A DNA stretch of 56,201 nucleotides from Deltaproteobacteria bacterium. GTDB taxonomy: Bacteria; Desulfobacterota; Binatia; UBA12015. Positions 1 to 56,201 of the stretch are shown here, piece by piece. Position numbers and translations under genes: made by a program. Location: positions 1 to 56,201 of the forward strand of contig JAJCZO010000263.1 in assembly GCA_029262355.1 (NCBI GenBank). The letters run 5' to 3'. How positions within the stretch are numbered: the first letter of the stretch is position 1; each line of letters begins with the position of its first letter. The notes under the pieces are model-generated. The model worked only from the letters and a program-made list of their open reading frames with translations, was not told where the DNA came from and searched no databases.

Positions 1-359
1 GAGACCTGGTTGAATCCCATGAGATACCCCTTGCCGTCGACCAGGAGCACCAGGAACTCCTCGCGATCCCGCGCATCGAATCGTTCGCGGAACGCCCCGA
101 AGACGTCTGCTGCCTGCAGGATTCTCCGCTGGCTGCCGTACGCGACGCGCCGCTCCCGGATCGGCGGAGCTGCACGAGCGTGCGTTTCGAGGTCCGGGAC
201 ATTGACGACGGGCGCGGAGAAGGGGACGGCCACTGCGTGCGGATCTTGGACCCGAAGACGGGCGAGCTTCTGCGCGAACACCGGCGGATCGGTCGGGGGC
301 GATACACGCCGCGCACCAAGGGGCCGAAGATGTTGGCGATCGTGTGAAAGCGCGCGCAT
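1..359 (-). CDS. RadC-like JAB-domain protein, partial (C-terminus beyond left edge)
   Basis: An open minus-strand frame runs from an ATG at 359 to the left edge (119 codons). Its last 55 residues resemble the start of the RadC/JAB (UPF0758-type) domain: an ADVFGAFRERF helix, then DREEFLVLLVDGKG and a GFNQV strand, matching the family pattern 'hF.vlhLd.k...ig...vs.G'. The metal-binding HxH...SxxxD motif would lie outside the window, so activity cannot be judged. RadC-like proteins are common in integrated elements, which fits this island. The N-terminal 50 residues match nothing I know and overlap an antisense IS21-like fragment, so the gene may be chimeric or decayed and the true start is uncertain. 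Confidence 0.5.
   Translation of the reverse strand, partial: MRALSHDRQHLRPLGARRVSPPTDPPVFAQKLARLRVQDPHAVAVPFSAPVVNVPDLETHARAAPPIRERRVAYGSQRRILQAADVFGAFRERFDARDREEFLVLLVDGKGYLMGFNQV
165..347 (+). pseudogene. IS21-family IstA transposase-like fragment
   Basis: The plus frame ending at the TGA at 345-347 reads ...HCVRILDPKTGELLREHRR..., which strongly recalls the conserved 'VRILDPxTGELLREHLRQ' stretch near the C-terminal part of IS21-type IstA transposases. Only about 55 codons are open, there is no start or catalytic DDE core, and the frame ends inside the left arm of a palindromic repeat. I read it as a relic. It lies antisense to the N-terminal part of the RadC-like frame, so at most one of the two is coding here. 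The identification rests on one remembered motif. Confidence 0.35.
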
Positions 360-460
360 TCGATCGCGCGAATTTTCCCGCGATTCCCCAGCAGATACAG
401 GCGCTTACGTTCGGTTTCGCTGGTGATCGAGTGCGCGCGGTTCTCGACGATCGCCAACAT
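330..460. repeat. Long imperfect palindrome, copy 1
   Basis: Left arm 330-365 and right arm 425-460 are inverted repeats (30 of 36 positions match): ATGTTGGCGATCGT, a variable patch, then GCGCGCA and TCGATC. The unpaired centre is about 59 bp. A second copy with the same arm words lies at 1315-1449. The right arm forms the 3' part of the truncated toxin ORF, so the element or a rearrangement around it probably cut that gene. Confidence 0.7.
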
Positions 461-815
461 CGATGACATCCCCCAGTGTTCCCGCTCGTTCTGGATGAGG
501 GCACGGGCAGACTTTTCGTTCCATCTGGATGAGGTCGCGAGAGGTAGCGGCCGTCACGGAGCGGGACGAGGTGAGACCGACTGGATGATGGGCTAGCGAC
601 GGGTCCGAAAGGAACATCCGGACCCCATCCAGACGCGGATTCGAGAACTCCCGCGCCGGGCCTGCTTCCGGCATCGTCGAAAGGAGCCGGAGCGTCTTGT
701 CGACGGCGACGATGAACCGCCGCGCGGCATCTGGCTGGTCCGCCGCGATGTAGTCGACGTGTCCATCGAGGTCATCCTCAGCTCTGCGCTCACGAACGAC
801 CCGCAGGTGCTTCAC
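405..815 (-). CDS. ParE-type toxin with foreign C-terminus, probably inactive
   Basis: Residues 1-68 fit the RelE/ParE toxin fold: RRAEDDLDGHVDYIAADQP, ARRFIVAVDKTLRLL, a PEAG turn, then LDGVRMF. A full ParE of about 95-100 residues would continue with 'hLIfYRp...vrVLHgaRD'. Here that strand is replaced by unrelated sequence, and the ORF ends by reading through the right arm of the 330-460 palindrome. The first codons overlap the end of the upstream antitoxin gene by 4 bp (ATGA), the usual parDE arrangement. Known ParE proteins inhibit gyrase; this copy lacks the conserved C-terminal strand and is likely non-toxic. The toxin-family call is firm; the loss of activity is inferred. Confidence 0.65.
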   Translation of the reverse strand: MKHLRVVRERRAEDDLDGHVDYIAADQPDAARRFIVAVDKTLRLLSTMPEAGPAREFSNPRLDGVRMFLSDPSLAHHPVGLTSSRSVTAATSRDLIQMERKVCPCPHPERAGTLGDVIDVGDRREPRALDHQRNRT

Positions 816-1075
816 GAGGCTTTGCGCGTGCTGCGCTTCTTCTTCGGGATTCGGGCTCGAAGCCGCTCGAAGAGCTCGGGCGTGACTTCCTCAAAGTCCC
901 CATCGTCGAGAGCTTCCAGGAGCTTCGCCTCAAGGCGGCGTTCCGCTTCCTGCTTCTGGTCCTCGCGAATCAGATGTCTCACGTACTCGGTCGGCGTCGA
1001 GAACCCACCCTTCTCAGTGCGCTTGTCGACGAATTCCCGGAGCTCTTCCGGCATGGAGACGTTCAGCGAGGCCAT
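812..1075 (-). CDS. parD: ParD-family antitoxin (ribbon-helix-helix)
   Basis: This 87-residue protein begins with an RHH DNA-binding segment: a short beta strand (ASLNVSMPEEL) followed by helices with FVDKRTEKGGFSTPTEYVRHLI, the classic ParD/CopG pattern. Residues 45-80 form the charged C-terminal helix region that would wrap the toxin. It precedes the ParE-like gene with a 4-bp overlap. ParD dimers usually repress their own promoter as well as neutralise ParE. With the toxin truncated, this may now be an orphan antitoxin that could protect against related ParE proteins. The lysine-rich tail (KKKRSTRKAS) is compatible with nucleic-acid contact. Confidence 0.85.
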   Translation of the reverse strand: MASLNVSMPEELREFVDKRTEKGGFSTPTEYVRHLIREDQKQEAERRLEAKLLEALDDGDFEEVTPELFERLRARIPKKKRSTRKAS

Positions 1076-1314
1076 GATGCCATTCTACATCGGATCGCCA
1101 TATGTCGTCAATATTCGCCATAGTCGCCCGGCCCCGCCGCCTTTCCCAAGCGTTCAGTGCCATTCCGTATGAAAATACCTATTGATTTTCGGCATCGATG
1201 AGCAGTGAGAGTGGCGACCCCTTCCGGCTCGCCAAAGGTGCCGTGCTCGATTCGACCCAGGTCAATCGCGCCTGACTTGTCGTCGGAAGCATGAAGTCAG
1301 GACTCAGCCTCATC

Positions 1315-1449
1315 CAGTGTAGCCGATCGTCAGAAACCGCGCGCATTCGATCGCCTACGAAACATGGCGTAACCCCGTGAAAACTGGGTCCTTTCTCCCC
1401 AGCTCATCAACGATCGAACGCGCGCGGTTTTGCGCGATCGCCAACACTG
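1315..1449. repeat. Long imperfect palindrome, copy 2
   Basis: The left arm begins CAGTGT at 1315 and includes CGATCGTCAGAAACC, GCGCGC and TTCGATCG to 1353. The right arm, 1411-1449, is its imperfect reverse complement ending CCAACACTG; about 25 of 30 core positions match, with 13 of the outer 15. The arms share GAAA.CGCGCGCATTCGATCGC-type words with copy 1 (330-460), while the centre differs. Both copies keep a CCCCAGC word in the centre. Confidence 0.7.
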
Positions 1450-1807
1450 TGCGGCGCTGGAAGTCTGCGGGAACTCGCTCGGCGAGCAAGTCTGCTGCCT
1501 ATCTCCATCCATGTCGTGCGGCTCGAACGACGATTGCTGTTCCGGCGTCTGCGGCGGCATCCTGACCGGATGCTTGTAACGAGTTCCGCTCCAGGCTTCG
1601 GGCCCAAGCGGCCGCGGCGCGGAAGCAAGGTCCTCCTTCCAGACCCTGCACTACTCTCCGACAGGGCCGATGTTATGGCTGCCGCTACGCGCCCGTGCCA
1701 TCGGGAGAGTCGACGGGCGTCGTGCCCGTGTCGTGCCCCGGAGCGGACGTCCCGAACTGAGTAGCGTCTAGTCGGACACCGCTCCTCGGTCAGTTCGCCC
1801 AGTTCGG

Positions 1808-1825
1808 AAAACGGTGGGTTTTGAA
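1808..1825 (+). repeat. 18-bp dispersed word, copy A
   Basis: AAAACGGTGGGTTTTGAA; the same word with two mismatches is at 3209-3226. It is part of a small GGGTT/AACCC dyad. The function is unknown. Confidence 0.4.
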
Positions 1826-2344
1826 CCAACCCTGCTCGACCGCACGGTTGGCGTGTTCCAGAACCCGCACTCGGTTTCGGAGCCCGGTCGCCCTTAGCCG
1901 CTAGCGCCCAGAACCCGTGGGGCTCGGTGGCGTTCTGGTCCATGGACACGGACTTCTTGCTCGCGATATGCTCGACCGATCGTCGCCCGAATCTCACCTG
2001 CGACCCCGAAGGGAACGCCGAGGGTGACCGCCCGCCCCCTGCCGCTTCTGACCTGCGCCGTCGCGCTCGCCGCGCTGCACTTCCCCCGTCACGACTCCTG
2101 AGGCGTTCGGACTCTCCGGTCTACTAGGCCGGGTGTGCGCGTGCGCGTTCTAGAAGCGGGATAGACGGGCCGTTAGTGGGCGGGTGGGGCACCGGATGGG
2201 CCTGCGAGGGGTTTCCCCAACCTTCAGACGGCTATATCGATCCCCATTGCCGCTGGCCTCGGCACGCTGGCCCTGGCCATGCCGGAGATCGGCGGCACGT
2301 TTCGGACTTGTCGGGCTCAGCGGAGCACGATACGGTCGCCCCCC

Positions 2345-2728
2345 ATGTGGAACCGGAAGAGTCTCCTGTCAGGGGCCATTATGGCCTGGTTGTGCCTAGG
2401 GCCGGGCACAGCCTGGGCCGGGCGCGTCGTTACTCCGCCCATGCGGAAGGCTCCGAGTGATTTATTCATGTGCCTTGTGTCGAACTCGGGCACCAAGGCC
2501 ATCGGACCGGCAACGCTCACCGTCTTCTCATTCAACGGTGTCCCCAGTACCGGGAACCTGAGCTCACTTGCCCCTGGTGCGACGACGTTCTTTCAGGTTT
2601 CCGGATCCAACACCACGGGTCACTGCGTCGTGGAGGGGAAGGGCGTATCGAAGTCCAAGACGCCGGTCACCCTATGTCGGGTAGCGGTGTCGGGGGGTGC
2701 CTGCCTCAGCGCAGTCACCGCGCGGTAG
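2345..2728 (+). CDS. Small secreted protein of unknown function
   Basis: This 127-residue ORF starts at MWNRKSLLSG and has a typical Sec signal peptide: basic n-region, hydrophobic stretch IMAWLCLGPG, and a probable AWA cleavage site near residue 24. The mature part has a beta-rich pattern with Cys in MCLVSN, HCVVEG, TLCRVAV and GACL, spaced as in a secreted family I have seen in deltaproteobacterial-type genomes (C-V-x-N ... pG.t... C...). No enzyme motif is visible. It stands alone in the decayed region without a strong ribosome binding site. A longer frame opens at 2279, but its first 22 residues do not look like a signal sequence. Confidence 0.55.
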   Translation: MWNRKSLLSGAIMAWLCLGPGTAWAGRVVTPPMRKAPSDLFMCLVSNSGTKAIGPATLTVFSFNGVPSTGNLSSLAPGATTFFQVSGSNTTGHCVVEGKGVSKSKTPVTLCRVAVSGGACLSAVTAR

Positions 2729-2817
2729 TTTGGATCAGTGGTCGTGCCAGTATTGTGCTGGGTCGCGCCCGCGCGTCTCTAGCGCAGCCTCTCCGAACAT
2801 GTAGTCGTCGAGGTTGA

Positions 2818-3171
2818 TTGGGATCAGGACCAATCTCGCCGCTCTGCGCGACGTGCGCGTCTGTCGGGCTCCCCTCTGGGACTCTGACTTGCCACGGGTC
2901 TTGCGTCTTTGAACCGCGCACCTGCGTCGAGGTTGTTTGCAGCGTGGCTGGCGGCCTAGAGGTGGGTGGGGCATGTTGGTTCGCGGCACCCCCGAGCTTC
3001 TCCTGCGCCGAACTTTGCAACGCCTTTGAAGGGACCTACGACGTGGCCACTCGGGATTACGCAGGGTCCGCAGGGTCCCACCTCGGTTGTGCCCAGGTAG
3101 CGAGTGCGCTTAGGCCGTTCTTCGGCGCGCGCCCAAGCGTGGAGCTCCACTCTCGGCGGGGCAATTCTTAG
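2818..3171 (+). pseudogene. Cys-rich secreted-protein fragment
   Basis: The frame opens with a TTG immediately after an in-frame TGA. It contains a Cys-rich segment, ACWFAAPPSFSCAELCNAF followed by YDVATRDYAGSAGS and GCAQV. This recalls a repeated extracellular domain ('GACWYLG..g.SC...Ca..g..yd.aTr.YAGSdGt...C') found in surface proteins of deltaproteobacteria. There is no signal peptide, and the tail after SALRPF looks frame-shifted, so I treat it as the remnant of a larger gene. The family link is from memory and only moderately sure. Confidence 0.4.
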
Positions 3172-3208
3172 CCAAACGGTGCCCCACGCTCATCCGCCGC
3201 GTGTCCGC

Positions 3209-3226
3209 AAAACGGTGGTATTTGAA
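3209..3226 (+). repeat. 18-bp dispersed word, copy B
   Basis: AAAACGGTGGTATTTGAA, matching 16 of 18 positions of 1808-1825. It lies about 200 bp from the 3' end of the recombinase pseudogene, so it could be a recombination or insertion footprint. It could also be chance. Confidence 0.4.
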
Positions 3227-3424
3227 ACACGACCAGTGAGCCCGGCTGCCGGCTGGGTGGCGTAACCGAGGGCCCCGGTTCGTGTTCGATAACAGCCGAT
3301 ATGACAAGTAAACAAATCGGCCCCACCCTACCACCGCCCTCCCGCGCCGGATATATTCGAAAAGTGGCTCCGATAGCGCGCGAACACAACATAACACACC
3401 TGTTCTCTTGTTGATTCGCCGAGG

Positions 3425-3930
3425 TCAGTCGGAGGGGCTCAGCCGCTCGCGCAACTCCTCCGAGCTGGGCTGGATATACCTTGGGATGTAGCGTTCGAGC
3501 GGCGCCCAGACTGCGCGAGCGCGAACGATCCGCCGTGCTCCCGAGCAATCCGACGGAGAGCGGCGTGTCGGAAGGTGTGCGGCGACACGTGAATGCGCTC
3601 GTCCTCGGGAAGGTGGGCGTTCGCGACATCGAACAAACGCCGCATGATGTGTGCGTATTGCCGACGGTCCAGGTGAGAACCGGTCCGCGTCGGAAAGAGC
3701 GTAACTGTCAGCCCGTGCTCCGCTTCTCGAGCCATTGCGTAGAGCAGCGCGAACCTGCCCGTTCTCATCAACCAGGAGCACCGCCTCGCGGATGTCGCTG
3801 CCATTCTGCAGGACGTGCCGAGAGCACCGAGCCTTCTCGTCCCACTGCTCGGCAATGAGTGAAGCAACCTCGGAGACGCAGAGTCCGGGCCCCATCAAGC
3901 CCTCGAGGAGGGCATGGTCACGGATGACTC
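3425..3930 (-). pseudogene. Tyrosine recombinase (phage-integrase family), frameshifted C-terminal half
   Basis: Three pieces in two frames make up an integrase catalytic domain. Piece one is RDHALLEGLMGPGLCVSEVASL to VDENGQ, the region of the first catalytic Arg; that residue is Cys (GLCVSE instead of GLRVSE). After a frameshift near 3750 comes FALLYAMAREAE to SPHTFRHAALRR with the HxxR box intact. After a second frameshift near 3500 comes ERYIPRYIQPSSEEL with the tyrosine region. The N-terminal core-binding domain is missing and an in-frame stop lies just upstream. Lesions at a catalytic residue plus two frameshifts make inactivity very likely. It marks the edge of the accessory island. Confidence 0.75.
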
Positions 3931-3963
3931 AGACAGGCACGGGAGTCGGTGTCGTCGTGCCGT

Positions 3964-4998
3964 CTACGAAGTGACGGGATCAGAGCACGGCGTTCTTTCC
4001 TCGAGGAGATCGCGAAGCTCGTGTCCTGCGTCTGGCGCGGCGATCGCTTCGGCGATGGCCGTGATGTGCTCGACGTCCGTTCCGCAGCACCCTCCGACGA
4101 CGCGGAAGTCGAAGGCCGACGTCATCCGTGCGAGTTCGTTTGCGAGTTCCGAAGGGTCGCCGCGGTCGAGGTGGGGGCTCTCGTCGAGTTCCTCGTGGCT
4201 CTTGCACGAGGCGTTCGCTCGAAAGCCCCGAAAGCGCGAGAGCCAATCCGCTCCGGCCGCCTGCGCCGCGTGCAAGGTCGGCGTGAGGTGCGACGGGTGT
4301 GCGCAATTCACCATGTAGAAGAGCGGCGCGCCCGCCGTCGCCTCGTCGACGTGCGCGATGAAGTCCCCCAGGGGCGTTCCGTCCGGAACCTGGCCGTCTA
4401 CGTCGACGGTCGGCGAGACGATCACGGGGAGCGCCGTCTGGGTGGCCGCCTGGACCAGACCGATCGTCTCTCGCACGCTCGTCATGGTCGTCGCCGAGAG
4501 CACGTCGACGCCGGTGCCGGCCAGGATCTCGATCTGCTGGCGGTGGTAGTCGCGCGCCGCCTCCGGGCGAACCTCCGCGTCTCGAACCTTGTAACCGTCG
4601 CCGCGCGGGCCGAGGTCGGCAGACAACAGGATGGGATGGTGTTGGCGGTCTGAGGCTCCCGTGCGCCAATCGGAAACCGCGGCGGCCGTCTTTGCCACGG
4701 CGCTCCGGTTGATGCGTACCAGGTCCGTCTGTGGGTACCCGAGCGCCGAGAGGTAGTCCGCATGCGACCGCCACACGAGAGTATCCAGCAAGACGCCGTG
4801 ACCATGCCGGTGCGCCGCGTCGAGGATCGGTCGAAGGTACCTCTTGTCGAGTGCGGTCCAGGCGGCCTCGTCGTCGTAAACCTCGAACGCGCATGCGTCG
4901 CGCAGGGGGAAGCCCTGCTGGAAGAGGAGATAGGTCTCGGTGCCGCCGTTGGTGAGGAACGTCGGTCCGTTCAGAAGGGTGTCCTGTATTGCGTTCAC
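3964..4998 (-). CDS. Homocysteine S-methyltransferase-family protein
   Basis: The 344-residue product has the TIM-barrel pattern of the family (Pfam S-methyl_trans): FLTNGGTETYLL at the first strand, YHRQQIEILAGTGVDVLSATTMTS mid-barrel, and the zinc ligands in MVNCAHP and GGCCGTD. Family members transfer methyl from S-methylmethionine or betaine-like donors to homocysteine; the donor cannot be read from sequence. I chose the GTG at 4998 because AAGGA sits 8 bases upstream and the protein then starts at the usual point; the longer frame to 5052 adds an unconserved leader. It lies 60 bp downstream of the hydroxylase gene on the same strand and may be co-transcribed. Confidence 0.85.
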   Translation of the reverse strand: MNAIQDTLLNGPTFLTNGGTETYLLFQQGFPLRDACAFEVYDDEAAWTALDKRYLRPILDAAHRHGHGVLLDTLVWRSHADYLSALGYPQTDLVRINRSAVAKTAAAVSDWRTGASDRQHHPILLSADLGPRGDGYKVRDAEVRPEAARDYHRQQIEILAGTGVDVLSATTMTSVRETIGLVQAATQTALPVIVSPTVDVDGQVPDGTPLGDFIAHVDEATAGAPLFYMVNCAHPSHLTPTLHAAQAAGADWLSRFRGFRANASCKSHEELDESPHLDRGDPSELANELARMTSAFDFRVVGGCCGTDVEHITAIAEAIAAPDAGHELRDLLEERTPCSDPVTS

Positions 4999-5058
4999 GG
5001 GGTTTTCCTTTCTCGTAGCGGGGATCGTGCGGAGCACGGTCTCGGTTGCCACGCGGCC

Positions 5059-5940
5059 TTAGGCCGCGGTGTGGTGCGACACGGCGGGGATCTCTCGGTC
5101 GTCCAACCTGAGGGCACACGCGGGTGTCGACGTTGATCCGTGGGGCGTCGTGGCCCGCGCGTCGGAGCGCTCGTTGTGCACCGGCGCAACGGTGACGTCG
5201 CGCATCATCAGCATGTCGCCCACGCGAGCCGAGGCGCCCTGATAGAAGCCGGTCTCGTGCTCATAGGTGAGTGGGTTGTTGAACGTGCCGAACAGCATGT
5301 CGAAGACCGGGAGGTCGGAGTAATTCCCGGCGTGAATTCCCCGCGCGTGGTGAACCGCATGTTGCTCGGGGCGCTGCACCAGGTATCCCAACCACCGCGG
5401 CGTCCTGACGTTGGTGTGCTGGAAGATCGCGAGCCACGTCGTGAACAGGAGGATCGCCGTGGCGGCCTGCGGCGGGACGCCGACGATGAATACCAGGCAC
5501 AGGCTTCCGAGCGCCGTCCAGCCGATCATGTCGAGAGGGCTGAAATAGAAAGTGCCCGTCGTGTCCATGCGCTCTGCGCTGTGATGCATCTGGTGGATCG
5601 TGCGGAAGAGCAGGTCGTGCTCGTGAATCAGGCGGTGGTACGCCCAGGCGCCCAGTTCGAAGACGAGCACGCCGGCGACCGTCGCTCCGGCGATACCCAA
5701 GCCGCTCAGGTCGAAGAGCTGGTAGGGGGCCAGAGATGCGTCCCAGAGCAGGGGCAAGTACGTGGAAAGGTAGAAGTAGACGGCGAAGGAGAGCAGTCCG
5801 CGAACGCGCCAGCCCCGAACCCGCGGTAAGGGCCGCGCTGGGGCGGCCTCCTCCCAGACCATCAGGGCGGCGTACATCGCCAGGACCGTCAGAGAGATGG
5901 GGTCGAGCAACACCTCGGCCGGCGTAGGTAGATCGGACAT
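5059..5940 (-). CDS. Fatty acid hydroxylase/sterol desaturase-superfamily membrane protein
   Basis: This 293-residue integral membrane enzyme has about five hydrophobic segments and the eight-His di-iron pattern of the superfamily (PF04116): HRLIHEHDLLFRTIHQMHHS (HxxxH then HxxHH), a QHTN motif, and HAVHHARG near the C-terminus. Such enzymes hydroxylate or desaturate lipid or carotenoid substrates with O2; the substrate here is unknown. The ATG at 5940 is preceded by AAGGAGG at ideal spacing, so the much longer upstream open frame is a shadow. The last 40 residues are unconserved. It is followed by the homocysteine methyltransferase gene. Confidence 0.88.
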   Translation of the reverse strand: MSDLPTPAEVLLDPISLTVLAMYAALMVWEEAAPARPLPRVRGWRVRGLLSFAVYFYLSTYLPLLWDASLAPYQLFDLSGLGIAGATVAGVLVFELGAWAYHRLIHEHDLLFRTIHQMHHSAERMDTTGTFYFSPLDMIGWTALGSLCLVFIVGVPPQAATAILLFTTWLAIFQHTNVRTPRWLGYLVQRPEQHAVHHARGIHAGNYSDLPVFDMLFGTFNNPLTYEHETGFYQGASARVGDMLMMRDVTVAPVHNERSDARATTPHGSTSTPACALRLDDREIPAVSHHTAA

Positions 5941-6032
5941 TCGAGCCTCCTTTGCGCGAGCGGTTCTCGCGTTCACAGAGGAGGCGGAAGATCCGAGCTT
6001 ACGATGTGAGATCCGGTGGGAATTCGGATTCT

Positions 6033-7796
6033 TTACAGACGCCAGTCCGGAGTCTTTTCGGGCACATAGGAGCAAAACGAGCCGGTTCGCACGGCACTCT
6101 GGAGATGTCGACCCAGAGGAGGCAGGGCCGCCTCGATCTTCCTGATGCTGCCCCGAACACGCTGCGTGACGGCGCTGCGGGCCCGTTCCTCGGGGGCGCC
6201 CGGCTTGCGCGCCCGACCGCCGAGACCGAGGGCGGAGGCGAGGTGCTCCTGAAGCGTCTGCAGTTCCTCGCGGGCACCGCCGGCACGCCCCAGGTCGTTC
6301 ATCTCTTCGGCCTCGTCGATGATCGCCTGCAGCTCGGCGAGCCTCTGTTGGTATGCGGTCCGGGCCTCCCGGTCGATGGCTTCGGGCGTGCCGGCCGAGG
6401 AAGCATCCAAGCCGATGAGCTCGGTGCAGTGGATCTCCTGTCCTGGTTGCGCGAGAAGCCGGGCGATGTCGGAGAGCCCCTTGGCGTGAGACAGGTGCGC
6501 GTCGTTGCCCTCGTAGCTCAGTTGCCAAAGTGACCCGAGCTTGTGGAAGGCACACAATTGGGGAGCGGCGTCGATCGGCGGCGGGCGCACCTGGCCGTCC
6601 AAGCCAGCCCGCTTCACGCCGTCGATCAATCGAGCGAGGTCACTCGGGTCGCGATAGGGATTCACGTGGGCGAGCCAGCGTAGGGCTTCACCGCGCTCGG
6701 GAGTGCGCTCGGGAGTGATCTTGGTCGCGAACTGCTGCAGGAAGATCTCGATGTCGGCCCGCCCCTCCGCCGCGTCGCCCGTCTCGCAGCGAGCAACGGC
6801 GCGGTTCGCGGCCAGGTCTACCATCGTGTCGATGGGCGCTCGCCGCAGCTCGCGTAGCGCATCGTCGAATCGCCCGGAAGCCAGGGCGACGACTCCACCG
6901 TAGGCGTGGTACCAGGTCGGCGGACGCGGGTTCAGCCAGCTCGCGCGCTCATACGTGCGTCGTGCGTCCGGCGCGCGACCCAGGTAGGCGAAGAACATCG
7001 CGAGCTGAACGACTGCGTCGGCGTCGTTCGCATTGAGCGCAAGGGATCGATCCAGGTGCGCTTCGGCGCGCTCGAACTCCCGGCGAAAAAGCAGGACGCG
7101 TCCCAGGACGAGGTGCGTGTAGTGATCATCGTCGTCCAGCTCATTGGCCTTCTGTGCGTGCTCGAACGCACGGGTCTCGTTCTCGTCCCACGCCTGCCAG
7201 AGCTGGCAGCTCCACTCGTTGAAATAGGTCAGCGAGAGACCGAGATGTGCGCGCGAGAAGTGAGGGTCGATCGTCAACCCCTGCTCGAACAAGTCCCGAG
7301 CCTTGCAGTCGGCCGCCACGGTGCCCTGTCGAAGGAGGTCCATGCCGCGCAACCACGTCTCGTAGACCGGCAGGTCGGTCACAGGCTTGCGGCGTGCGGC
7401 GGCGAGTAGGTTCGTACTGATGCCACTGGAGACTGCGCCCACGACCTGCGCGGTGATGTCGTCTTGCACGTCGAAGAGCCGGGCGTCGTCCCGATCGTAG
7501 CGCCCCGCCCAGATCACACGGCGGTCGGACGCGGCCACGAGCTGCACCGTCACGCGCAGCGTGTGGCCCGCGCGCCGCAGGCTGCCCGTGAGCACGTAGT
7601 CGACGTCACCCCCGCTGGAGCCGGTGCTTCGGACCGCGAGGACATCGAGATCCGTGAAACGGGAGAGGTCGGCGACCAGGTCGTCGACGAAGCCGCGGGC
7701 AAAGTAGGCTTGCGCGCCGTCTTCAGAGAGATCGTCGAACGGCACGACGGCCACGGAAACCCGGTCCGTCGCTGGATCACCTCGTCGAGACGCCAT
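6033..7796 (-). CDS. TolB-like/TPR protein, non-catalytic relative of class III cyclase proteins
   Basis: The 587-residue product starts at MASRRGDP. Residues 15-125 form the TolB-like domain that usually follows class III adenylate cyclase domains (SVAVVPFDDLS, FARGFVDDLVADLSRF, VQDDITAQVVGAV). Then come TPR-like helices (about 150-360) and a C-terminal region with VNPYRDPSDLARLIDGVKRAGL, a KLGSLWQLSYEG beta segment and an AELQAIIDEAEEMNDLGRA coiled coil ending RTGSFCSYVPE. These blocks recur in bacterial TPR/ATPase regulators. No cyclase catalytic residues are present, so it is probably a scaffold or sensor. The open frame continues to 8060, but that leader is unconserved. Confidence 0.75.
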   Translation of the reverse strand: MASRRGDPATDRVSVAVVPFDDLSEDGAQAYFARGFVDDLVADLSRFTDLDVLAVRSTGSSGGDVDYVLTGSLRRAGHTLRVTVQLVAASDRRVIWAGRYDRDDARLFDVQDDITAQVVGAVSSGISTNLLAAARRKPVTDLPVYETWLRGMDLLRQGTVAADCKARDLFEQGLTIDPHFSRAHLGLSLTYFNEWSCQLWQAWDENETRAFEHAQKANELDDDDHYTHLVLGRVLLFRREFERAEAHLDRSLALNANDADAVVQLAMFFAYLGRAPDARRTYERASWLNPRPPTWYHAYGGVVALASGRFDDALRELRRAPIDTMVDLAANRAVARCETGDAAEGRADIEIFLQQFATKITPERTPERGEALRWLAHVNPYRDPSDLARLIDGVKRAGLDGQVRPPPIDAAPQLCAFHKLGSLWQLSYEGNDAHLSHAKGLSDIARLLAQPGQEIHCTELIGLDASSAGTPEAIDREARTAYQQRLAELQAIIDEAEEMNDLGRAGGAREELQTLQEHLASALGLGGRARKPGAPEERARSAVTQRVRGSIRKIEAALPPLGRHLQSAVRTGSFCSYVPEKTPDWRL

Positions 7797-8466
7797 GGGC
7801 CCAGAGTAGTGGATTGCGGGGCCGCGGGGCCAGGAGGCCGTCAGACCGCGCGATACGGAGCCCCCCACCGGGAAACGGCTTCCTGGTTCGCACCAGACGA
7901 ACGGAGGCTCTCCGCCGCCGGGAAAAAGACGTTCCCCGTCACCGAGCCGTCCGAGCGCCTCCGCGTGATCGCCCACCGCAGTGCGCCCACATCCTTGCTG
8001 ACCACGCGGCGTAGCCCTTCGGGGTGACCTGAACGCCGGCGCCGGACTGCCCGGAGGCATCCTCTGGCCCTACGAGGACCGACACGAAGAGGACGAATGC
8101 GACCCGGATGGCGATGCTTCTCGTCATGTTGAACATTGAGGGCTGGCCCATCACCCAGCCCCCGGGGGATTCGTTCGAGTTCGGTTCAGATCTGCCGCCC
8201 GCAGAGAGCCGACGGAGCCCGCGTTTTGCCGAGCAGCTGGAGGAACTCCCGCGTGGGCGACGGTACCAGTGCTCCGGGTGCTCGTGATCGCCGCTCATGA
8301 TCGTAGTGGTCGCTGTAGAAATCGAGCAGGCACCAGCGGCCGCGCTCCTTCTGCTCGGCCGTCGACGGCGCCTGCCCCCGGCCCCGGGTCTCGTGGTAGG
8401 TCCGCCTAGACGAGCTTCCGTGACCACCGCCGCCGCATCCAGTAGTCTGCAGTCCCAGGCCCGGCC
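7797..8466. other. Intergenic region with ORF remnants
   Basis: This 670-bp divergent gap lies between the TPR protein and the SDR operon. On the minus strand, 8186 to about 8460 is open without a start codon and ends in RGRWCLLDFYSDHYDHE and EFLQLLGKTR, which looks like the tail of a lost gene. A signal-peptide-like mini-ORF lies at 7939-8136. The promoter of the 8467 operon should be here, but no clear consensus was seen. Confidence 0.4.
7939..8136 (-). CDS. Possible small exported protein
   Basis: This 65-residue frame starts MFNMTRSIAIRV and has a convincing hydrophobic signal-like core (AFVLFVSVLVGPEDASG). The remainder (AGVQVTPKGYAAWSARMW...) is short and matches nothing I know. There is no ribosome binding site. 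It may be the truncated start of an exported protein gene rather than a functional gene. Confidence 0.25.
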   Translation of the reverse strand: MFNMTRSIAIRVAFVLFVSVLVGPEDASGQSGAGVQVTPKGYAAWSARMWAHCGGRSRGGARTAR

Positions 8467-9231
8467 ATGAACCTCACCAACAAAGCCGCCCTCGTCACCG
8501 GCGGAGGCACCGGCGTTGGCCGGGCAACATGCCTCGCGCTGGCCGACCGCGGCTGTTCCGTCGTCGTGAACTACAGTCGGTCCAGGGACGCTGCGGAAGC
8601 CGTCGCGGCAGAGGCCAAGGCCAAGGGTGTCGACGCTCTCGCCGTGCGGGCCGACGTCTCGGTCGACGGGGATTGCCGGCGGCTCGTCGAGACCGCCGTC
8701 TCGGAGCTCGGGGGGCTCGACGTCCTCGTAAACAACGCGGGGACGACGCGCTTCATCAATCACCACGATCTCGATGGCGTGACGGCCGACGATTGGGACT
8801 CGATCCTCGGCGTGAACCTGAAGGGCCCGTTCCAATGTGCGCGCGCGGCCGAGAAGGCTCTCAAAGCGGGCGACGGCGGCGAGATCGTCAACATCTCGAG
8901 CGTCGCCGGCGTGTACGGTACGGGCAGCTCCATCCCGTACTGCGTGTCCAAGGCCGCGCTCAACAACCTCACGCTCATCCTTGCGCGCGTCATGGGACCA
9001 AAGGTCCGAGTCAACGCAGTCGCTCCGGGATTCATCGATGGTCAGTGGTTGCAGCAGGGGTTGGGCGAGCACTTCGAGAAGGTGAAGGCGGCCAACGAAG
9101 GACGCTCCCTGCTCAACCGGGTGTCGCAGCCGACCGACGTCGCCGCCGCCGTGCTCGGCGTCATCGAGGGCTCGGACATGGTCACCGGGCAAGTGCTGGT
9201 CCATGACGGCGGCGCGGGTATCGCCGGCTGA
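8467..9231 (+). CDS. SDR-family oxidoreductase
   Basis: The 254-residue classical short-chain dehydrogenase/reductase has the dinucleotide loop TGGGTGVG (11-18), NNAG (89-92), catalytic Ser about 145 in VNISSVAG, and Tyr158-x3-Lys162 in PYCVSK. It ends GQVLVHDGG, the usual 'dGG' C-terminus. An Asn (VVNYSR) followed by Arg after the second strand suggests NADP preference, like FabG-type reductases. It is the first gene of a plus-strand group followed 18 bp later by a flavin-dependent oxidoreductase. A role in ketone reduction within the downstream acyl pathway is plausible but unproven. Confidence 0.9.
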   Translation: MNLTNKAALVTGGGTGVGRATCLALADRGCSVVVNYSRSRDAAEAVAAEAKAKGVDALAVRADVSVDGDCRRLVETAVSELGGLDVLVNNAGTTRFINHHDLDGVTADDWDSILGVNLKGPFQCARAAEKALKAGDGGEIVNISSVAGVYGTGSSIPYCVSKAALNNLTLILARVMGPKVRVNAVAPGFIDGQWLQQGLGEHFEKVKAANEGRSLLNRVSQPTDVAAAVLGVIEGSDMVTGQVLVHDGGAGIAG

Positions 9232-9249
9232 ACGGAAGAGAGCGACGAC

Positions 9250-10218
9250 ATGTACTTGATCCGCTTCGACATGCGCGCGCCCGAGCACGGCGCCCCGACC
9301 ACCGAGCTCTACCCCGCCGCCCTCGAAATGTCGGCCTGGGGTGAGAAGAACGGATGCGTGGTCGTCGTCCTCTCCGAGCACCACTGCTCACCCGACGGCT
9401 ATCTGCCCTCACCACTGGTTCTCGCGACCGCCGTGGCGGCACGCACCGAGAACATCCTGATCAACATCGCGGCACTGATTCTTCCGCTCTACGATCCGAT
9501 CAAGGTCGCCGAGGACATGGTGGTCCTCGACATCTTGAGCCGGGGGCGCGTTTCGTACGTGCTCGCCATGGGCTACCGCGACGAGGAGTACGCGATGTTC
9601 GGCGTCGAGCGAAAACGGCGCGCGAAGATCCTCGAGGCGAAGATCGAAGCTCTGCAAAAGGCGTTCACGGGCGAGCCGTTCGAGTTCGACGGACGCCCGG
9701 CCCACGTCACGCCGCGCCCGGTCACGCCGGGTGGTCCATCGCTCGCGCTGGGCGGCGGAAGTCTGGTGGCCGCGCGTCGGGCGGCTCGCTTCGGGCTCGA
9801 CCTGATGGCGAGCGGCGGAACTCCCGGATTGGAGGAGGCCTACCGCGAAGAAGCGGCTCGCGTAGGGCGCGCGCCGGGCAACTGCCGAATCCCAGACGGC
9901 GCACCCACGAGCGTGTTCGTCGTCGAAGATCTGGACCGCGGGTGGGAGACCATTGGCCCGTACGTTCTGCACGACGCGAAGACGTACGGCGCGTGGCTGA
10001 AAGACCAGGACACGGCCAGCAGGTCCGGTGCCCAGACGATCGACGATCTGCGCGCCGAGCAAGGCGCCTACCGCATCGTGACACCGGGCGGTGCGGCCGA
10101 CCTGATTCGCAAGCACGGAATTTTGGCCCTGCAACCGCTTTGCGGCGGGGCCCCCCCCGAGCTTGGGTGGGCCTCGATGAAGCTCGTCGCCGACAAGGTG
10201 CTGCCCTCTCTGCGCTGA
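9250..10218 (+). CDS. LLM-class flavin-dependent oxidoreductase (luciferase-like)
   Basis: The 322-residue TIM-barrel protein follows the bacterial luciferase-like pattern: EKNGCVVVVLSEHHCSPDGYLPSPLVLATAVAART, LPLYDPIKVAEDMVVLDILSRGRVSYVLAMGY, and a C-terminal PGGAADLIRKHG block. Members use FMN or F420; the sequence does not decide which. The start at 9250 lies 18 bp after the SDR stop with GGAAGAG upstream, so the two genes form one operon. Together they suggest a redox pair acting on a hydrophobic carbonyl or aromatic substrate, perhaps with the methyltransferase and ACP genes 80 bp downstream. Confidence 0.88.
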   Translation: MYLIRFDMRAPEHGAPTTELYPAALEMSAWGEKNGCVVVVLSEHHCSPDGYLPSPLVLATAVAARTENILINIAALILPLYDPIKVAEDMVVLDILSRGRVSYVLAMGYRDEEYAMFGVERKRRAKILEAKIEALQKAFTGEPFEFDGRPAHVTPRPVTPGGPSLALGGGSLVAARRAARFGLDLMASGGTPGLEEAYREEAARVGRAPGNCRIPDGAPTSVFVVEDLDRGWETIGPYVLHDAKTYGAWLKDQDTASRSGAQTIDDLRAEQGAYRIVTPGGAADLIRKHGILALQPLCGGAPPELGWASMKLVADKVLPSLR

Positions 10219-10300
10219 GGCAGCTTCCACAGAGAAATCCTCGCGCAGTGCGACAACATCGCTCCACGCCGTCGTCCATTCGAAAGCGGACGGCGGGGCC

Positions 10301-11389
10301 ATGAGGATCGATCGCGAGAAAGCTCGGACTCTACTCGATCGCATCGTAAACGAGCTCGGCGCGGCACTCACCGTGCCTCTCGTGGTGATCGGGGATCGCA
10401 TGGGTCTCTACCGCGACCTGGCGTCGAGCGGCCCCCTGTGCGCCGATGAACTCGCGCACCGGACCGGCGCGAACGCGCGTTACGTCCGTGAGTGGCTTGC
10501 CGCGCAGACGGCCGCAGGGTTCGTCGACTTCGACGCCGACGCCGACGCCTATTCCCTCTCGCCCGAGCAGGCAGCGATCTTCGCGAACGAATCGAGTCCG
10601 ATCTCGATGCAAGGCGGGTTCGAGCTCGCCGCTGGCGCCATCGGCGGCTATGAGCGCATCCTCGACGCGTTCCAATCGGGCGAGGGCGTCGGCTGGGCGA
10701 CCCAGCACTCCGACGTCTGCTCCGGCACGGGGCGCTTCTTTCGGCCCGCGTACGTCAGCCACTTGGTACATCACTGGCTTCCCGCCCTCGATGGCGTCGA
10801 GACACGACTTCGACACGGGGCGCGCGTGGCGGACGTGGGATGCGGTCTGGGGCACTCCACGCTTCTCATGGCGCGGGCGTTTCCGAAATCGACGTTTGTC
10901 GGCTTCGATGCGCACGCCGAATCGATCGAGTGCGCTCGACGAGACGCGCGAGCGGCGGGGCTTGCCCACCGCGTCCGGTTCGAGGTGGGCCTCGCCACGG
11001 ACTTTCCCGGTCGCGACTTGGATCTCGTCACGTTCTTGAACTGCCTCCACGACCTCGGGGATCCAGTCGGAGCCGCACGCCACGTGCGGGCAAGCCTCGC
11101 AGACGATGGTTGCTGGATGGTCGTCGAGCCGCGGGCCGGGGATCGCCTGGAGGACAACTGCACGCCGATCGGGCGGATGTTCTACGCGGCGTCCACACTC
11201 GTGTGCACGCCAGCGTCTCTCTCCGAGGATGTCGGCGCGGGGCTCGGGGCCCAGGCCGGCGAAGCAGCGCTACGGTCGGTGATCGAGGCGGCGGGCTTCG
11301 AGAACGTTCGGCGCGCCGCCGAAACGCCGTTCAGCCTCGTACTGGAGGCCCGACCCCCCCGATCCATCCGCCCTCAGGAAGACGCATGA
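10301..11389 (+). CDS. SAM-dependent methyltransferase with N-terminal winged helix (Rv2258c-like)
   Basis: The 362-residue protein has an N-terminal wHTH/dimerisation region (about 10-90; LVVIGDRMGLYRDL, YVREWLAAQTAAGFVDF) and a class I Rossmann methyltransferase domain with SAM motif VADVGCGLGHS (177-187), the acidic loop FVGFDAH, and the late motif FLNCLHDLGDP. The layout is that of Rv2258c-type enzymes. A paralogue at 33777 is similar over its whole length. Its stop overlaps the start of the ACP gene (ATGA), arguing for coupled translation and a role on an ACP-bound or related substrate. The substrate is unknown. Confidence 0.85.
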   Translation: MRIDREKARTLLDRIVNELGAALTVPLVVIGDRMGLYRDLASSGPLCADELAHRTGANARYVREWLAAQTAAGFVDFDADADAYSLSPEQAAIFANESSPISMQGGFELAAGAIGGYERILDAFQSGEGVGWATQHSDVCSGTGRFFRPAYVSHLVHHWLPALDGVETRLRHGARVADVGCGLGHSTLLMARAFPKSTFVGFDAHAESIECARRDARAAGLAHRVRFEVGLATDFPGRDLDLVTFLNCLHDLGDPVGAARHVRASLADDGCWMVVEPRAGDRLEDNCTPIGRMFYAASTLVCTPASLSEDVGAGLGAQAGEAALRSVIEAAGFENVRRAAETPFSLVLEARPPRSIRPQEDA

Positions 11390-11625
11390 CGATTGATGCA
11401 GATCGGGTCCGCCGCACGGTGGCCCACGCGCTGGGCGCGGATGAGAGCACGATACGGCCGGAAACTCGCCTGAGCGAGATCACCGAGCTCGATTCCCTCT
11501 CCTTGGTCGAGGTCGCGAGCGCACTCGACGACGATCTTGGCATTCACCTTTCCGGAGACACTCTGAGCGACGCGCTCACCGTGGCGGACCTCGCCGAGCT
11601 CGCGCGGCGCGCGCCGCGCCGATGA
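11386..11625 (+). CDS. Acyl carrier protein
   Basis: This 79-residue acidic protein has the four-helix ACP pattern and the phosphopantetheine attachment motif ELDSLSLVE with Ser37 as the modified residue. It overlaps the methyltransferase stop (ATGA at 11386-11389) and its own stop overlaps the next start (ATGA at 11622-11625), so all three proteins should be made in similar amounts. It is not in a fab operon and no ketosynthase is nearby, so it is a dedicated carrier for a specialised acyl product rather than the housekeeping ACP. Confidence 0.88.
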   Translation: MTIDADRVRRTVAHALGADESTIRPETRLSEITELDSLSLVEVASALDDDLGIHLSGDTLSDALTVADLAELARRAPRR

Positions 11626-12493
11626 TTCCCGGCGACGCCTGGGAGAAGATCCGCTACCGGACGCTCGATGCCGTCGCCTCCAAGAGTCGCGTCGCCGGCG
11701 AACGATACGCATGCATGGCCGCAGCAGTGGAGGCTCGCATGCATCCCGAGCGGCTGCGCATCGCGCGCGACCGAATCGCCCGGGCCTTCGACCTGGAGGA
11801 GGACGAGGCGGAGCGAATCTTCCGGCGCTGCCTCATCTCCGAAGCACGCGAGGAGGCCGATACGGCTTGGCTTCTGCGCAGCCGCGCGCCGCTGGGCGAC
11901 TTGATCCGCGTTCCCGGAGCAGAACCCGCAGACAGCGGTCCGGCCATCTACGTCAGCCTGCACTTCGGGAGCCCGATCGTCACGTTCCTCTACCTTCGCG
12001 CCGTCCGCGGAATCCAAGTTCGCGCGATCGGCAGGCCACTGGGCGCAAGCAACCCCCTTTCCGGAGCCAAACGGGCATGGGGGGAGCGGAAGGTGGATTG
12101 GGTTTCCCGATGCTCCAGGACGACCTTCGTGGGCGTCGACGCCGCAGGAGCCGTCGAAGCGAGGGAGGAGCTGCTCGCCGGCAACTCCTTGTTCGCCGTC
12201 ATCGACGTACCTGCCGACGTCGTCGCTCGGTCGACGCGCTTCGACCTCTTCGGCGAGTCCATCCTCCTCGCGGGCGGCGTCCTGCGACTCGCCCAAATCA
12301 CGGGCGTCCCACTCGTCCCCGTTACGGGCCGCCGTGACGGCCGCGCCATCGAGATCGAGTATGACACGCCGATTCCCCAGGCCTCAGGGAGCGCGGTCAC
12401 CCGTTCGGTGAACGCCTGGATGCTGAGGACGCTCGAAAGGCACCCGGACGAATGGTGGCTCTGGCCTTTCGTCAATCGCGCGGCGGAGCCGCC

Positions 12494-12515
<22 letters not shown>
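11622..12515 (+). CDS. LpxL/HtrB-like lysophospholipid acyltransferase with altered catalytic motif
   Basis: The 297-residue protein matches the LpxL-like acyltransferase family: IYVSLHFGSPIVTFLYL where family members have 'hLGNWE', then VRAIGRPL, ELLAGNSLFAVIDVPAD, GGVLRLAQITGVPLVPV and a C-terminal HPDEWWLWPFVNRA. The usual H-x4-D/E dyad is incomplete: His114 is present but residue 119 is Ile. The protein may therefore use another acid, or bind acyl-ACP without classical acyl transfer. It has no obvious N-terminal membrane anchor. Coupled to the ACP gene by a 4-bp overlap, it most likely takes the acyl group from that ACP. Its 3' end overlaps convergent uvrA by 22 bp. Confidence 0.8.
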
Positions 12516-15316
<2,801 letters not shown>

Positions 15317-15364
15317 CAGTGCTGGTCCTCGTTGTCCGTTGTTTGGACCGGGTTCTCGGTCGGT

Positions 15365-16291
15365 TCAGAAGGGAAAGCCAAAAACGACGTGTATGGCCTC
15401 GAAATCCTTGCCGCGATCGTATCCAGCGCCCAGGCGCATGCCGTCGAGCAGATCACCGATCCCAGGCAAGACGAGCGGAGTGGCCGACCCCACCGTCGCC
15501 CCGAACTCGAAAATCTGGGGAACCGACAAAACGTCGTCACCGATCCGGGTGAACTTCAAGGCCGGCGTGAACAGACTGTAGATGAAAAAGACGCTCGCAT
15601 CCGGAACGAGATCGCCGAGCTTGAAGCCCAGCGGATGGCGGACGTCGATGCCGCTGCGAAAGGTCGCGTACCCTTCGATACTGGACGCCTCGGTGCGCGT
15701 GAACGGCGCATCGCCCGCGTAGATGAGTGCGTTGCCGAGCGAGAGATCGAACGCGCCCAGCTCTCGCTCGTAGAGGCTCGTGAGCCCGATCTCGTAGGTG
15801 TAGAACGTCTCGGTATCGAGATTCACGCCCTCGACAGGCTCGCCCTGAGCACGCACGTCGAGGCGACCTCCGAAGGGTACCGCCACGCCGAGCGCCCCGA
15901 CCGGCGAGACCCGAAACCCATCGAAGACGGGAATGTCGAGCTGTAGCTTCGGCTGGAACCCGATCGAGTTCGTAGTCGCCGAAACTTCGATCCCCTGCGT
16001 CTCGCCCGACACCTCGTAGCGGCCGTAGAGGATGGGAAGACCAATTCTCAGATCCCAGTCCATCACGAGATCTTCCAACGTGAACTCCAGAGGCAAGGAA
16101 AAGACCTGGACCGAGAGTCCGCCGATCGAATAGCCACCGAAGCCAAACTGAGCCGCGTAGACGTAGTTCACGTCGGCATCGAGCTTCAGCTCCTCCTGCC
16201 CACCCGCCACGCCGGCCGCACCGCAGACGCTCCAGAGTACCGCAGCGACAACGATTCGTGTCGACTTCCACATCGTGCGCAAAGGTTGCAT
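15365..16291 (-). CDS. Outer-membrane beta-barrel protein, unknown function
   Basis: This 308-residue exported protein has a signal peptide (MWKSTRIVVAAVLWSVCGAAGVAGG) followed by alternating hydrophobic/polar strands (LKLDADVNYVYAAQFGFGGYSIGGLSVQVF...) and a C-terminal Phe (VVFGFPF), the BAM recognition signature. It resembles OmpW/porin-like or 'transporter' family barrels but has no clear assignment. Start candidates are ATG at 16291 and 16273; the frame to 16321 would need a TTG and an odd leader. An 18-bp perfect palindrome lies 10 bp upstream, between this gene and the divergent SDR gene. Confidence 0.72.
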   Translation of the reverse strand: MQPLRTMWKSTRIVVAAVLWSVCGAAGVAGGQEELKLDADVNYVYAAQFGFGGYSIGGLSVQVFSLPLEFTLEDLVMDWDLRIGLPILYGRYEVSGETQGIEVSATTNSIGFQPKLQLDIPVFDGFRVSPVGALGVAVPFGGRLDVRAQGEPVEGVNLDTETFYTYEIGLTSLYERELGAFDLSLGNALIYAGDAPFTRTEASSIEGYATFRSGIDVRHPLGFKLGDLVPDASVFFIYSLFTPALKFTRIGDDVLSVPQIFEFGATVGSATPLVLPGIGDLLDGMRLGAGYDRGKDFEAIHVVFGFPF

Positions 16292-16300
16292 AGTCCGAGT

Positions 16301-16318
16301 CGGCAGGCACGCCTGCCG
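16301..16318. promoter_or_regulatory. 18-bp palindrome in a divergent promoter region
   Basis: CGGCAGGC-AC-GCCTGCCG is a perfect 8-bp inverted repeat with a 2-bp centre. It sits 10 bp from the outer-membrane protein start and 23 bp before the SDR start at 16342. The 50-bp divergent gap makes an operator for a dimeric regulator the simplest reading; an RNA hairpin near the ribosome site is the alternative. Confidence 0.5.
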
Positions 16319-16341
16319 CAACGGGAAAGGAAGTCTTCGCG

Positions 16342-17130
16342 ATGAGTTCCAAGAGCCACGACCCCAGAGACCTCTTCGACATGACCGGCAAGGTCGCCCT
16401 GGTCACCGGGGGGAGCCGCGGGTTGGGTCGCGAGATGGTCCTCGCGTTCGCGCACAACGGGGCCGACGTCGTCATCGCCAGCCGAAAGATCGAGAACTGC
16501 GAGCTGCTGGCGAGGGAGGTCGAGAAGGAGACGGGCCGTCGCGCCGTCCCAGTCGGCTGCCACGTCGGCGAGTGGCCCCAGTGCGACGCACTGATCGACG
16601 CCGCCTACGACGCCTTCGGCAAAGTCGACGTCCTCGTGAACAACGCTGGGATGTCGCCCCTCTACCCTTCACTGCCCGAGGTCAGCGAAGAACTGTACGA
16701 CAAGGTTCTCGCCGTGAATCTGAAGGGCCCCTTCCGCCTCTCGTCGGTGATCGGCGCGCGGATGGCCGAGGGCGACGGCGGTTCGATCATCAACGTGAGC
16801 AGCGTGGCCGGGGTGCAGCCCTCGCCGATCGAGATTCCGTACGGCGCAGCCAAGGCCGGACTCAACAACCTCACACTTGGACTCGCTCGAGTCCTCGCCC
16901 CGAAGGTGCGCGTGAACTGCCTGATGCCGGGCCCATTTTTGACCGACATCAGCAAGGCGTGGGATCTCGAGTCGTTCAAGAAGGCGGCCGCGAGCAGCAT
17001 TCCCCTCGAGCGGGGTGGCGAGCCGAACGAGATCGTGGGCGCCGCACTCTACCTCGCTTCGGAAGCGTCGAGCTACACGACAGGCGCGATCCTCAAGATC
17101 GACGGCGGCGTCGCGTATACGCCTGGCTGA
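16342..17130 (+). CDS. SDR-family oxidoreductase
   Basis: This 262-residue classical SDR has TGGSRGLG (22-29), NNAG (100-103), Ser154 in INVSSVAG, Tyr167-x3-Lys171 in PYGAAK, and C-terminal ILKIDGGVAYTPG. The basic residues after strand 2 (ASRKIEN) suggest NADP(H). A good AAAGGA lies upstream. It resembles gluconate-5-dehydrogenase or 3-oxoacyl-ACP reductase-like SDRs, but the substrate cannot be told. It is divergent from the outer-membrane protein across a palindrome, so the two may share a regulator. The stop is 2 bp from the convergent response regulator. Confidence 0.9.
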   Translation: MSSKSHDPRDLFDMTGKVALVTGGSRGLGREMVLAFAHNGADVVIASRKIENCELLAREVEKETGRRAVPVGCHVGEWPQCDALIDAAYDAFGKVDVLVNNAGMSPLYPSLPEVSEELYDKVLAVNLKGPFRLSSVIGARMAEGDGGSIINVSSVAGVQPSPIEIPYGAAKAGLNNLTLGLARVLAPKVRVNCLMPGPFLTDISKAWDLESFKKAAASSIPLERGGEPNEIVGAALYLASEASSYTTGAILKIDGGVAYTPG

Positions 17131-17132
17131 TC

Positions 17133-17534
17133 TCAGCCGCCGACGACCTCCCGAACCAGGTCGACCAGGGCCTCGATTCGAAACGGCTTCTGGAAGAAAG
17201 CCGACAGCCCCGTGCGGCCGAACGACTTGCGGGCCTCCCGTTCGGAATGACCGCTCACGAGGATGTACTTGGCAGGCGAGTCGTATGCCGACAGCGCATC
17301 GAAAAGATCGCCGGCTCCGATGTCCGGCATCGTCAAGTCCAGCAGCACGATCCGAATGTCGGCAGCGTGTGCGTCGAAGGCACTCTTCGCGCTGTCTCCA
17401 CCCGAGGCCAAGAGCACTTCGAAACCCGCATCCTCCAGAGCCGCGCTGAGGAGATCTCGCACCATCTCCTCGTCATCCACGACGAGCGCGAGGTTGCGCG
17501 GCCTCGCCTTCGAAGCTGACGTATCCGTCGTCAT
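17133..17534 (-). CDS. Single-domain response regulator (CheY-like receiver)
   Basis: This 133-residue receiver domain has the acidic pair Asp20-Asp21, phospho-acceptor Asp66 in LLDLTMPD, the switch Ser94 in VSG and Lys116 in QKPF. It has no output domain, so it should act by protein contact or as part of a phosphorelay; no histidine kinase lies nearby. The ATG at 17534 has GGAGGA 6-7 bp upstream. A much longer open frame extends upstream to 18950 on the same strand but is antisense to the MATE gene and is a shadow. Confidence 0.9.
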   Translation of the reverse strand: MTTDTSASKARPRNLALVVDDEEMVRDLLSAALEDAGFEVLLASGGDSAKSAFDAHAADIRIVLLDLTMPDIGAGDLFDALSAYDSPAKYILVSGHSEREARKSFGRTGLSAFFQKPFRIEALVDLVREVVGG

Positions 17535-17769
17535 CTTGTTTCCTCCACGCGCGGACAAGAGAGTTGCCCGCCCGCCTCCCGTGCGATCCCAATCGCGCCT
17601 TGTCCTCGTAGACGATGCCGACCGCCGCGGCCATCCCGAGGGCACGGGCAGGGAGCTTCTTCGAGCCACGCGACACCTCGCGCCAACCACTCGATCCGTC
17701 GACGACAACTGCGTGCCACCACCCGTCAGTCTCCACGGGCGTGAAGACGCAGGCGTCCGTTGCCCACAC
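17473..17769 (-). CDS. Doubtful small protein upstream of the response regulator
   Basis: The frame from a GTG at 17769 reads WATDACVFTPVETDGWWHAVVVDG then ALGMAAAVGIVYEDKARLGSH, which has the balanced look of a small alpha/beta protein. However, it overlaps the response regulator start by about 60 bp and has no ribosome site. It may be a short gene ending in the overlap, or a chance frame in a 255-bp promoter region. Confidence 0.25.
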   Translation of the reverse strand: MWATDACVFTPVETDGWWHAVVVDGSSGWREVSRGSKKLPARALGMAAAVGIVYEDKARLGSHGRRAGNSLVRAWRKQDDDGYVSFEGEAAQPRARRG

Positions 17770-17789
17770 GACCGTGCTAGGTTGGCCGG

Positions 17790-19196
17790 ATGACCCCCGA
17801 GCGCGCAGAGCACACGACACCGCCCGGGGGCGCCCAAACCACCGTCGACGCGTACCGCGAGATGTGGGGACTCGCCTGGCCGGTCAGCGTGTCGATGTCG
17901 ACCGTCATGCTGCTGATGCTGGCGAACCTCTTCTGGATCGGCCGCCTCGGCACCCAGGCGGTGGCCGCGGTGAGTCTGACCAGCCACATCCTGTTCATGG
18001 CGTTCGGCCTGACGCAGATCGTGTTCGTCGGCACCGTCGCGGTGGTCGCTCGGCGCACGGGCGAGAAGAATCCCCGCGAAGGATACGTCGCATCCGTACA
18101 CGCGATCGTCCTTGGGCTTCTGCTCGGCGCCGTCGTGAGTGTCGCCGGATACTTCGCTGCGGCGCCCCTGATCTCGTTCTTCGAGATCGAGATCGCGGTT
18201 TCGGCCATCGCCGTGCCCTACCTCGAGCTGACGTTCGCGGGACACATCTTCTTCTTCGTATCGATGGCCATCGGCGCGAGCTATCAGGGCACGGGCGATA
18301 CCCGAACCCCGATGGTCCTGAACGCCGTCGTCGTCGGTCTGAACGCGATCATCGACCCCATCTTGATCTTCGCTCCGGGCGAGCTCGTCTTGGGAGGTCT
18401 CGACGTCGGCGTGGCTGGGCTCGGCGTCCTCGGAGCCGCCATCGCCGACGTACTCGCGAGCGCGCTCGGCTGCGGGCTGTTCTTCGCCCTCTATCGATCG
18501 CACCGGGGCCCCTTCCCGCGCGAAGTCCGGGGGCACGTGCGGCTCCAAGCAAGCGGCCTCGGGCAGATCGTGCGTATCGGCGTGCCCGCCAGCGTCACGA
18601 TGCTGGCTCGGCCGCTCTCCACGTTCTTTCTTCTGAAGGTGATCGCGTCGTTCGGCACGACGGCCCTCGCCGGTTTCGGGATCGTGTTGCGCGCCTTCTC
18701 CCTGAACTTCATCCCCTTCGCGGGGCTGAACGCATCGGTCGCCACGCTGGTCGGACAACGCCTCGGCGCGAACGTGCCCGACGAGGCAAGGATCGTCGTA
18801 GGGCGGGGGCTCGTAATCGCGATTGGGCTCTCGATCAGCTTCTGCCTGATCTACTCGACGTTCGCAGAACCCCTGATCGCGATCTTCGATTCCGACCCTG
18901 CCGTAGTTGCCGTCGGAGTCCCGTTTCTTCTGATCATCGCCTTCGGCCAACTCTTCACCGGACCGACGATGCCACTGGCCGCGGCGATGAACGGCGCGGG
19001 CGACACGCGCCCACCCATGTTCGCCGCACTCTTCGCCAATTGGCCCGTCAAGCTACCGATCGCGTACGCGCTGGCAGTGCCGCTGGGCTATGGAACTTCG
19101 GGCGTCTGGATGGGGATGTTCGCCTCGATGCTGCTGGAGTCCCTGCTTCTTGCGCTCTGGTTTCGGCGCGGCCGCTGGATGACCAAGAGCGTCTAG
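17790..19196 (+). CDS. MATE-family multidrug/metabolite efflux transporter
   Basis: The 468-residue polytopic protein has about 12 TM helices and the two-fold MATE repeat. LAWPVSVSMSTVMLLMLANLFWIGRLG at the first helix pair and MAIGASYQGTGDTRTPMVLNAVVVGLNAIIDPILIF in half one are diagnostic (G-x-GDTrTPm...n...npiLIF). The second half repeats PMPLAAAMNGAGDTRPPMF. MATE proteins export cationic drugs or metabolites by Na+ or H+ antiport; the substrate is unknown. It is divergent from the response regulator with 255 bp between starts. Confidence 0.92.
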   Translation: MTPERAEHTTPPGGAQTTVDAYREMWGLAWPVSVSMSTVMLLMLANLFWIGRLGTQAVAAVSLTSHILFMAFGLTQIVFVGTVAVVARRTGEKNPREGYVASVHAIVLGLLLGAVVSVAGYFAAAPLISFFEIEIAVSAIAVPYLELTFAGHIFFFVSMAIGASYQGTGDTRTPMVLNAVVVGLNAIIDPILIFAPGELVLGGLDVGVAGLGVLGAAIADVLASALGCGLFFALYRSHRGPFPREVRGHVRLQASGLGQIVRIGVPASVTMLARPLSTFFLLKVIASFGTTALAGFGIVLRAFSLNFIPFAGLNASVATLVGQRLGANVPDEARIVVGRGLVIAIGLSISFCLIYSTFAEPLIAIFDSDPAVVAVGVPFLLIIAFGQLFTGPTMPLAAAMNGAGDTRPPMFAALFANWPVKLPIAYALAVPLGYGTSGVWMGMFASMLLESLLLALWFRRGRWMTKSV

Positions 19197-19201
19197 CGCG
19201 A

Positions 19202-20215
19202 TCACCTCACCGCGAGGCGCCGCGTGCCACGGCGCTGCGGGCACTGGATCGCACCACCGCGAACGGGGGTGCGCGTTGGCAAGAACGGGCTCGTGGAGCA
19301 GGTCCCAGTCTTCTCGAGTCCTGCCGAGGCAAGCGCGGCGCCGCGATGGTTGTAGCGAAACTTCACCACGTCGGTTCCGTCACCGAAGTTCGGCCCGAAG
19401 TTGGCGAGGTAGACCTCTCGCGTGCTCCATCCAGGGCCCTGACCGAAGGCGAGATTCGCGGCCCAGTTGATGAGCGGATCGTCGGAAAGATTCTCGACCT
19501 CGCCACCCCGGCGAACCACGTTCAGCTGGCCTCCGCCCACCACCAGGAGGTTCCCGGACCGGTCGAAGGCCAGACCATCCGCGAGGAGCAGGCCCTCGGC
19601 GTAGAGCTCTTGTTCACCAAACGTCCCATCGTCGTACATGCGATACCGCACGACCTGACTCGCGAGCGTGAGTGCGACGTAGAGGTACCGCCGCCCTCCG
19701 GATTCTCGGATCGCCAGACCGTTGGGGAATTCGACGTCGGGGATGACGACCTCCGCAGTTCCGTTGGTGATGTCGACGATCTGGCCAGCGCTCGAACCGC
19801 TCGCAAGAATCCGGCCCTCCCGAATCGTCTGAATGATGAAGTTCGGCCCGCCGACACCCTCGACGAAAATGCTCGCGTCACCCTCGGGAGTGATCGCCCA
19901 CACACGGTCGCCGTCCACCGACCCCGCAAGAATGCGTCCGTCGGCAAGCACCGTCACCCCCGCGATCCGGTTGTCGACGGTAGCCAGGATCGTTCCCGTC
20001 CCATCCGGGGCGAAGCTCTTGATGTCCCCCTCGACGCTCCCCACGATCAGGCGCCCGTCGCGCGTGAACGCGAGGTCCTCCGGGCCGTCGAGCCCGTCGG
20101 CGAAAACCTCGAAATCGGTCGCTCTCGGTGGATGCGCCCACGTCGTCGACAGGGGGAATGCGCAGAGGCTCAGGACCACCAGAGCGAGGGTCGGGCACAC
20201 ACGATCGATAAGCAT
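19202..20215 (-). CDS. Exported SMP-30/NHL-type beta-propeller protein
   Basis: The 337-residue product has a signal peptide (MLIDRVCPTLALVVLSLCAF...TTWA). It then has repeated propeller blades such as FADGLDGPEDLAFTRDGRLIVGSVEGDIKSFAP, GVTVLADGRILAGSVDGDRVWAITPEG and YAEGLLLADGLAFDRSGNLLVVG, the gluconolactonase/SMP-30-like pattern. It probably folds as a six-bladed propeller in the periplasm and may hydrolyse lactones or only bind ligands; catalytic metal ligands cannot be fixed by eye. The last 35 residues (Arg/Pro rich, two Cys) are not propeller-like. The 3' end faces the MATE gene 5 bp away. Confidence 0.8.
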   Translation of the reverse strand: MLIDRVCPTLALVVLSLCAFPLSTTWAHPPRATDFEVFADGLDGPEDLAFTRDGRLIVGSVEGDIKSFAPDGTGTILATVDNRIAGVTVLADGRILAGSVDGDRVWAITPEGDASIFVEGVGGPNFIIQTIREGRILASGSSAGQIVDITNGTAEVVIPDVEFPNGLAIRESGGRRYLYVALTLASQVVRYRMYDDGTFGEQELYAEGLLLADGLAFDRSGNLLVVGGGQLNVVRRGGEVENLSDDPLINWAANLAFGQGPGWSTREVYLANFGPNFGDGTDVVKFRYNHRGAALASAGLEKTGTCSTSPFLPTRTPVRGGAIQCPQRRGTRRLAVR

Positions 20216-20275
20216 GAGAGTTCTAGTATCTCGCCACCGAGGGCTCGCGAAACCCCCGTCGTAAGGACCGGGGAG

Positions 20276-20890
20276 CTACCCCTCGAGCGCGCGGGCGAAG
20301 ACGTCTCGCGCCGCAGGGCGCCGCAGGCACCCCCGAAGCCACGCGCCGAGATGCGGGTACGGGGCGAGATCCACGCCCACCGGTCTCGCGACGACGAGGA
20401 CCGACGCGACGTTCAGATCGGCGACGGAAAACTCCGACCCCACGAGATGCGAGCGCTCTTCTAGGATCCGCTCGAGCGCCGACAGCGGCCGCCCCAGGGA
20501 TTCCATGGCGCGACGCACGACGTCTTCAGCGCGATCTTCCTCGACGCCCGCCCCTGCTTTGGCCGCGGCGAGCAAATGGCCGTCCAGGTCCGCCTGCGCA
20601 AACAGACTCCACTGTACGGCGTGCGCGAAACCGGCCTTCTCCGTCGGCAACAGAAGCTCGTAGCGTTGCGCCAGATAGAGGTTGATGGCCATCGAATCCC
20701 ACACCGCGACGTCGTCGTCGACGAGCGTTGGGACCTTGCGGTTCGGATTGTGGCGAGCGAGCTCTTCACTGGCCGCGATCTCTTCGACGGTATGCAGTCG
20801 GATGAGCTCATACTCGAGTCCACCCTCTTCAAGCATCCAGAGCACCCGGTGCGTGCGGTTCGGCGGAGCACCAAAGAGCTTGATCGCCAT
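20276..20890 (-). CDS. Glutathione S-transferase family protein
   Basis: The 204-residue product has the N-terminal thioredoxin-like GST domain (IKLFGAPPNRTHRVLWMLEEGGLEYELI; NPNRKVPTLVDDDVAVWDSMAINLYLAQRY with the cis-Pro in VPTL and the ESxAI-like WDSMAI) and a helical C-terminal domain (LVGSEFSVADLNVASVL, containing the N-capping S-x-AD motif). It likely conjugates or reduces small electrophiles with glutathione. It sits 10 bp downstream of the PilT-like gene on the same strand, probably co-transcribed, although the two functions have no evident link. Confidence 0.9.
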   Translation of the reverse strand: MAIKLFGAPPNRTHRVLWMLEEGGLEYELIRLHTVEEIAASEELARHNPNRKVPTLVDDDVAVWDSMAINLYLAQRYELLLPTEKAGFAHAVQWSLFAQADLDGHLLAAAKAGAGVEEDRAEDVVRRAMESLGRPLSALERILEERSHLVGSEFSVADLNVASVLVVARPVGVDLAPYPHLGAWLRGCLRRPAARDVFARALEG

Positions 20891-20900
20891 CTTCTTCTCC

Positions 20901-22292
20901 TCAGCCGCGCAGCAGGTCCCGAAGCAAGTCGGGGTTCCGCGCGGCCCCGATCCCGGTCTCGTGGGAGATCTCGCCGCGACGCACGAGATCGGCCAACGAC
21001 AGCTCGAGCGAGATCATCCCTTCCTCGCGACCGGTCTGAATCTGACTGCCGATCTGATGTCCACGACCGTCACGAATGTTCGCAGAAACCGCGTGCGTGA
21101 CGACCATCTTCTCGACCGCAGGAACGAGCCGGCCCGGCTGCATTCCCGGCAGCAGCATCTGCGTCACTATGGCGCGCAGCACGTTCGCCAACTGCCAGCG
21201 AACCTGCGCCTGCTGATGGGACGGGAAGGCATCGATGATGCGATCGAGCGCCATTGCAGCACTCCCCGCGTGAAGCGTGGAGAGCACCAGGTGCCCGGTC
21301 TCCGCCGCGGTGAGTGCGGCCGCGATCGTCTCGGGATCTCGCATCTCGCCGAGCAGGATCACGTCGGGCCCCTCGCGGAGAGCCGCCCGAAGTCCGGCGG
21401 CGAAACTCTCGACGTGACGCCCCAACTCACGCTGATGTACCAGACAGCGGTCGTGCTCGTATTGGAACTCGATGGGGTCTTCGATCGTGACGATGTGGCG
21501 GGCCTTCGTCCGATTGAGATGATCGATCAGCGCCGCCAACGTGGAGGACTTTCCAGACCCGGTCGGCCCGACCATCAAGACCAGCCCGTCGGGGTACTCG
21601 GAAAGCGCCCGGAGATCCGCCGGCAGGCCGAGCTCGGCGATCGTGCGAATCCGCCGCTGGATCGGGCGCAGTACCGCCGCCAGTCCATCCTGGTGCTGAA
21701 AGACGTTCGCCCGCACCCGCCCCGATCCGAACTCCACAGAGAGGTCGACGCTGCCATGGCTCTCGAGCCGTTCACGCTGGCCCGCGTCGAGCCCGGTCAA
21801 CTCCAAAATCTGCTCCGCCGTGCAGCCGGTCCCCGGCAGACTCTCGAGGTCCCGCTCGATCCGCATGCGGGCATCGCCCGCGGTGGACACGAAGAGGTCG
21901 ATCGCCTCGGCCTGCAGCGCCCGCTCGACGAGCGGCGCGAGAGCGCCGCGACCCGCGTGTGTCGGTCCAGGGCCCGACGACGCCGGCAGCGGGCCGGGCG
22001 GCGCGGCGGCAGTCGCTGGATCGGCTCTGCGGAACTCCATCGACGCCCCGGGCTCCACCGCGACGGTGAACTCGACGCCTCCGTCCTTCCCATCGAGACG
22101 GTACGTGCCTCCCCCGGCACTCTCCTGCACTTCCTCGACGAAGCGCTGGAAGAGCATCTCTTTCAGGGGGGGCATCGAAAGATCGCGCCGGTCACCACCC
22201 TTGACCAGCACCGGTATCTCGCCGGAAACCAGCGATAGAGTTTCCGCCCCTTGGGCGACGAGAAGGTTTAGAAGAGCGTCCACCCCGGCCAT
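20901..22292 (-). CDS. PilT/PilU-like type IV pilus retraction-type ATPase
   Basis: The 463-residue secretion ATPase has Walker A GPTGSGKSST (242-251), the Asp box IVTIEDPIEFQYEHDRCLVHQRELG, Walker B GPDVILLGEMRDPETI and the His box AAETGHLVLSTLHAGSA. These are PilT-type features. It is longer than PilT (about 345 residues). An extra N-terminal segment (1-115) precedes a normal PilT N-domain (about 117-200) and has a similar small fold pattern, with a Pro-rich linker at 92-112. No other pilus genes are near. Start at ATG 22292; two 27-bp tandem repeats lie just upstream. Confidence 0.88.
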   Translation of the reverse strand: MAGVDALLNLLVAQGAETLSLVSGEIPVLVKGGDRRDLSMPPLKEMLFQRFVEEVQESAGGGTYRLDGKDGGVEFTVAVEPGASMEFRRADPATAAAPPGPLPASSGPGPTHAGRGALAPLVERALQAEAIDLFVSTAGDARMRIERDLESLPGTGCTAEQILELTGLDAGQRERLESHGSVDLSVEFGSGRVRANVFQHQDGLAAVLRPIQRRIRTIAELGLPADLRALSEYPDGLVLMVGPTGSGKSSTLAALIDHLNRTKARHIVTIEDPIEFQYEHDRCLVHQRELGRHVESFAAGLRAALREGPDVILLGEMRDPETIAAALTAAETGHLVLSTLHAGSAAMALDRIIDAFPSHQQAQVRWQLANVLRAIVTQMLLPGMQPGRLVPAVEKMVVTHAVSANIRDGRGHQIGSQIQTGREEGMISLELSLADLVRRGEISHETGIGAARNPDLLRDLLRG

Positions 22293-22302
22293 GCGATATT
22301 TT

Positions 22303-22361
22303 GGCAGGAGTTCGCGACAACTTGCCACCCCACGGGCAGGAGTTCGCGGCAACTTGCCACC
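22303..22361. repeat. Two tandem 27-bp repeats, period 32, each partly palindromic
   Basis: 22303-22329 and 22335-22361 both begin GGCAGGAGTTCGCG and end CAACTTGCCACC, with one difference (A or G). Each unit is an imperfect palindrome (GGCA...TTGCC around TTCGCG). They lie 11 bp upstream of the PilT-like start and after the WS/DGAT stop at 22389, so paired operators or a small duplicated regulatory RNA structure are possible. Confidence 0.75.
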
Positions 22362-22388
22362 TCGCGCGAGCGACGAACGCGGAGCGGG

Positions 22389-23792
22389 TCAGCTCGCTCC
22401 CAACACTTCGGCCAGACCTTGTTCGAGGCACTCGAGGAACCGATCGGGATCGGGAACCGCGGCGCGGTCTGTGTTCACCGCGATGCCGAGGTCGCCGTTG
22501 TAACTGAACAAAGTGATGTTCGCGGCCGCTCCGGAGAGCGGTCCGAAGCCATAGATCTGCTCGACCATCGCGCCGCACACGTAGACCTCGAACGGCGGCC
22601 CCGGAACGTTGCTCGTGAGGAAGTCCACACCCTTCATCATCGACCCAAAGAGAGACGTCGTCATCGCTGTCGGGAAGCGATTGAGCAGAGACGCGACTTC
22701 GTCGACGATCGGAAGTGCGGGTTCGTCGCGCTGCTGGTGGACGAGATCGCGAATCGCCTTCATCCGCTCCGACGCATCCTTGATCTGCAAGGGCACGAGA
22801 AACCGGACGGGAACGAACTGGTTGCCCGCCTTGGTGGCCGTCGCCTCGGTGCGAAGATTGATCGGCATGCTCATGCGAAGCGCCTCGGCCGAGATCCCGT
22901 GCGCCTCGTGATAGAGCCGCATCCCACCGGCCATCGCCGCGACGAAGGCATCGTTCAACCGACCACCGGCCCGGTTCGCGGCCTCCTTGGCAGGCCGAAA
23001 CGGAACGCGCAGCGTGTCGAACCGCCACCGAGACGAACGCCCCTGCATGAGAGGGCTCGCCGGCTCCGAAACGGGCTGCAACAACCGACCGACGGAGCTC
23101 ACCGCTTCGGAGAGATCCTTCGCCGCCGTAACCGGATCGCGAGCGACTTCGGCTAGGCTCTCGCCGAGCGCGTTCCAGGTGCGCCGGACACGATCCGTCT
23201 GCTTGCGGCGCTCATAGTCGAGCGCATCGAGAAACCGCTCGGCCTGCGTCATCAGATGAACCGGCGGCGGGTCCGGCATCGGATCCAAGTCGCCGGACTC
23301 CGGCTCACGGCCCCGCTCGACCATGCTGGTGGTCATGCGCACGAGTCCCACACCGTCGGACAACGCATGGTGGAGCTTCATCACCAGCGCAGTTCGGCCG
23401 TCGGCGAGGCCGTCGATCAAACGCATCTCCCACAACGGGCGATCGCGATCGAACGCCTGCATCGCGAACAGCTGCGACGTGTCGAGGAGGTCGCGCATCG
23501 TCCCATCGCCCGCGAGCCGCGTGCGCCGAATGTGGTAGGCCAGTTCGAAGTCGGGATCGACCTCCCACCGGGGCGGCGACATCGAGAACTGGCTCGACGA
23601 CACCCGCTCACGCAGCCGAGGAACGATCCGAGAGGCTCGCTCGATCTTCTCCATCAAGCGCCCCTCATCGGGCATGGAGTCGAGAATCCATATCGACGTA
23701 ATCGTCGATCGAAGCTGCGGATCGCGCTCGATGTGCCACATGAGCGCGTCTGCGTCGCTCATCCGATTTTCAAACTGAAGTTCTTCGGACAT
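22389..23792 (-). CDS. WS/DGAT-family acyltransferase (wax ester/triacylglycerol synthase)
   Basis: The 467-residue product has the catalytic motif HHALSDG at 141-147 (HHxxxDG), an N-terminal SDADALMWHIE block, ADGRTALVMKLHHA context, LNDAFVAAMAGGMRLYH, PINLRTE, and the C-terminal NVPGPPFEVYVCGAMVEQIYGFGPLSG...LGIAVNTD. These are hallmarks of bacterial wax ester synthase/diacylglycerol acyltransferases, which make storage neutral lipids at the membrane. I start at ATG 23792 because GGCGGAGGC lies 8 bp upstream; the frame extends 18 bp further. A second member is at 39266. Confidence 0.92.
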   Translation of the reverse strand: MSEELQFENRMSDADALMWHIERDPQLRSTITSIWILDSMPDEGRLMEKIERASRIVPRLRERVSSSQFSMSPPRWEVDPDFELAYHIRRTRLAGDGTMRDLLDTSQLFAMQAFDRDRPLWEMRLIDGLADGRTALVMKLHHALSDGVGLVRMTTSMVERGREPESGDLDPMPDPPPVHLMTQAERFLDALDYERRKQTDRVRRTWNALGESLAEVARDPVTAAKDLSEAVSSVGRLLQPVSEPASPLMQGRSSRWRFDTLRVPFRPAKEAANRAGGRLNDAFVAAMAGGMRLYHEAHGISAEALRMSMPINLRTEATATKAGNQFVPVRFLVPLQIKDASERMKAIRDLVHQQRDEPALPIVDEVASLLNRFPTAMTTSLFGSMMKGVDFLTSNVPGPPFEVYVCGAMVEQIYGFGPLSGAAANITLFSYNGDLGIAVNTDRAAVPDPDRFLECLEQGLAEVLGAS

Positions 23793-23837
23793 CCGTATTG
23801 CCTCCGCCACGCGAGGATGGCCCCCCCCAACGACCGC

Positions 23838-25109
23838 CTAGCCTGGTCGTGGCAGTTCGGCTTCGATCTGGTCGCAGGTGGGCTGAATCGCGTCCTTACC
23901 CTTTAGCCCGTCCGCGAACGCACGGCACCGGGCAGCGACCCCTTCGTCGGTCCGGACTCGGCTCACGAGCTGCGCCAGCCGATCCGCGCGCACGCGCGGC
24001 CAGGGCAACACGCGCCCGAGCCCCAGCTCTTCGATGCGAGCGCCGTGGTAGGCCTGGTCGAACGCCCTGGGAACGACCACCGACGGGATTGCGCCGCTGA
24101 CCACCTGGGCAACCGTACCGAAGCCCCCCGGGTGAAGTGCCAGACAACAGCGGGAGAGCACGCGCGAGAGGGGAACGTACGCGAAGTGAGCGTGGCGGCC
24201 CGATCCCGCGGCTGGCAGATTGGACTCCTGCCCCACCAGAAAGAGGCCACGCTCGCCTGCTTCGTCCAACGCCGCCTCGGCGGTCGCAAGGAACGACCCC
24301 GCGTCCATCGCAACGCTCGTCCCCAAGGACACCAGAACGGGCGGTGGCCCGTCGTCGAGAAACGGCTGCAAACGACGGGGCTCTGCCCAATCACCCGGCG
24401 TGTCGAAAAGTGTGTACCCCGTGCACCGTATCGCCTGGGGCCAATCGGGCGGCGGCTCGCAGTACTCCGGCGGACACAGCACGAGAACCGCGCGGGGCGA
24501 GAGGCCAGAGAGCAAGAAAAGGTCGCGGCCGCGTTCCAGCCCCAACTCAGCCCGCACTCGGTTCAGGTCGCGGTCGAACGCAATGCGCATCGCCGCCCGC
24601 GCCACCGACCACGCACCTCCGTTGGCCATCCGACCGGCGGCGCCGGAGAACGCGGGCAGCAGCGCCCCCTGCGGGACCGTGTGCCGACTGGGGATGTTGC
24701 CGGGGAACACGGAGAGCGTGATCCAAGGAAGCCTCTCGAGCTCCGCCACCATCGGAGCCGCGAGCTGCGCCGGGTGGGCCAGGAGCAGGTCCGCGCCACG
24801 CACCGCGTCGCGCAGCTGATCCGCGACCACCGGCAAGTGGGGCACGATGAAGTGCTTCATCAGCGCCTGTAGCGCCGGAAAGCCTCCTCGGGTGGACTCG
24901 AAGATCTCTGGGCGGGCCGCGTACTCCTCGGGACCCAAACGCGGGCCCACTTCGCGGAACGCGAAGCCCTCGCTCTCCACCGCGGACCGAAACCAGGGGT
25001 TTGCCGCAAACAGTACGTCGTGTCCGCGGCCCCGCAGCTCTCGCGCGACCGGCAAGAACGGAAAGAGGTCTCCCGCACTGCCGATCGTCGTAAAGACCAA
25101 ACGCGCCAT
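23838..25109 (-). CDS. GT1-family glycosyltransferase (UGT/MGT-like)
   Basis: The 423-residue GT-B protein has an N-terminal domain opening RLVFTTIGSAGDLFPFLPVARELRGRGHDVLFAA and a C-terminal donor-binding region with VLVSLGTS and LHPGGFGTVAQVVSGAIPSVVVPRAFDQAYHGARIEELGLG, the PSPG-like motif of macrolide/sterol/rhamnosyl transferases. It probably moves a sugar from a nucleotide sugar to a lipid or secondary metabolite. It is 45 bp upstream of the WS/DGAT gene on the same strand, so an operon making a modified lipid is possible. Acceptor and donor cannot be read from sequence. Confidence 0.88.
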   Translation of the reverse strand: MARLVFTTIGSAGDLFPFLPVARELRGRGHDVLFAANPWFRSAVESEGFAFREVGPRLGPEEYAARPEIFESTRGGFPALQALMKHFIVPHLPVVADQLRDAVRGADLLLAHPAQLAAPMVAELERLPWITLSVFPGNIPSRHTVPQGALLPAFSGAAGRMANGGAWSVARAAMRIAFDRDLNRVRAELGLERGRDLFLLSGLSPRAVLVLCPPEYCEPPPDWPQAIRCTGYTLFDTPGDWAEPRRLQPFLDDGPPPVLVSLGTSVAMDAGSFLATAEAALDEAGERGLFLVGQESNLPAAGSGRHAHFAYVPLSRVLSRCCLALHPGGFGTVAQVVSGAIPSVVVPRAFDQAYHGARIEELGLGRVLPWPRVRADRLAQLVSRVRTDEGVAARCRAFADGLKGKDAIQPTCDQIEAELPRPG

Positions 25110-25207
25110 TTCGTCAGTCTAGCCCTGCCATGAGAACGCGCACCACTCCAGCTCGTTTCGGATGGTGCCCGAAGCGCTCGTCGAGACCATTGCCCCGGGC
25201 ACATCGC

Positions 25208-26650
25208 TTACGCCGGCGGATCGGCCCCTGCCTCGCTCATGTACTCGTCCAGCAAGGATCGCACTTCCGGCGCCATGACGTAGAGCCCGATGACGTTCGG
25301 CAGCGCGACCACGAAGATCAGCGCGTCGGACAGACGCAGGACCGCGTCGAGTTCGAGCAGACAGCCGAGTACGATGAAGCCACAGAAGACGACCTGGAAG
25401 ACGCGCACCGCCCACGGCCGCTCACCGACGAGATACGTCCAGCCCTTGAGTCCGTAGTACGACCAGCTGATCATGGTCGTGAACGCGAACAGAAGAGCCG
25501 CCACCGCGACGAGCAGTGGCGACCACGGCAGCGTACTGCCGAATGCTGCGGACGTGATCTCCACGCCCTCGAGACCGCGCTCCGCCAATCCCGGTTCGTA
25601 GATGGTCGTCAGGATGACGAGCGCGGTGACGGTACAGATCACCACCGTATCGATGAAGGGCTCGAGAAGCGCCACGAGTCCCTCGGTGGCAGGATGATGG
25701 GTTCGCACCGCCGAATGAGCAATCGCGGCAGAGCCGAGACCGGCCTCGTTGGAGAACGCGGCGCGTTGAAAACCCAAGATCATGACGCCAACGACGCCAC
25801 CCGCGATCCCCTCGGGGGAAAACGCGCCCGCCAGAATTGCACCAAGTGCACCCGGAAGAGCACTCAGGTTCATCGCGATCACCAACAAGCCACCCAACAG
25901 GTAGAGCGCTGCCATCACCGGCACCAAGCGCTCCGCGACCCGCGCGATGCTGCGAATTCCCCCGAGAATCACCAGCCCGACCGCCGCGGCCAACAACACA
26001 CCGAACAGGCCTGCGTTGTTGTCGAAGAAACTGCTGTCACCGCCCGTCACCACGACGAACTGCTGATAGGCCTGATTCGACTGGAACATGTTCCCGATGC
26101 CCAGGCAGCCAATCACCATCGCAAGCGCGTAGAAGCCTCCGAGCGCTCGGCCGAGACCACCGAGACCACGGGCGGCAAACCCACGAGAGAGCGTGTACAT
26201 CGGGCCCCCCGACACACTCCCGTCCTCGTGATGCGTGCGATACTTGACGCCGAGTGTGCATTCCGCGCACTTCGTCGCCATCCCGAGCAGGCCGGCCGCC
26301 ACCATCCAGAAGGTCGCGCCTGGGCCGCCCAACGACAGTGCAATCGCGACACCCCCGATGTTGCCGATTCCGACCGTTCCCGAGATGGCGGTGGAGAGCG
26401 CGGCGTAGGCACTGATCTCACCCCGCTCCCCGCCTGAGGCGCCCTTCCCGGCTACGATCCGCAGCGCTTCGGAGAAGCCGCGGAAGTTGATCCCACGAAG
26501 ATGAACCGTGAAAAACACCCCCGCCGCGACGAGCCACAAGACGATCAGCGGAACCGCGGCTCCTCCGACTTCAACCGAGAAGAACACCGCGGCCGTGAGC
26601 GCATCCGCAACCGGCCCGAGTGCCTCATCCACCCACTCATCCAATCCCAC
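25208..26650 (-). CDS. AgcS-family sodium:alanine/glycine symporter
   Basis: The 480-residue membrane protein has about ten TM helices and the family signatures GNIGGVAIALSLGGPGATFWMVAAGLLGMATKCAECTLGVKYR, GGPMYTLSRG and FQRAAFSNEAGLGSAAIAHSA. AgcS proteins import alanine or glycine with Na+. The start is a GTG at 26650, only 11 bp from the divergent GT39 start, so promoter elements must overlap coding sequence or a later start is used. The C-terminal tail is short and acidic. Confidence 0.92.
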   Translation of the reverse strand: MGLDEWVDEALGPVADALTAAVFFSVEVGGAAVPLIVLWLVAAGVFFTVHLRGINFRGFSEALRIVAGKGASGGERGEISAYAALSTAISGTVGIGNIGGVAIALSLGGPGATFWMVAAGLLGMATKCAECTLGVKYRTHHEDGSVSGGPMYTLSRGFAARGLGGLGRALGGFYALAMVIGCLGIGNMFQSNQAYQQFVVVTGGDSSFFDNNAGLFGVLLAAAVGLVILGGIRSIARVAERLVPVMAALYLLGGLLVIAMNLSALPGALGAILAGAFSPEGIAGGVVGVMILGFQRAAFSNEAGLGSAAIAHSAVRTHHPATEGLVALLEPFIDTVVICTVTALVILTTIYEPGLAERGLEGVEITSAAFGSTLPWSPLLVAVAALLFAFTTMISWSYYGLKGWTYLVGERPWAVRVFQVVFCGFIVLGCLLELDAVLRLSDALIFVVALPNVIGLYVMAPEVRSLLDEYMSEAGADPPA

Positions 26651-26661
26651 GACGGTGCGTT

Positions 26662-28008
26662 ATGACGCAGCAACCTTCGATCACCAAACGGTGGCGCCGC
26701 GGCGCCGTGAGTGGTCAGATGGCTGAGTATCGGATGCTTCTCACCCTCGTCGCACTCCAGGTCGTCTCCCTCCTCGTCCGCGGGGGAAAGCTCGGCGACG
26801 AAGCGGGCTTCCTGATCGCTGCCACCGTCTCCCTGTCGATCGCCGCTGGTGCGATCGCGTTCTCGCTGCCCCCGGCGGCGTTGAACGTCGTTCGATCTTT
26901 CGCTCACGCGGTCGCGCGGACACCGCGACGGGCCGGCGCCTTCGTCCTTCTGAGTTCGTTCGCGGCCCTGACGGCGAACGTCTTCGTCCAGCAGTTCGAA
27001 GCATGGGACGAGGGCGGCCTTCTCAGCGCAGCGCCGATCATCGCGGACAGAGGCATCGAAGGACTCATCCATGAGTACCGGCACAACGGGTGGCTCGGCC
27101 CACAGCATCCACCAGGAGGCCCGCTCCTCTACGCGGCGGGGTGGGCACTCGGAGCGAGCGGCCCGACGTCGCTCCGCATGGTCAGCGTTCTCTTCGAGTG
27201 CGGTGCCCTATTCGTCGTGTGGCGCATCATCGAGAGGCTCTACGGGCGACGCGCCGGCCTCCTCACCAGCACGTTGCTTCTCACCTCGCCCCTCTTCGTG
27301 CGTCTCGGCTCGGCGGTTGGAAACGACCCGCCCCTGTTCTTGTTCTTCTGGCTCGCGATCCTCTGCGGGTTGCGGCTTCTCGATGCGCCGACGCACAGGC
27401 GCGCTGCCACACTCGGAGTCGTTCTCACACTCGGCGTCCTCACCAAGTACACGATGGTGCTCGTCGGGCCGATCCTCCTGGTCCTCCCGTGGGTCACCGG
27501 CCGGCGCTGGCCGAGTGCCTCCGCGCTCGCGGTGACGGCCGCGATCCCCGCGGCGTTCTCCGTGTGCGGGCTCTTCGCCCTGAACGGGGTCGGCATGCTC
27601 GAAGCGCAAGCCGGAACCCTCGAAAAGTACGTCAGTGGCCTGACCCGATTCGGAGGCACCGTTGCGGCAACCACGCTCCTCCTTCAGCTTCCCGCCGCAA
27701 TCGGGGTCTATGGGATACCGCTAGCGCTCAAGGGAGTCCGGGCACTCGAGCCGCGCACGGAGCGTCGAGACGCCTGGCTTCTGATCTGGATCGCGGCCGT
27801 GACCGTCCCGGTAGCGCTCACGTGGCCGTTCATCCGGTTCTTCGTACCCAGCTTCCCTGCCATCTTCGCCGTGATGGCGATCGGCCTGCTCCACACGACC
27901 GACGCGGATCAGCGAATCAGAGTGCCGCTGCTCATGACGATGCTCTGTGCGATCACGCTGGGTTACTACGGGTGGGCCGATCTGGCGGTTCGAATGGTGC
28001 GGGGCTGA
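26662..28008 (+). CDS. GT39-like membrane glycosyltransferase (ArnT/PMT type)
   Basis: The 448-residue polytopic protein has about 10-11 TM segments. The first periplasmic loop holds the acidic motif FEAWDEGGLLS and GPQHPPGGPLLY, matching the D-E and H-P-P signatures of GT39/PMT-like enzymes; then YGRRAGLLTSTLLLTSPLFVRLGSAVGNDPPLFLFFWLA and GVLTKYTMVLV follow. These use polyprenyl-phosphate sugars to glycosylate lipid A, lipids or proteins outside the membrane. ATG 26662 is used; the frame upstream overlaps the AgcS start. The acceptor is unknown. Confidence 0.8.
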   Translation: MTQQPSITKRWRRGAVSGQMAEYRMLLTLVALQVVSLLVRGGKLGDEAGFLIAATVSLSIAAGAIAFSLPPAALNVVRSFAHAVARTPRRAGAFVLLSSFAALTANVFVQQFEAWDEGGLLSAAPIIADRGIEGLIHEYRHNGWLGPQHPPGGPLLYAAGWALGASGPTSLRMVSVLFECGALFVVWRIIERLYGRRAGLLTSTLLLTSPLFVRLGSAVGNDPPLFLFFWLAILCGLRLLDAPTHRRAATLGVVLTLGVLTKYTMVLVGPILLVLPWVTGRRWPSASALAVTAAIPAAFSVCGLFALNGVGMLEAQAGTLEKYVSGLTRFGGTVAATTLLLQLPAAIGVYGIPLALKGVRALEPRTERRDAWLLIWIAAVTVPVALTWPFIRFFVPSFPAIFAVMAIGLLHTTDADQRIRVPLLMTMLCAITLGYYGWADLAVRMVRG

Positions 28009-28279
28009 TTGCCGAGACCGCCAGCTCACGCGCGGGGACCTCCGGCGCGTCGACGCAGGCAGGCGTCTCCCCAGACTGGTCCGTGCGTGCCATCGTACGT
28101 GGCGCGAGAAACCCGTCGGCCAGCAGCGTCGAACTACAGGCACACTGTGTCGAGTCCGGTCTCGGCCCCGGATCGGGTGGCGGCCCCATCGAGGGGGCGA
28201 GCAGGGCAGCAAACCCGGCCGCAAGCACCAGGGCGGGCTGAGCCAACGAAGTCCAGAGGCTGGTCGATCGTCTTCCCAT
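27953..28279 (-). CDS. Possible small exported protein
   Basis: This 108-residue frame begins MGRRSTSLWTSLAQPALVLAAGFAALLAPS, a plausible signal peptide, followed by a Pro-rich mature part with CAC and a later Cys. It overlaps the 3' end of the GT39-like gene by 56 bp on the other strand. No family is recognised and it may be a shadow in Pro/Ala-rich high-GC sequence. Confidence 0.28.
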   Translation of the reverse strand: MGRRSTSLWTSLAQPALVLAAGFAALLAPSMGPPPDPGPRPDSTQCACSSTLLADGFLAPRTMARTDQSGETPACVDAPEVPARELAVSAISPAPFEPPDRPTRSNPA

Positions 28280-28415
28280 TGCTTGGACAAGTTCGAACGA
28301 ATCGCCTCTCCACTTGAGGAAGCAGCCGCAAGATCTCAGCCTCTGCTGCGAACCTCATAGACGACGAACTGTGCTTAAAGAACGAGCGCCGTCTCGCCGA
28401 ACACCTGGGGTAGAT
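28009..28415. other. Intergenic region before the response regulator
   Basis: Apart from the doubtful minus-strand exported ORF, I see no gene here. The 28290-28400 part is less GC-rich and should contain the promoter of the 28416 response regulator. Confidence 0.4.
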
Positions 28416-28814
28416 ATGGAGCTGCAACCAGCACAAGTCCGAGCTCTCGTCGTCGACGACAATCAGCTGAATCGGCTGGTTGCCCAGCGACTACTCGAAC
28501 GCCTCGGGGTATCGGTCGAGATCGCATGCGATGGGCGCGAGGCTCTCGATGTTCTCGCTGGACAGAGCTTCGACGTGATCTTCATGGACCAGCACATGCC
28601 CGAAATGGACGGCATCGAAGCAACGCGCGAGATCCGGAAGCGCGAAGGTGGGCTCTCGCGCATCGTCATCGTGGCATTCACTGCGTGTCAGCTGGAGGAA
28701 GACCGCGAGCGGTGCTTCGCCGCGGGCATGGACGATTTCCTCGGGAAGCCCGTCAAGTCGGCGCACTTCTCACGGCTGATCGACCGCTGGGTCCGTCGGC
28801 CCCACTGCGTCTAA
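28416..28814 (+). CDS. Single-domain response regulator of the hybrid-kinase receiver type
   Basis: This 132-residue receiver opens ALVVDDNQLNRLVAQRLLERLG, the pattern of receivers attached to hybrid kinases and phosphorelays. It has Asp14/15, phospho-Asp58 in FMDQHMPEMDG, Thr89 and Lys111 in FLGKPVK. No output domain follows. It lies near the large sigma-54-type regulator but on the opposite strand and separated by another gene, so no direct partnership can be claimed. Start at ATG 28416 with TGGGGTAG upstream. Confidence 0.88.
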   Translation: MELQPAQVRALVVDDNQLNRLVAQRLLERLGVSVEIACDGREALDVLAGQSFDVIFMDQHMPEMDGIEATREIRKREGGLSRIVIVAFTACQLEEDRERCFAAGMDDFLGKPVKSAHFSRLIDRWVRRPHCV

Positions 28815-28937
28815 AACCCCTCGCCTCGGCGCCACAAACTGAGACGCCCCCCCAAGCGATCGACTCGGGAGGGCGCGATACCAATACCCGGGCCCCGCGT
28901 GAGCGGGCCACAGGGGCTTGGGGTTCTGCGAAGCCTC

Positions 28938-29210
28938 TTAGGGCTCCTTGCTCGGGTCAGAAGCCTCTTCCACCTCTTCGACCGTAGTTTCGCCGGGGAT
29001 CACCGCATCGACGGTCTCCGCCAAGACCCCGTCCGCCGCGTGGAAGTCCAAGCCCTCGGGCTCGCCGAGCCCGTCGTCGTCATCGACCTGGTCCGGGTCG
29101 ACCTCGACGCCGTCCTTCTTGCCGGCCTTTTTCTCTTCCTTAACGCGCCGCTTTGCTTGGCGCGCGAGTTCCTTCTGCCTCTTCAGGAAACCTTGCCTAG
29201 ATCTCTTCAA
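28938..29210 (-). CDS. Conserved small charged protein of unknown function
   Basis: This 90-residue protein has a very basic helix at the N-terminus (MKRSRQGFLKRQKELARQAKRRVKEEKK) and an acidic tail (VDPDQVDDDDGLGEPEG...). The N-terminal pattern 'K.sRQ.F.KRqKE.aR..K' recurs in short hypothetical proteins of deltaproteobacteria. It begins with TTG; AGGA is suitably placed upstream and there is no earlier ATG. It may bind nucleic acid or the ribosome, but that is only inferred from charge. Confidence 0.65.
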   Translation of the reverse strand: MKRSRQGFLKRQKELARQAKRRVKEEKKAGKKDGVEVDPDQVDDDDGLGEPEGLDFHAADGVLAETVDAVIPGETTVEEVEEASDPSKEP

Positions 29211-29304
29211 AGCACCGTCCTAACTCCGACTTCTTGCAAATACCGTCGGTTCACACTGAATCCCTACCATGCATTGACGCCCTTCGCGCCCCCCCGAGGG
29301 TTTT

Positions 29305-32300
29305 TCAGCCCACCCGAGCCGCCGCGCGAAAACGCGCCTTGAGCCCGGGGTCGTCGAGCGAGGCCAATCCCTCGCCGATCAGCGCCTCTTTGCGACTGCC
29401 GGCCCGCTCGTGCTCGGCCCGGTCACCTCGTAGAAGCGCGAGGCTCGCCATGGCGCCGTGGGCTTGCCAGGCACCGCGCGGGTGCCTGATTCGCTCCGCG
29501 AGTGCCAGCGCTCGCTCCAGCGTCTCTCGCGCCTCGTCGAATCGCTCCAGCTTCACCAGCGACCGGCCACAGACGAGCAACGCCCGCGCCTCGATCTTTG
29601 GAGCACGATGGCGTTGCGCACCCTCGACCTCCGCCGATGCGGCCGCGAGGGCTCGGTCGGGCTCCCCTCGGTGGAGCTCGATCTCCGCCCGCGCATCCTG
29701 CGCGTGGAGCCGATACCGCCAGCGCATCCACGGATCCCCGGTACGGCGCAGCTCGTCTTCGATCGGCTCGATGTAAGCGAGCGCGCGAGGGAGGTCGCCC
29801 AGCTCGAGATGGTTGCGCGATAGGTTCACCCCCGCATTTCCGGTGATCTCGACGTCCTCGAGGTCGCGAGCAAGCACCAACGCCTGCTCGTTGTGCTCCC
29901 GCGCCTGCTCGACGCTTCCGATCTCGGCGTACGCCCAACCCAGGGTATTGAGCAGACGCCCCTTCCAGGCAATGTCGCCGATGCGATCACAGACGGCATA
30001 CGCCTCCTTCATCTGAGCGATCGCAGGACCGAACTTCCCGAGGCAACAAAGCGCCTTCCCGATGAACCAGGTCGGCCAAACGACGAGGTTCGCCATGCCC
30101 GTACGATTGCCCGCGCTCACGATACGGTCCGCGGTGAGGATCGCTTTGTCGTACTCTCCCTTCCATTCCTGCATCAGCATCACCGGGAACGACGTCAGAC
30201 CGATCGCGACGTCATCCCCGCTCGACACGGCGAGCTCGCTGGCCTCCGCGCAGAGCCTCTCGGCCGAGTCGAACTCCTCTTGGAGGATCACGCGATACTG
30301 CCCTTCGAGAGAAACGGCGTACGCCTCGCCGGCAAGGAGGTCGTGCTCGCGCGCATGGGCCTTCGTCGTGTCGATCAGTCGGATGCACGCGGCGTACTGG
30401 TGTGCCCAGAGGTGGGCCAGCCCTGCCAGACCCAGGAAGGCACCGCGAGCCGCCGGAGCGTCGTTGGCCGTCGCGGCGGCCCCCTCGAACGACCGTGCCG
30501 AGAGGGAGAACCGACTCATGTAGAAGGCGGTCGTGCCGAGAAGCTGGTAGATCTTGATCACCGCGTCGCGGGGTGCACCGTCGCCGAGACGCTCCGCGAT
30601 CGACAGAGCCACCTCGCAGTGATCGATCACTGCCTGATTCGCGTAAGACTCGCTAGCCTTCACGGCGGCCCGAGCATGATAGTCCAACGCCTTTTCCCAT
30701 TCGCATCCACGGGCGAAGTGATGCGCCAAGGCCTCGTAGTGCTCCGGAAGCCGATCGGCGTAGAGTTCCTCGATGGCGAGACCGATCGTGCGGTGCAGGT
30801 CCCGTCGCCGCTCCGCGACGACGCTCTCGTACGCAACCTCGTGTGTCAGCGCGTGCGTGAACATGTAGGCCAGCTCGGGATGGAGAGCCTTCTCGTAGAT
30901 CAGCTCCAGAGCCCGGAGCTCGGCCAGATGCGGCTCGACACCCCCGCCGGTTTCGACGATTCGGTCCAGCAAGCGCAGCGCGAACTCACGCCCGATCACC
31001 GAAGCAATCTGCATGGCCTGGCGCGCATTCACCGCGAGGCGATCGATACGCGCCAGCAGAACTTCTTGAATCGTGTCGGGCACGGCCACGTCTGCCAGAT
31101 CTCGCGTCAGTACGACCCTGCCGTCGTGACGACGAAGCGAGCCGTCCTCGAGAAGCGACTTGGTCACTTCCTCCACGAAGAACGGGTTCCCCTCGGCTTT
31201 GCTCGACACGAGGCGACTCACCTCGGGCGGTAGAACGCCGGCTCGAAGGAGTGATCCGGCCACCTCGGCGATCTCCCCGCCAGACAGCGGGCGCAGCGTC
31301 AGGCGAACATGATAGCTGCTATCGCCAAACGGGTGCCGATAGCCCGGCCGATACGAGCACACCAACAAGATGCGGCTCGCCGGAATCAACTCCGACAAGA
31401 AAGTCAGGAACTCCTCCGACGCAGAGTCGACCCAATGAAGATCCTCCGCAACCAGGACGAGAGGGCGACTTTCGGCGGCGCGCAGGAGGAGTGCGCGAAG
31501 CGCACGGAACAACTCGCTGCGCCTGCTCGCGGAGTCGAGCGACGCCACCGATTCATCGTTCTGACGCAAGGACAAGAGCTGGCGAAGGAAGGGCGCCGTC
31601 CAAGCGAGGTCTTCGCCAGCCGCCGCCACACCACGTTCGAGCTTCTCGGTCGCCTGGGCTTCGTCATCCCGGTCGTCGATTCGCATCAAACGCCGAACGG
31701 CGTCGGCGATCGGGAGGAAGGGCGAGGTGGCGCCGTACGCCGTACATCGACCCTCCACCCAAAGGTGATCGCGGTCTGCGATGCTCTCGCGAAGCTCCGC
31801 AATGAGGCGAGACTTACCGATGCCGGCATCGCCCACCACGAAAGCGAGCTGCCCTTGCGAGCCTTCCGCCGATGCGAACGCTTCTTGGAGAAACGTGATT
31901 TCGCCAGAGCGCCCCACGAAGCGGGCCTGCACCTGATCCAGTTGCTCCGGAAGGTCGCTCGCCGGAGCCGATCCGACCGTTGTCACCTGCACCCGATCGG
32001 CCTCTGCGGGCCCCAACCTCAGCTCACGCGCCGTCATGTTGACGATACCGCGCAATCGACGCGCCACGACCGGAGACAGCACGACTTCGCCAGCGCCCGC
32101 GTGCCCCAATAGTCGCTCCGGAAGAGACAGCACGTCGCCGATGGGCAGCACGTGCGCGGCAGGGTCCGACGTCGCCGTGTCGACACGCACCGCTCCCGCG
32201 TGCACGGCGATACGGCGCTCGGGTGCAGCTGCACCCTCCAAACGCTGGACGGCGGACGCCGCATGAACCGCACGCTGCGCGCCCTGCTCGAGCGCTTTCG

Positions 32301-33579
32301 GAATACCGAAGACCGCGACCATCCGCGAAGCGCTCTTCTGCACGAGCACGCCGCCGAATCCGCGCACCTTCGCCTCGACCTCCTGCTGCCAATGGGTCGT
32401 AGCCGTCCACGGCTCCTGGCCTGCCTCTCCAGCAACGTGGTCGGGAAACGCAAGATCGATCGCAAGAACGGCGACCGCCTTCTGCTCCCAAGTGGGCAGG
32501 GGTGCGGGCTCGACCCTGGACGGGGCAGGTTCGGCGTCGAACGCCTTCGGAGCACGACCGACGTCTGCATCGCTCAGGTTGGGCCGTTCGATGCCATACC
32601 GGCGCATCCGATATCGCAGGGCGTTGCGCCCGAGCCCGAGAAGCCGAGCAGCCGCCACGACGTTTCCGCCTGAGCGCGCGAGAGCATCTCGGATGGCGTC
32701 CGGCTCGTCGGAGGTCGGGGTTGGACTCACGGTCGCAGCAGGCGGGCCGACCGGTTCCCCCACGGGCGCCGTCGCAGACGGTGGCGATCCGTCGAGAGGC
32801 GTCGCCAAGCGTTCCAAGGTCTCCGCTTCGAGCTCTCCGCGCGGCCCCATCAGCGTAACCCGTTCGATGAGGTGAGAGAGTTCCCGGACGTTTCCGGACC
32901 ACGGGTGCGCGGCGAGCCACTCCTCGGCCGACGGGGTGAGACGACGTGGCTCCAGTGCGTGGGAATCCGAAAACACTTCGAGAAAGTGCTCGGCGAGACG
33001 AACGGCGTCACCGTCTCGGTCTCGCAGCGGCGGGATCTCGATCACGACGACAGCGAGTCGGTGGTAGAGATCGGGGCGGAAGTCGCCCTCGGCAACCATC
33101 GCCTTCAAGTCTCTCTGCGTCGCAGCAACGAGCTTTACGTCCACCTGCCGCGGCTCGTGCGCGCCGAGCCGCCGCACGCGCTTCTCCTCGATCGCCTTCA
33201 GCAACTTGCTCTGAAGCGTGATCGAGAGCGCGTCGACCTCGTCGAGAAACAGGGTCCCGCCCGAAGCCGCCTCGAACAATCCAGCTTTGGCTCGACGAGC
33301 GTCCGTGAAGGCCCCGGCCTCAAAGCCGAACAACTCCGCCTCGAGCATGTTCTCGGGGATGGCCGCGCAGTTCACGTCGATCAGCGGTGCCGCGTGACGC
33401 GGACCGCTCTCGTGCATGACACGCGCCACCAGCCCCTTGCCCGTGCCGGTCTCCCCGAGGAGGAGCACCGTAGGGACATGCGGATTGCGCGGAGCATCGA
33501 ACGACGCGAGATGGCGGATCTGATCTCGCAGCGCCGCCATCGACGCGGACTCGCCCAGGATCGGCTGAGGGGCCACCAT
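29305..33579 (-). CDS. Giant regulator: sigma-54 AAA+ domain, Fis HTH, cyclase-like domain, STAND/AAA ATPase, TPRs
   Basis: The 1,424-residue protein begins with a sigma-54 activator AAA+ domain (residues 8-262): Walker A GETGTGKG 42-49, GAFTDA 89-94 in place of GAFTGA, Walker B TLFLDE, WSGNVREL. A Fis-type HTH follows (295-332; NVVAAARLLGLGRNALRYRMRR). Residues 365-515 resemble a degenerate class III nucleotide cyclase (VAVLAIDLAFPD, GIPKALEQGAQRAVHAASAV). A second ATPase of AAA_16/STAND type starts near 555 (VGRSGEITFL; GDAGIGKS 583-590; VLVAEDLHWVD), and TPR-like repeats fill about 960-1420. There is no receiver domain, so the long C-terminal half is the likely sensor. It is divergent from a methyltransferase gene that has a sigma-54 promoter. 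Confidence 0.88.
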   Translation of the reverse strand: MVAPQPILGESASMAALRDQIRHLASFDAPRNPHVPTVLLLGETGTGKGLVARVMHESGPRHAAPLIDVNCAAIPENMLEAELFGFEAGAFTDARRAKAGLFEAASGGTLFLDEVDALSITLQSKLLKAIEEKRVRRLGAHEPRQVDVKLVAATQRDLKAMVAEGDFRPDLYHRLAVVVIEIPPLRDRDGDAVRLAEHFLEVFSDSHALEPRRLTPSAEEWLAAHPWSGNVRELSHLIERVTLMGPRGELEAETLERLATPLDGSPPSATAPVGEPVGPPAATVSPTPTSDEPDAIRDALARSGGNVVAAARLLGLGRNALRYRMRRYGIERPNLSDADVGRAPKAFDAEPAPSRVEPAPLPTWEQKAVAVLAIDLAFPDHVAGEAGQEPWTATTHWQQEVEAKVRGFGGVLVQKSASRMVAVFGIPKALEQGAQRAVHAASAVQRLEGAAAPERRIAVHAGAVRVDTATSDPAAHVLPIGDVLSLPERLLGHAGAGEVVLSPVVARRLRGIVNMTARELRLGPAEADRVQVTTVGSAPASDLPEQLDQVQARFVGRSGEITFLQEAFASAEGSQGQLAFVVGDAGIGKSRLIAELRESIADRDHLWVEGRCTAYGATSPFLPIADAVRRLMRIDDRDDEAQATEKLERGVAAAGEDLAWTAPFLRQLLSLRQNDESVASLDSASRRSELFRALRALLLRAAESRPLVLVAEDLHWVDSASEEFLTFLSELIPASRILLVCSYRPGYRHPFGDSSYHVRLTLRPLSGGEIAEVAGSLLRAGVLPPEVSRLVSSKAEGNPFFVEEVTKSLLEDGSLRRHDGRVVLTRDLADVAVPDTIQEVLLARIDRLAVNARQAMQIASVIGREFALRLLDRIVETGGGVEPHLAELRALELIYEKALHPELAYMFTHALTHEVAYESVVAERRRDLHRTIGLAIEELYADRLPEHYEALAHHFARGCEWEKALDYHARAAVKASESYANQAVIDHCEVALSIAERLGDGAPRDAVIKIYQLLGTTAFYMSRFSLSARSFEGAAATANDAPAARGAFLGLAGLAHLWAHQYAACIRLIDTTKAHAREHDLLAGEAYAVSLEGQYRVILQEEFDSAERLCAEASELAVSSGDDVAIGLTSFPVMLMQEWKGEYDKAILTADRIVSAGNRTGMANLVVWPTWFIGKALCCLGKFGPAIAQMKEAYAVCDRIGDIAWKGRLLNTLGWAYAEIGSVEQAREHNEQALVLARDLEDVEITGNAGVNLSRNHLELGDLPRALAYIEPIEDELRRTGDPWMRWRYRLHAQDARAEIELHRGEPDRALAAASAEVEGAQRHRAPKIEARALLVCGRSLVKLERFDEARETLERALALAERIRHPRGAWQAHGAMASLALLRGDRAEHERAGSRKEALIGEGLASLDDPGLKARFRAAARVG

Positions 33580-33591
33580 GGGCCATTGTGA

Positions 33592-33621
33592 ACCACTTTT
33601 GGCCCTTGGGCCACAAGTGGT
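33592..33621. promoter_or_regulatory. 30-bp dyad, likely activator-binding site
   Basis: Outer arms ACCACTT/AAGTGGT and inner arms GGCCC/GGGCC form one hyphenated palindrome with 2-bp spacers, and GGGCCA/TGGCCC flank it. It begins 13 bp upstream of the regulator start and ends 77 bp before the -24 element of the divergent methyltransferase promoter. That is the normal distance for an enhancer-binding-protein site. It could also mediate autorepression of the regulator gene. Confidence 0.65.
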
Positions 33622-33698
33622 CGTGGCCCGGCCCACCCCGGGCTACCGAGGGCCATCCTCAATCCCTGATTTTACTCGGGAAATTTCCCTCCCGCCGC

Positions 33699-33713
33699 TG
33701 GCACTCACCTTGC
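33699..33713 (+). promoter_or_regulatory. Sigma-54 (-24/-12) promoter for the methyltransferase gene
   Basis: TGGCACTCACCTTGC matches the sigma-54 consensus TGGCAC-N5-TTGC exactly in both boxes and spacing. Transcription should begin near 33725, about 50 bp before the ATG at 33777. A CCCGC-GAA-GCGGG mini-hairpin (33748-33760) lies in the leader, followed by AAGGAGA. Confidence 0.75.
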
Positions 33714-33776
33714 GAGAAGAGGGCTCCAACCAACGACCCACACGAATCCCGCGAAGCGGGCTCAAGGAGAGGCACC

Positions 33777-34835
33777 ATGGAACAAATCAACGAAGAGAAG
33801 GTCCACGCGTTCGTCGGCAAAGCCATGGGTGATCTCGGAGCAGCCCTGACCTCCTCGCTCGTCGTCATCGGCGACAAGCTCGGCCTCTACCGCGCGATGG
33901 CGGACTCGAAGCCGATCACGTCGGCCGAGCTCGCAGAGAAGACCGAGACGAGCGAACGCTGTTGTCGCGAGTGGCTATCCGCCCAGGCCGCGGCCGGCTA
34001 CGTCGACTACGACGCCACTTCGGGCCGCTTCACCCTGCCCGCGGAGCACGCCATTGCGCTCACGAACGAGGAGAGCCCCGCCTGCGTCATCGGTGGCTTC
34101 CAGGCCATGACGGCCGCGATGCGCGCCGAGCCGAAGGTCGCCGAGGCATTCAAGCACGGCAACGGAGTCGGCTGGCACGAACACGACCGCAACCTGTTCG
34201 TCGGCACCGAGCGCTTCTTCCGGCCCGGCTACAACGCCAGCCTCGTCGACTCCTGGATTCCCGCGCTCGAGGGCGCGCGGGAGAAGCTGGAACGCGGAGC
34301 AACGATGGCCGACATCGGTTGCGGACATGGTGCCTCGACGATCATCCTCGCCAAGGCGTTTCCCAACTCGACGTTCGTCGGCTTCGACTACCACGAGGAT
34401 TCGGTGCTGCGTGCGCGCGAGCGCGCCGAGCAAGCCGGTGTTGCCGACCGAGTCACCTTCGAGGTCTCCTCGGCCGACAGCTTCGCGGGCAAATACGATC
34501 TCGTCGCCTGCTTCGACTGCCTGCATGACATGGGCGACCCCGTGGGCGCGGCGCGGCACATCAAGAGTGCCCTGAACCCCGACGGCAACTGGCTGCTGGT
34601 CGAGCCCTACGCGGGCGATGCGGTCGAGGAGAACCTGAATCCGGTCGGGCGGATCTTCTACTCGGTATCGACCTTGGTCTGCACGCAGGCAGGCTTGTCG
34701 CAGGACTGCGGTCATGCGCTCGGCGCTCAGGCGGGAGAGGCCCAGCTCGGCGGGGTCATTCGCGAGGCCGGCTTCACTCGCTTCCGCCGCGCAGCCGAGA
34801 CACCGTTCAACCTCGTCTTCGACGTCCGGCCTTAG
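33777..34835 (+). CDS. SAM-dependent methyltransferase (Rv2258c-like), sigma-54 controlled
   Basis: The 352-residue protein has an N-terminal wHTH/dimerisation segment (LVVIGDKLGLYRAM, CCREWLSAQAAAGYVDY) and a Rossmann domain with SAM motif MADIGCGHGAS (177-187), FVGFDYHEDS and ACFDCLHDMGDP. It aligns over its full length with the methyltransferase at 10301, including the RFFRPGY and HALGAQAGEA blocks. AAGGAGAGGCACC precedes the ATG. It is alone in its transcription unit, behind a sigma-54 promoter and opposite a sigma-54 activator, which argues for conditional expression. The methyl acceptor is unknown. Confidence 0.88.
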   Translation: MEQINEEKVHAFVGKAMGDLGAALTSSLVVIGDKLGLYRAMADSKPITSAELAEKTETSERCCREWLSAQAAAGYVDYDATSGRFTLPAEHAIALTNEESPACVIGGFQAMTAAMRAEPKVAEAFKHGNGVGWHEHDRNLFVGTERFFRPGYNASLVDSWIPALEGAREKLERGATMADIGCGHGASTIILAKAFPNSTFVGFDYHEDSVLRARERAEQAGVADRVTFEVSSADSFAGKYDLVACFDCLHDMGDPVGAARHIKSALNPDGNWLLVEPYAGDAVEENLNPVGRIFYSVSTLVCTQAGLSQDCGHALGAQAGEAQLGGVIREAGFTRFRRAAETPFNLVFDVRP

Positions 34836-34934
34836 CCGACACCCACGGCCCGTCTACGCATCGAGCGGTTGCTCGTATCGACACCCGACACGAGCGACCG
34901 CCCGATGCCCGGGCACGGAATACGGAATACGACC

Positions 34935-35033
34935 ATGGCGGCACGAGAAGATCACATTCTGGCGGTGACCGGCCTCTTGCTCAGCATGATGGGCGCATGG
35001 GCTCTCTGGCTCGCGTTCCAGACGACGCCTTGA
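34935..35033 (+). CDS. Possible 32-residue membrane peptide
   Basis: The ORF MAAREDHILAVTGLLLSMM... continues GAWALWLAFQTTP and ends at TGA 35033: a short charged start and one TM-length hydrophobic helix. It lies 31 bp before the molybdopterin oxidoreductase gene. A GGAATA lies upstream. Such leader-like membrane peptides occur, but one ORF cannot prove coding. Confidence 0.35.
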   Translation: MAAREDHILAVTGLLLSMMGAWALWLAFQTTP

Positions 35034-35064
35034 CCGTCCATCTGCCGTCGGGCGACTGTCCCGT

Positions 35065-37308
35065 ATGCCCGCCTCCGAACTACGAACCCACCTGCGCACC
35101 TGCCCGCTCTGCGAGGCGATGTGCGGGCTCGAAGTCACGACCGAGGGCGACCAGGTCACGCGCATTCGCCCCGACCGCGAGGACGTCTGGAGCAAGGGAT
35201 ACATCTGCCCCAAGGGCGCCGTTCTTGCCGACCTCCACCACGACCCCGATCGACTGCGCACCCCTCTCATTCGTGACGGCAAGCAATGGCGCGAGGTGAG
35301 TTGGGACGAAGCGTTCGAAACGATCGCCCAACGGCTTCACCCGGTGCTCGAGAGCCACGGGATCGGCGCCGTAACCGCCTACATCGGCAACCCGACGGCG
35401 CACAACTTCTCGCTCTCACGCTACGTCGGGGCGTTCATGCCGATGTCGACTCTGCCGATCATCTACTCTGCCGGGACGGTCGACCAATGGCCGAAGAACG
35501 TCTCGAGCGCACTGATGTACGGCGGCATGTGGACGATTCCCACGCCCGACCTCGATCGGACCGACTACCTCCTGGTTCTCGGCGCGAACCCGAGTGCTTC
35601 GCAGGGCAGCCTGCTCGCGGCGGCGGACATCCTGGGTCGGTTCGACGCGATCCTCGCACGCAGCGGCCGGATCGTCGTCATCGACCCCCGCCGCACCGCG
35701 ACGGTGGACCACGCCAGCGAATGGGTTCCGATTCAGCCCGGGACGGACGCCGCGCTTCTTGCCGCGATGGTGAACGTCCTGTTCGCCGAAGGGCTCGTAG
35801 ACCCCGGCCGATTGGCGGAACTCGCGAACGGAATCGATCGCGTCCAAGGGCTGTGCCGAGCGTTCACTCCGCAGAGCGTGGAAGCCTCGTGCGCAATCCC
35901 CGCCGAGACGATCCGCCGCATCACCCGAGAGTTGGCCGCAGCAAAGACTGCGGCCGTCTACGGACGCATTGGCACGTGCAACCAGGAGTTCGGCACACTC
36001 GCATCGTGGCTCGTCGACGTCGTGAACTTCCTCACCGGGAACCTCGACCGCCCCGGCGGGTCGATGTTCGCGAATCCCATCGCGTGGTCTCTCACGACGA
36101 TCCACCCGCCCGACCAACCGCCGGGCTTCGCGTTCGGCCGTTGGAAGAGCCGCGTACGTGGCGCGCCCGAAGTGCTCGGACAGTATCCCGTCTCGTGTTT
36201 GGCCGAAGAAATCTCGACACCCGGCGAGGGACAGATCAAGGCGCTCATCACGATCGCAGGCAACCCGGTGATCAGTTCGCCCGACGCCGGCAAGCTCGAC
36301 GCGGCCCTCCCGCTGCTCGACTGTATGGTTTCGGTCGACAACTACCTGAACGAAACGACGCGACACGCCGACGTGATCCTTCCCGGCCTCTCGCCCTTCG
36401 AGCAACCGCACTACGACGAGCTGCTGTGGTCGTGGGCGGTGCGCAACGCCGGCAACTACTCCGAGGCAATCTTCCCGCCCGAGCCCGGCCGGCTCGCCGA
36501 GTGGGAAATCCTGCTGACGCTCGCAGCGATCATCTCAGGCGCGAAGCCGAGCGAGATCGACTGCCACGTTCTCGACGACCTCTACTTCAGCGGACTCGTG
36601 GGGCTCATCGTGGCCGACGAATCATCGGCCATCGCAGGCCGCGACCCCGGTGAGATCGTGCGCATGACGGGGGGAACGGGGCCCGATCGGCTGCTCGACT
36701 TCACGATCCGAAGCGGGCCCTACGGCGATCACTACGAAAGGAACACCGACGGGCTCACGCTCGCAAAGCTGAGAGAACGGCCGCACGGCGTCGACATGGG
36801 CGCACTGGAGCCCCGGATTCCGGACATTTTGCGAACGCCGTCGGGCAAAATCGAGCTCGCGCCGGAGCACATCGTGGCCGACCTCCCGCGGCTCGAGGCA
36901 CGACTCGGCAGGCGTGAGGACGGCTTGGTTCTGGTGAGCCGTCGCCACCTTCGGTCGAACAACTCGTGGATGCACAACGTCGAAAAGCTCGTGCGCGGCC
37001 GAGATCGGTGCACCTTGATGATCCACCCCGACGACGCCGCGCGCATCGGCATCCGCGAAGGGGGTACGGCTCGGGTCGCCTCGAAGTCCGGAACCATCGA
37101 GGCACCCGTCGAGATCACCGACGAGATGATGCCGGGCGTCGTGTGCCTTCCCCACGGGTGGGGACACGACCGCGAGGGGATTCGGCTGAACGTCGCCACG
37201 CGTCACGCAGGCGTGAACAACAACCTCATCGCTCCTGGAGATCTCGTGGACGTTCCGTCGGGGAACGCCGTCGTGAATGGCATCCCCGTCGACGTTACAC
37301 CTGCCTGA
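35065..37308 (+). CDS. Molybdopterin-dependent oxidoreductase, [4Fe-4S] type (DMSO reductase family)
   Basis: The 747-residue protein starts with the iron-sulfur motif Cys13-x2-Cys16-x3-Cys20-x27-Cys48 (CPLCEAMC...CPKG). It has VSWDEAFETIAQRL, YIGNPTAHN, LLVLGANPSASQGS, VIDPRRTATVDHASEW, and a C-terminal cofactor-binding domain (MIHPDDAARIGIREGGTARVASKSG ... GVNNNLIAPGDLVD). No Tat signal precedes the Fe-S motif, so it is cytoplasmic. No electron-transfer or membrane subunit is adjacent, unlike formate dehydrogenase or nitrate reductase operons. It resembles stand-alone assimilatory or formate-dehydrogenase-like oxidoreductases; the substrate is not readable. Confidence 0.9.
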   Translation: MPASELRTHLRTCPLCEAMCGLEVTTEGDQVTRIRPDREDVWSKGYICPKGAVLADLHHDPDRLRTPLIRDGKQWREVSWDEAFETIAQRLHPVLESHGIGAVTAYIGNPTAHNFSLSRYVGAFMPMSTLPIIYSAGTVDQWPKNVSSALMYGGMWTIPTPDLDRTDYLLVLGANPSASQGSLLAAADILGRFDAILARSGRIVVIDPRRTATVDHASEWVPIQPGTDAALLAAMVNVLFAEGLVDPGRLAELANGIDRVQGLCRAFTPQSVEASCAIPAETIRRITRELAAAKTAAVYGRIGTCNQEFGTLASWLVDVVNFLTGNLDRPGGSMFANPIAWSLTTIHPPDQPPGFAFGRWKSRVRGAPEVLGQYPVSCLAEEISTPGEGQIKALITIAGNPVISSPDAGKLDAALPLLDCMVSVDNYLNETTRHADVILPGLSPFEQPHYDELLWSWAVRNAGNYSEAIFPPEPGRLAEWEILLTLAAIISGAKPSEIDCHVLDDLYFSGLVGLIVADESSAIAGRDPGEIVRMTGGTGPDRLLDFTIRSGPYGDHYERNTDGLTLAKLRERPHGVDMGALEPRIPDILRTPSGKIELAPEHIVADLPRLEARLGRREDGLVLVSRRHLRSNNSWMHNVEKLVRGRDRCTLMIHPDDAARIGIREGGTARVASKSGTIEAPVEITDEMMPGVVCLPHGWGHDREGIRLNVATRHAGVNNNLIAPGDLVDVPSGNAVVNGIPVDVTPA

Positions 37309-37316
37309 ACAGGCCC

Positions 37317-39107
37317 TCAGTCTCCGTATTCCGCGAGACTGCCCTCGAGCCGGGCGAGACTGTCCGCAAGACCACCAGGTCGACTGCGCTCGAGCCACGA
37401 CGCGCGTTGCTCCGCGATCGCCTCGGCGAGATCGGAACGCAATACGTCGACGGGTGGCGCCGCGAAGTCACTCTGTCGCGCGCTTCGCCAGGCCCCGTGC
37501 CGTGCGAGCCGTGCGGCGGCCCGCAGCTCCCTGCGCACGACGTCGGCATCCTCACAGTCCGGCCGGACAGATTCGAACGTCGCCAGGATCTCGTCCAGCT
37601 CTTCGACCACTGCCTCGAGTCCCTTCTTCGCCGGCGTGCCCATGAGGCGAGCCAGGAACGAGAGCCCGCCGCCCAGGAGCTGGTAGTGCAGCACACTTCC
37701 ATTCATGGGCTCGACGCCGGTCTTGGCGTAGAGCGCGCCCGCCGCCTCGAGAGCGCCCGCGAGGCGCCCCGACTCGTCACGGAAAATCTCACGATCGAGA
37801 AAGGCAGCCGTCTCGACGTCGCGGTTCGATTCGAGGCACCAGCTCACTGCTCCGCCGAACGCGATCGGCGGGAAGCTCACGGACGGCGGCTGCAAATGCC
37901 CGCTGTCACCCCAATCGGTGATCAGGTAGCCCCGCGCGCCGTTCTCGAGCCCCTGCTCCGCGGCGTCGAGAAGGTTCCCACGCGCGTTCGGAAGACGGCC
38001 CAAGAGCGAGTTCCAGCTCGACGTGCCGGGGCAAACCCAAAACGGGAACCCAGCCTCGGCGAACGGCGGCATGTGACCGACGAAGCCGCGCATCGTTTCG
38101 CGACTGATGCCGAAGTCACCGAGCACGTCGAACAAGGCGTCCGGAAGTGTCGCCGGATCGGTCGGTGCTTCGTAATGCCAAGCCAAGGCGGTCGTGTCGT
38201 GGCGCGGAAGCCTCGCGATGAGGTCGGAGTGGTCGCGCACGATGTCGCCCCAGAACAGAAGATCCTTCCCCTCTTCGTGGAGTGCCGCGAGAATTCGGTT
38301 CAAGAAGTCGACGTAGACGGCGCCGCGTCCCCGGCTCTCGACCTCTGCGGTCGAATGCCCTCGCCCCAACTCGAAGGTCTCGTCGCAGTTCACATTGACG
38401 CGGCGACTCGAGAACTGCGGAAGAAGCTCAGCGAATAGACCCCCCACGAACTCCAGACTCTCGTCGGTCGGCGCCAATACCCCCGGGGGCTGCGTTCTTC
38501 CCCACCGGGTCTCCCACCCCTGTGGCGCTTCAGCGAGATGGCGGTACCCCTCGTGCTTCAGCCAGCGCTCCATATGGCCGAACGCGTTCTGGTTCGCGGC
38601 GAGTTCGATCCCGTGTTGAACACACAGCTCGTCCAACCACCGCACGTCCTGTGCGGTGATCGGCGAGGCATCGCGCCAAACGGCCTCGTGCCGGGAGTAG
38701 GCGTAGGTGTGTTCCGTGTAGAGCTGCAGATGGTTGATCCGAACGCGGGCCAGCAGCCCGACGATCCTCTCGAGCGTCGCGCGCGTGGGCACCCGATCGC
38801 GGCTGACGTCCAGCATGTATCCCCGGACCGGGAAATCGGGCCCATCGCGAACGAGGAGACACGGAAGCTCCCCTCGAATCGCGTGCCGGATCTGATCGAG
38901 AGTCTGCAACGCGTAGCGACGCCCGTTGTCGTCCGCGTGGCGGATCTCGATTCCACCCACCCCGATCTCGAGTTCGTACGACTCTGATCCCAACGCCGGC
39001 TCGCTGCGCAGCCGGGGTTGCGACATGCCCGCCTCGAAGCTTCCTCCCGTGCGCTCCAGGAACCGCGGGATCGGAAATAGCCCGAACGGATTCGTGACGT
39101 CGCCCAT
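37317..39107 (-). CDS. GH20-like beta-N-acetylhexosaminidase family protein
   Basis: The 596-residue protein has a TIM barrel in GH20 style: VRGYMLDVSRDRVPTRATLERIVGLLARVRINHLQLYTEHTYAY, ELAANQNAFGHMERWL, and RRVNVNCDETFELGRG, whose Asp-Glu pair matches the catalytic DE (the usual preceding GG is NC here). The helical C-terminal half is unassigned. There is no signal peptide, so it likely acts in the cytoplasm, perhaps in amino-sugar or peptidoglycan recycling. ATG 39107 has AAAAGGG upstream; the frame extends to 39482 without conservation. It is convergent with the oxidoreductase, with an 8-bp gap. Confidence 0.78.
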   Translation of the reverse strand: MGDVTNPFGLFPIPRFLERTGGSFEAGMSQPRLRSEPALGSESYELEIGVGGIEIRHADDNGRRYALQTLDQIRHAIRGELPCLLVRDGPDFPVRGYMLDVSRDRVPTRATLERIVGLLARVRINHLQLYTEHTYAYSRHEAVWRDASPITAQDVRWLDELCVQHGIELAANQNAFGHMERWLKHEGYRHLAEAPQGWETRWGRTQPPGVLAPTDESLEFVGGLFAELLPQFSSRRVNVNCDETFELGRGHSTAEVESRGRGAVYVDFLNRILAALHEEGKDLLFWGDIVRDHSDLIARLPRHDTTALAWHYEAPTDPATLPDALFDVLGDFGISRETMRGFVGHMPPFAEAGFPFWVCPGTSSWNSLLGRLPNARGNLLDAAEQGLENGARGYLITDWGDSGHLQPPSVSFPPIAFGGAVSWCLESNRDVETAAFLDREIFRDESGRLAGALEAAGALYAKTGVEPMNGSVLHYQLLGGGLSFLARLMGTPAKKGLEAVVEELDEILATFESVRPDCEDADVVRRELRAAARLARHGAWRSARQSDFAAPPVDVLRSDLAEAIAEQRASWLERSRPGGLADSLARLEGSLAEYGD

Positions 39108-39265
39108 CGACCCTTTTGTACCGCGACGAAGCCATTCCGACCAGCCGACGCACGACCAGGAAGAGCCTCTTCGGCGTACTTGACCGACCGACCCGACCCC
39201 GATTCCGTTGAATCCCCATAGGCCGTATGCTGGCGTCGGGTGTTCCTTGGGACTCGGGAGGATTG

Positions 39266-40726
39266 ATGTCGGCCTATAGCTACGATCGCATGTCTGCGCT
39301 GGACTACTCGTTCCTCTCGGCCGAGAAGGGCGGCGTCCGCATGCACATCGCAGCGGTCCAGATCTTCGACGCCGGACCGATGCGAACCGAAAGCCGCGGC
39401 ATCGACATCGAGGCGGTGCGCGGCGCGACCGAGTCCGTGCTGCACCTGATTCCGCGCTACCGCCAGCGCCTGGCGTGGACACCCCTCGAGGGCCGACCGG
39501 TCTGGGTCGACGACGCCGAGTTCAACCTCGACTACCACATTCGGCACACGAGTCTCCCCCTCCCGGGTGACGAAGAGCAGCTGAAGCACTTCGCAGCTCG
39601 CATCATGGCACAGCCGCTCGATCGCACACGGCCCCTTTGGGAAATGTGGGTCGTCGAGGGACTCGCAGGCGGCGATCGCTTCGCCATCGTGAGCAAGATG
39701 CACCACTGCATGATGGACGGCAGCTCCGGGGTCGACCTCGCACACATCCTGCTCTCGCCCGAGGCCCGGGCCGAGCCGCCGAAGCCCGTTCCGTACATGC
39801 CCCGCCCGATTCCGAGCGGCTTCGAACTGCTGCGCGACACGGTGACTCGCGCCATACGGGCGCCCCTCAATGCGGTACGCGGGCTACAGGAGTTCGCCAG
39901 GGCAACGAGCGATCTCGGGGACGAGATCCGCGTACGAGCTCAGGCGTTGAGCGAGCTCGCCGGCTGGGTGGTGCAAGGCGCGTCCGACACGCCGATGAAC
40001 GGCAAGCTCGGGCCACACCGCCGCTTCGACTGGCTCGAGATGTCTCTCGACGACGTGAGGTCGCTGAGCAAACGCCTCGATTGCACCGTAAACGACGTAA
40101 TCCTCGCCACGGTGAGCGGTGCCGTACGCACTTTCCTGATCCATCGACGCGTCGATCCGGCGCGGATCGACTTTCGCGTATCGGCACCCGTGGGCGTCCG
40201 CAGCGATGAAGACCACCTCAGGCCGGGCAACCGCGTCTCGTCCTGGATCGTCAAGCTGCCGATCGACAAGGCAAATCCGCTCGAGCGATTGCGGGGCATC
40301 CAAGACGTCACCCGCAAACTCCAGGCCTCCAACCAGGCGCTCGGCGTCGAAATGATGATGACGATGGCCGAATGGACGCCATCCGTGGTGCTCTCGCTGG
40401 GCTCCCGCGCGGCATCGGGACCAATCAACATGATCGTCACGAACGTACCCGGGGCACAGATTCCACTCTACCTACTCGGCGCACGGCTCCTCGAAGCCTT
40501 CCCGCTCGTGCCGCTTCTCGAGAACACCGGCGTGGGCGTCGGGCTGTTCAGCTACGACGGTAAGCTCTGCTGGGGCTTCAACGGCGAGTACGAGCGCATG
40601 GCTGACCTTCGCCAGTTCGTGCATGCCGTAAAGGCGGCGTTCGATGAACTCCTCGCCACAGCGCCGAATGTGGCCGCGGTGAGCACCTTGCCGGCGCCCG
40701 AGAAGCTGGTCGCGTCAGCAAAGTAG
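39266..40726 (+). CDS. WS/DGAT-family acyltransferase, second copy
   Basis: The 486-residue product has HHCMMDG at 146-152 as the HHxxxDG catalytic motif, RMSALDYSFLSAE at the start, LDRTRPLWEMWVVEGL, VNDVILATVSGAVRTFL, SAPVGVRSD and NMIVTNVPGAQIPLYLLGARL with GLFSYDGKLCWGFNGE at the end. It is clearly related to, but distinct from, the copy at 22389. Such enzymes make wax esters or triacylglycerols. ATG 39266 follows GGGAGGATTG, so the upstream frame to 39227 is not used. It is convergent with the alpha/beta hydrolase gene 10 bp away, which could process the lipid product. Confidence 0.92.
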   Translation: MSAYSYDRMSALDYSFLSAEKGGVRMHIAAVQIFDAGPMRTESRGIDIEAVRGATESVLHLIPRYRQRLAWTPLEGRPVWVDDAEFNLDYHIRHTSLPLPGDEEQLKHFAARIMAQPLDRTRPLWEMWVVEGLAGGDRFAIVSKMHHCMMDGSSGVDLAHILLSPEARAEPPKPVPYMPRPIPSGFELLRDTVTRAIRAPLNAVRGLQEFARATSDLGDEIRVRAQALSELAGWVVQGASDTPMNGKLGPHRRFDWLEMSLDDVRSLSKRLDCTVNDVILATVSGAVRTFLIHRRVDPARIDFRVSAPVGVRSDEDHLRPGNRVSSWIVKLPIDKANPLERLRGIQDVTRKLQASNQALGVEMMMTMAEWTPSVVLSLGSRAASGPINMIVTNVPGAQIPLYLLGARLLEAFPLVPLLENTGVGVGLFSYDGKLCWGFNGEYERMADLRQFVHAVKAAFDELLATAPNVAAVSTLPAPEKLVASAK

Positions 40727-40736
40727 TCTGGCTGCT

Positions 40737-41975
40737 TCAGCCCGTCTGCCGGGCTCCGGCAGGCTGCCGCGCCATCGTGCCACCGCGCACCGCTTCGACG
40801 AACGCACTTACGGCGCGAACTGCCTGTGCCGAGCGCTCTGTGTGAAACATCTCGAACGCGTGTTGGGTCTCTGCAAGTTCTGCGTAGAGAACGGGATTCC
40901 TCGACACCTCACGTAGGTTATCGACGAAGACGCGTGCCTCCTCCACGAACACCAGCGAGTCATGGGTTCCGTGAATCACGAAGAACGGCGGTGCATCCTC
41001 GTGAATCAGGGAAATGGGGGACGCAGCCTCCCACCGCTCACGCTCGGCCGTGGGGGAACACTTCATCACGAAACGCTCGGCAAACGGGGCAAGCGAGTTC
41101 GCGCCGCGCACACCATTGCGATCGAGGAAATCGTACACTCCGTAGAAGGGCACACAGGCCGAGACCGACGTATCCACTTCCTCGAAGCCCGGCTGGTATT
41201 GGGGATCGTTCTCGGACAATGCGACCATCGATGCGAGATGGCCGCCGGCCGATCCACCCGTGACGACCACGAGATTCGGATCGCCCCCGTACTCGTGGAC
41301 GTGCTCACGAATCCACGCGAGCGCACGCTTCACATCGATCAGGTGGGCGGGCCAGGTGGCCTTCGGGCTCAACCGGTAGTTCGGAGCGACGCAGACCCAT
41401 CCGTTCGCAGCGAGATGCGTCATGAGCGGCAGGCCCTGCTGGTCCTTCTGCCCGACCATCCAGGCACCGCCGTGAATCTGCAGGAGGACCGGGCAGCCCT
41501 CGGGGCGAGAGGCTGAGCGATACACGTCGAGCAGATTCCGCGTCCCCGCGTCTCCGTATGCGATGTCGCGAATCCGCTCGACCCGAGAGTCGCTGAACCC
41601 AAACGGGCGAGCCAATCGCTCGACCGTCGTTCTCGGCCCCGGCCGCGCCCATTGGGGGTCGAGCCCCTCCGAGAGAACCTTCGCGAAGGTTTCGCGCGCG
41701 TCACTCGCCTTGCGCTGGACCGCAACCAGCCCCGCCCACGAGGCGAACGTCACGAGGAGGCCGAGAACACCCGGCCACGCATCCAGCGCCCCATAGGCCA
41801 CGAAAGCCACCGTTGCGACGGCCTGCCACGCGATGTGGACGAGAGCCAGTTCGCTGGTGAGCCACCCCGCGAAGAAATACGCGATCAGGGTTGGGCCCAT
41901 CCGCAGCCGAAATCGAGCGCTCAGCGTGAAGGCCGCTCCGATCAGACTGACCGCCAAGAAGATCCACGACACCAT
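40737..41975 (-). CDS. Alpha/beta hydrolase (HSL-like esterase) with N-terminal membrane segments
   Basis: The 412-residue product has three or four hydrophobic helices in residues 1-85, then a hormone-sensitive-lipase-type hydrolase domain: LQIHGGAWMVGQ (oxyanion HGGAW 168-172), VVVTGGSAGGHLASM (nucleophile Ser in GGSAGG), FVIHGTHDSLV (Asp) and ETQHAFEMF (His), so a complete triad. It probably cleaves esters at the membrane. It ends 10 bp from the WS/DGAT stop in convergent orientation. ATG 41975 gives the first TM helix directly; the longer frame adds an unconserved leader. Confidence 0.88.
   Translation of the reverse strand: MVSWIFLAVSLIGAAFTLSARFRLRMGPTLIAYFFAGWLTSELALVHIAWQAVATVAFVAYGALDAWPGVLGLLVTFASWAGLVAVQRKASDARETFAKVLSEGLDPQWARPGPRTTVERLARPFGFSDSRVERIRDIAYGDAGTRNLLDVYRSASRPEGCPVLLQIHGGAWMVGQKDQQGLPLMTHLAANGWVCVAPNYRLSPKATWPAHLIDVKRALAWIREHVHEYGGDPNLVVVTGGSAGGHLASMVALSENDPQYQPGFEEVDTSVSACVPFYGVYDFLDRNGVRGANSLAPFAERFVMKCSPTAERERWEAASPISLIHEDAPPFFVIHGTHDSLVFVEEARVFVDNLREVSRNPVLYAELAETQHAFEMFHTERSAQAVRAVSAFVEAVRGGTMARQPAGARQTG
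40746..40762. terminator. Hairpin between convergent genes
   Basis: CTGCCGG-GCT-CCGGCAG, a perfect 7-bp stem with a 3-base loop, lies at the junction of the convergent WS/DGAT and hydrolase genes, inside the last codons of the latter. It has no T-run, so a termination role is only suggested by position. Confidence 0.35.
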
Positions 41976-42083
41976 GAGACGAGTATGGCGATCGGCCCGC
42001 ACCGTCGCCAACGGGGGCGGGCCCCACCGAAGCCCGGCATCGTCACGGCCAGGCGCTCCCACGGGGACACCGGGGCGAACGAC

Positions 42084-42632
42084 TCAGGAAGCCGGCTTGG
42101 CCTTGGCCTTGGCGCCGCCTGCTGGGTCGTGGCGGCGGCCGCGCTCGCGATCGATCTTTCGCTGCAGTTTGATCTTGAGCAGCGCCAGCCGCGCCCGCTG
42201 GTCGGTGTTGAGCACCTCCTGCATGGTCTCGAACAACGTGTCGGGCATGAGGATCAGCTCCTTGTCGATCGCAAGCAGCTGATCGGTGAGCTTTCGAAGG
42301 TCGGCCTCGTCCTGCGGGTCGCGGCCAAGCGCAGTCTCCAGTTCGACCTCCGTGACCGACCGTTGGCCGATCAGGTCGTGGCGACGCTTGTCGAACTTGC
42401 GGTACTGGCTCGCCAGACGAAGCGTCTGATCCTCGTCGAGATCGAGGGCCTCCGAAATTCGGAGAACGACCATCGTGCGCCTACGCTTCGGGTCGGCGTT
42501 GTCCTGCGCGCCGGCGGGCAGCACACTCGCAAGCCCGACGACGATCACGCAGGCCAATGCGACGAGAGAGTTCGCCGAGCCCCGTCGGGCTGCGGCCTCG
42601 AAGCCACTTTGCTTCTTGAATGGGAATCTCAC
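42084..42632 (-). CDS. Spy/CpxP-like periplasmic protein of a sigma/anti-sigma operon
   Basis: The 182-residue protein has a signal peptide (SLVALACVIVVGLASVLPAGA) and a helical mature part: LRISEALDLDEDQTLRLASQYRKFDKRRHDLIGQ, LRKLTDQLLAIDKELILMPDTLFETMQEVLNTDQRARLALLKIKLQ. This is the LTxxQ-like helical pattern of Spy/CpxP and heavy-metal-sensor-type proteins. It is the third gene after an ECF sigma factor and its anti-sigma factor, 10 bp downstream, and may sense envelope stress or feed it back to the anti-sigma factor. Confidence 0.72.
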   Translation of the reverse strand: MRFPFKKQSGFEAAARRGSANSLVALACVIVVGLASVLPAGAQDNADPKRRRTMVVLRISEALDLDEDQTLRLASQYRKFDKRRHDLIGQRSVTEVELETALGRDPQDEADLRKLTDQLLAIDKELILMPDTLFETMQEVLNTDQRARLALLKIKLQRKIDRERGRRHDPAGGAKAKAKPAS

Positions 42633-42642
42633 GGAACCAACC

Positions 42643-43308
42643 TCAGCCTAGACTCGGCGCCGAGCCGAACGCGCCTTCGAGCGCATCGAGCTCATCGTCG
42701 CTCAACTCCTCGACCGCCAACTCTCCACCGGTGTCGCCAAGCTCGAGATCGAAAATATCGTAGCGCGCGACCAACCAGGCGTCATCGGATGCGGCAAGCT
42801 CACGGACATCAATGCCCTCGACCGACACGACTGCGACAGCCGGTTCGACCGCAACCACACGCAGCGCGGGCTCCGGGCGACCGGTCAGCATCACCGAGGC
42901 GACGAGGAGCACGACGCCGGCGGCCAGAGCAAGCACGCCCCCCGAAAGCCGCGCGCGACGAGGTTCCGCACGCACAGCGCGCGAAGCCCGCCCAGATCGG
43001 CGCAGAGATTGCGCAACCTCACGACTCGCGGGACGCCGCGGAGGGACCCTCCTGCGCGGCTCTGGCTCAGCCTGTACAGCCGCCATGATTCGCGAAGCGC
43101 TGTCCTCAAAAGACGCGTCGCCAGGCACGTCTTGCCCGCGCGCCAGAACGTCCTCCAAGGCCCGCTGCTCCTCATGATCCATCGCTCCGCAGTCGGGACA
43201 CGACTCGAGATGCGCCGCGATCGAATCCGTCTCCTGCGCACGCGCCTCGGTCTGGTCAAAGCGGTCGAGAAGATCTGCGACACGTCGACATTCTTCGCGC
43301 ACGCTCAC
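42643..43308 (-). CDS. Membrane anti-sigma factor with ZAS zinc motif
   Basis: The 221-residue product has the anti-sigma zinc motif H-x3-C-x2-C in AAHLESCPDC (residues 33-40), a basic linker, one TM helix (about 121-141, GGVLALAAGVVLLVASVML) and a periplasmic acidic C-terminal domain. It starts with GTG at 43308, overlapping the sigma stop (GTGA), so it is made in step with the sigma factor it should bind. The upstream part of the open frame is antisense-free but unconserved. The target is the adjacent ECF sigma factor, by operon logic. Confidence 0.85.
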   Translation of the reverse strand: MSVREECRRVADLLDRFDQTEARAQETDSIAAHLESCPDCGAMDHEEQRALEDVLARGQDVPGDASFEDSASRIMAAVQAEPEPRRRVPPRRPASREVAQSLRRSGRASRAVRAEPRRARLSGGVLALAAGVVLLVASVMLTGRPEPALRVVAVEPAVAVVSVEGIDVRELAASDDAWLVARYDIFDLELGDTGGELAVEELSDDELDALEGAFGSAPSLG

Positions 43309-43868
43309 GACGGGCCCCCCTCGCGACCGGGGTCGGGGAGCACCCAAGCGCGCAGCTTCTTCACCGCGTGGAAGTAGTTCACCTTAGCCGAGGCTTCGGA
43401 CGTATCCAGAATCTGGCCGATTTCGCGGAACGGCAGATCTTCGCACACGCGGAGTACCAGCGCGGCCTTCTGCTTCTCGGGAAGGCGTTCGATCATCTTG
43501 CCCAGCACGAATCGATCGAACGCGTGGCCACCGACCTTCGGCGCGGGAGGCTCCGCCACCGCATCCAGAGCCACGGTACGGCCCGACTTTCGGTAGAGCA
43601 TCCGACACTCGTTCAACGCGATACCGTAGACCCAGGTCTTGAAGGAGGCGTCGCCCCGAAAGCTCTCGATCTGGCGGAACGCGTTCAGAAAGGAACTCTG
43701 CACGACGTCCTGCGCCTGGTCTGCACTTCCCGTCATGCGCTGTGCCAGCACGAAGACCATCCTCTGATACCTGGTGACCAAGATGCCGAAGGCCTCTCGA
43801 TCGCCGCCCTGCACCAGTGCCACGACGTCGCCGTCATCGAGTTCGCCCCCCGGCTTCGAGGAATCCAT
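43305..43868 (-). CDS. ECF-family RNA polymerase sigma factor
   Basis: The 187-residue product has region 2 (FGILVTRYQRMVFVLAQRMTGSADQAQDVVQSSFLNAFRQIESFRGDASFKTWVYGIALN) and region 4 (MIERLPEKQKAALVLRVCEDLPFREIGQILDTSEASAKVNYFHAVKKLR), the RpoE-like layout. It heads a three-gene operon with an anti-sigma factor and a Spy-like protein, so it probably answers an envelope signal. ATG 43868 is chosen; two codons upstream there is only a TTG. The 328-bp gap upstream should contain an autoregulated promoter. Confidence 0.9.
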   Translation of the reverse strand: MDSSKPGGELDDGDVVALVQGGDREAFGILVTRYQRMVFVLAQRMTGSADQAQDVVQSSFLNAFRQIESFRGDASFKTWVYGIALNECRMLYRKSGRTVALDAVAEPPAPKVGGHAFDRFVLGKMIERLPEKQKAALVLRVCEDLPFREIGQILDTSEASAKVNYFHAVKKLRAWVLPDPGREGGPS

Positions 43869-44196
43869 CCCCAAGCGCCCTTCCTAGCGCGGCTCGAACC
43901 GGCAACCCGCCGGGCTCACCCGCGCTCGGTATTCGCGCCTGGAAGGTTCCTTTCTCTGCTGCGTTCCTGTCTGCCTCCTGCCCAGCCGAGCAAGAAATTT
44001 CGCCCCCCAGAGGCCCGATTCTGCGATGCGAATTCCATGTCGGTGTTCTCCTGGGGCCCTTCGAGGTGCGAGAGAGCCGGCGGGCAGCTCTCGTCTTTCG
44101 ATGGTCCGGGTCCAGCGAACGTAAAATCCGACGGCGGCCGTGAGCCGAGAAAAGCACAGAAATTGCAGGGGCGTCTTCGAGGCTGCGTAATCAGCC
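43869..44196. other. Promoter region of the ECF operon
   Basis: No gene is recognised here. On the minus strand two GGAAC words (near 43954 and 43971) could serve as a -35 element for an ECF promoter, but the -10 is not clear. A CCGGC-AACCC-GCCGG hairpin lies at 43899-43913, in the probable leader of the sigma gene. Confidence 0.4.
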
Positions 44197-45036
44197 TCAA
44201 TCATCTTCCGAGGCCTGGCCGGTAGCGCGCACACGGGCCAGGGGTTCGGCAGAGCAGAAGCCATGGCGTCCGCCATCCAGGAAGTCGAACAGTTGTGCAA
44301 GTTCTGGTGTGAGCCCGCCTGCACCTTCCAGTTCCTGTCGAAACCGCATCCGGGCTTGCCCGAGATTTGGACGGCCGAAGAACAGCGCTCGGTAGGCACG
44401 ACGCACGGCGATGATCCTGGCCCGGTCGAGTCCAGCGCGTCGCAGACCCACCACGTTCACACCCCGCAGGGTGTTGACGTCAGAGGCGATGCAGAATGGC
44501 GGGACGTCTCGGCTGACGGCACACAGTCCCTGCATCATCGCGAGACGGCCGACTCGGGTGTGCTGATGCACGACCGCGTTGCCCGAGACGAAGGCACGCT
44601 CTTCGACCTGGACGTGCCCGCCGAGCAGAGCCCCGTTCGCAAGAATGACCCCGTCCGACACGACGCAATTGTGCGCCACGTGGGTGTTGGCCATGAAGTA
44701 GCAGTCGTCGCCGATGACGGTCTCGGTGCCCGCAGCCGTCCCGCGGTGCACGGTGCATCCCTCGCGGAATACGTTGCGATCACCGATCAGCAGTCCGGTG
44801 GGCGCGCCGTCGTAGCCGAGGTCTTGGGGCTCATTGCCCAAGAATACGCCCATGTTCACCACGTTGTCGCGCCCCAGTCGGGTGCCGCCGCAGATGTAAG
44901 ACTGCGCATGGATCCGGGTGCCGGCCCCGACCCGAACCCCCGCTTCGATCACGGTGAACGGGCCGACCGATACGTCCGGTGCCAACTCGGCCTCCGGGCT
45001 GACGATGGCACGAGGATCGATCAGGGTTTCAGTCAC
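44197..45036 (-). CDS. lpxA: LpxA-like acyl-[ACP]-UDP-GlcNAc O-acyltransferase
   Basis: This 279-residue left-handed beta-helix protein has hexapeptide repeats from [34 protein letters not shown], the catalytic-His region [34 protein letters not shown] and the C-terminal helical domain [27 protein letters not shown]. It matches LpxA (first step of lipid A synthesis) including the NVVGLRRAG block. The start is GTG 45036, overlapping the YacG stop (GTGA). It is not in an lpx/fabZ operon, so it may be a second or relocated LpxA; acyl-chain length cannot be judged. Confidence 0.85.
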
Positions 45037-45209
45037 GACTCGTCTCCGTCGTCGTCCGGGATGCGCACCGGGTCGCCCGGGATCGCATAGCTCTCCTCGA
45101 GCCAAGCTCCGAGATCAACCAGCCGACAGCGCTCGGAGCAGAAGGGGCGCGCCTTCGCACCCTCCCCTACCACCGTGGCACCACACTGTGGACACTGAAC
45201 CGTCCGCAT
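45033..45209 (-). CDS. yacG: YacG-family zinc protein (DNA gyrase inhibitor)
   Basis: The 58-residue protein has the YacG zinc ribbon CPQCG...[23 protein letters not shown], with Cys pairs C-x2-C and C-x3-C and the typical DLG-W motif. YacG binds GyrB and inhibits gyrase in E. coli. It overlaps the following lpxA-like start (GTGA), implying coupled translation. ATG 45207-45209 is the only start giving the family length; the open frame runs further upstream without conservation. Confidence 0.88.
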
Positions 45210-45284
45210 CGCCGCCTTCGAGTGTACCACTTCACCGCGCCGGCGCATTGAGAAACCGACGAGGCGACCGTAGGCTCGCCCGAA

Positions 45285-46124
45285 GTGGAGAAACTCGCAG
45301 AGCTGACGGTGGTCGCTTTCGAGAGCCGGCGTGCGACCGAGCTCCGGCGCCTCCTCGACCGCCACGGTGCCCACTTCCTCACCGCGCCCGCACTGCGCGA
45401 GGTCGCGCTCTCGGAGAACCCCCAGGCCCTACGGCTGGTGGAGGAGCTCGAGGCAGGACGCATCGATGCCGTCGTCCTGCTGACGGGGGTCGGTACGCGG
45501 GCGCTGGTCGAGGCGGTCGCAGCCCGCTGCCCCCGGCCACGCTTCGTGGAGCTTCTGTCGAAAGTGCCGTTGATCGCGCGCGGCCCAAAGCCGGTCGCGG
45601 CTCTGCGCGAGCTCGGGCTCACCGCGGCCATCCGCGCCCCGGAGCCGAACACCTGGCGAGAGATTCTTGCGGAGATCGACCGCGCGTTTCCAGTGAACGG
45701 GCTTCGGGTCGCGGTCCAGGAATACGGCCGCACCAATCGCAACCTCATGGCCGGTCTCGAGGAGCGGGGGGCCACTCTGGTGCCAATCCCCGTGTACCGT
45801 TGGGCGCTGCCGGAGGACCTGGGCCCATTGCGCGCCGCGATCGCACAGATCGTCGCCGGAGAGGCGCACGTGGTCGTCTTCACGACGGCCGTACAGCTCG
45901 ACCATCTCCTCGAAGTAGCCGGCGATTGCGCGGACGACGTCGTCCGCGCCCTGCGGGATCGGAGCGTCGTCGCCTCGATCGGACCGTCTGCCACCGAAGC
46001 GCTGCAAGAGCGCGGGATCACCCCCGAAATCGAACCCGTGCATCCGAAGCTCGGCTATCTAGCCGCTGCGATCGCCGACGAAGCCCCGTCGCGGCTCGCG
46101 GAGAAGACCGCCGGCCGGGCCTGA
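45285..46124 (+). CDS. hemD: Uroporphyrinogen-III synthase
   Basis: The 279-residue two-domain protein has the HemD pattern [115 protein letters not shown] and [17 protein letters not shown]. It closes hydroxymethylbilane to uroporphyrinogen III in haem synthesis. GTG 45285 is the likely start. hemE follows 45 bp downstream and hemG overlaps hemE, so this is the head of the haem operon. Confidence 0.9.
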
Positions 46125-46169
46125 CGGTCGGGTGTGCCAAATCCGGCTCCCCCAATTAGGATGACGACA

Positions 46170-47204
46170 ATGAGCACCGACGCCCCGTTCCTTCTCGCGT
46201 GCCAACGCCAGCCGACTCCCTTCACCCCGATCTGGATCATGCGGCAAGCCGGCCGCTATCTCCCCGAGTACCGGGCCGTGCGCGAGCGCTTTACGTTCCT
46301 GGAGCTTTGCAAAACACCCGAAGCGGCGACCGAAGTCACGGTGCAGCCGATCGACATCGTCGGTACCGACGCCGCCATCTTGTTCGCCGACATCCTGCTG
46401 ATCCTCGAGTCGCTCGAACTGGGCCTCGAATTCTCGCCCGGCGACGGCCCGTCTCTGAAACGACCGATCCGCAGCCCCGAGGACGTCTCGAGCATGCCGC
46501 GCCCCGACGTGCGCGACTCACTCTCGTACGTCTTCGAAACGATCCGTCAGGTCCGAGCCGCGCTCGCGGGGCGCGTGCCCCTGATCGGGTTCGCCGGCGC
46601 GCCCTTCACACTGGCGTCCTATGCGATCGAGGGAGGAGGCTCGCGCAACTACCTCGCAACCAAGCGCTTCCTGCTCGAACACCCCGAAGCGTGGAACGAC
46701 CTCATGGGGCGGCTCGTCGACGCGACGGTCGACTACCTCGGCGGACAGGTCGACGCGGGGGCGCAGGCCCTGCAGATCTTCGACAGCTGGGTCGGCCACC
46801 TCGGCCCCGACGACTACCGCACGTCCGTGTTGCCGCACATGCAGAACCTGTTCTCTCGGTTGCCCAAGAGCGTCCCGGTCATCCACTTCGGCACCGGCAC
46901 CTCGGGTCTTCTCGAGTTGATGGCGGCGGGCGGCGGAGACGTGATCGGACTCGACTGGCGCATCCCTCTATCCGAAGGCTGGCGACGCATCGGCCATGAC
47001 CGCGCCGTGCAAGGGAACCTCGACCCCGCCATCCTCTTCGCGCCCTTCCCCGTCATTCGCCAGAAGGTTCGCGCGCTTTTGGCAGAATCAGACGGCCGCC
47101 CGGGACACATCGCGAACCTCGGGCACGGCGTCATGCCGAACACTCCGGTCGACGGGGTGCGCTGCCTGGTGGATTCGGTTCACGAGTTCAGCGCGAACAC
47201 GTGA
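46170..47204 (+). CDS. hemE: Uroporphyrinogen decarboxylase
   Basis: The 344-residue product opens with the diagnostic PIWIMRQAGRYLPEYRAVR (substrate-binding Arg/Asp region). It has TVQPIDIVGTDAAILFADIL, GFAGAPFTLASYAIEGGGSR, FDSWVGHLGPDDY, VIHFGTGTSGLLELMAAGGGDVIGLDWRIPLSEGW and GNLDPAILFAP. It removes four carboxyl groups to give coproporphyrinogen III. ATG 46170 has AGGAT at 9-bp spacing; ATG 46161 is a possible alternative. The stop overlaps hemG (GTGA). Confidence 0.97.
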   Translation: MSTDAPFLLACQRQPTPFTPIWIMRQAGRYLPEYRAVRERFTFLELCKTPEAATEVTVQPIDIVGTDAAILFADILLILESLELGLEFSPGDGPSLKRPIRSPEDVSSMPRPDVRDSLSYVFETIRQVRAALAGRVPLIGFAGAPFTLASYAIEGGGSRNYLATKRFLLEHPEAWNDLMGRLVDATVDYLGGQVDAGAQALQIFDSWVGHLGPDDYRTSVLPHMQNLFSRLPKSVPVIHFGTGTSGLLELMAAGGGDVIGLDWRIPLSEGWRRIGHDRAVQGNLDPAILFAPFPVIRQKVRALLAESDGRPGHIANLGHGVMPNTPVDGVRCLVDSVHEFSANT

Positions 47205-48640
47205 CCATGGGGACGCAGCGGCCTCGCATCGTAGTCATCGGCGCTGGAATCACCGGCCTGGCGGCCGCGCACCGGATCGGAGAGAAGGCCGGTGACGCGG
47301 TCGAAGTCCGCCTGCTCGAAGCCTCGGACCGAGTCGGAGGTGTCATCCGAACCGAGAGGCAGGGGGAGCTGCTTCTCGAGGGAGGGCCCGATTCGCTCGT
47401 GACCGACAAGCCGGGCGCGATCAATCTGATTCGACGACTCGGCCTCGAAGAGGAGATCCAACCGACGCAGGAAGAGTTCCGACGCACGCTGATCGTCTCC
47501 AACGGTCGACTTCACGCGATGCCCGATGCGTTCCAACTCATGGCGCCCGCAAGGCTCGGGCCGTTTCTGCGCTCACCCGTGCTGTCATGGCGAGGACGCC
47601 TCACCGCGCTGAAAGACCTCGTCCTGCCCCGAGGAGGCCCTGCGCCGGGCGGAGACGAGAGCTTGGCCTCCTTCGTGCGACGACGTCTGGGTAGCGAGGT
47701 CTTGGACCGGATCGCGCAACCGATGATCGGCGGGATCTACACGGCGGACCCGGAAACGCTTTCTCTCGCCTCGACGATGCCACGCTTCCTCGACATGGAG
47801 CGCGAGCACCGAAGCCTCGTCGTCGCGTTGGCGGCGCGGATGCGTCAAGCACCCAACGAAGGTGCAAGTGGACCACGATACGGGATCTTCGTCTCGCTGC
47901 GAGGCGGCATCGGTGCTCTGGTCGATCGCCTGGTAGAGCGCCTGCCTGCGGACGCGTTGCGAACGAACGCCCAGGTGACAGGGGTGACGCGAGCGTCTGG
48001 GGAGAGGGTACGCCCATGGCGCGTCACTCTCGAAGGCGGCGACCTCGAGGAAGCAGACGCCGTCGTCGTTGCGGCACCTGCGCCTCGGGCCGCCGCCATG
48101 CTGCGCAACCTCGATGCCGCACTCGGCGCGAAGCTCGGCGCCATCGATTACTCTTCGGCCGCGATCGTGACGCTCGCCTACCGGCGCTCCGAGCTTCCTG
48201 AGCTGCCGAAAGCCTTCGGCTTCGTCGTCCCCCACATCGAGGGGCGACAGATCATCGCCGGCTCCTTCTCCAGCATCAAGTACGCGGGGCGGGCGCCGGA
48301 CGACCAGCTCCTCCTTCGAATCTTCGTCGGTGGAGCGCTCCAAGCCTCGGTTCTCGAGAACGACGACGCAGGCCTCGCCGCAATCGTTCGCAGCGAGATC
48401 GGCGATCTCCTCGGGATCCGGTCCGAGCCAAGCCTGACGCGAATCAACCGGTGGCCATCCTCCATGCCTCAGTACTACGTCGGCCACGCCGGTCGCATCG
48501 AGGCCCTTCAGAAGCAGGCGGCCGGCCACGCCGGGCTTGCACTCGCCGGCAACGCCTACCATGGTGTCGGCCTCGCCGACTGCGTTCGAGACGGCGAGCA
48601 AGCGAGTGAGCAGATGCTCTCCTACCTCCTGGACCAGTAG
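47201..48640 (+). CDS. hemG: Protoporphyrinogen oxidase (HemG/HemY type, FAD)
   Basis: The 479-residue flavoprotein has the FAD-binding GAGITGLAAAHRI, EASDRVGGVIRTE, GPDSLVTDKPGAINLIRRLGLE, IGGIYTADPETLSLASTMPRF, and the C-terminal HAGRIEALQKQAAGHAGLALAGNAYHGVGLADCVRDG. It is the oxygen-dependent protoporphyrinogen or coproporphyrinogen oxidase, implying aerobic haem synthesis. It starts at GTG 47201, overlapping the hemE stop, or at ATG 47207. tmk follows 30 bp later. Confidence 0.93.
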   Translation: MTMGTQRPRIVVIGAGITGLAAAHRIGEKAGDAVEVRLLEASDRVGGVIRTERQGELLLEGGPDSLVTDKPGAINLIRRLGLEEEIQPTQEEFRRTLIVSNGRLHAMPDAFQLMAPARLGPFLRSPVLSWRGRLTALKDLVLPRGGPAPGGDESLASFVRRRLGSEVLDRIAQPMIGGIYTADPETLSLASTMPRFLDMEREHRSLVVALAARMRQAPNEGASGPRYGIFVSLRGGIGALVDRLVERLPADALRTNAQVTGVTRASGERVRPWRVTLEGGDLEEADAVVVAAPAPRAAAMLRNLDAALGAKLGAIDYSSAAIVTLAYRRSELPELPKAFGFVVPHIEGRQIIAGSFSSIKYAGRAPDDQLLLRIFVGGALQASVLENDDAGLAAIVRSEIGDLLGIRSEPSLTRINRWPSSMPQYYVGHAGRIEALQKQAAGHAGLALAGNAYHGVGLADCVRDGEQASEQMLSYLLDQ

Positions 48641-48670
48641 GCCCAACGGCCAATCCATCCACGACCAAGC

Positions 48671-49300
48671 ATGAACCGATTCATCACCATCGAGGGAGTC
48701 GAGGGCGCCGGCAAAAGCACCCAGGCGGCGCGTCTGGCCGACGTGCTGCGTCGCGAAGGCCACGAAGTCGTACTCACGCGAGAGCCCGGTGGAACGGAGC
48801 TCGGACGGAGCCTGCGCAAGCTCCTGCTCGACGAGTCGTCGCTCGCCCCAACTCCACAGACCGAACTGCTCCTGTATCTCGCGGACAGGGCCGAGCATGT
48901 GCAGCGCCTGATCCGGCCGGCCCTCGACAAGGGCGCCGTCGTCATCGCGGATCGCTTCTCGGACTCCATGATCGCCTACCAAGGACACGGACGCGGTGTC
49001 GCCATCGACACCGTGCGGAGTCTCGACGACTTCGCTCGCGGGGGGATCCAACCGGCCCTCACGTTCGTGCTCGATCTTCCCCCGGAGGAAGGTCTCGAAC
49101 GCATCCGCGCGACGCGGTCGGGAGACCGCCTCGAGAACGAGAAGATCGACTTCCACCGCCGGGTGCGATCGGGCTTCCAGGCGATCGCGGCAGAGCACCC
49201 CGACCGAGTGACCATTCTCGATGCCCGGGAGGACGTGCAGGCGGTTGCGGCCCAAATCGCGAGTCTCGCCCGCGAACACCTCCGAGGGCTCGCTCCGTGA
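48671..49300 (+). CDS. tmk: Thymidylate kinase
   Basis: The 209-residue P-loop kinase has FITIEGVEGAGKSTQAARLA, the dTMP-binding LTREPGGTELGRSLRKLLL, VIADRFSDSMIAYQGHGRG (DRF/DRY motif), and the lid RSGDRLENEKIDFHRRVR. It phosphorylates dTMP to dTDP. The stop overlaps the holB start (GTGA at 49297), the common tmk-holB pairing in bacteria. Confidence 0.97.
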   Translation: MNRFITIEGVEGAGKSTQAARLADVLRREGHEVVLTREPGGTELGRSLRKLLLDESSLAPTPQTELLLYLADRAEHVQRLIRPALDKGAVVIADRFSDSMIAYQGHGRGVAIDTVRSLDDFARGGIQPALTFVLDLPPEEGLERIRATRSGDRLENEKIDFHRRVRSGFQAIAAEHPDRVTILDAREDVQAVAAQIASLAREHLRGLAP

Positions 49301-50298
49301 CCTTCGACTCGATTCGGGGGCAGGACCGAGCCGTCCAGACGCTCCGGGGCGCGCTGGGTCGTGGCCGACTCGCCCACGCGTTGATCTTTGCGGGCCCACC
49401 TGGGGTTGGAAAGCGCTCGACTGCGCTCGCGCTCGCGACCGCCCTGTTCTGCAAAAACGAGCCAGGGCTCGGCTGCGGCGCCTGCGAGGACTGCCACCTC
49501 ATGGAGACGGGCGGTCACCCGGACTTGTTCGTCGAGGATCTCGCCCGCGCGCGGGAGGAGAAGGCAACCGCCACTCGCCTGTCGATCGCTCAGATTCGAC
49601 GTGCCCGTTCTCAACTCTCGATGCGGCCCGTGATGGGCGACAAGAAGGTCGGGCTCGTCGATCAAGCCGAGCTCCTCACGACCGACGCTCAGAACGCACT
49701 CCTCAAGACGCTCGAGGAGCCTCCGGGCCAGACCACGCTCATCTTGGTCGCGACCAATCCCGACGCGCTGCTGACCACGATCCGCTCACGCTGCCAGTAC
49801 CTGCTCTTCGCCCCTCTGGAGCGTGAGCTCGTCCGCGAGCTTCTGGTGGACGAGGGCTTCGAGGCCGACCTGGCCGAGAGCGCGGCGGCACTCGCCGAGG
49901 GAAGCCTCGACCGAGCCAGGGCCCTCGCCGCAGACGGAGGGCTCGAGTACACCGCCGAACTGCGCACCAAGCTCGCCCGCCTCCCCAAGGCCACTCTGCC
50001 TCAAGTACTCGACCTCGCGGCCGAGCTCGCCGCTCCGCGCGGCGAGAAGGGACACGCCCAGCAACAGCTCAACCGGGCTACCGTCCTCGACTGGTGTCGG
50101 GATCGCGTCCTCGAAGCCGCAGCAGGCACCGAACCGGCGGTCGGCACCGAGCCCGACGACCACGATCGTCTCGACGACGTCCGACGCGCGCTTCGGCGGG
50201 TAGATCGCGCCTATGCTATCAACCGAGAGTTCGAGCGAAATGCGAACTCCCATCTCGCCTGGGACCGACTCCTCCTGGACCTCCGCCAATCCCGATAG
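49297..50298 (+). CDS. holB: DNA polymerase III delta prime subunit
   Basis: The 333-residue AAA+ clamp-loader subunit has QDRAVQTLRGALGRGRLAHALIFAGPPGVGKRSTALALA, the zinc-binding CxxxxxxxCGACEDCHLM cluster, KVGLVDQAELLTTDAQNALLKTLEEPP and ATNPDALLTTIRSRCQ with the Arg finger SRC motif. The C-terminal collar domain is present. It starts with GTG overlapping the tmk stop. The ricT (PSP1) gene follows 4 bp later, a widespread order. Confidence 0.95.
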   Translation: MTFDSIRGQDRAVQTLRGALGRGRLAHALIFAGPPGVGKRSTALALATALFCKNEPGLGCGACEDCHLMETGGHPDLFVEDLARAREEKATATRLSIAQIRRARSQLSMRPVMGDKKVGLVDQAELLTTDAQNALLKTLEEPPGQTTLILVATNPDALLTTIRSRCQYLLFAPLERELVRELLVDEGFEADLAESAAALAEGSLDRARALAADGGLEYTAELRTKLARLPKATLPQVLDLAAELAAPRGEKGHAQQQLNRATVLDWCRDRVLEAAAGTEPAVGTEPDDHDRLDDVRRALRRVDRAYAINREFERNANSHLAWDRLLLDLRQSR

Positions 50299-50302
50299 TT
50301 CA

Positions 50303-51175
50303 ATGGAAGAAGCCAACGAAGAGAACGTGGCCCAAGCGGCACCTCCGGCCACCGTCGTCGACGTGCGATTTCGCGTGCCCGGCCGCGCCCGGGCCTATGA
50401 CGCGAGCCGCGTTCCAGCCAGTCCGCAGGACCTCGTCGTCGTCGAAACCGACCGCGGCCCCGAGCTCGGAGAGGTCATGGCAGCCGCCCGACCCCGGTGG
50501 CCGGACGAGGCAAAGGCAAAGCTACCTCGTATCCTTCGCCTGGCGGATTCGAACGATCTGAGGCGTGCCGACCACAACCGGCTCCAAGAACGTGCCGCGG
50601 AGCAACACTTCGCCCAGCGCGCACGGGAGTTGAGCCTCCGCGTGAAGCTGAGCCGCGTCGATTACCGGTTCGACGGGGGCAAGGCGGTCTTCTACTTCGT
50701 CGGCGACGACCGCCTCGACGCCCGCGGGCTCGCGCGAGACCTCGCACAAAAGCTGCACACCCGCGTCGAGATGCGCCAGCTCGGACCGCGCGACGCCACC
50801 CGGATGGTCGGTGGGATTGGTCCATGCGGTCGCGAACTCTGTTGCAGCAGTTGGCTACGCGACTTCGGCCCCGTCTCGATCAAGATGGCCAAGGCTCAAG
50901 ACCTCTCCCTCAATCCGTCGAAGCTTGCGGGCATGTGCGGGCGGCTGAAGTGCTGCCTGCGCTACGAGTACGACAGCTACCTCGCGCTGCGTCGTACGCT
51001 TCCGAAAATCGGCAAGAAAGTGAAGAGCGTGAAGGGTAACGGCGTCGTCGTTCGCCAGAGCCTCCTCAAGCAATGCGTCATCGTCGAACGAGACGAAGAT
51101 GGGGAGAGGGTGGAATGCTCCCTCGAGGAATTGGTCGAGCGGCGCCCGGAGCCACCTGAGAAGACCGATGGCTGA
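50303..51175 (+). CDS. ricT: PSP1/RicT-family protein
   Basis: The 290-residue product has the PSP1 domain: VVVETDRGPELGEVMAAAR, ELSLRVKLSRVDYRFDGGKAVFYFVGDDRLDARGLARDLAQKLHTRVEMRQLGPRDATRMVGGIGPCGRELCCSSWL, LNPSKLAGMCGRLKCCLRYEYD. The conserved Cys (GPCGRELCC, GMCGRLKCCLRYE) ligate Fe-S clusters in the Bacillus RicAFT complex. RicT partners (RicA/RicF) are not seen here, so its role outside Firmicutes is unclear. It overlaps metG by 8 bp. Confidence 0.92.
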   Translation: MEEANEENVAQAAPPATVVDVRFRVPGRARAYDASRVPASPQDLVVVETDRGPELGEVMAAARPRWPDEAKAKLPRILRLADSNDLRRADHNRLQERAAEQHFAQRARELSLRVKLSRVDYRFDGGKAVFYFVGDDRLDARGLARDLAQKLHTRVEMRQLGPRDATRMVGGIGPCGRELCCSSWLRDFGPVSIKMAKAQDLSLNPSKLAGMCGRLKCCLRYEYDSYLALRRTLPKIGKKVKSVKGNGVVVRQSLLKQCVIVERDEDGERVECSLEELVERRPEPPEKTDG

Positions 51176-52691
51176 TCACGCCTACATCACGACTCCCCTG
51201 TACTACGTGAACGCTGAGCCACACCTGGGCTCGACCTATACGACAGTGGTCGCGGATGCCCTCGCCCGCTTCAGCCGGCAGCGGGGCATCCCCACGGTGC
51301 TCCAAACCGGGACGGACGAGCACGGAGAGAAGATCGCCGAGACCGCACGCGAAGCCGGCGTCTCGCCCCGCGAGTTCGTCGACGACGTAGCCGCCAAGTT
51401 CCAGGCAACGTGGGACTCGTGCGGCATCCAGTACGACAACTTCATCCGAACCTCCGACCCGGCGCACATCGAGTTCGTTCAGGAGGTCCTTACCCGACTC
51501 CATGCGAACGACGACATCTACTTCGGCTCGTACGAGGGGTTGTACTGCGTCGGCTGTGAGCGCCTGTACACAGAGAAAGAGTTGCAGGGCGGACTCTGCC
51601 CCGATCACCTCACGAAACCCACCGAGGTCTCGGAGCCAAACTACTTCTTCCGCATGGCGAAGTATCAAGACGCCATTCGGGAACACATCGAGAAGCACCA
51701 AGGCTTCATCCACCCCGAAGGCTACCGCAACGAAACGCTCGGCATCCTGCGCGAAGACCTCGGCGATCTCTGCATCTCCAGGCCCAAGGAACGGCTTTCG
51801 TGGGGAATCGAGCTTCCGTTCGACGCAGGCTACGTCACCTACGTCTGGTTCGACGCGCTTCTAAACTACGTAAGCGGCCCCGCGGCCCTCGGGCGGTTCG
51901 ACGAGCTTTGGCCAGCGACTTTGCACCTCATCGGCAAGGACATCCTGAAGCCCCACGCGGTCTATTGGCCAACGATGCTGCTCGCCGCCGGCTACCCTCT
52001 GTACGACCGTCTGGGCGTCGGAGGCTTCTGGTCCAGCGGCGGCCACAAGATGTCAAAGAGTCTGGGGAACGTCGCCAAGCCGCTCGAACTACGAGACCGG
52101 TATGGCATGGACGCACTCCGGTACTTCCTTCTGCGCGACATGGCCTTCGGACAGGACGCCGACTTCACGGAGCAGGCACTCGTCACCCGGCTCAACGCGG
52201 ATCTCGCGAACGGACTGGGCAACCTCGTGAGCCGCACGCTCGCGATGACCAAGAAGTACTTCGAAGGGCGCGTACAGCCACGACTCCCCGAGACCGAAGC
52301 CGACGCCGTACTCGCAACGGCATTTGCCAACGCACGGACGAAGTTGGACGCCCACATCGACGACCTCGCCTTCCACCGGGGGCTCGGTGCAGTCTGGGAG
52401 GCAATCGACGTCGCGAACAAATACGTGGCCGATCAGGCGCCGTTCAAGCTCGCGAAAGACGAAGCGCAACGGCCTCGGGTCGGAGCGATCCTCCACAACT
52501 GCATCGAGGCACTACGGGTGGCCGCGCAGCTCGTCGCGCCCTTCCTGCCGGAGTCAGCCGAGAAGATCCGGGAAGCACTCGGTGTCGAGCCCGAGCAGTT
52601 CGCCAACCTCGACCTGCCGTGGGGCGACGCCTTCTCCGACGATCATACCGTGAGCGGCCCGATCAACCTGTTCCCGCGCGTCGAATCCTGA
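51168..52691 (+). CDS. metG: Methionyl-tRNA synthetase
   Basis: The 507-residue class I synthetase has YYVNAEPHLGSTYTT (HIGH-type motif HLGS), TGTDEHGEKI, a zinc knuckle YCVGCERLY...LCPDH, IGKDILKPHAVYWPTML and GGHKMSKSLGN (KMSKS). It lacks the C-terminal EMAP-like tRNA-binding domain, as in the short MetG form. It starts inside the end of ricT (8-bp overlap), so its translation is coupled. It charges tRNA-Met. Confidence 0.97.
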   Translation: MADHAYITTPLYYVNAEPHLGSTYTTVVADALARFSRQRGIPTVLQTGTDEHGEKIAETAREAGVSPREFVDDVAAKFQATWDSCGIQYDNFIRTSDPAHIEFVQEVLTRLHANDDIYFGSYEGLYCVGCERLYTEKELQGGLCPDHLTKPTEVSEPNYFFRMAKYQDAIREHIEKHQGFIHPEGYRNETLGILREDLGDLCISRPKERLSWGIELPFDAGYVTYVWFDALLNYVSGPAALGRFDELWPATLHLIGKDILKPHAVYWPTMLLAAGYPLYDRLGVGGFWSSGGHKMSKSLGNVAKPLELRDRYGMDALRYFLLRDMAFGQDADFTEQALVTRLNADLANGLGNLVSRTLAMTKKYFEGRVQPRLPETEADAVLATAFANARTKLDAHIDDLAFHRGLGAVWEAIDVANKYVADQAPFKLAKDEAQRPRVGAILHNCIEALRVAAQLVAPFLPESAEKIREALGVEPEQFANLDLPWGDAFSDDHTVSGPINLFPRVES

Positions 52692-52716
52692 GCAAGACGT
52701 CGGCCGCCGCGCCCAG

Positions 52717-53175
52717 CTAGTGCACTCGGCCCGCGCTCTCTCGACACTCCCGACAGATTCCGTAGAGCTCCATGCGGTGACGGGCTAGGACGAAGCCCAA
52801 GCGTGCCGCGATCTCCTCTTGCAACGTCTCGAGTGCTTCGTCGTTGAACTCCACGATCTTTCCGCACTTGTCGCAGATCAGGTGATCGTGATGCTCTTCC
52901 TCGCTCTCGGCGTTCTCGTAGCGCGTCTGCCCGTCGCCAAAATGGCGCTCATCCGCCAACTCGCAGTCCTTCAGGAGCTTGATGGTTCGGTAGACGGTCG
53001 CGTAGCCCACGCGAGGGTTCACCTTTCGCACCTCTTGATAGAGGTCGTCGATGCTCATGTGGCGGGCCGAGGCGAAGAAGGCGCGTGCAATGTCGTCACG
53101 CTGGGCTGTCGATTTCAGCCCCTTCTCCTTCAGCGCCCGCCGAAAAGCGGCGAACCGCTCCGCACGCGACTGCAT
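52717..53175 (-). CDS. Fur-family metal/peroxide regulator
   Basis: The 152-residue product has a winged helix (LKSTAQRDDIARAFFASARHMSIDDLYQEVRKVNPRVGYATVYRTIKLLKDCELA), the metal-binding HFGDGQTRYE and EEHHDHLICDKCGKIVEF, and a second CRECRES Cys pair, so a structural zinc site with two C-x2-C motifs. It is a true Fur-type protein; iron, zinc or peroxide specificity is not decidable. ATG 53175 is used, since the frame extends 36 bp more without conservation. It is convergent with metG. Confidence 0.93.
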   Translation of the reverse strand: MQSRAERFAAFRRALKEKGLKSTAQRDDIARAFFASARHMSIDDLYQEVRKVNPRVGYATVYRTIKLLKDCELADERHFGDGQTRYENAESEEEHHDHLICDKCGKIVEFNDEALETLQEEIAARLGFVLARHRMELYGICRECRESAGRVH

Positions 53176-53241
53176 GCGGCTTGCGTTAGAAGCGGCGCGC
53201 GCGATTGTCAACGCAGCCAGGGAGACACTCCCAGTAGAGGG

Positions 53242-53601
53242 CTAGGCGGTCGGGCTGCTTCGGAGCATCGCCAAGGCATCTTCCGACAGCGGAACTCCCG
53301 ACAAATCACGGCCGGACAAGGCTCCCAAGAGCAGGTCGACCTGGACGTCGGCATCGAGCTCAGACTCGACGAGGAGGATCTCTTGATCGTCGAGGCGGCA
53401 CAGCCCGCTGCGGACGTGATACCCCACCTCGCGAAGGAGCCGTTCCCTCCGTACCCGGATGCCGATCGACTCCGCAGCCGAACGCAATTCGTCGATGATG
53501 GATTCGAGCTTTTCGCTCTTCTTCCGATCCTTCGCGGAGCCACGGCGACGAGCTGAGGCCGGTGGGCGCTTTCGAACCTTGGATTTCGTGGCTCTGGCCA
53601 T
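53242..53601 (-). CDS. Conserved protein of unknown function
   Basis: This 119-residue protein has a Lys/Arg-rich N-terminus (MARATKSKVRKRPP...RKKSEKLESIIDELRSAAESIGIRVRRERLLREVGYHVRSGLCRLDDQEILLVESELDADVQVDLLLGALSG, broken here only for orientation at residues 1, 30, 58 and 78). The 'vRrg.Cr..d...i.v..' core recurs in short hypotheticals of deltaproteobacteria, often next to fur. The tail VPLSEDALAMLRS is helical. There is no known function. It lies 66 bp upstream of fur on the same strand and may be in its operon. Confidence 0.68.
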   Translation of the reverse strand: MARATKSKVRKRPPASARRRGSAKDRKKSEKLESIIDELRSAAESIGIRVRRERLLREVGYHVRSGLCRLDDQEILLVESELDADVQVDLLLGALSGRDLSGVPLSEDALAMLRSSPTA

Positions 53602-53704
53602 GGCGCCGCGCTACTATACGGCCAGAATCAGCCTTGTAAAGAGGTGGGATCTACGCGAGAGACCGCGCGTTGGCTGAACGCCGACCTCGGACGGGAGCAA
53701 AAGG

Positions 53705-54541
53705 ATGATCAAGAGCATCATCGTTGGCTTAGACGGCTCGGACCATTCCCGAAGCGCACTCAAGTACTCCACCTGGCTCGCGAGCCAGTTCGACGCGACC
53801 GTGACCGGCCTCCACGTGGTCGACATCATCTCGATCGAAGGCTCATTCTTCCACGACATCTCGGGCTCGCTCGGATTCGAGCCCTATCTCGACTTCACGT
53901 CCAAGATGCGCGAGGCGCTCCAAGAGCGTGGCACCGCCATCCTCGACGAGTTCACAAAGGTCTGCCAAGCCGAGGGCGTCCGTTGCGACATCGCCCTGCA
54001 GATCGGGATCGTTCCGAGTGAGATATGCGAACGCGCGAGAGAAGCGGACCTCGTCGTTCTGGGGAACCGCGGAGTCAATCAACGATTTACGACCGGGTTG
54101 CTCGGAGGCGTCACCGAGAGCGTGACCCGGCAATGCTCGAAACCGGTCCTGGTGACGCCACTCGAGTTCCAGAAGCCCGAGGCCCCCCTTCTCGCCTACG
54201 ACGGCAGCGAGCGAGCCAGTGCGGCCATGCACGTGGCGGCCGAGGTTTGCTCGCAACTCGAACTGCCGCTCGCCGTCCTCACCGTGTGCCGCGACGCCGA
54301 GCAAGGGGAGCGGGTTCTCGATCAGGCCCGGCGATACCTCGCTTCGTACGCCCTAGCGACGACCACCGGAGTCGTCGACGGCCACGCGTATGAGACGATC
54401 CCGAGCGAGATCGCCCAGCACGGATACGACCTGGTGTTCATGGGATCCCATGGGCACGGCCGCGTGATGGAGTTCGTGCTCGGCAGCACGACCGAGTACG
54501 TGCTGCGAAACGTACCCTGTCCGGTCTTTCTGAACCGCTAG
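53705..54541 (+). CDS. Universal stress protein with two Usp domains
   Basis: In this 278-residue tandem protein, domain 1 (1-152) has SIIVGLDGSDHSRSALKYSTWLA and DLVVLGNRGVNQRFTTGLLGGVTESVTRQCSKPVLVTP. Domain 2 (160-278) has LLAYDGSERASAAMHVAAEV and DLVFMGSHGHGRVMEFVLGSTTEYVLRNVPCPVFL. Domain 2 keeps the ATP-binding G-x2-G-x9-G-S/T signature (GSHGHGRVMEFVLGST), while domain 1 has GNRG...GLLGGV. AAAAGG lies just before the ATG. Usp proteins aid survival under stress; the trigger here is unknown. Confidence 0.93.
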   Translation: MIKSIIVGLDGSDHSRSALKYSTWLASQFDATVTGLHVVDIISIEGSFFHDISGSLGFEPYLDFTSKMREALQERGTAILDEFTKVCQAEGVRCDIALQIGIVPSEICERAREADLVVLGNRGVNQRFTTGLLGGVTESVTRQCSKPVLVTPLEFQKPEAPLLAYDGSERASAAMHVAAEVCSQLELPLAVLTVCRDAEQGERVLDQARRYLASYALATTTGVVDGHAYETIPSEIAQHGYDLVFMGSHGHGRVMEFVLGSTTEYVLRNVPCPVFLNR

Positions 54542-54569
54542 CGGCGGTGCGCTCGTTCCGGGTGCGCGA

Positions 54570-55205
54570 TCAGGTGCGGTTTCCGGTGACGCTGTCCGCC
54601 TGCTCCACCGAGTCGGCCGGAGCCGGACCGACGGAGTCGGGGCTCTCATCTCGTGCTTCACTGTCGGCGCGCTCGACCAGGTTGCGCAGCCGGACCTCGA
54701 TCTCCCGCAGGCCGTTCTCGAGCCGCTCGACCTCGGGGCCGAGGCCCGGGACGGTGCGAAGACGGCTCACCGACTCCTTCAGTCCTTCATCCACGCGACG
54801 CTGGAGGTCGTCGATCCGACGCCGGGAGGTCTCGAGCATGTCGCCGATCAGAGCCGCGCCACTCCCCCCCTCGGGCACTAGCTCGGAAACGCGCTTCTCC
54901 GCAGCCTCCCGCATCTCTCCGAAAGCCTCGATCCCCTGCTTGGTCGCATCGGCGAGGGCATCGCCTCCGTAGCGCACCAGATCCTGCAGGACGGGCAGAG
55001 AGAGGAAGCTCTTCTTCTTGCGCTCATCTTCCAAGATGATTTGCGCGAGAGTCACCGCGGTCAGGTCCTCGCCACTCTCGTTGTCGGTGACCTCGACTTC
55101 GTCACCACGCCGCACGAATGAGGCGACATCATCTAGAGCGACATAACGACTGCTCGTCGTGTCATAGAGCTTGCGGTTGGCATAACGCTTTACGACGCGG
55201 CGCAT
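54570..55205 (-). CDS. phaR: Polyhydroxyalkanoate synthesis regulator PhaR-type
   Basis: The 211-residue product starts VKRYANRKLYDTTSSRYVALDDVASFVRRGDEVEVTDNESGEDLTAVTLAQIILEDER, the PHA_accumulation DNA-binding domain of PhaR. A C-terminal phasin-like amphipathic coiled coil follows (MREAAEKRVSELV, SRRRIDDLQRRVDEGLKESVSRL). PhaR represses phasin and PHA genes and binds PHA granules. No phaC or phasin gene lies in the window. ATG 55205 has GAGG 8 bp upstream. It is convergent with the universal stress gene. Confidence 0.9.
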   Translation of the reverse strand: MRRVVKRYANRKLYDTTSSRYVALDDVASFVRRGDEVEVTDNESGEDLTAVTLAQIILEDERKKKSFLSLPVLQDLVRYGGDALADATKQGIEAFGEMREAAEKRVSELVPEGGSGAALIGDMLETSRRRIDDLQRRVDEGLKESVSRLRTVPGLGPEVERLENGLREIEVRLRNLVERADSEARDESPDSVGPAPADSVEQADSVTGNRT

Positions 55206-55700
55206 TGCTGCCTCGGTAACACCCTGCCCAGAGGGGGGCAAGAAGAGTCCGCCTCGCAGGACGCGTCATGGATCCGACCGGTGTGAAACCTGTCAGATGC
55301 CTGAAATCCTGATCTTTTCGGGCGTCGTACAAAACTGTTCACCCGGACGAGCGGCACACGTCAGCGCGCCCTACACGGAGGATCCCCTGTAGGTTCAGTA
55401 GTTTTCCTGCGAGACGGTCGCCGGCTGGGGGGCGGCGGTTACGTTGCTGAACACTCCCGCACAATACCGTCGCTCTTGTAACGCTCTGCAGCGCGAGATT
55501 TGGCGCTCCAATTGTGTGCGGAATTCCCGTTCCCTTCGGCTTAAACTCGTGTGTTTTCAAGTTCTTGACCTGGCAATACCGTGACACGGGAGCCGCAGCG
55601 CACTCCGTGGCGCCATCCTTGCTGAGAGCCTGGTCGTCGCGACGCAACAATCCCCGACGAATCTTTCGGATTTCGACGTAACTGAACCAGGAGAATGCGC
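55206..55700. other. Divergent regulatory region between phaR and a sigma-54 activator
   Basis: These 495 bp contain no convincing gene. The promoter of phaR should lie near 55206-55330, and a sigma-54-type element at 55608-55622 faces the activator gene. The region 55330-55560 is lower in GC with no clear RNA fold. Confidence 0.45.
55608..55622 (+). promoter_or_regulatory. Candidate sigma-54 promoter upstream of a sigma-54 activator gene
   Basis: TGGCGCCATCCTTGC fits TGGCAC-N5-TTGC with one mismatch (G for A in the -24 box) and exact spacing. It lies about 80 bp before the ATG at 55701. It would make the activator gene itself sigma-54 dependent, perhaps autoregulated. Confidence 0.5.
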
Positions 55701-56201
55701 ATGACCCGCCCCAGCGAAGAACTGCAGACGAACGCCCCTACGGCCGAGTTCATGGGCCTGGTTGGGAGCCACCCTTCGATGCAGCGCGTGTTCGAGTTGA
55801 TCCGAAAGGTAGGCCCGTCGCAGAGCGCGGTGCTCATCACGGGCGAGAGCGGGACGGGCAAGGAGCTGGTAGCCCGTGCGCTGCACGACCTCTCCGGGCG
55901 AACGTCGCGCAACTTCGTACCCGTGCATTGTGGTGCGATCCCCGAGGAACTCCTCGAAAGTGAGCTCTTCGGTCATGTGAAGGGGGCCTTCACGGGCGCC
56001 CTCGCTGCCCGCACCGGTCGCTTCCAACTCGCCAACGGCGGCAGCATCTTTCTGGACGAAATCGGCGAAATGAGCCCGCGGTTCCAGGTGAAGCTCCTTC
56101 GCGTGCTCGAAGACGGATCGTTCGAGCCCGTCGGCGTTGGCAAAGACCACGCCAAGGATTTCCAGGTTAGGGTTGCGGTGCTTGCGCACGTCCGCGATGT
56201 C
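55701..56201 (+). CDS. Sigma-54-dependent transcriptional activator, N-terminal part (runs off right edge)
   Basis: The 167 codons present form the first half of a sigma-54 AAA+ domain: MGLVGSHPSMQRVFELIRKVG, Walker A GESGTGKE, PVHCGAIPEELLESELFGHVKGAFTGA (intact GAFTGA loop), and Walker B IFLDEIGEM. It has no N-terminal receiver or GAF domain, so control may be by a C-terminal module or a partner. AGGAG lies 7 bp before the ATG. After FEPVG the sequence (VGKDHAKDFQVRVAVLAHVRD) departs from the usual 'DVRvIaATnrdL'. This could be natural divergence or a lesion and cannot be settled at the edge. Confidence 0.9.
   Translation, partial: MTRPSEELQTNAPTAEFMGLVGSHPSMQRVFELIRKVGPSQSAVLITGESGTGKELVARALHDLSGRTSRNFVPVHCGAIPEELLESELFGHVKGAFTGALAARTGRFQLANGGSIFLDEIGEMSPRFQVKLLRVLEDGSFEPVGVGKDHAKDFQVRVAVLAHVRDV

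Follow-up and report, generated by a model that had tools for sequence, protein, structure and literature searches.

We describe a divergent locus in which a sigma-54-type activator is predicted to switch on a neighboring SAM methyltransferase from a single enhancer composed of two short boxes, via an RpoN-dependent promoter of the –24/–12 type. Based on sequence comparison, we assign a probability of about 0.8 to this reading of a dedicated single-site switch. The locus is contained in a stretch of 56,201 nucleotides from the genome of a Deltaproteobacteria bacterium, which was analyzed as a whole and is referred to as the window, and its arrangement recurs at every locus where we have found the activator.

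Organization of the divergent locus

The two genes are oriented away from each other, with the predicted control elements placed in the gap between them. The features of the locus are as follows:

29305-33579, minus strand: sigma-54-type activator (P0001) of 1,424 residues, open reading frame from the ATG at 33579
32809-33561, minus strand: sigma-54 AAA+ domain with lid (residues 7-257; PF00158, PF25601)
32587-32700, minus strand: Fis-type helix-turn-helix (HTH) domain (residues 294-331, Pfam match 294-328; PF02954)
31930-32487, minus strand: degenerate class III cyclase-like domain (residues 365-550), from alignment with the cyclase domains of relatives
31360-31923, minus strand: AAA_16 STAND-type NTPase (residues 553-740; PF13191, E 1e-29)
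29308-30639, minus strand: C-terminal TPR region (residues 981-1424, approximately; PF13424 and weaker TPR models)
33592-33621, no strand: predicted twin-box enhancer/operator, also a 30-bp dyad, from dyad search and conservation in relatives
33699-33713, plus strand: predicted –24/–12 promoter TGGCAC-N5-TTGC, TGGCACTCACCTTGC, from a motif scan, and found again at the corresponding position of all 10 loci
33777-34835, plus strand: Rv2258c/TnmJ-like SAM methyltransferase (P0002) of 352 residues, from its open reading frame, Pfam and sequence matches to a structure database

Open reading frames and Pfam domains agree with the original prediction, which had described a sigma-54 activator of this length divergent from a SAM methyltransferase.

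Architecture of the activator

The Pfam scan of the activator identifies Sigma54_activat (residues 7-180, E 3e-61), HTH_8 (E 6e-12) and AAA_16 (E 1e-29), and finds no N-terminal sensor domain. The AAA+ domain contains a Walker A motif (GETGTGKG), a GAFTDA loop and a Walker B motif. In an alignment of nine activators, which omits the protein of genome G104 because it is split over two unjoined contigs (L174 and L147), the Walker motifs are retained throughout, with GATGTGKG as a variant in L150, and the sigma-54 contact loop is GAFTDA in all cases, thus keeping the GAFT core while differing from GAFTGA in the fifth position. With a mean pairwise identity of 76%, the HTH shows the highest conservation of eight stretches compared.

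The approximately 1,090 residues behind the HTH consist of a pseudocyclase, a STAND NTPase and TPRs. In the alignment, the AAA_16 domain displays the motifs GDAGIGKS and EDLHWVD, and of the TPR models PF13424 scores above its cut-off (residues 1172-1237), with PF17874 and single TPR models below. This succession of a P-loop NTPase and a repeat superstructure corresponds to the layout of a STAND regulator. Residues 365-550 have no Pfam match of their own at an E of 0.01, and they align with the class III cyclase domains of five relatives (L062, L063, L068-L070). As the catalytic GDG retained in these five relatives is replaced by (A/P/S)-S-R in all nine aligned activators, the cyclase-like domain is almost surely inactive, and we have on the same grounds rejected an active cyclase. 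An AlphaFold2 model of residues 340-560, calculated from two input sequences, reached a mean pLDDT of 41 and was not used. It appears plausible that the C-terminal half, with its cyclase-like, AAA_16 and TPR parts, reads a signal. The STAND/TPR half to which this role had originally been ascribed is recovered, and its description is amended by the degenerate cyclase-like domain and by the location of all three parts C-terminal to the HTH.

Predicted operator and promoter in the divergent gap

The dyad in the gap has 14-nt arms, with 13 of 14 positions paired, and a 2-nt loop. A search of the window that allowed up to one mismatch in 14-nt arms and loops of 0-6 nt recovers no other such dyad, and 20 order-1 Markov sequences yield 0.15 on average. 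Although it is present as originally predicted, it is as a conserved unit better read as two 10-bp boxes of the sequence CCA-N4-TGG, CCACTTTTGG (33593-33602) and CCACAAGTGG (33611-33620), which are 8 bp apart, with their centers separated by 18 bp, a distance that does not correspond to full turns of the helix and counts against the proposed switch. We rejected the single 30-bp dyad as conserved unit because each box is itself palindromic and because in L153 and L154 CCA-N4-TGG is kept twice, but 3 of the 10 box positions break the mirror symmetry between the boxes. Elsewhere, each box comes close to being the mirror image of the other.

The 77 bases that had been reported between dyad and promoter are found in our count from the end of the dyad to the –24/–12 element. 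This element faces the methyltransferase and is, as had been claimed, of perfect spacing; it is the sole perfect match to TGGCAC-N5-TTGC in the window, where 0.08 are expected and where 8 of 100 shuffles contain one. It predicts a transcription start near 33725 and a leader of 52 nt. In the 7.77-Mb genome, the perfect word occurs 26 times and its reversed control 21 times. With a count barely above control, we dropped the word as stand-alone evidence, and its weight thus rests on conservation in relatives.

Conservation of the divergent set

The activator is found at ten loci (window, L066, L149-L155 and L174), four of which (L150, L151, L152 and L174) belong to the genus g23; L067 is identical to the contig of G018 and was counted once. 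At all of them, the activator is divergent from a methyltransferase homologue, with one gene in between at the g23 loci. Each gap contains the twin box CCA-N4-TGG-N8-CCA-N4-TGG, which is exact in eight cases and has an altered second box in L151 and L174, and a –24/–12 element facing the first gene, exact in seven cases and with one to two base changes in L149, L153 and L155. The original prediction had proposed a search for co-conservation of activator, dyad and promoter, naming a lack of the TGGCAC and TTGC boxes in relatives as evidence against it; the search was carried out, and the entire set is kept at ten of ten loci. Leave-lineage-out matrices place the operator correctly at each locus, with 23.3-44.1 bits compared to at most 14.0 for the top-scoring among 300 mononucleotide shuffles per gap. 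The equivalent promoter matrices are also correct in all ten cases and exceed all shuffles of the respective gap in eight.

We have also inspected homologues of the methyltransferase that lack an adjoining activator. Among 40 matches, nine have the activator next to them and 31 do not. In the 23 of these 31 that were scored (22 loci and the window paralogue) over 450 bp of upstream sequence (181 bp for L185), the operator is absent throughout, with a best score of 5.1 bits. Promoter scores overlap slightly, with 11.9 for L163 and 11.3 for L159, both without activator and scored by the full matrix, and 10.6 for L153 and 10.9 for L149, both holders and scored by leave-lineage-out matrices. In the genomes of L163 and of the window paralogue, the activator is encoded at a different place, and a fragment of another sigma-54 domain lies upstream of L179.

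Motifs of this kind could have arisen by chance or persist without function in closely related intergenic DNA, and some of the loci are indeed close, with 73% identity between the activators of the window and L066 and four loci coming from a single genus. However, at six of the nine other loci, which were compared to the window, the operators are 71-86% identical, whereas the spacers fall to 20-35% in five of the six comparisons and reach 57% in the near relative L066. Together with the missing operator in all 23 homologues without an adjoining activator, this makes such an explanation highly improbable. The divergent set is real and not a product of chance, and its conservation argues that the activator forms a unit with operator, promoter and target.

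The activator itself is confined to few genomes. Among 148 genomes of the class, a search at an E of 1e-200 detected it in 9, including its own; among 395 genomes sampled throughout the phylum, it was detected in 2, which both belong to this class. L066 stems from the matches listed in a scan of genome contigs. At 1e-110 it is absent from three other genomes of its own genus and is thus patchily held. The nearest records among the matches listed are titled bacterium Co_bin.94, Deltaproteobacteria and Myxococcota. Within its own genome, P0001 has 59 matches, of which only the protein itself is full-length. RpoN (TIGR02395 above cut-off) was found in all nine holders tested, which represent all loci but L066. 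In a tree of the methyltransferases, the ten activator-linked copies fall into one supported group, which covers 14 of 33 rows and also contains four unlinked copies, and the activator-linked label requires four changes on the tree. We read this pattern as a single origin followed by several joint losses of activator and operator, a direction that the tree does not prove.

Number and spacing of sites

Many enhancer-binding proteins have several targets. If the activator did likewise, it would govern a wider regulon with its neighbor as one of many targets. Against this, the 7.77-Mb genome of the window contains a single exact twin box. Such a box is found once, and always at the activator locus, in seven of nine holder genomes and likewise in the genome of L066 (8 of 10 in total), and zero times in G051 and G104, where the second box is altered. 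A search for the longer operator with up to three mismatches recovered the activator's own locus in six of the nine holders and a second place in none of them, where all counts refer to draft genomes and would miss single or more divergent boxes. We thus regard a wider regulon as very unlikely. One of 12 non-holder genomes carries one twin box, and the reversed control has 34 matches in 21 genomes comprising holders and non-holders; the pattern is therefore not rare by itself, and the evidence lies in its place.

The distances between the end of the operator and –24 at the ten loci amount to 78, 79, 47, 59, 48, 57, 76, 58, 55 and 59 bp and cluster around 47.5, 58 and 78 bp, near whole helical turns. 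At a period of 10.5, we obtained an R of 0.705 with a p of about 0.007 (n=10), or about 0.03 for seven lineages after averaging near relatives by hand. Seven periods were examined on related loci, the best being near 10.25. Helical phasing is suggestive only.

This geometry also bears on a rival reading in which the twin box serves chiefly for autoregulation, with the activator repressing its own gene and the methyltransferase being under some other control. In the window, only 13 bp separate the first box from the activator ATG, and a protein bound there could block expression of the activator. Yet the distance between the box and the activator start varies widely among the loci, while that to the promoter falls into few helically related classes and the –24/–12 element is kept together with the box. 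We consider autoregulation as the main role of the site unlikely, though it may coexist with activation of the methyltransferase.

The methyltransferase and its relation to mddA

In Pfam, the methyltransferase matches Methyltransf_31 (E 6e-20), and its N-terminal domain is a winged helix as in Rv2258c. It is related over nearly its full length to the solved structures of Rv2258c (PDB 5f8c, E 2e-46) and TnmJ (PDB 8g5s, E 5e-60). No match to NF045656 (MddA) was obtained at an E of 0.001, and its 352 residues rule out an identity with MddM1 (210 residues) or MddM2 (204 residues), for which we refer to the sizes given in section 2.2 of PMC12904073. The copy at L155 contains internal stops, which counts against the proposed switch.

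A single methyltransferase as target, as originally predicted, fits the window but not genus g23, where the promoter is shared and precedes mddA, encoding a methanethiol S-methyltransferase, which is then followed by the methyltransferase homologue. These MddA proteins were assigned by NCBIfam NF045656 (cut-off 270), with 310 bits in L150, 294 in L151, 295 in L152 and 322.9 for the copy in G104. A survey of mddA genes provided 33 matches, 30 of them with scanned loci; among the other three, G105:C151 is the L150 locus. A –24/–12 element accompanied by one or two boxes is found at L205, L211 and L212, all part of the divergent unit. The twin box is absent from all 24 other mddA loci with upstream sequence, which is lacking for L213-L215, and we have thus rejected control of mddA by the twin-box operator outside g23. 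Within these 24, a lone box occurs in L187, L192, L199 and L203 and a loose promoter-like match in L186 and L188. The mddA gene of the window genome (L196) has neither a twin box nor a –24/–12 element.

The promoter common to both genes in g23 hints at a role of the methyltransferase in thiol or sulfide methylation, which it suggests without showing. According to section 2.5 of PMC12904073, mdd genes are induced by H2S and/or methanethiol. The locus might accommodate a switch for volatile thiols or sulfide, where the STAND/TPR half would respond to H2S, to methanethiol or to another thiol of this kind by turning on S-methylation. In one genus, MddA would carry this out together with a soluble partner, whereas elsewhere the soluble Rv2258c-like enzyme would act on its own. 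We put this forward tentatively and hold it for doubtful. If it were true, the Rv2258c-like enzyme would be an unrecognized thiol methyltransferase and the activator a regulator of dimethyl sulfide (DMS) formation; the mddA link, if it holds, would provide a candidate regulator for the microbial conversion of methanethiol to DMS. In a search of open-access literature for mddA regulators, one title deals with methanethiol and quorum sensing in Vibrio harveyi.

Proposed mechanism

In the dedicated switch that we favor, the Fis-type HTH would attach the activator, which probably acts here as two dimers, to the twin-box enhancer, whose end is located 47-79 bp upstream of the –24/–12 promoter. A signal would then relieve or assemble the C-terminal half with its degenerate cyclase-like domain, STAND ATPase and TPRs, upon which the AAA+ domains could form a ring, with the GAFT loop remodeling the RpoN polymerase to drive ATP-dependent opening of the promoter. 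The expected output is transcription of the divergent methyltransferase, and of mddA together with the methyltransferase in one genus. The architecture, the conserved operator and promoter, the one operator per genome and the presence of RpoN are read directly from the sequences. We infer binding, the number of dimers, ATP-driven activation, the signal and the substrate, where binding, ring assembly and the response to a signal follow the general behavior of enhancer-binding and STAND proteins. With a predicted site, promoter, start and target readable in ten genomes, the compact activator-operator pair renders its mechanism and signal directly testable.

Relation to known systems

Our comparison places the activator, by its sequence features, as a predicted bacterial enhancer-binding protein with a putative dedicated enhancer. 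With proteins of the NtrC/NifA/NorR type (PF00158 and PF02954), it has in common the AAA+ motor with its GAFT loop followed by a Fis-type HTH, a conserved upstream site, a predicted –24/–12 promoter and RpoN in the genome, whereas it differs from them by the lack of an N-terminal regulatory domain, a sensor-like part behind the HTH and the loop sequence GAFTDA. None of the 25 matching NCBIfam families listed, out of 31, reaches its curated cut-off, and the match to DagR is weak (93 bits). Activators of the LevR/DagR type contain an N-terminal HTH and PRD/EII domains, with a regulatory part C-terminal to AAA+. The activator resembles them in the location of the regulatory part but contains a Fis-type HTH and STAND/TPR instead. 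In searches of open-access literature, none of the titles and abstracts listed describes its architecture.

On the side of the enzymes, the methyltransferase resembles Rv2258c and TnmJ over nearly its whole length and shares the winged-helix domain of Rv2258c. The MddA, MddM1 and MddM2 proteins are connected to the system by mddA as first gene of the divergent unit in g23, although MddA is an integral membrane enzyme, in contrast to the window methyltransferase with its 352 residues and winged-helix domain.

The C-terminal two thirds of the activator are shared with the zinc-ribbon/cyclase/AAA_16/TPR proteins L062, L063 and L068-L070, at 43-49% identity over the cyclase-AAA part. The domains of the three that were scanned (L062, L068 and L070) are a double zinc ribbon, Guanylate_cyc, AAA_16 and TPR, with the double zinc ribbon found where the activator has its sigma-54 module. 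The cyclase-AAA segment of the TOMM kinase/cyclase fusion TIGR03903 aligns at residues 394-998 of the activator, which however scores 264.5 bits compared to a cut-off of 705.75 and carries the sigma-54 module instead of an N-terminal kinase. In the simplest history, whose direction we infer, a sigma-54 AAA+/HTH module would have replaced the N-terminal part of a protein of the zinc-ribbon/cyclase/AAA_16/TPR type, with the cyclase activity being lost. The resulting sensor-like half behind the HTH, combining a STAND unit with a degenerate cyclase, widens the possible building blocks of enhancer-binding proteins.

Further genes of the window

Besides P0002, the SAM methyltransferase encoded divergently from the 1,424-residue sigma-54 activator, the window encodes another member of this methyltransferase family, which shares 52% identity with P0002 and for which neighbourhood analysis and motif scoring revealed neither an activator nor a twin box (the predicted operator) or -24/-12 element (the sigma-54 promoter) upstream. 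The remaining genes considered here include a molybdopterin oxidoreductase located 229 bp downstream of P0002 and the start of another sigma-54 activator domain, the rest of which is cut off by the end of the window.

Further features of the window
10301-11389, +, second methyltransferase
22389-23810, -, first of two wax ester synthase/diacylglycerol acyltransferase genes
35065-37308, +, molybdopterin oxidoreductase gene
39227-40726, +, second wax ester synthase/diacylglycerol acyltransferase gene
55758-56201, +, start of sigma-54 activator domain

Related loci in other genomes

In genome G043, the methyltransferase copy adjoining the activator (locus L155) is interrupted by stops at about 5640-5850, where its own start recurs in inverted orientation; either the gene is broken or the interruption is an artefact of assembly. 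The same genome holds a stop-free copy elsewhere (L163). At L159, where a methyltransferase homologue is found without twin box or activator, TGGCACGGCTCGTGC is located 59 bp upstream of the gene and possibly represents a remnant promoter. In two genomes, the methyltransferase is adjoined by similar genes (L153 6819-7757 and L234 5329-6276), which we take to be isocitrate lyase/PEP mutase-like.

Finally, sigma-54 activator domains are also found near mddA, the methanethiol S-methyltransferase gene, in two further genomes, and sigma-54 control of mddA may thus have more than one origin.

Sigma-54 activator domains near mddA
L240 3679-6543, in the genome that also contains L190
L202 3095-3655, in the second genome
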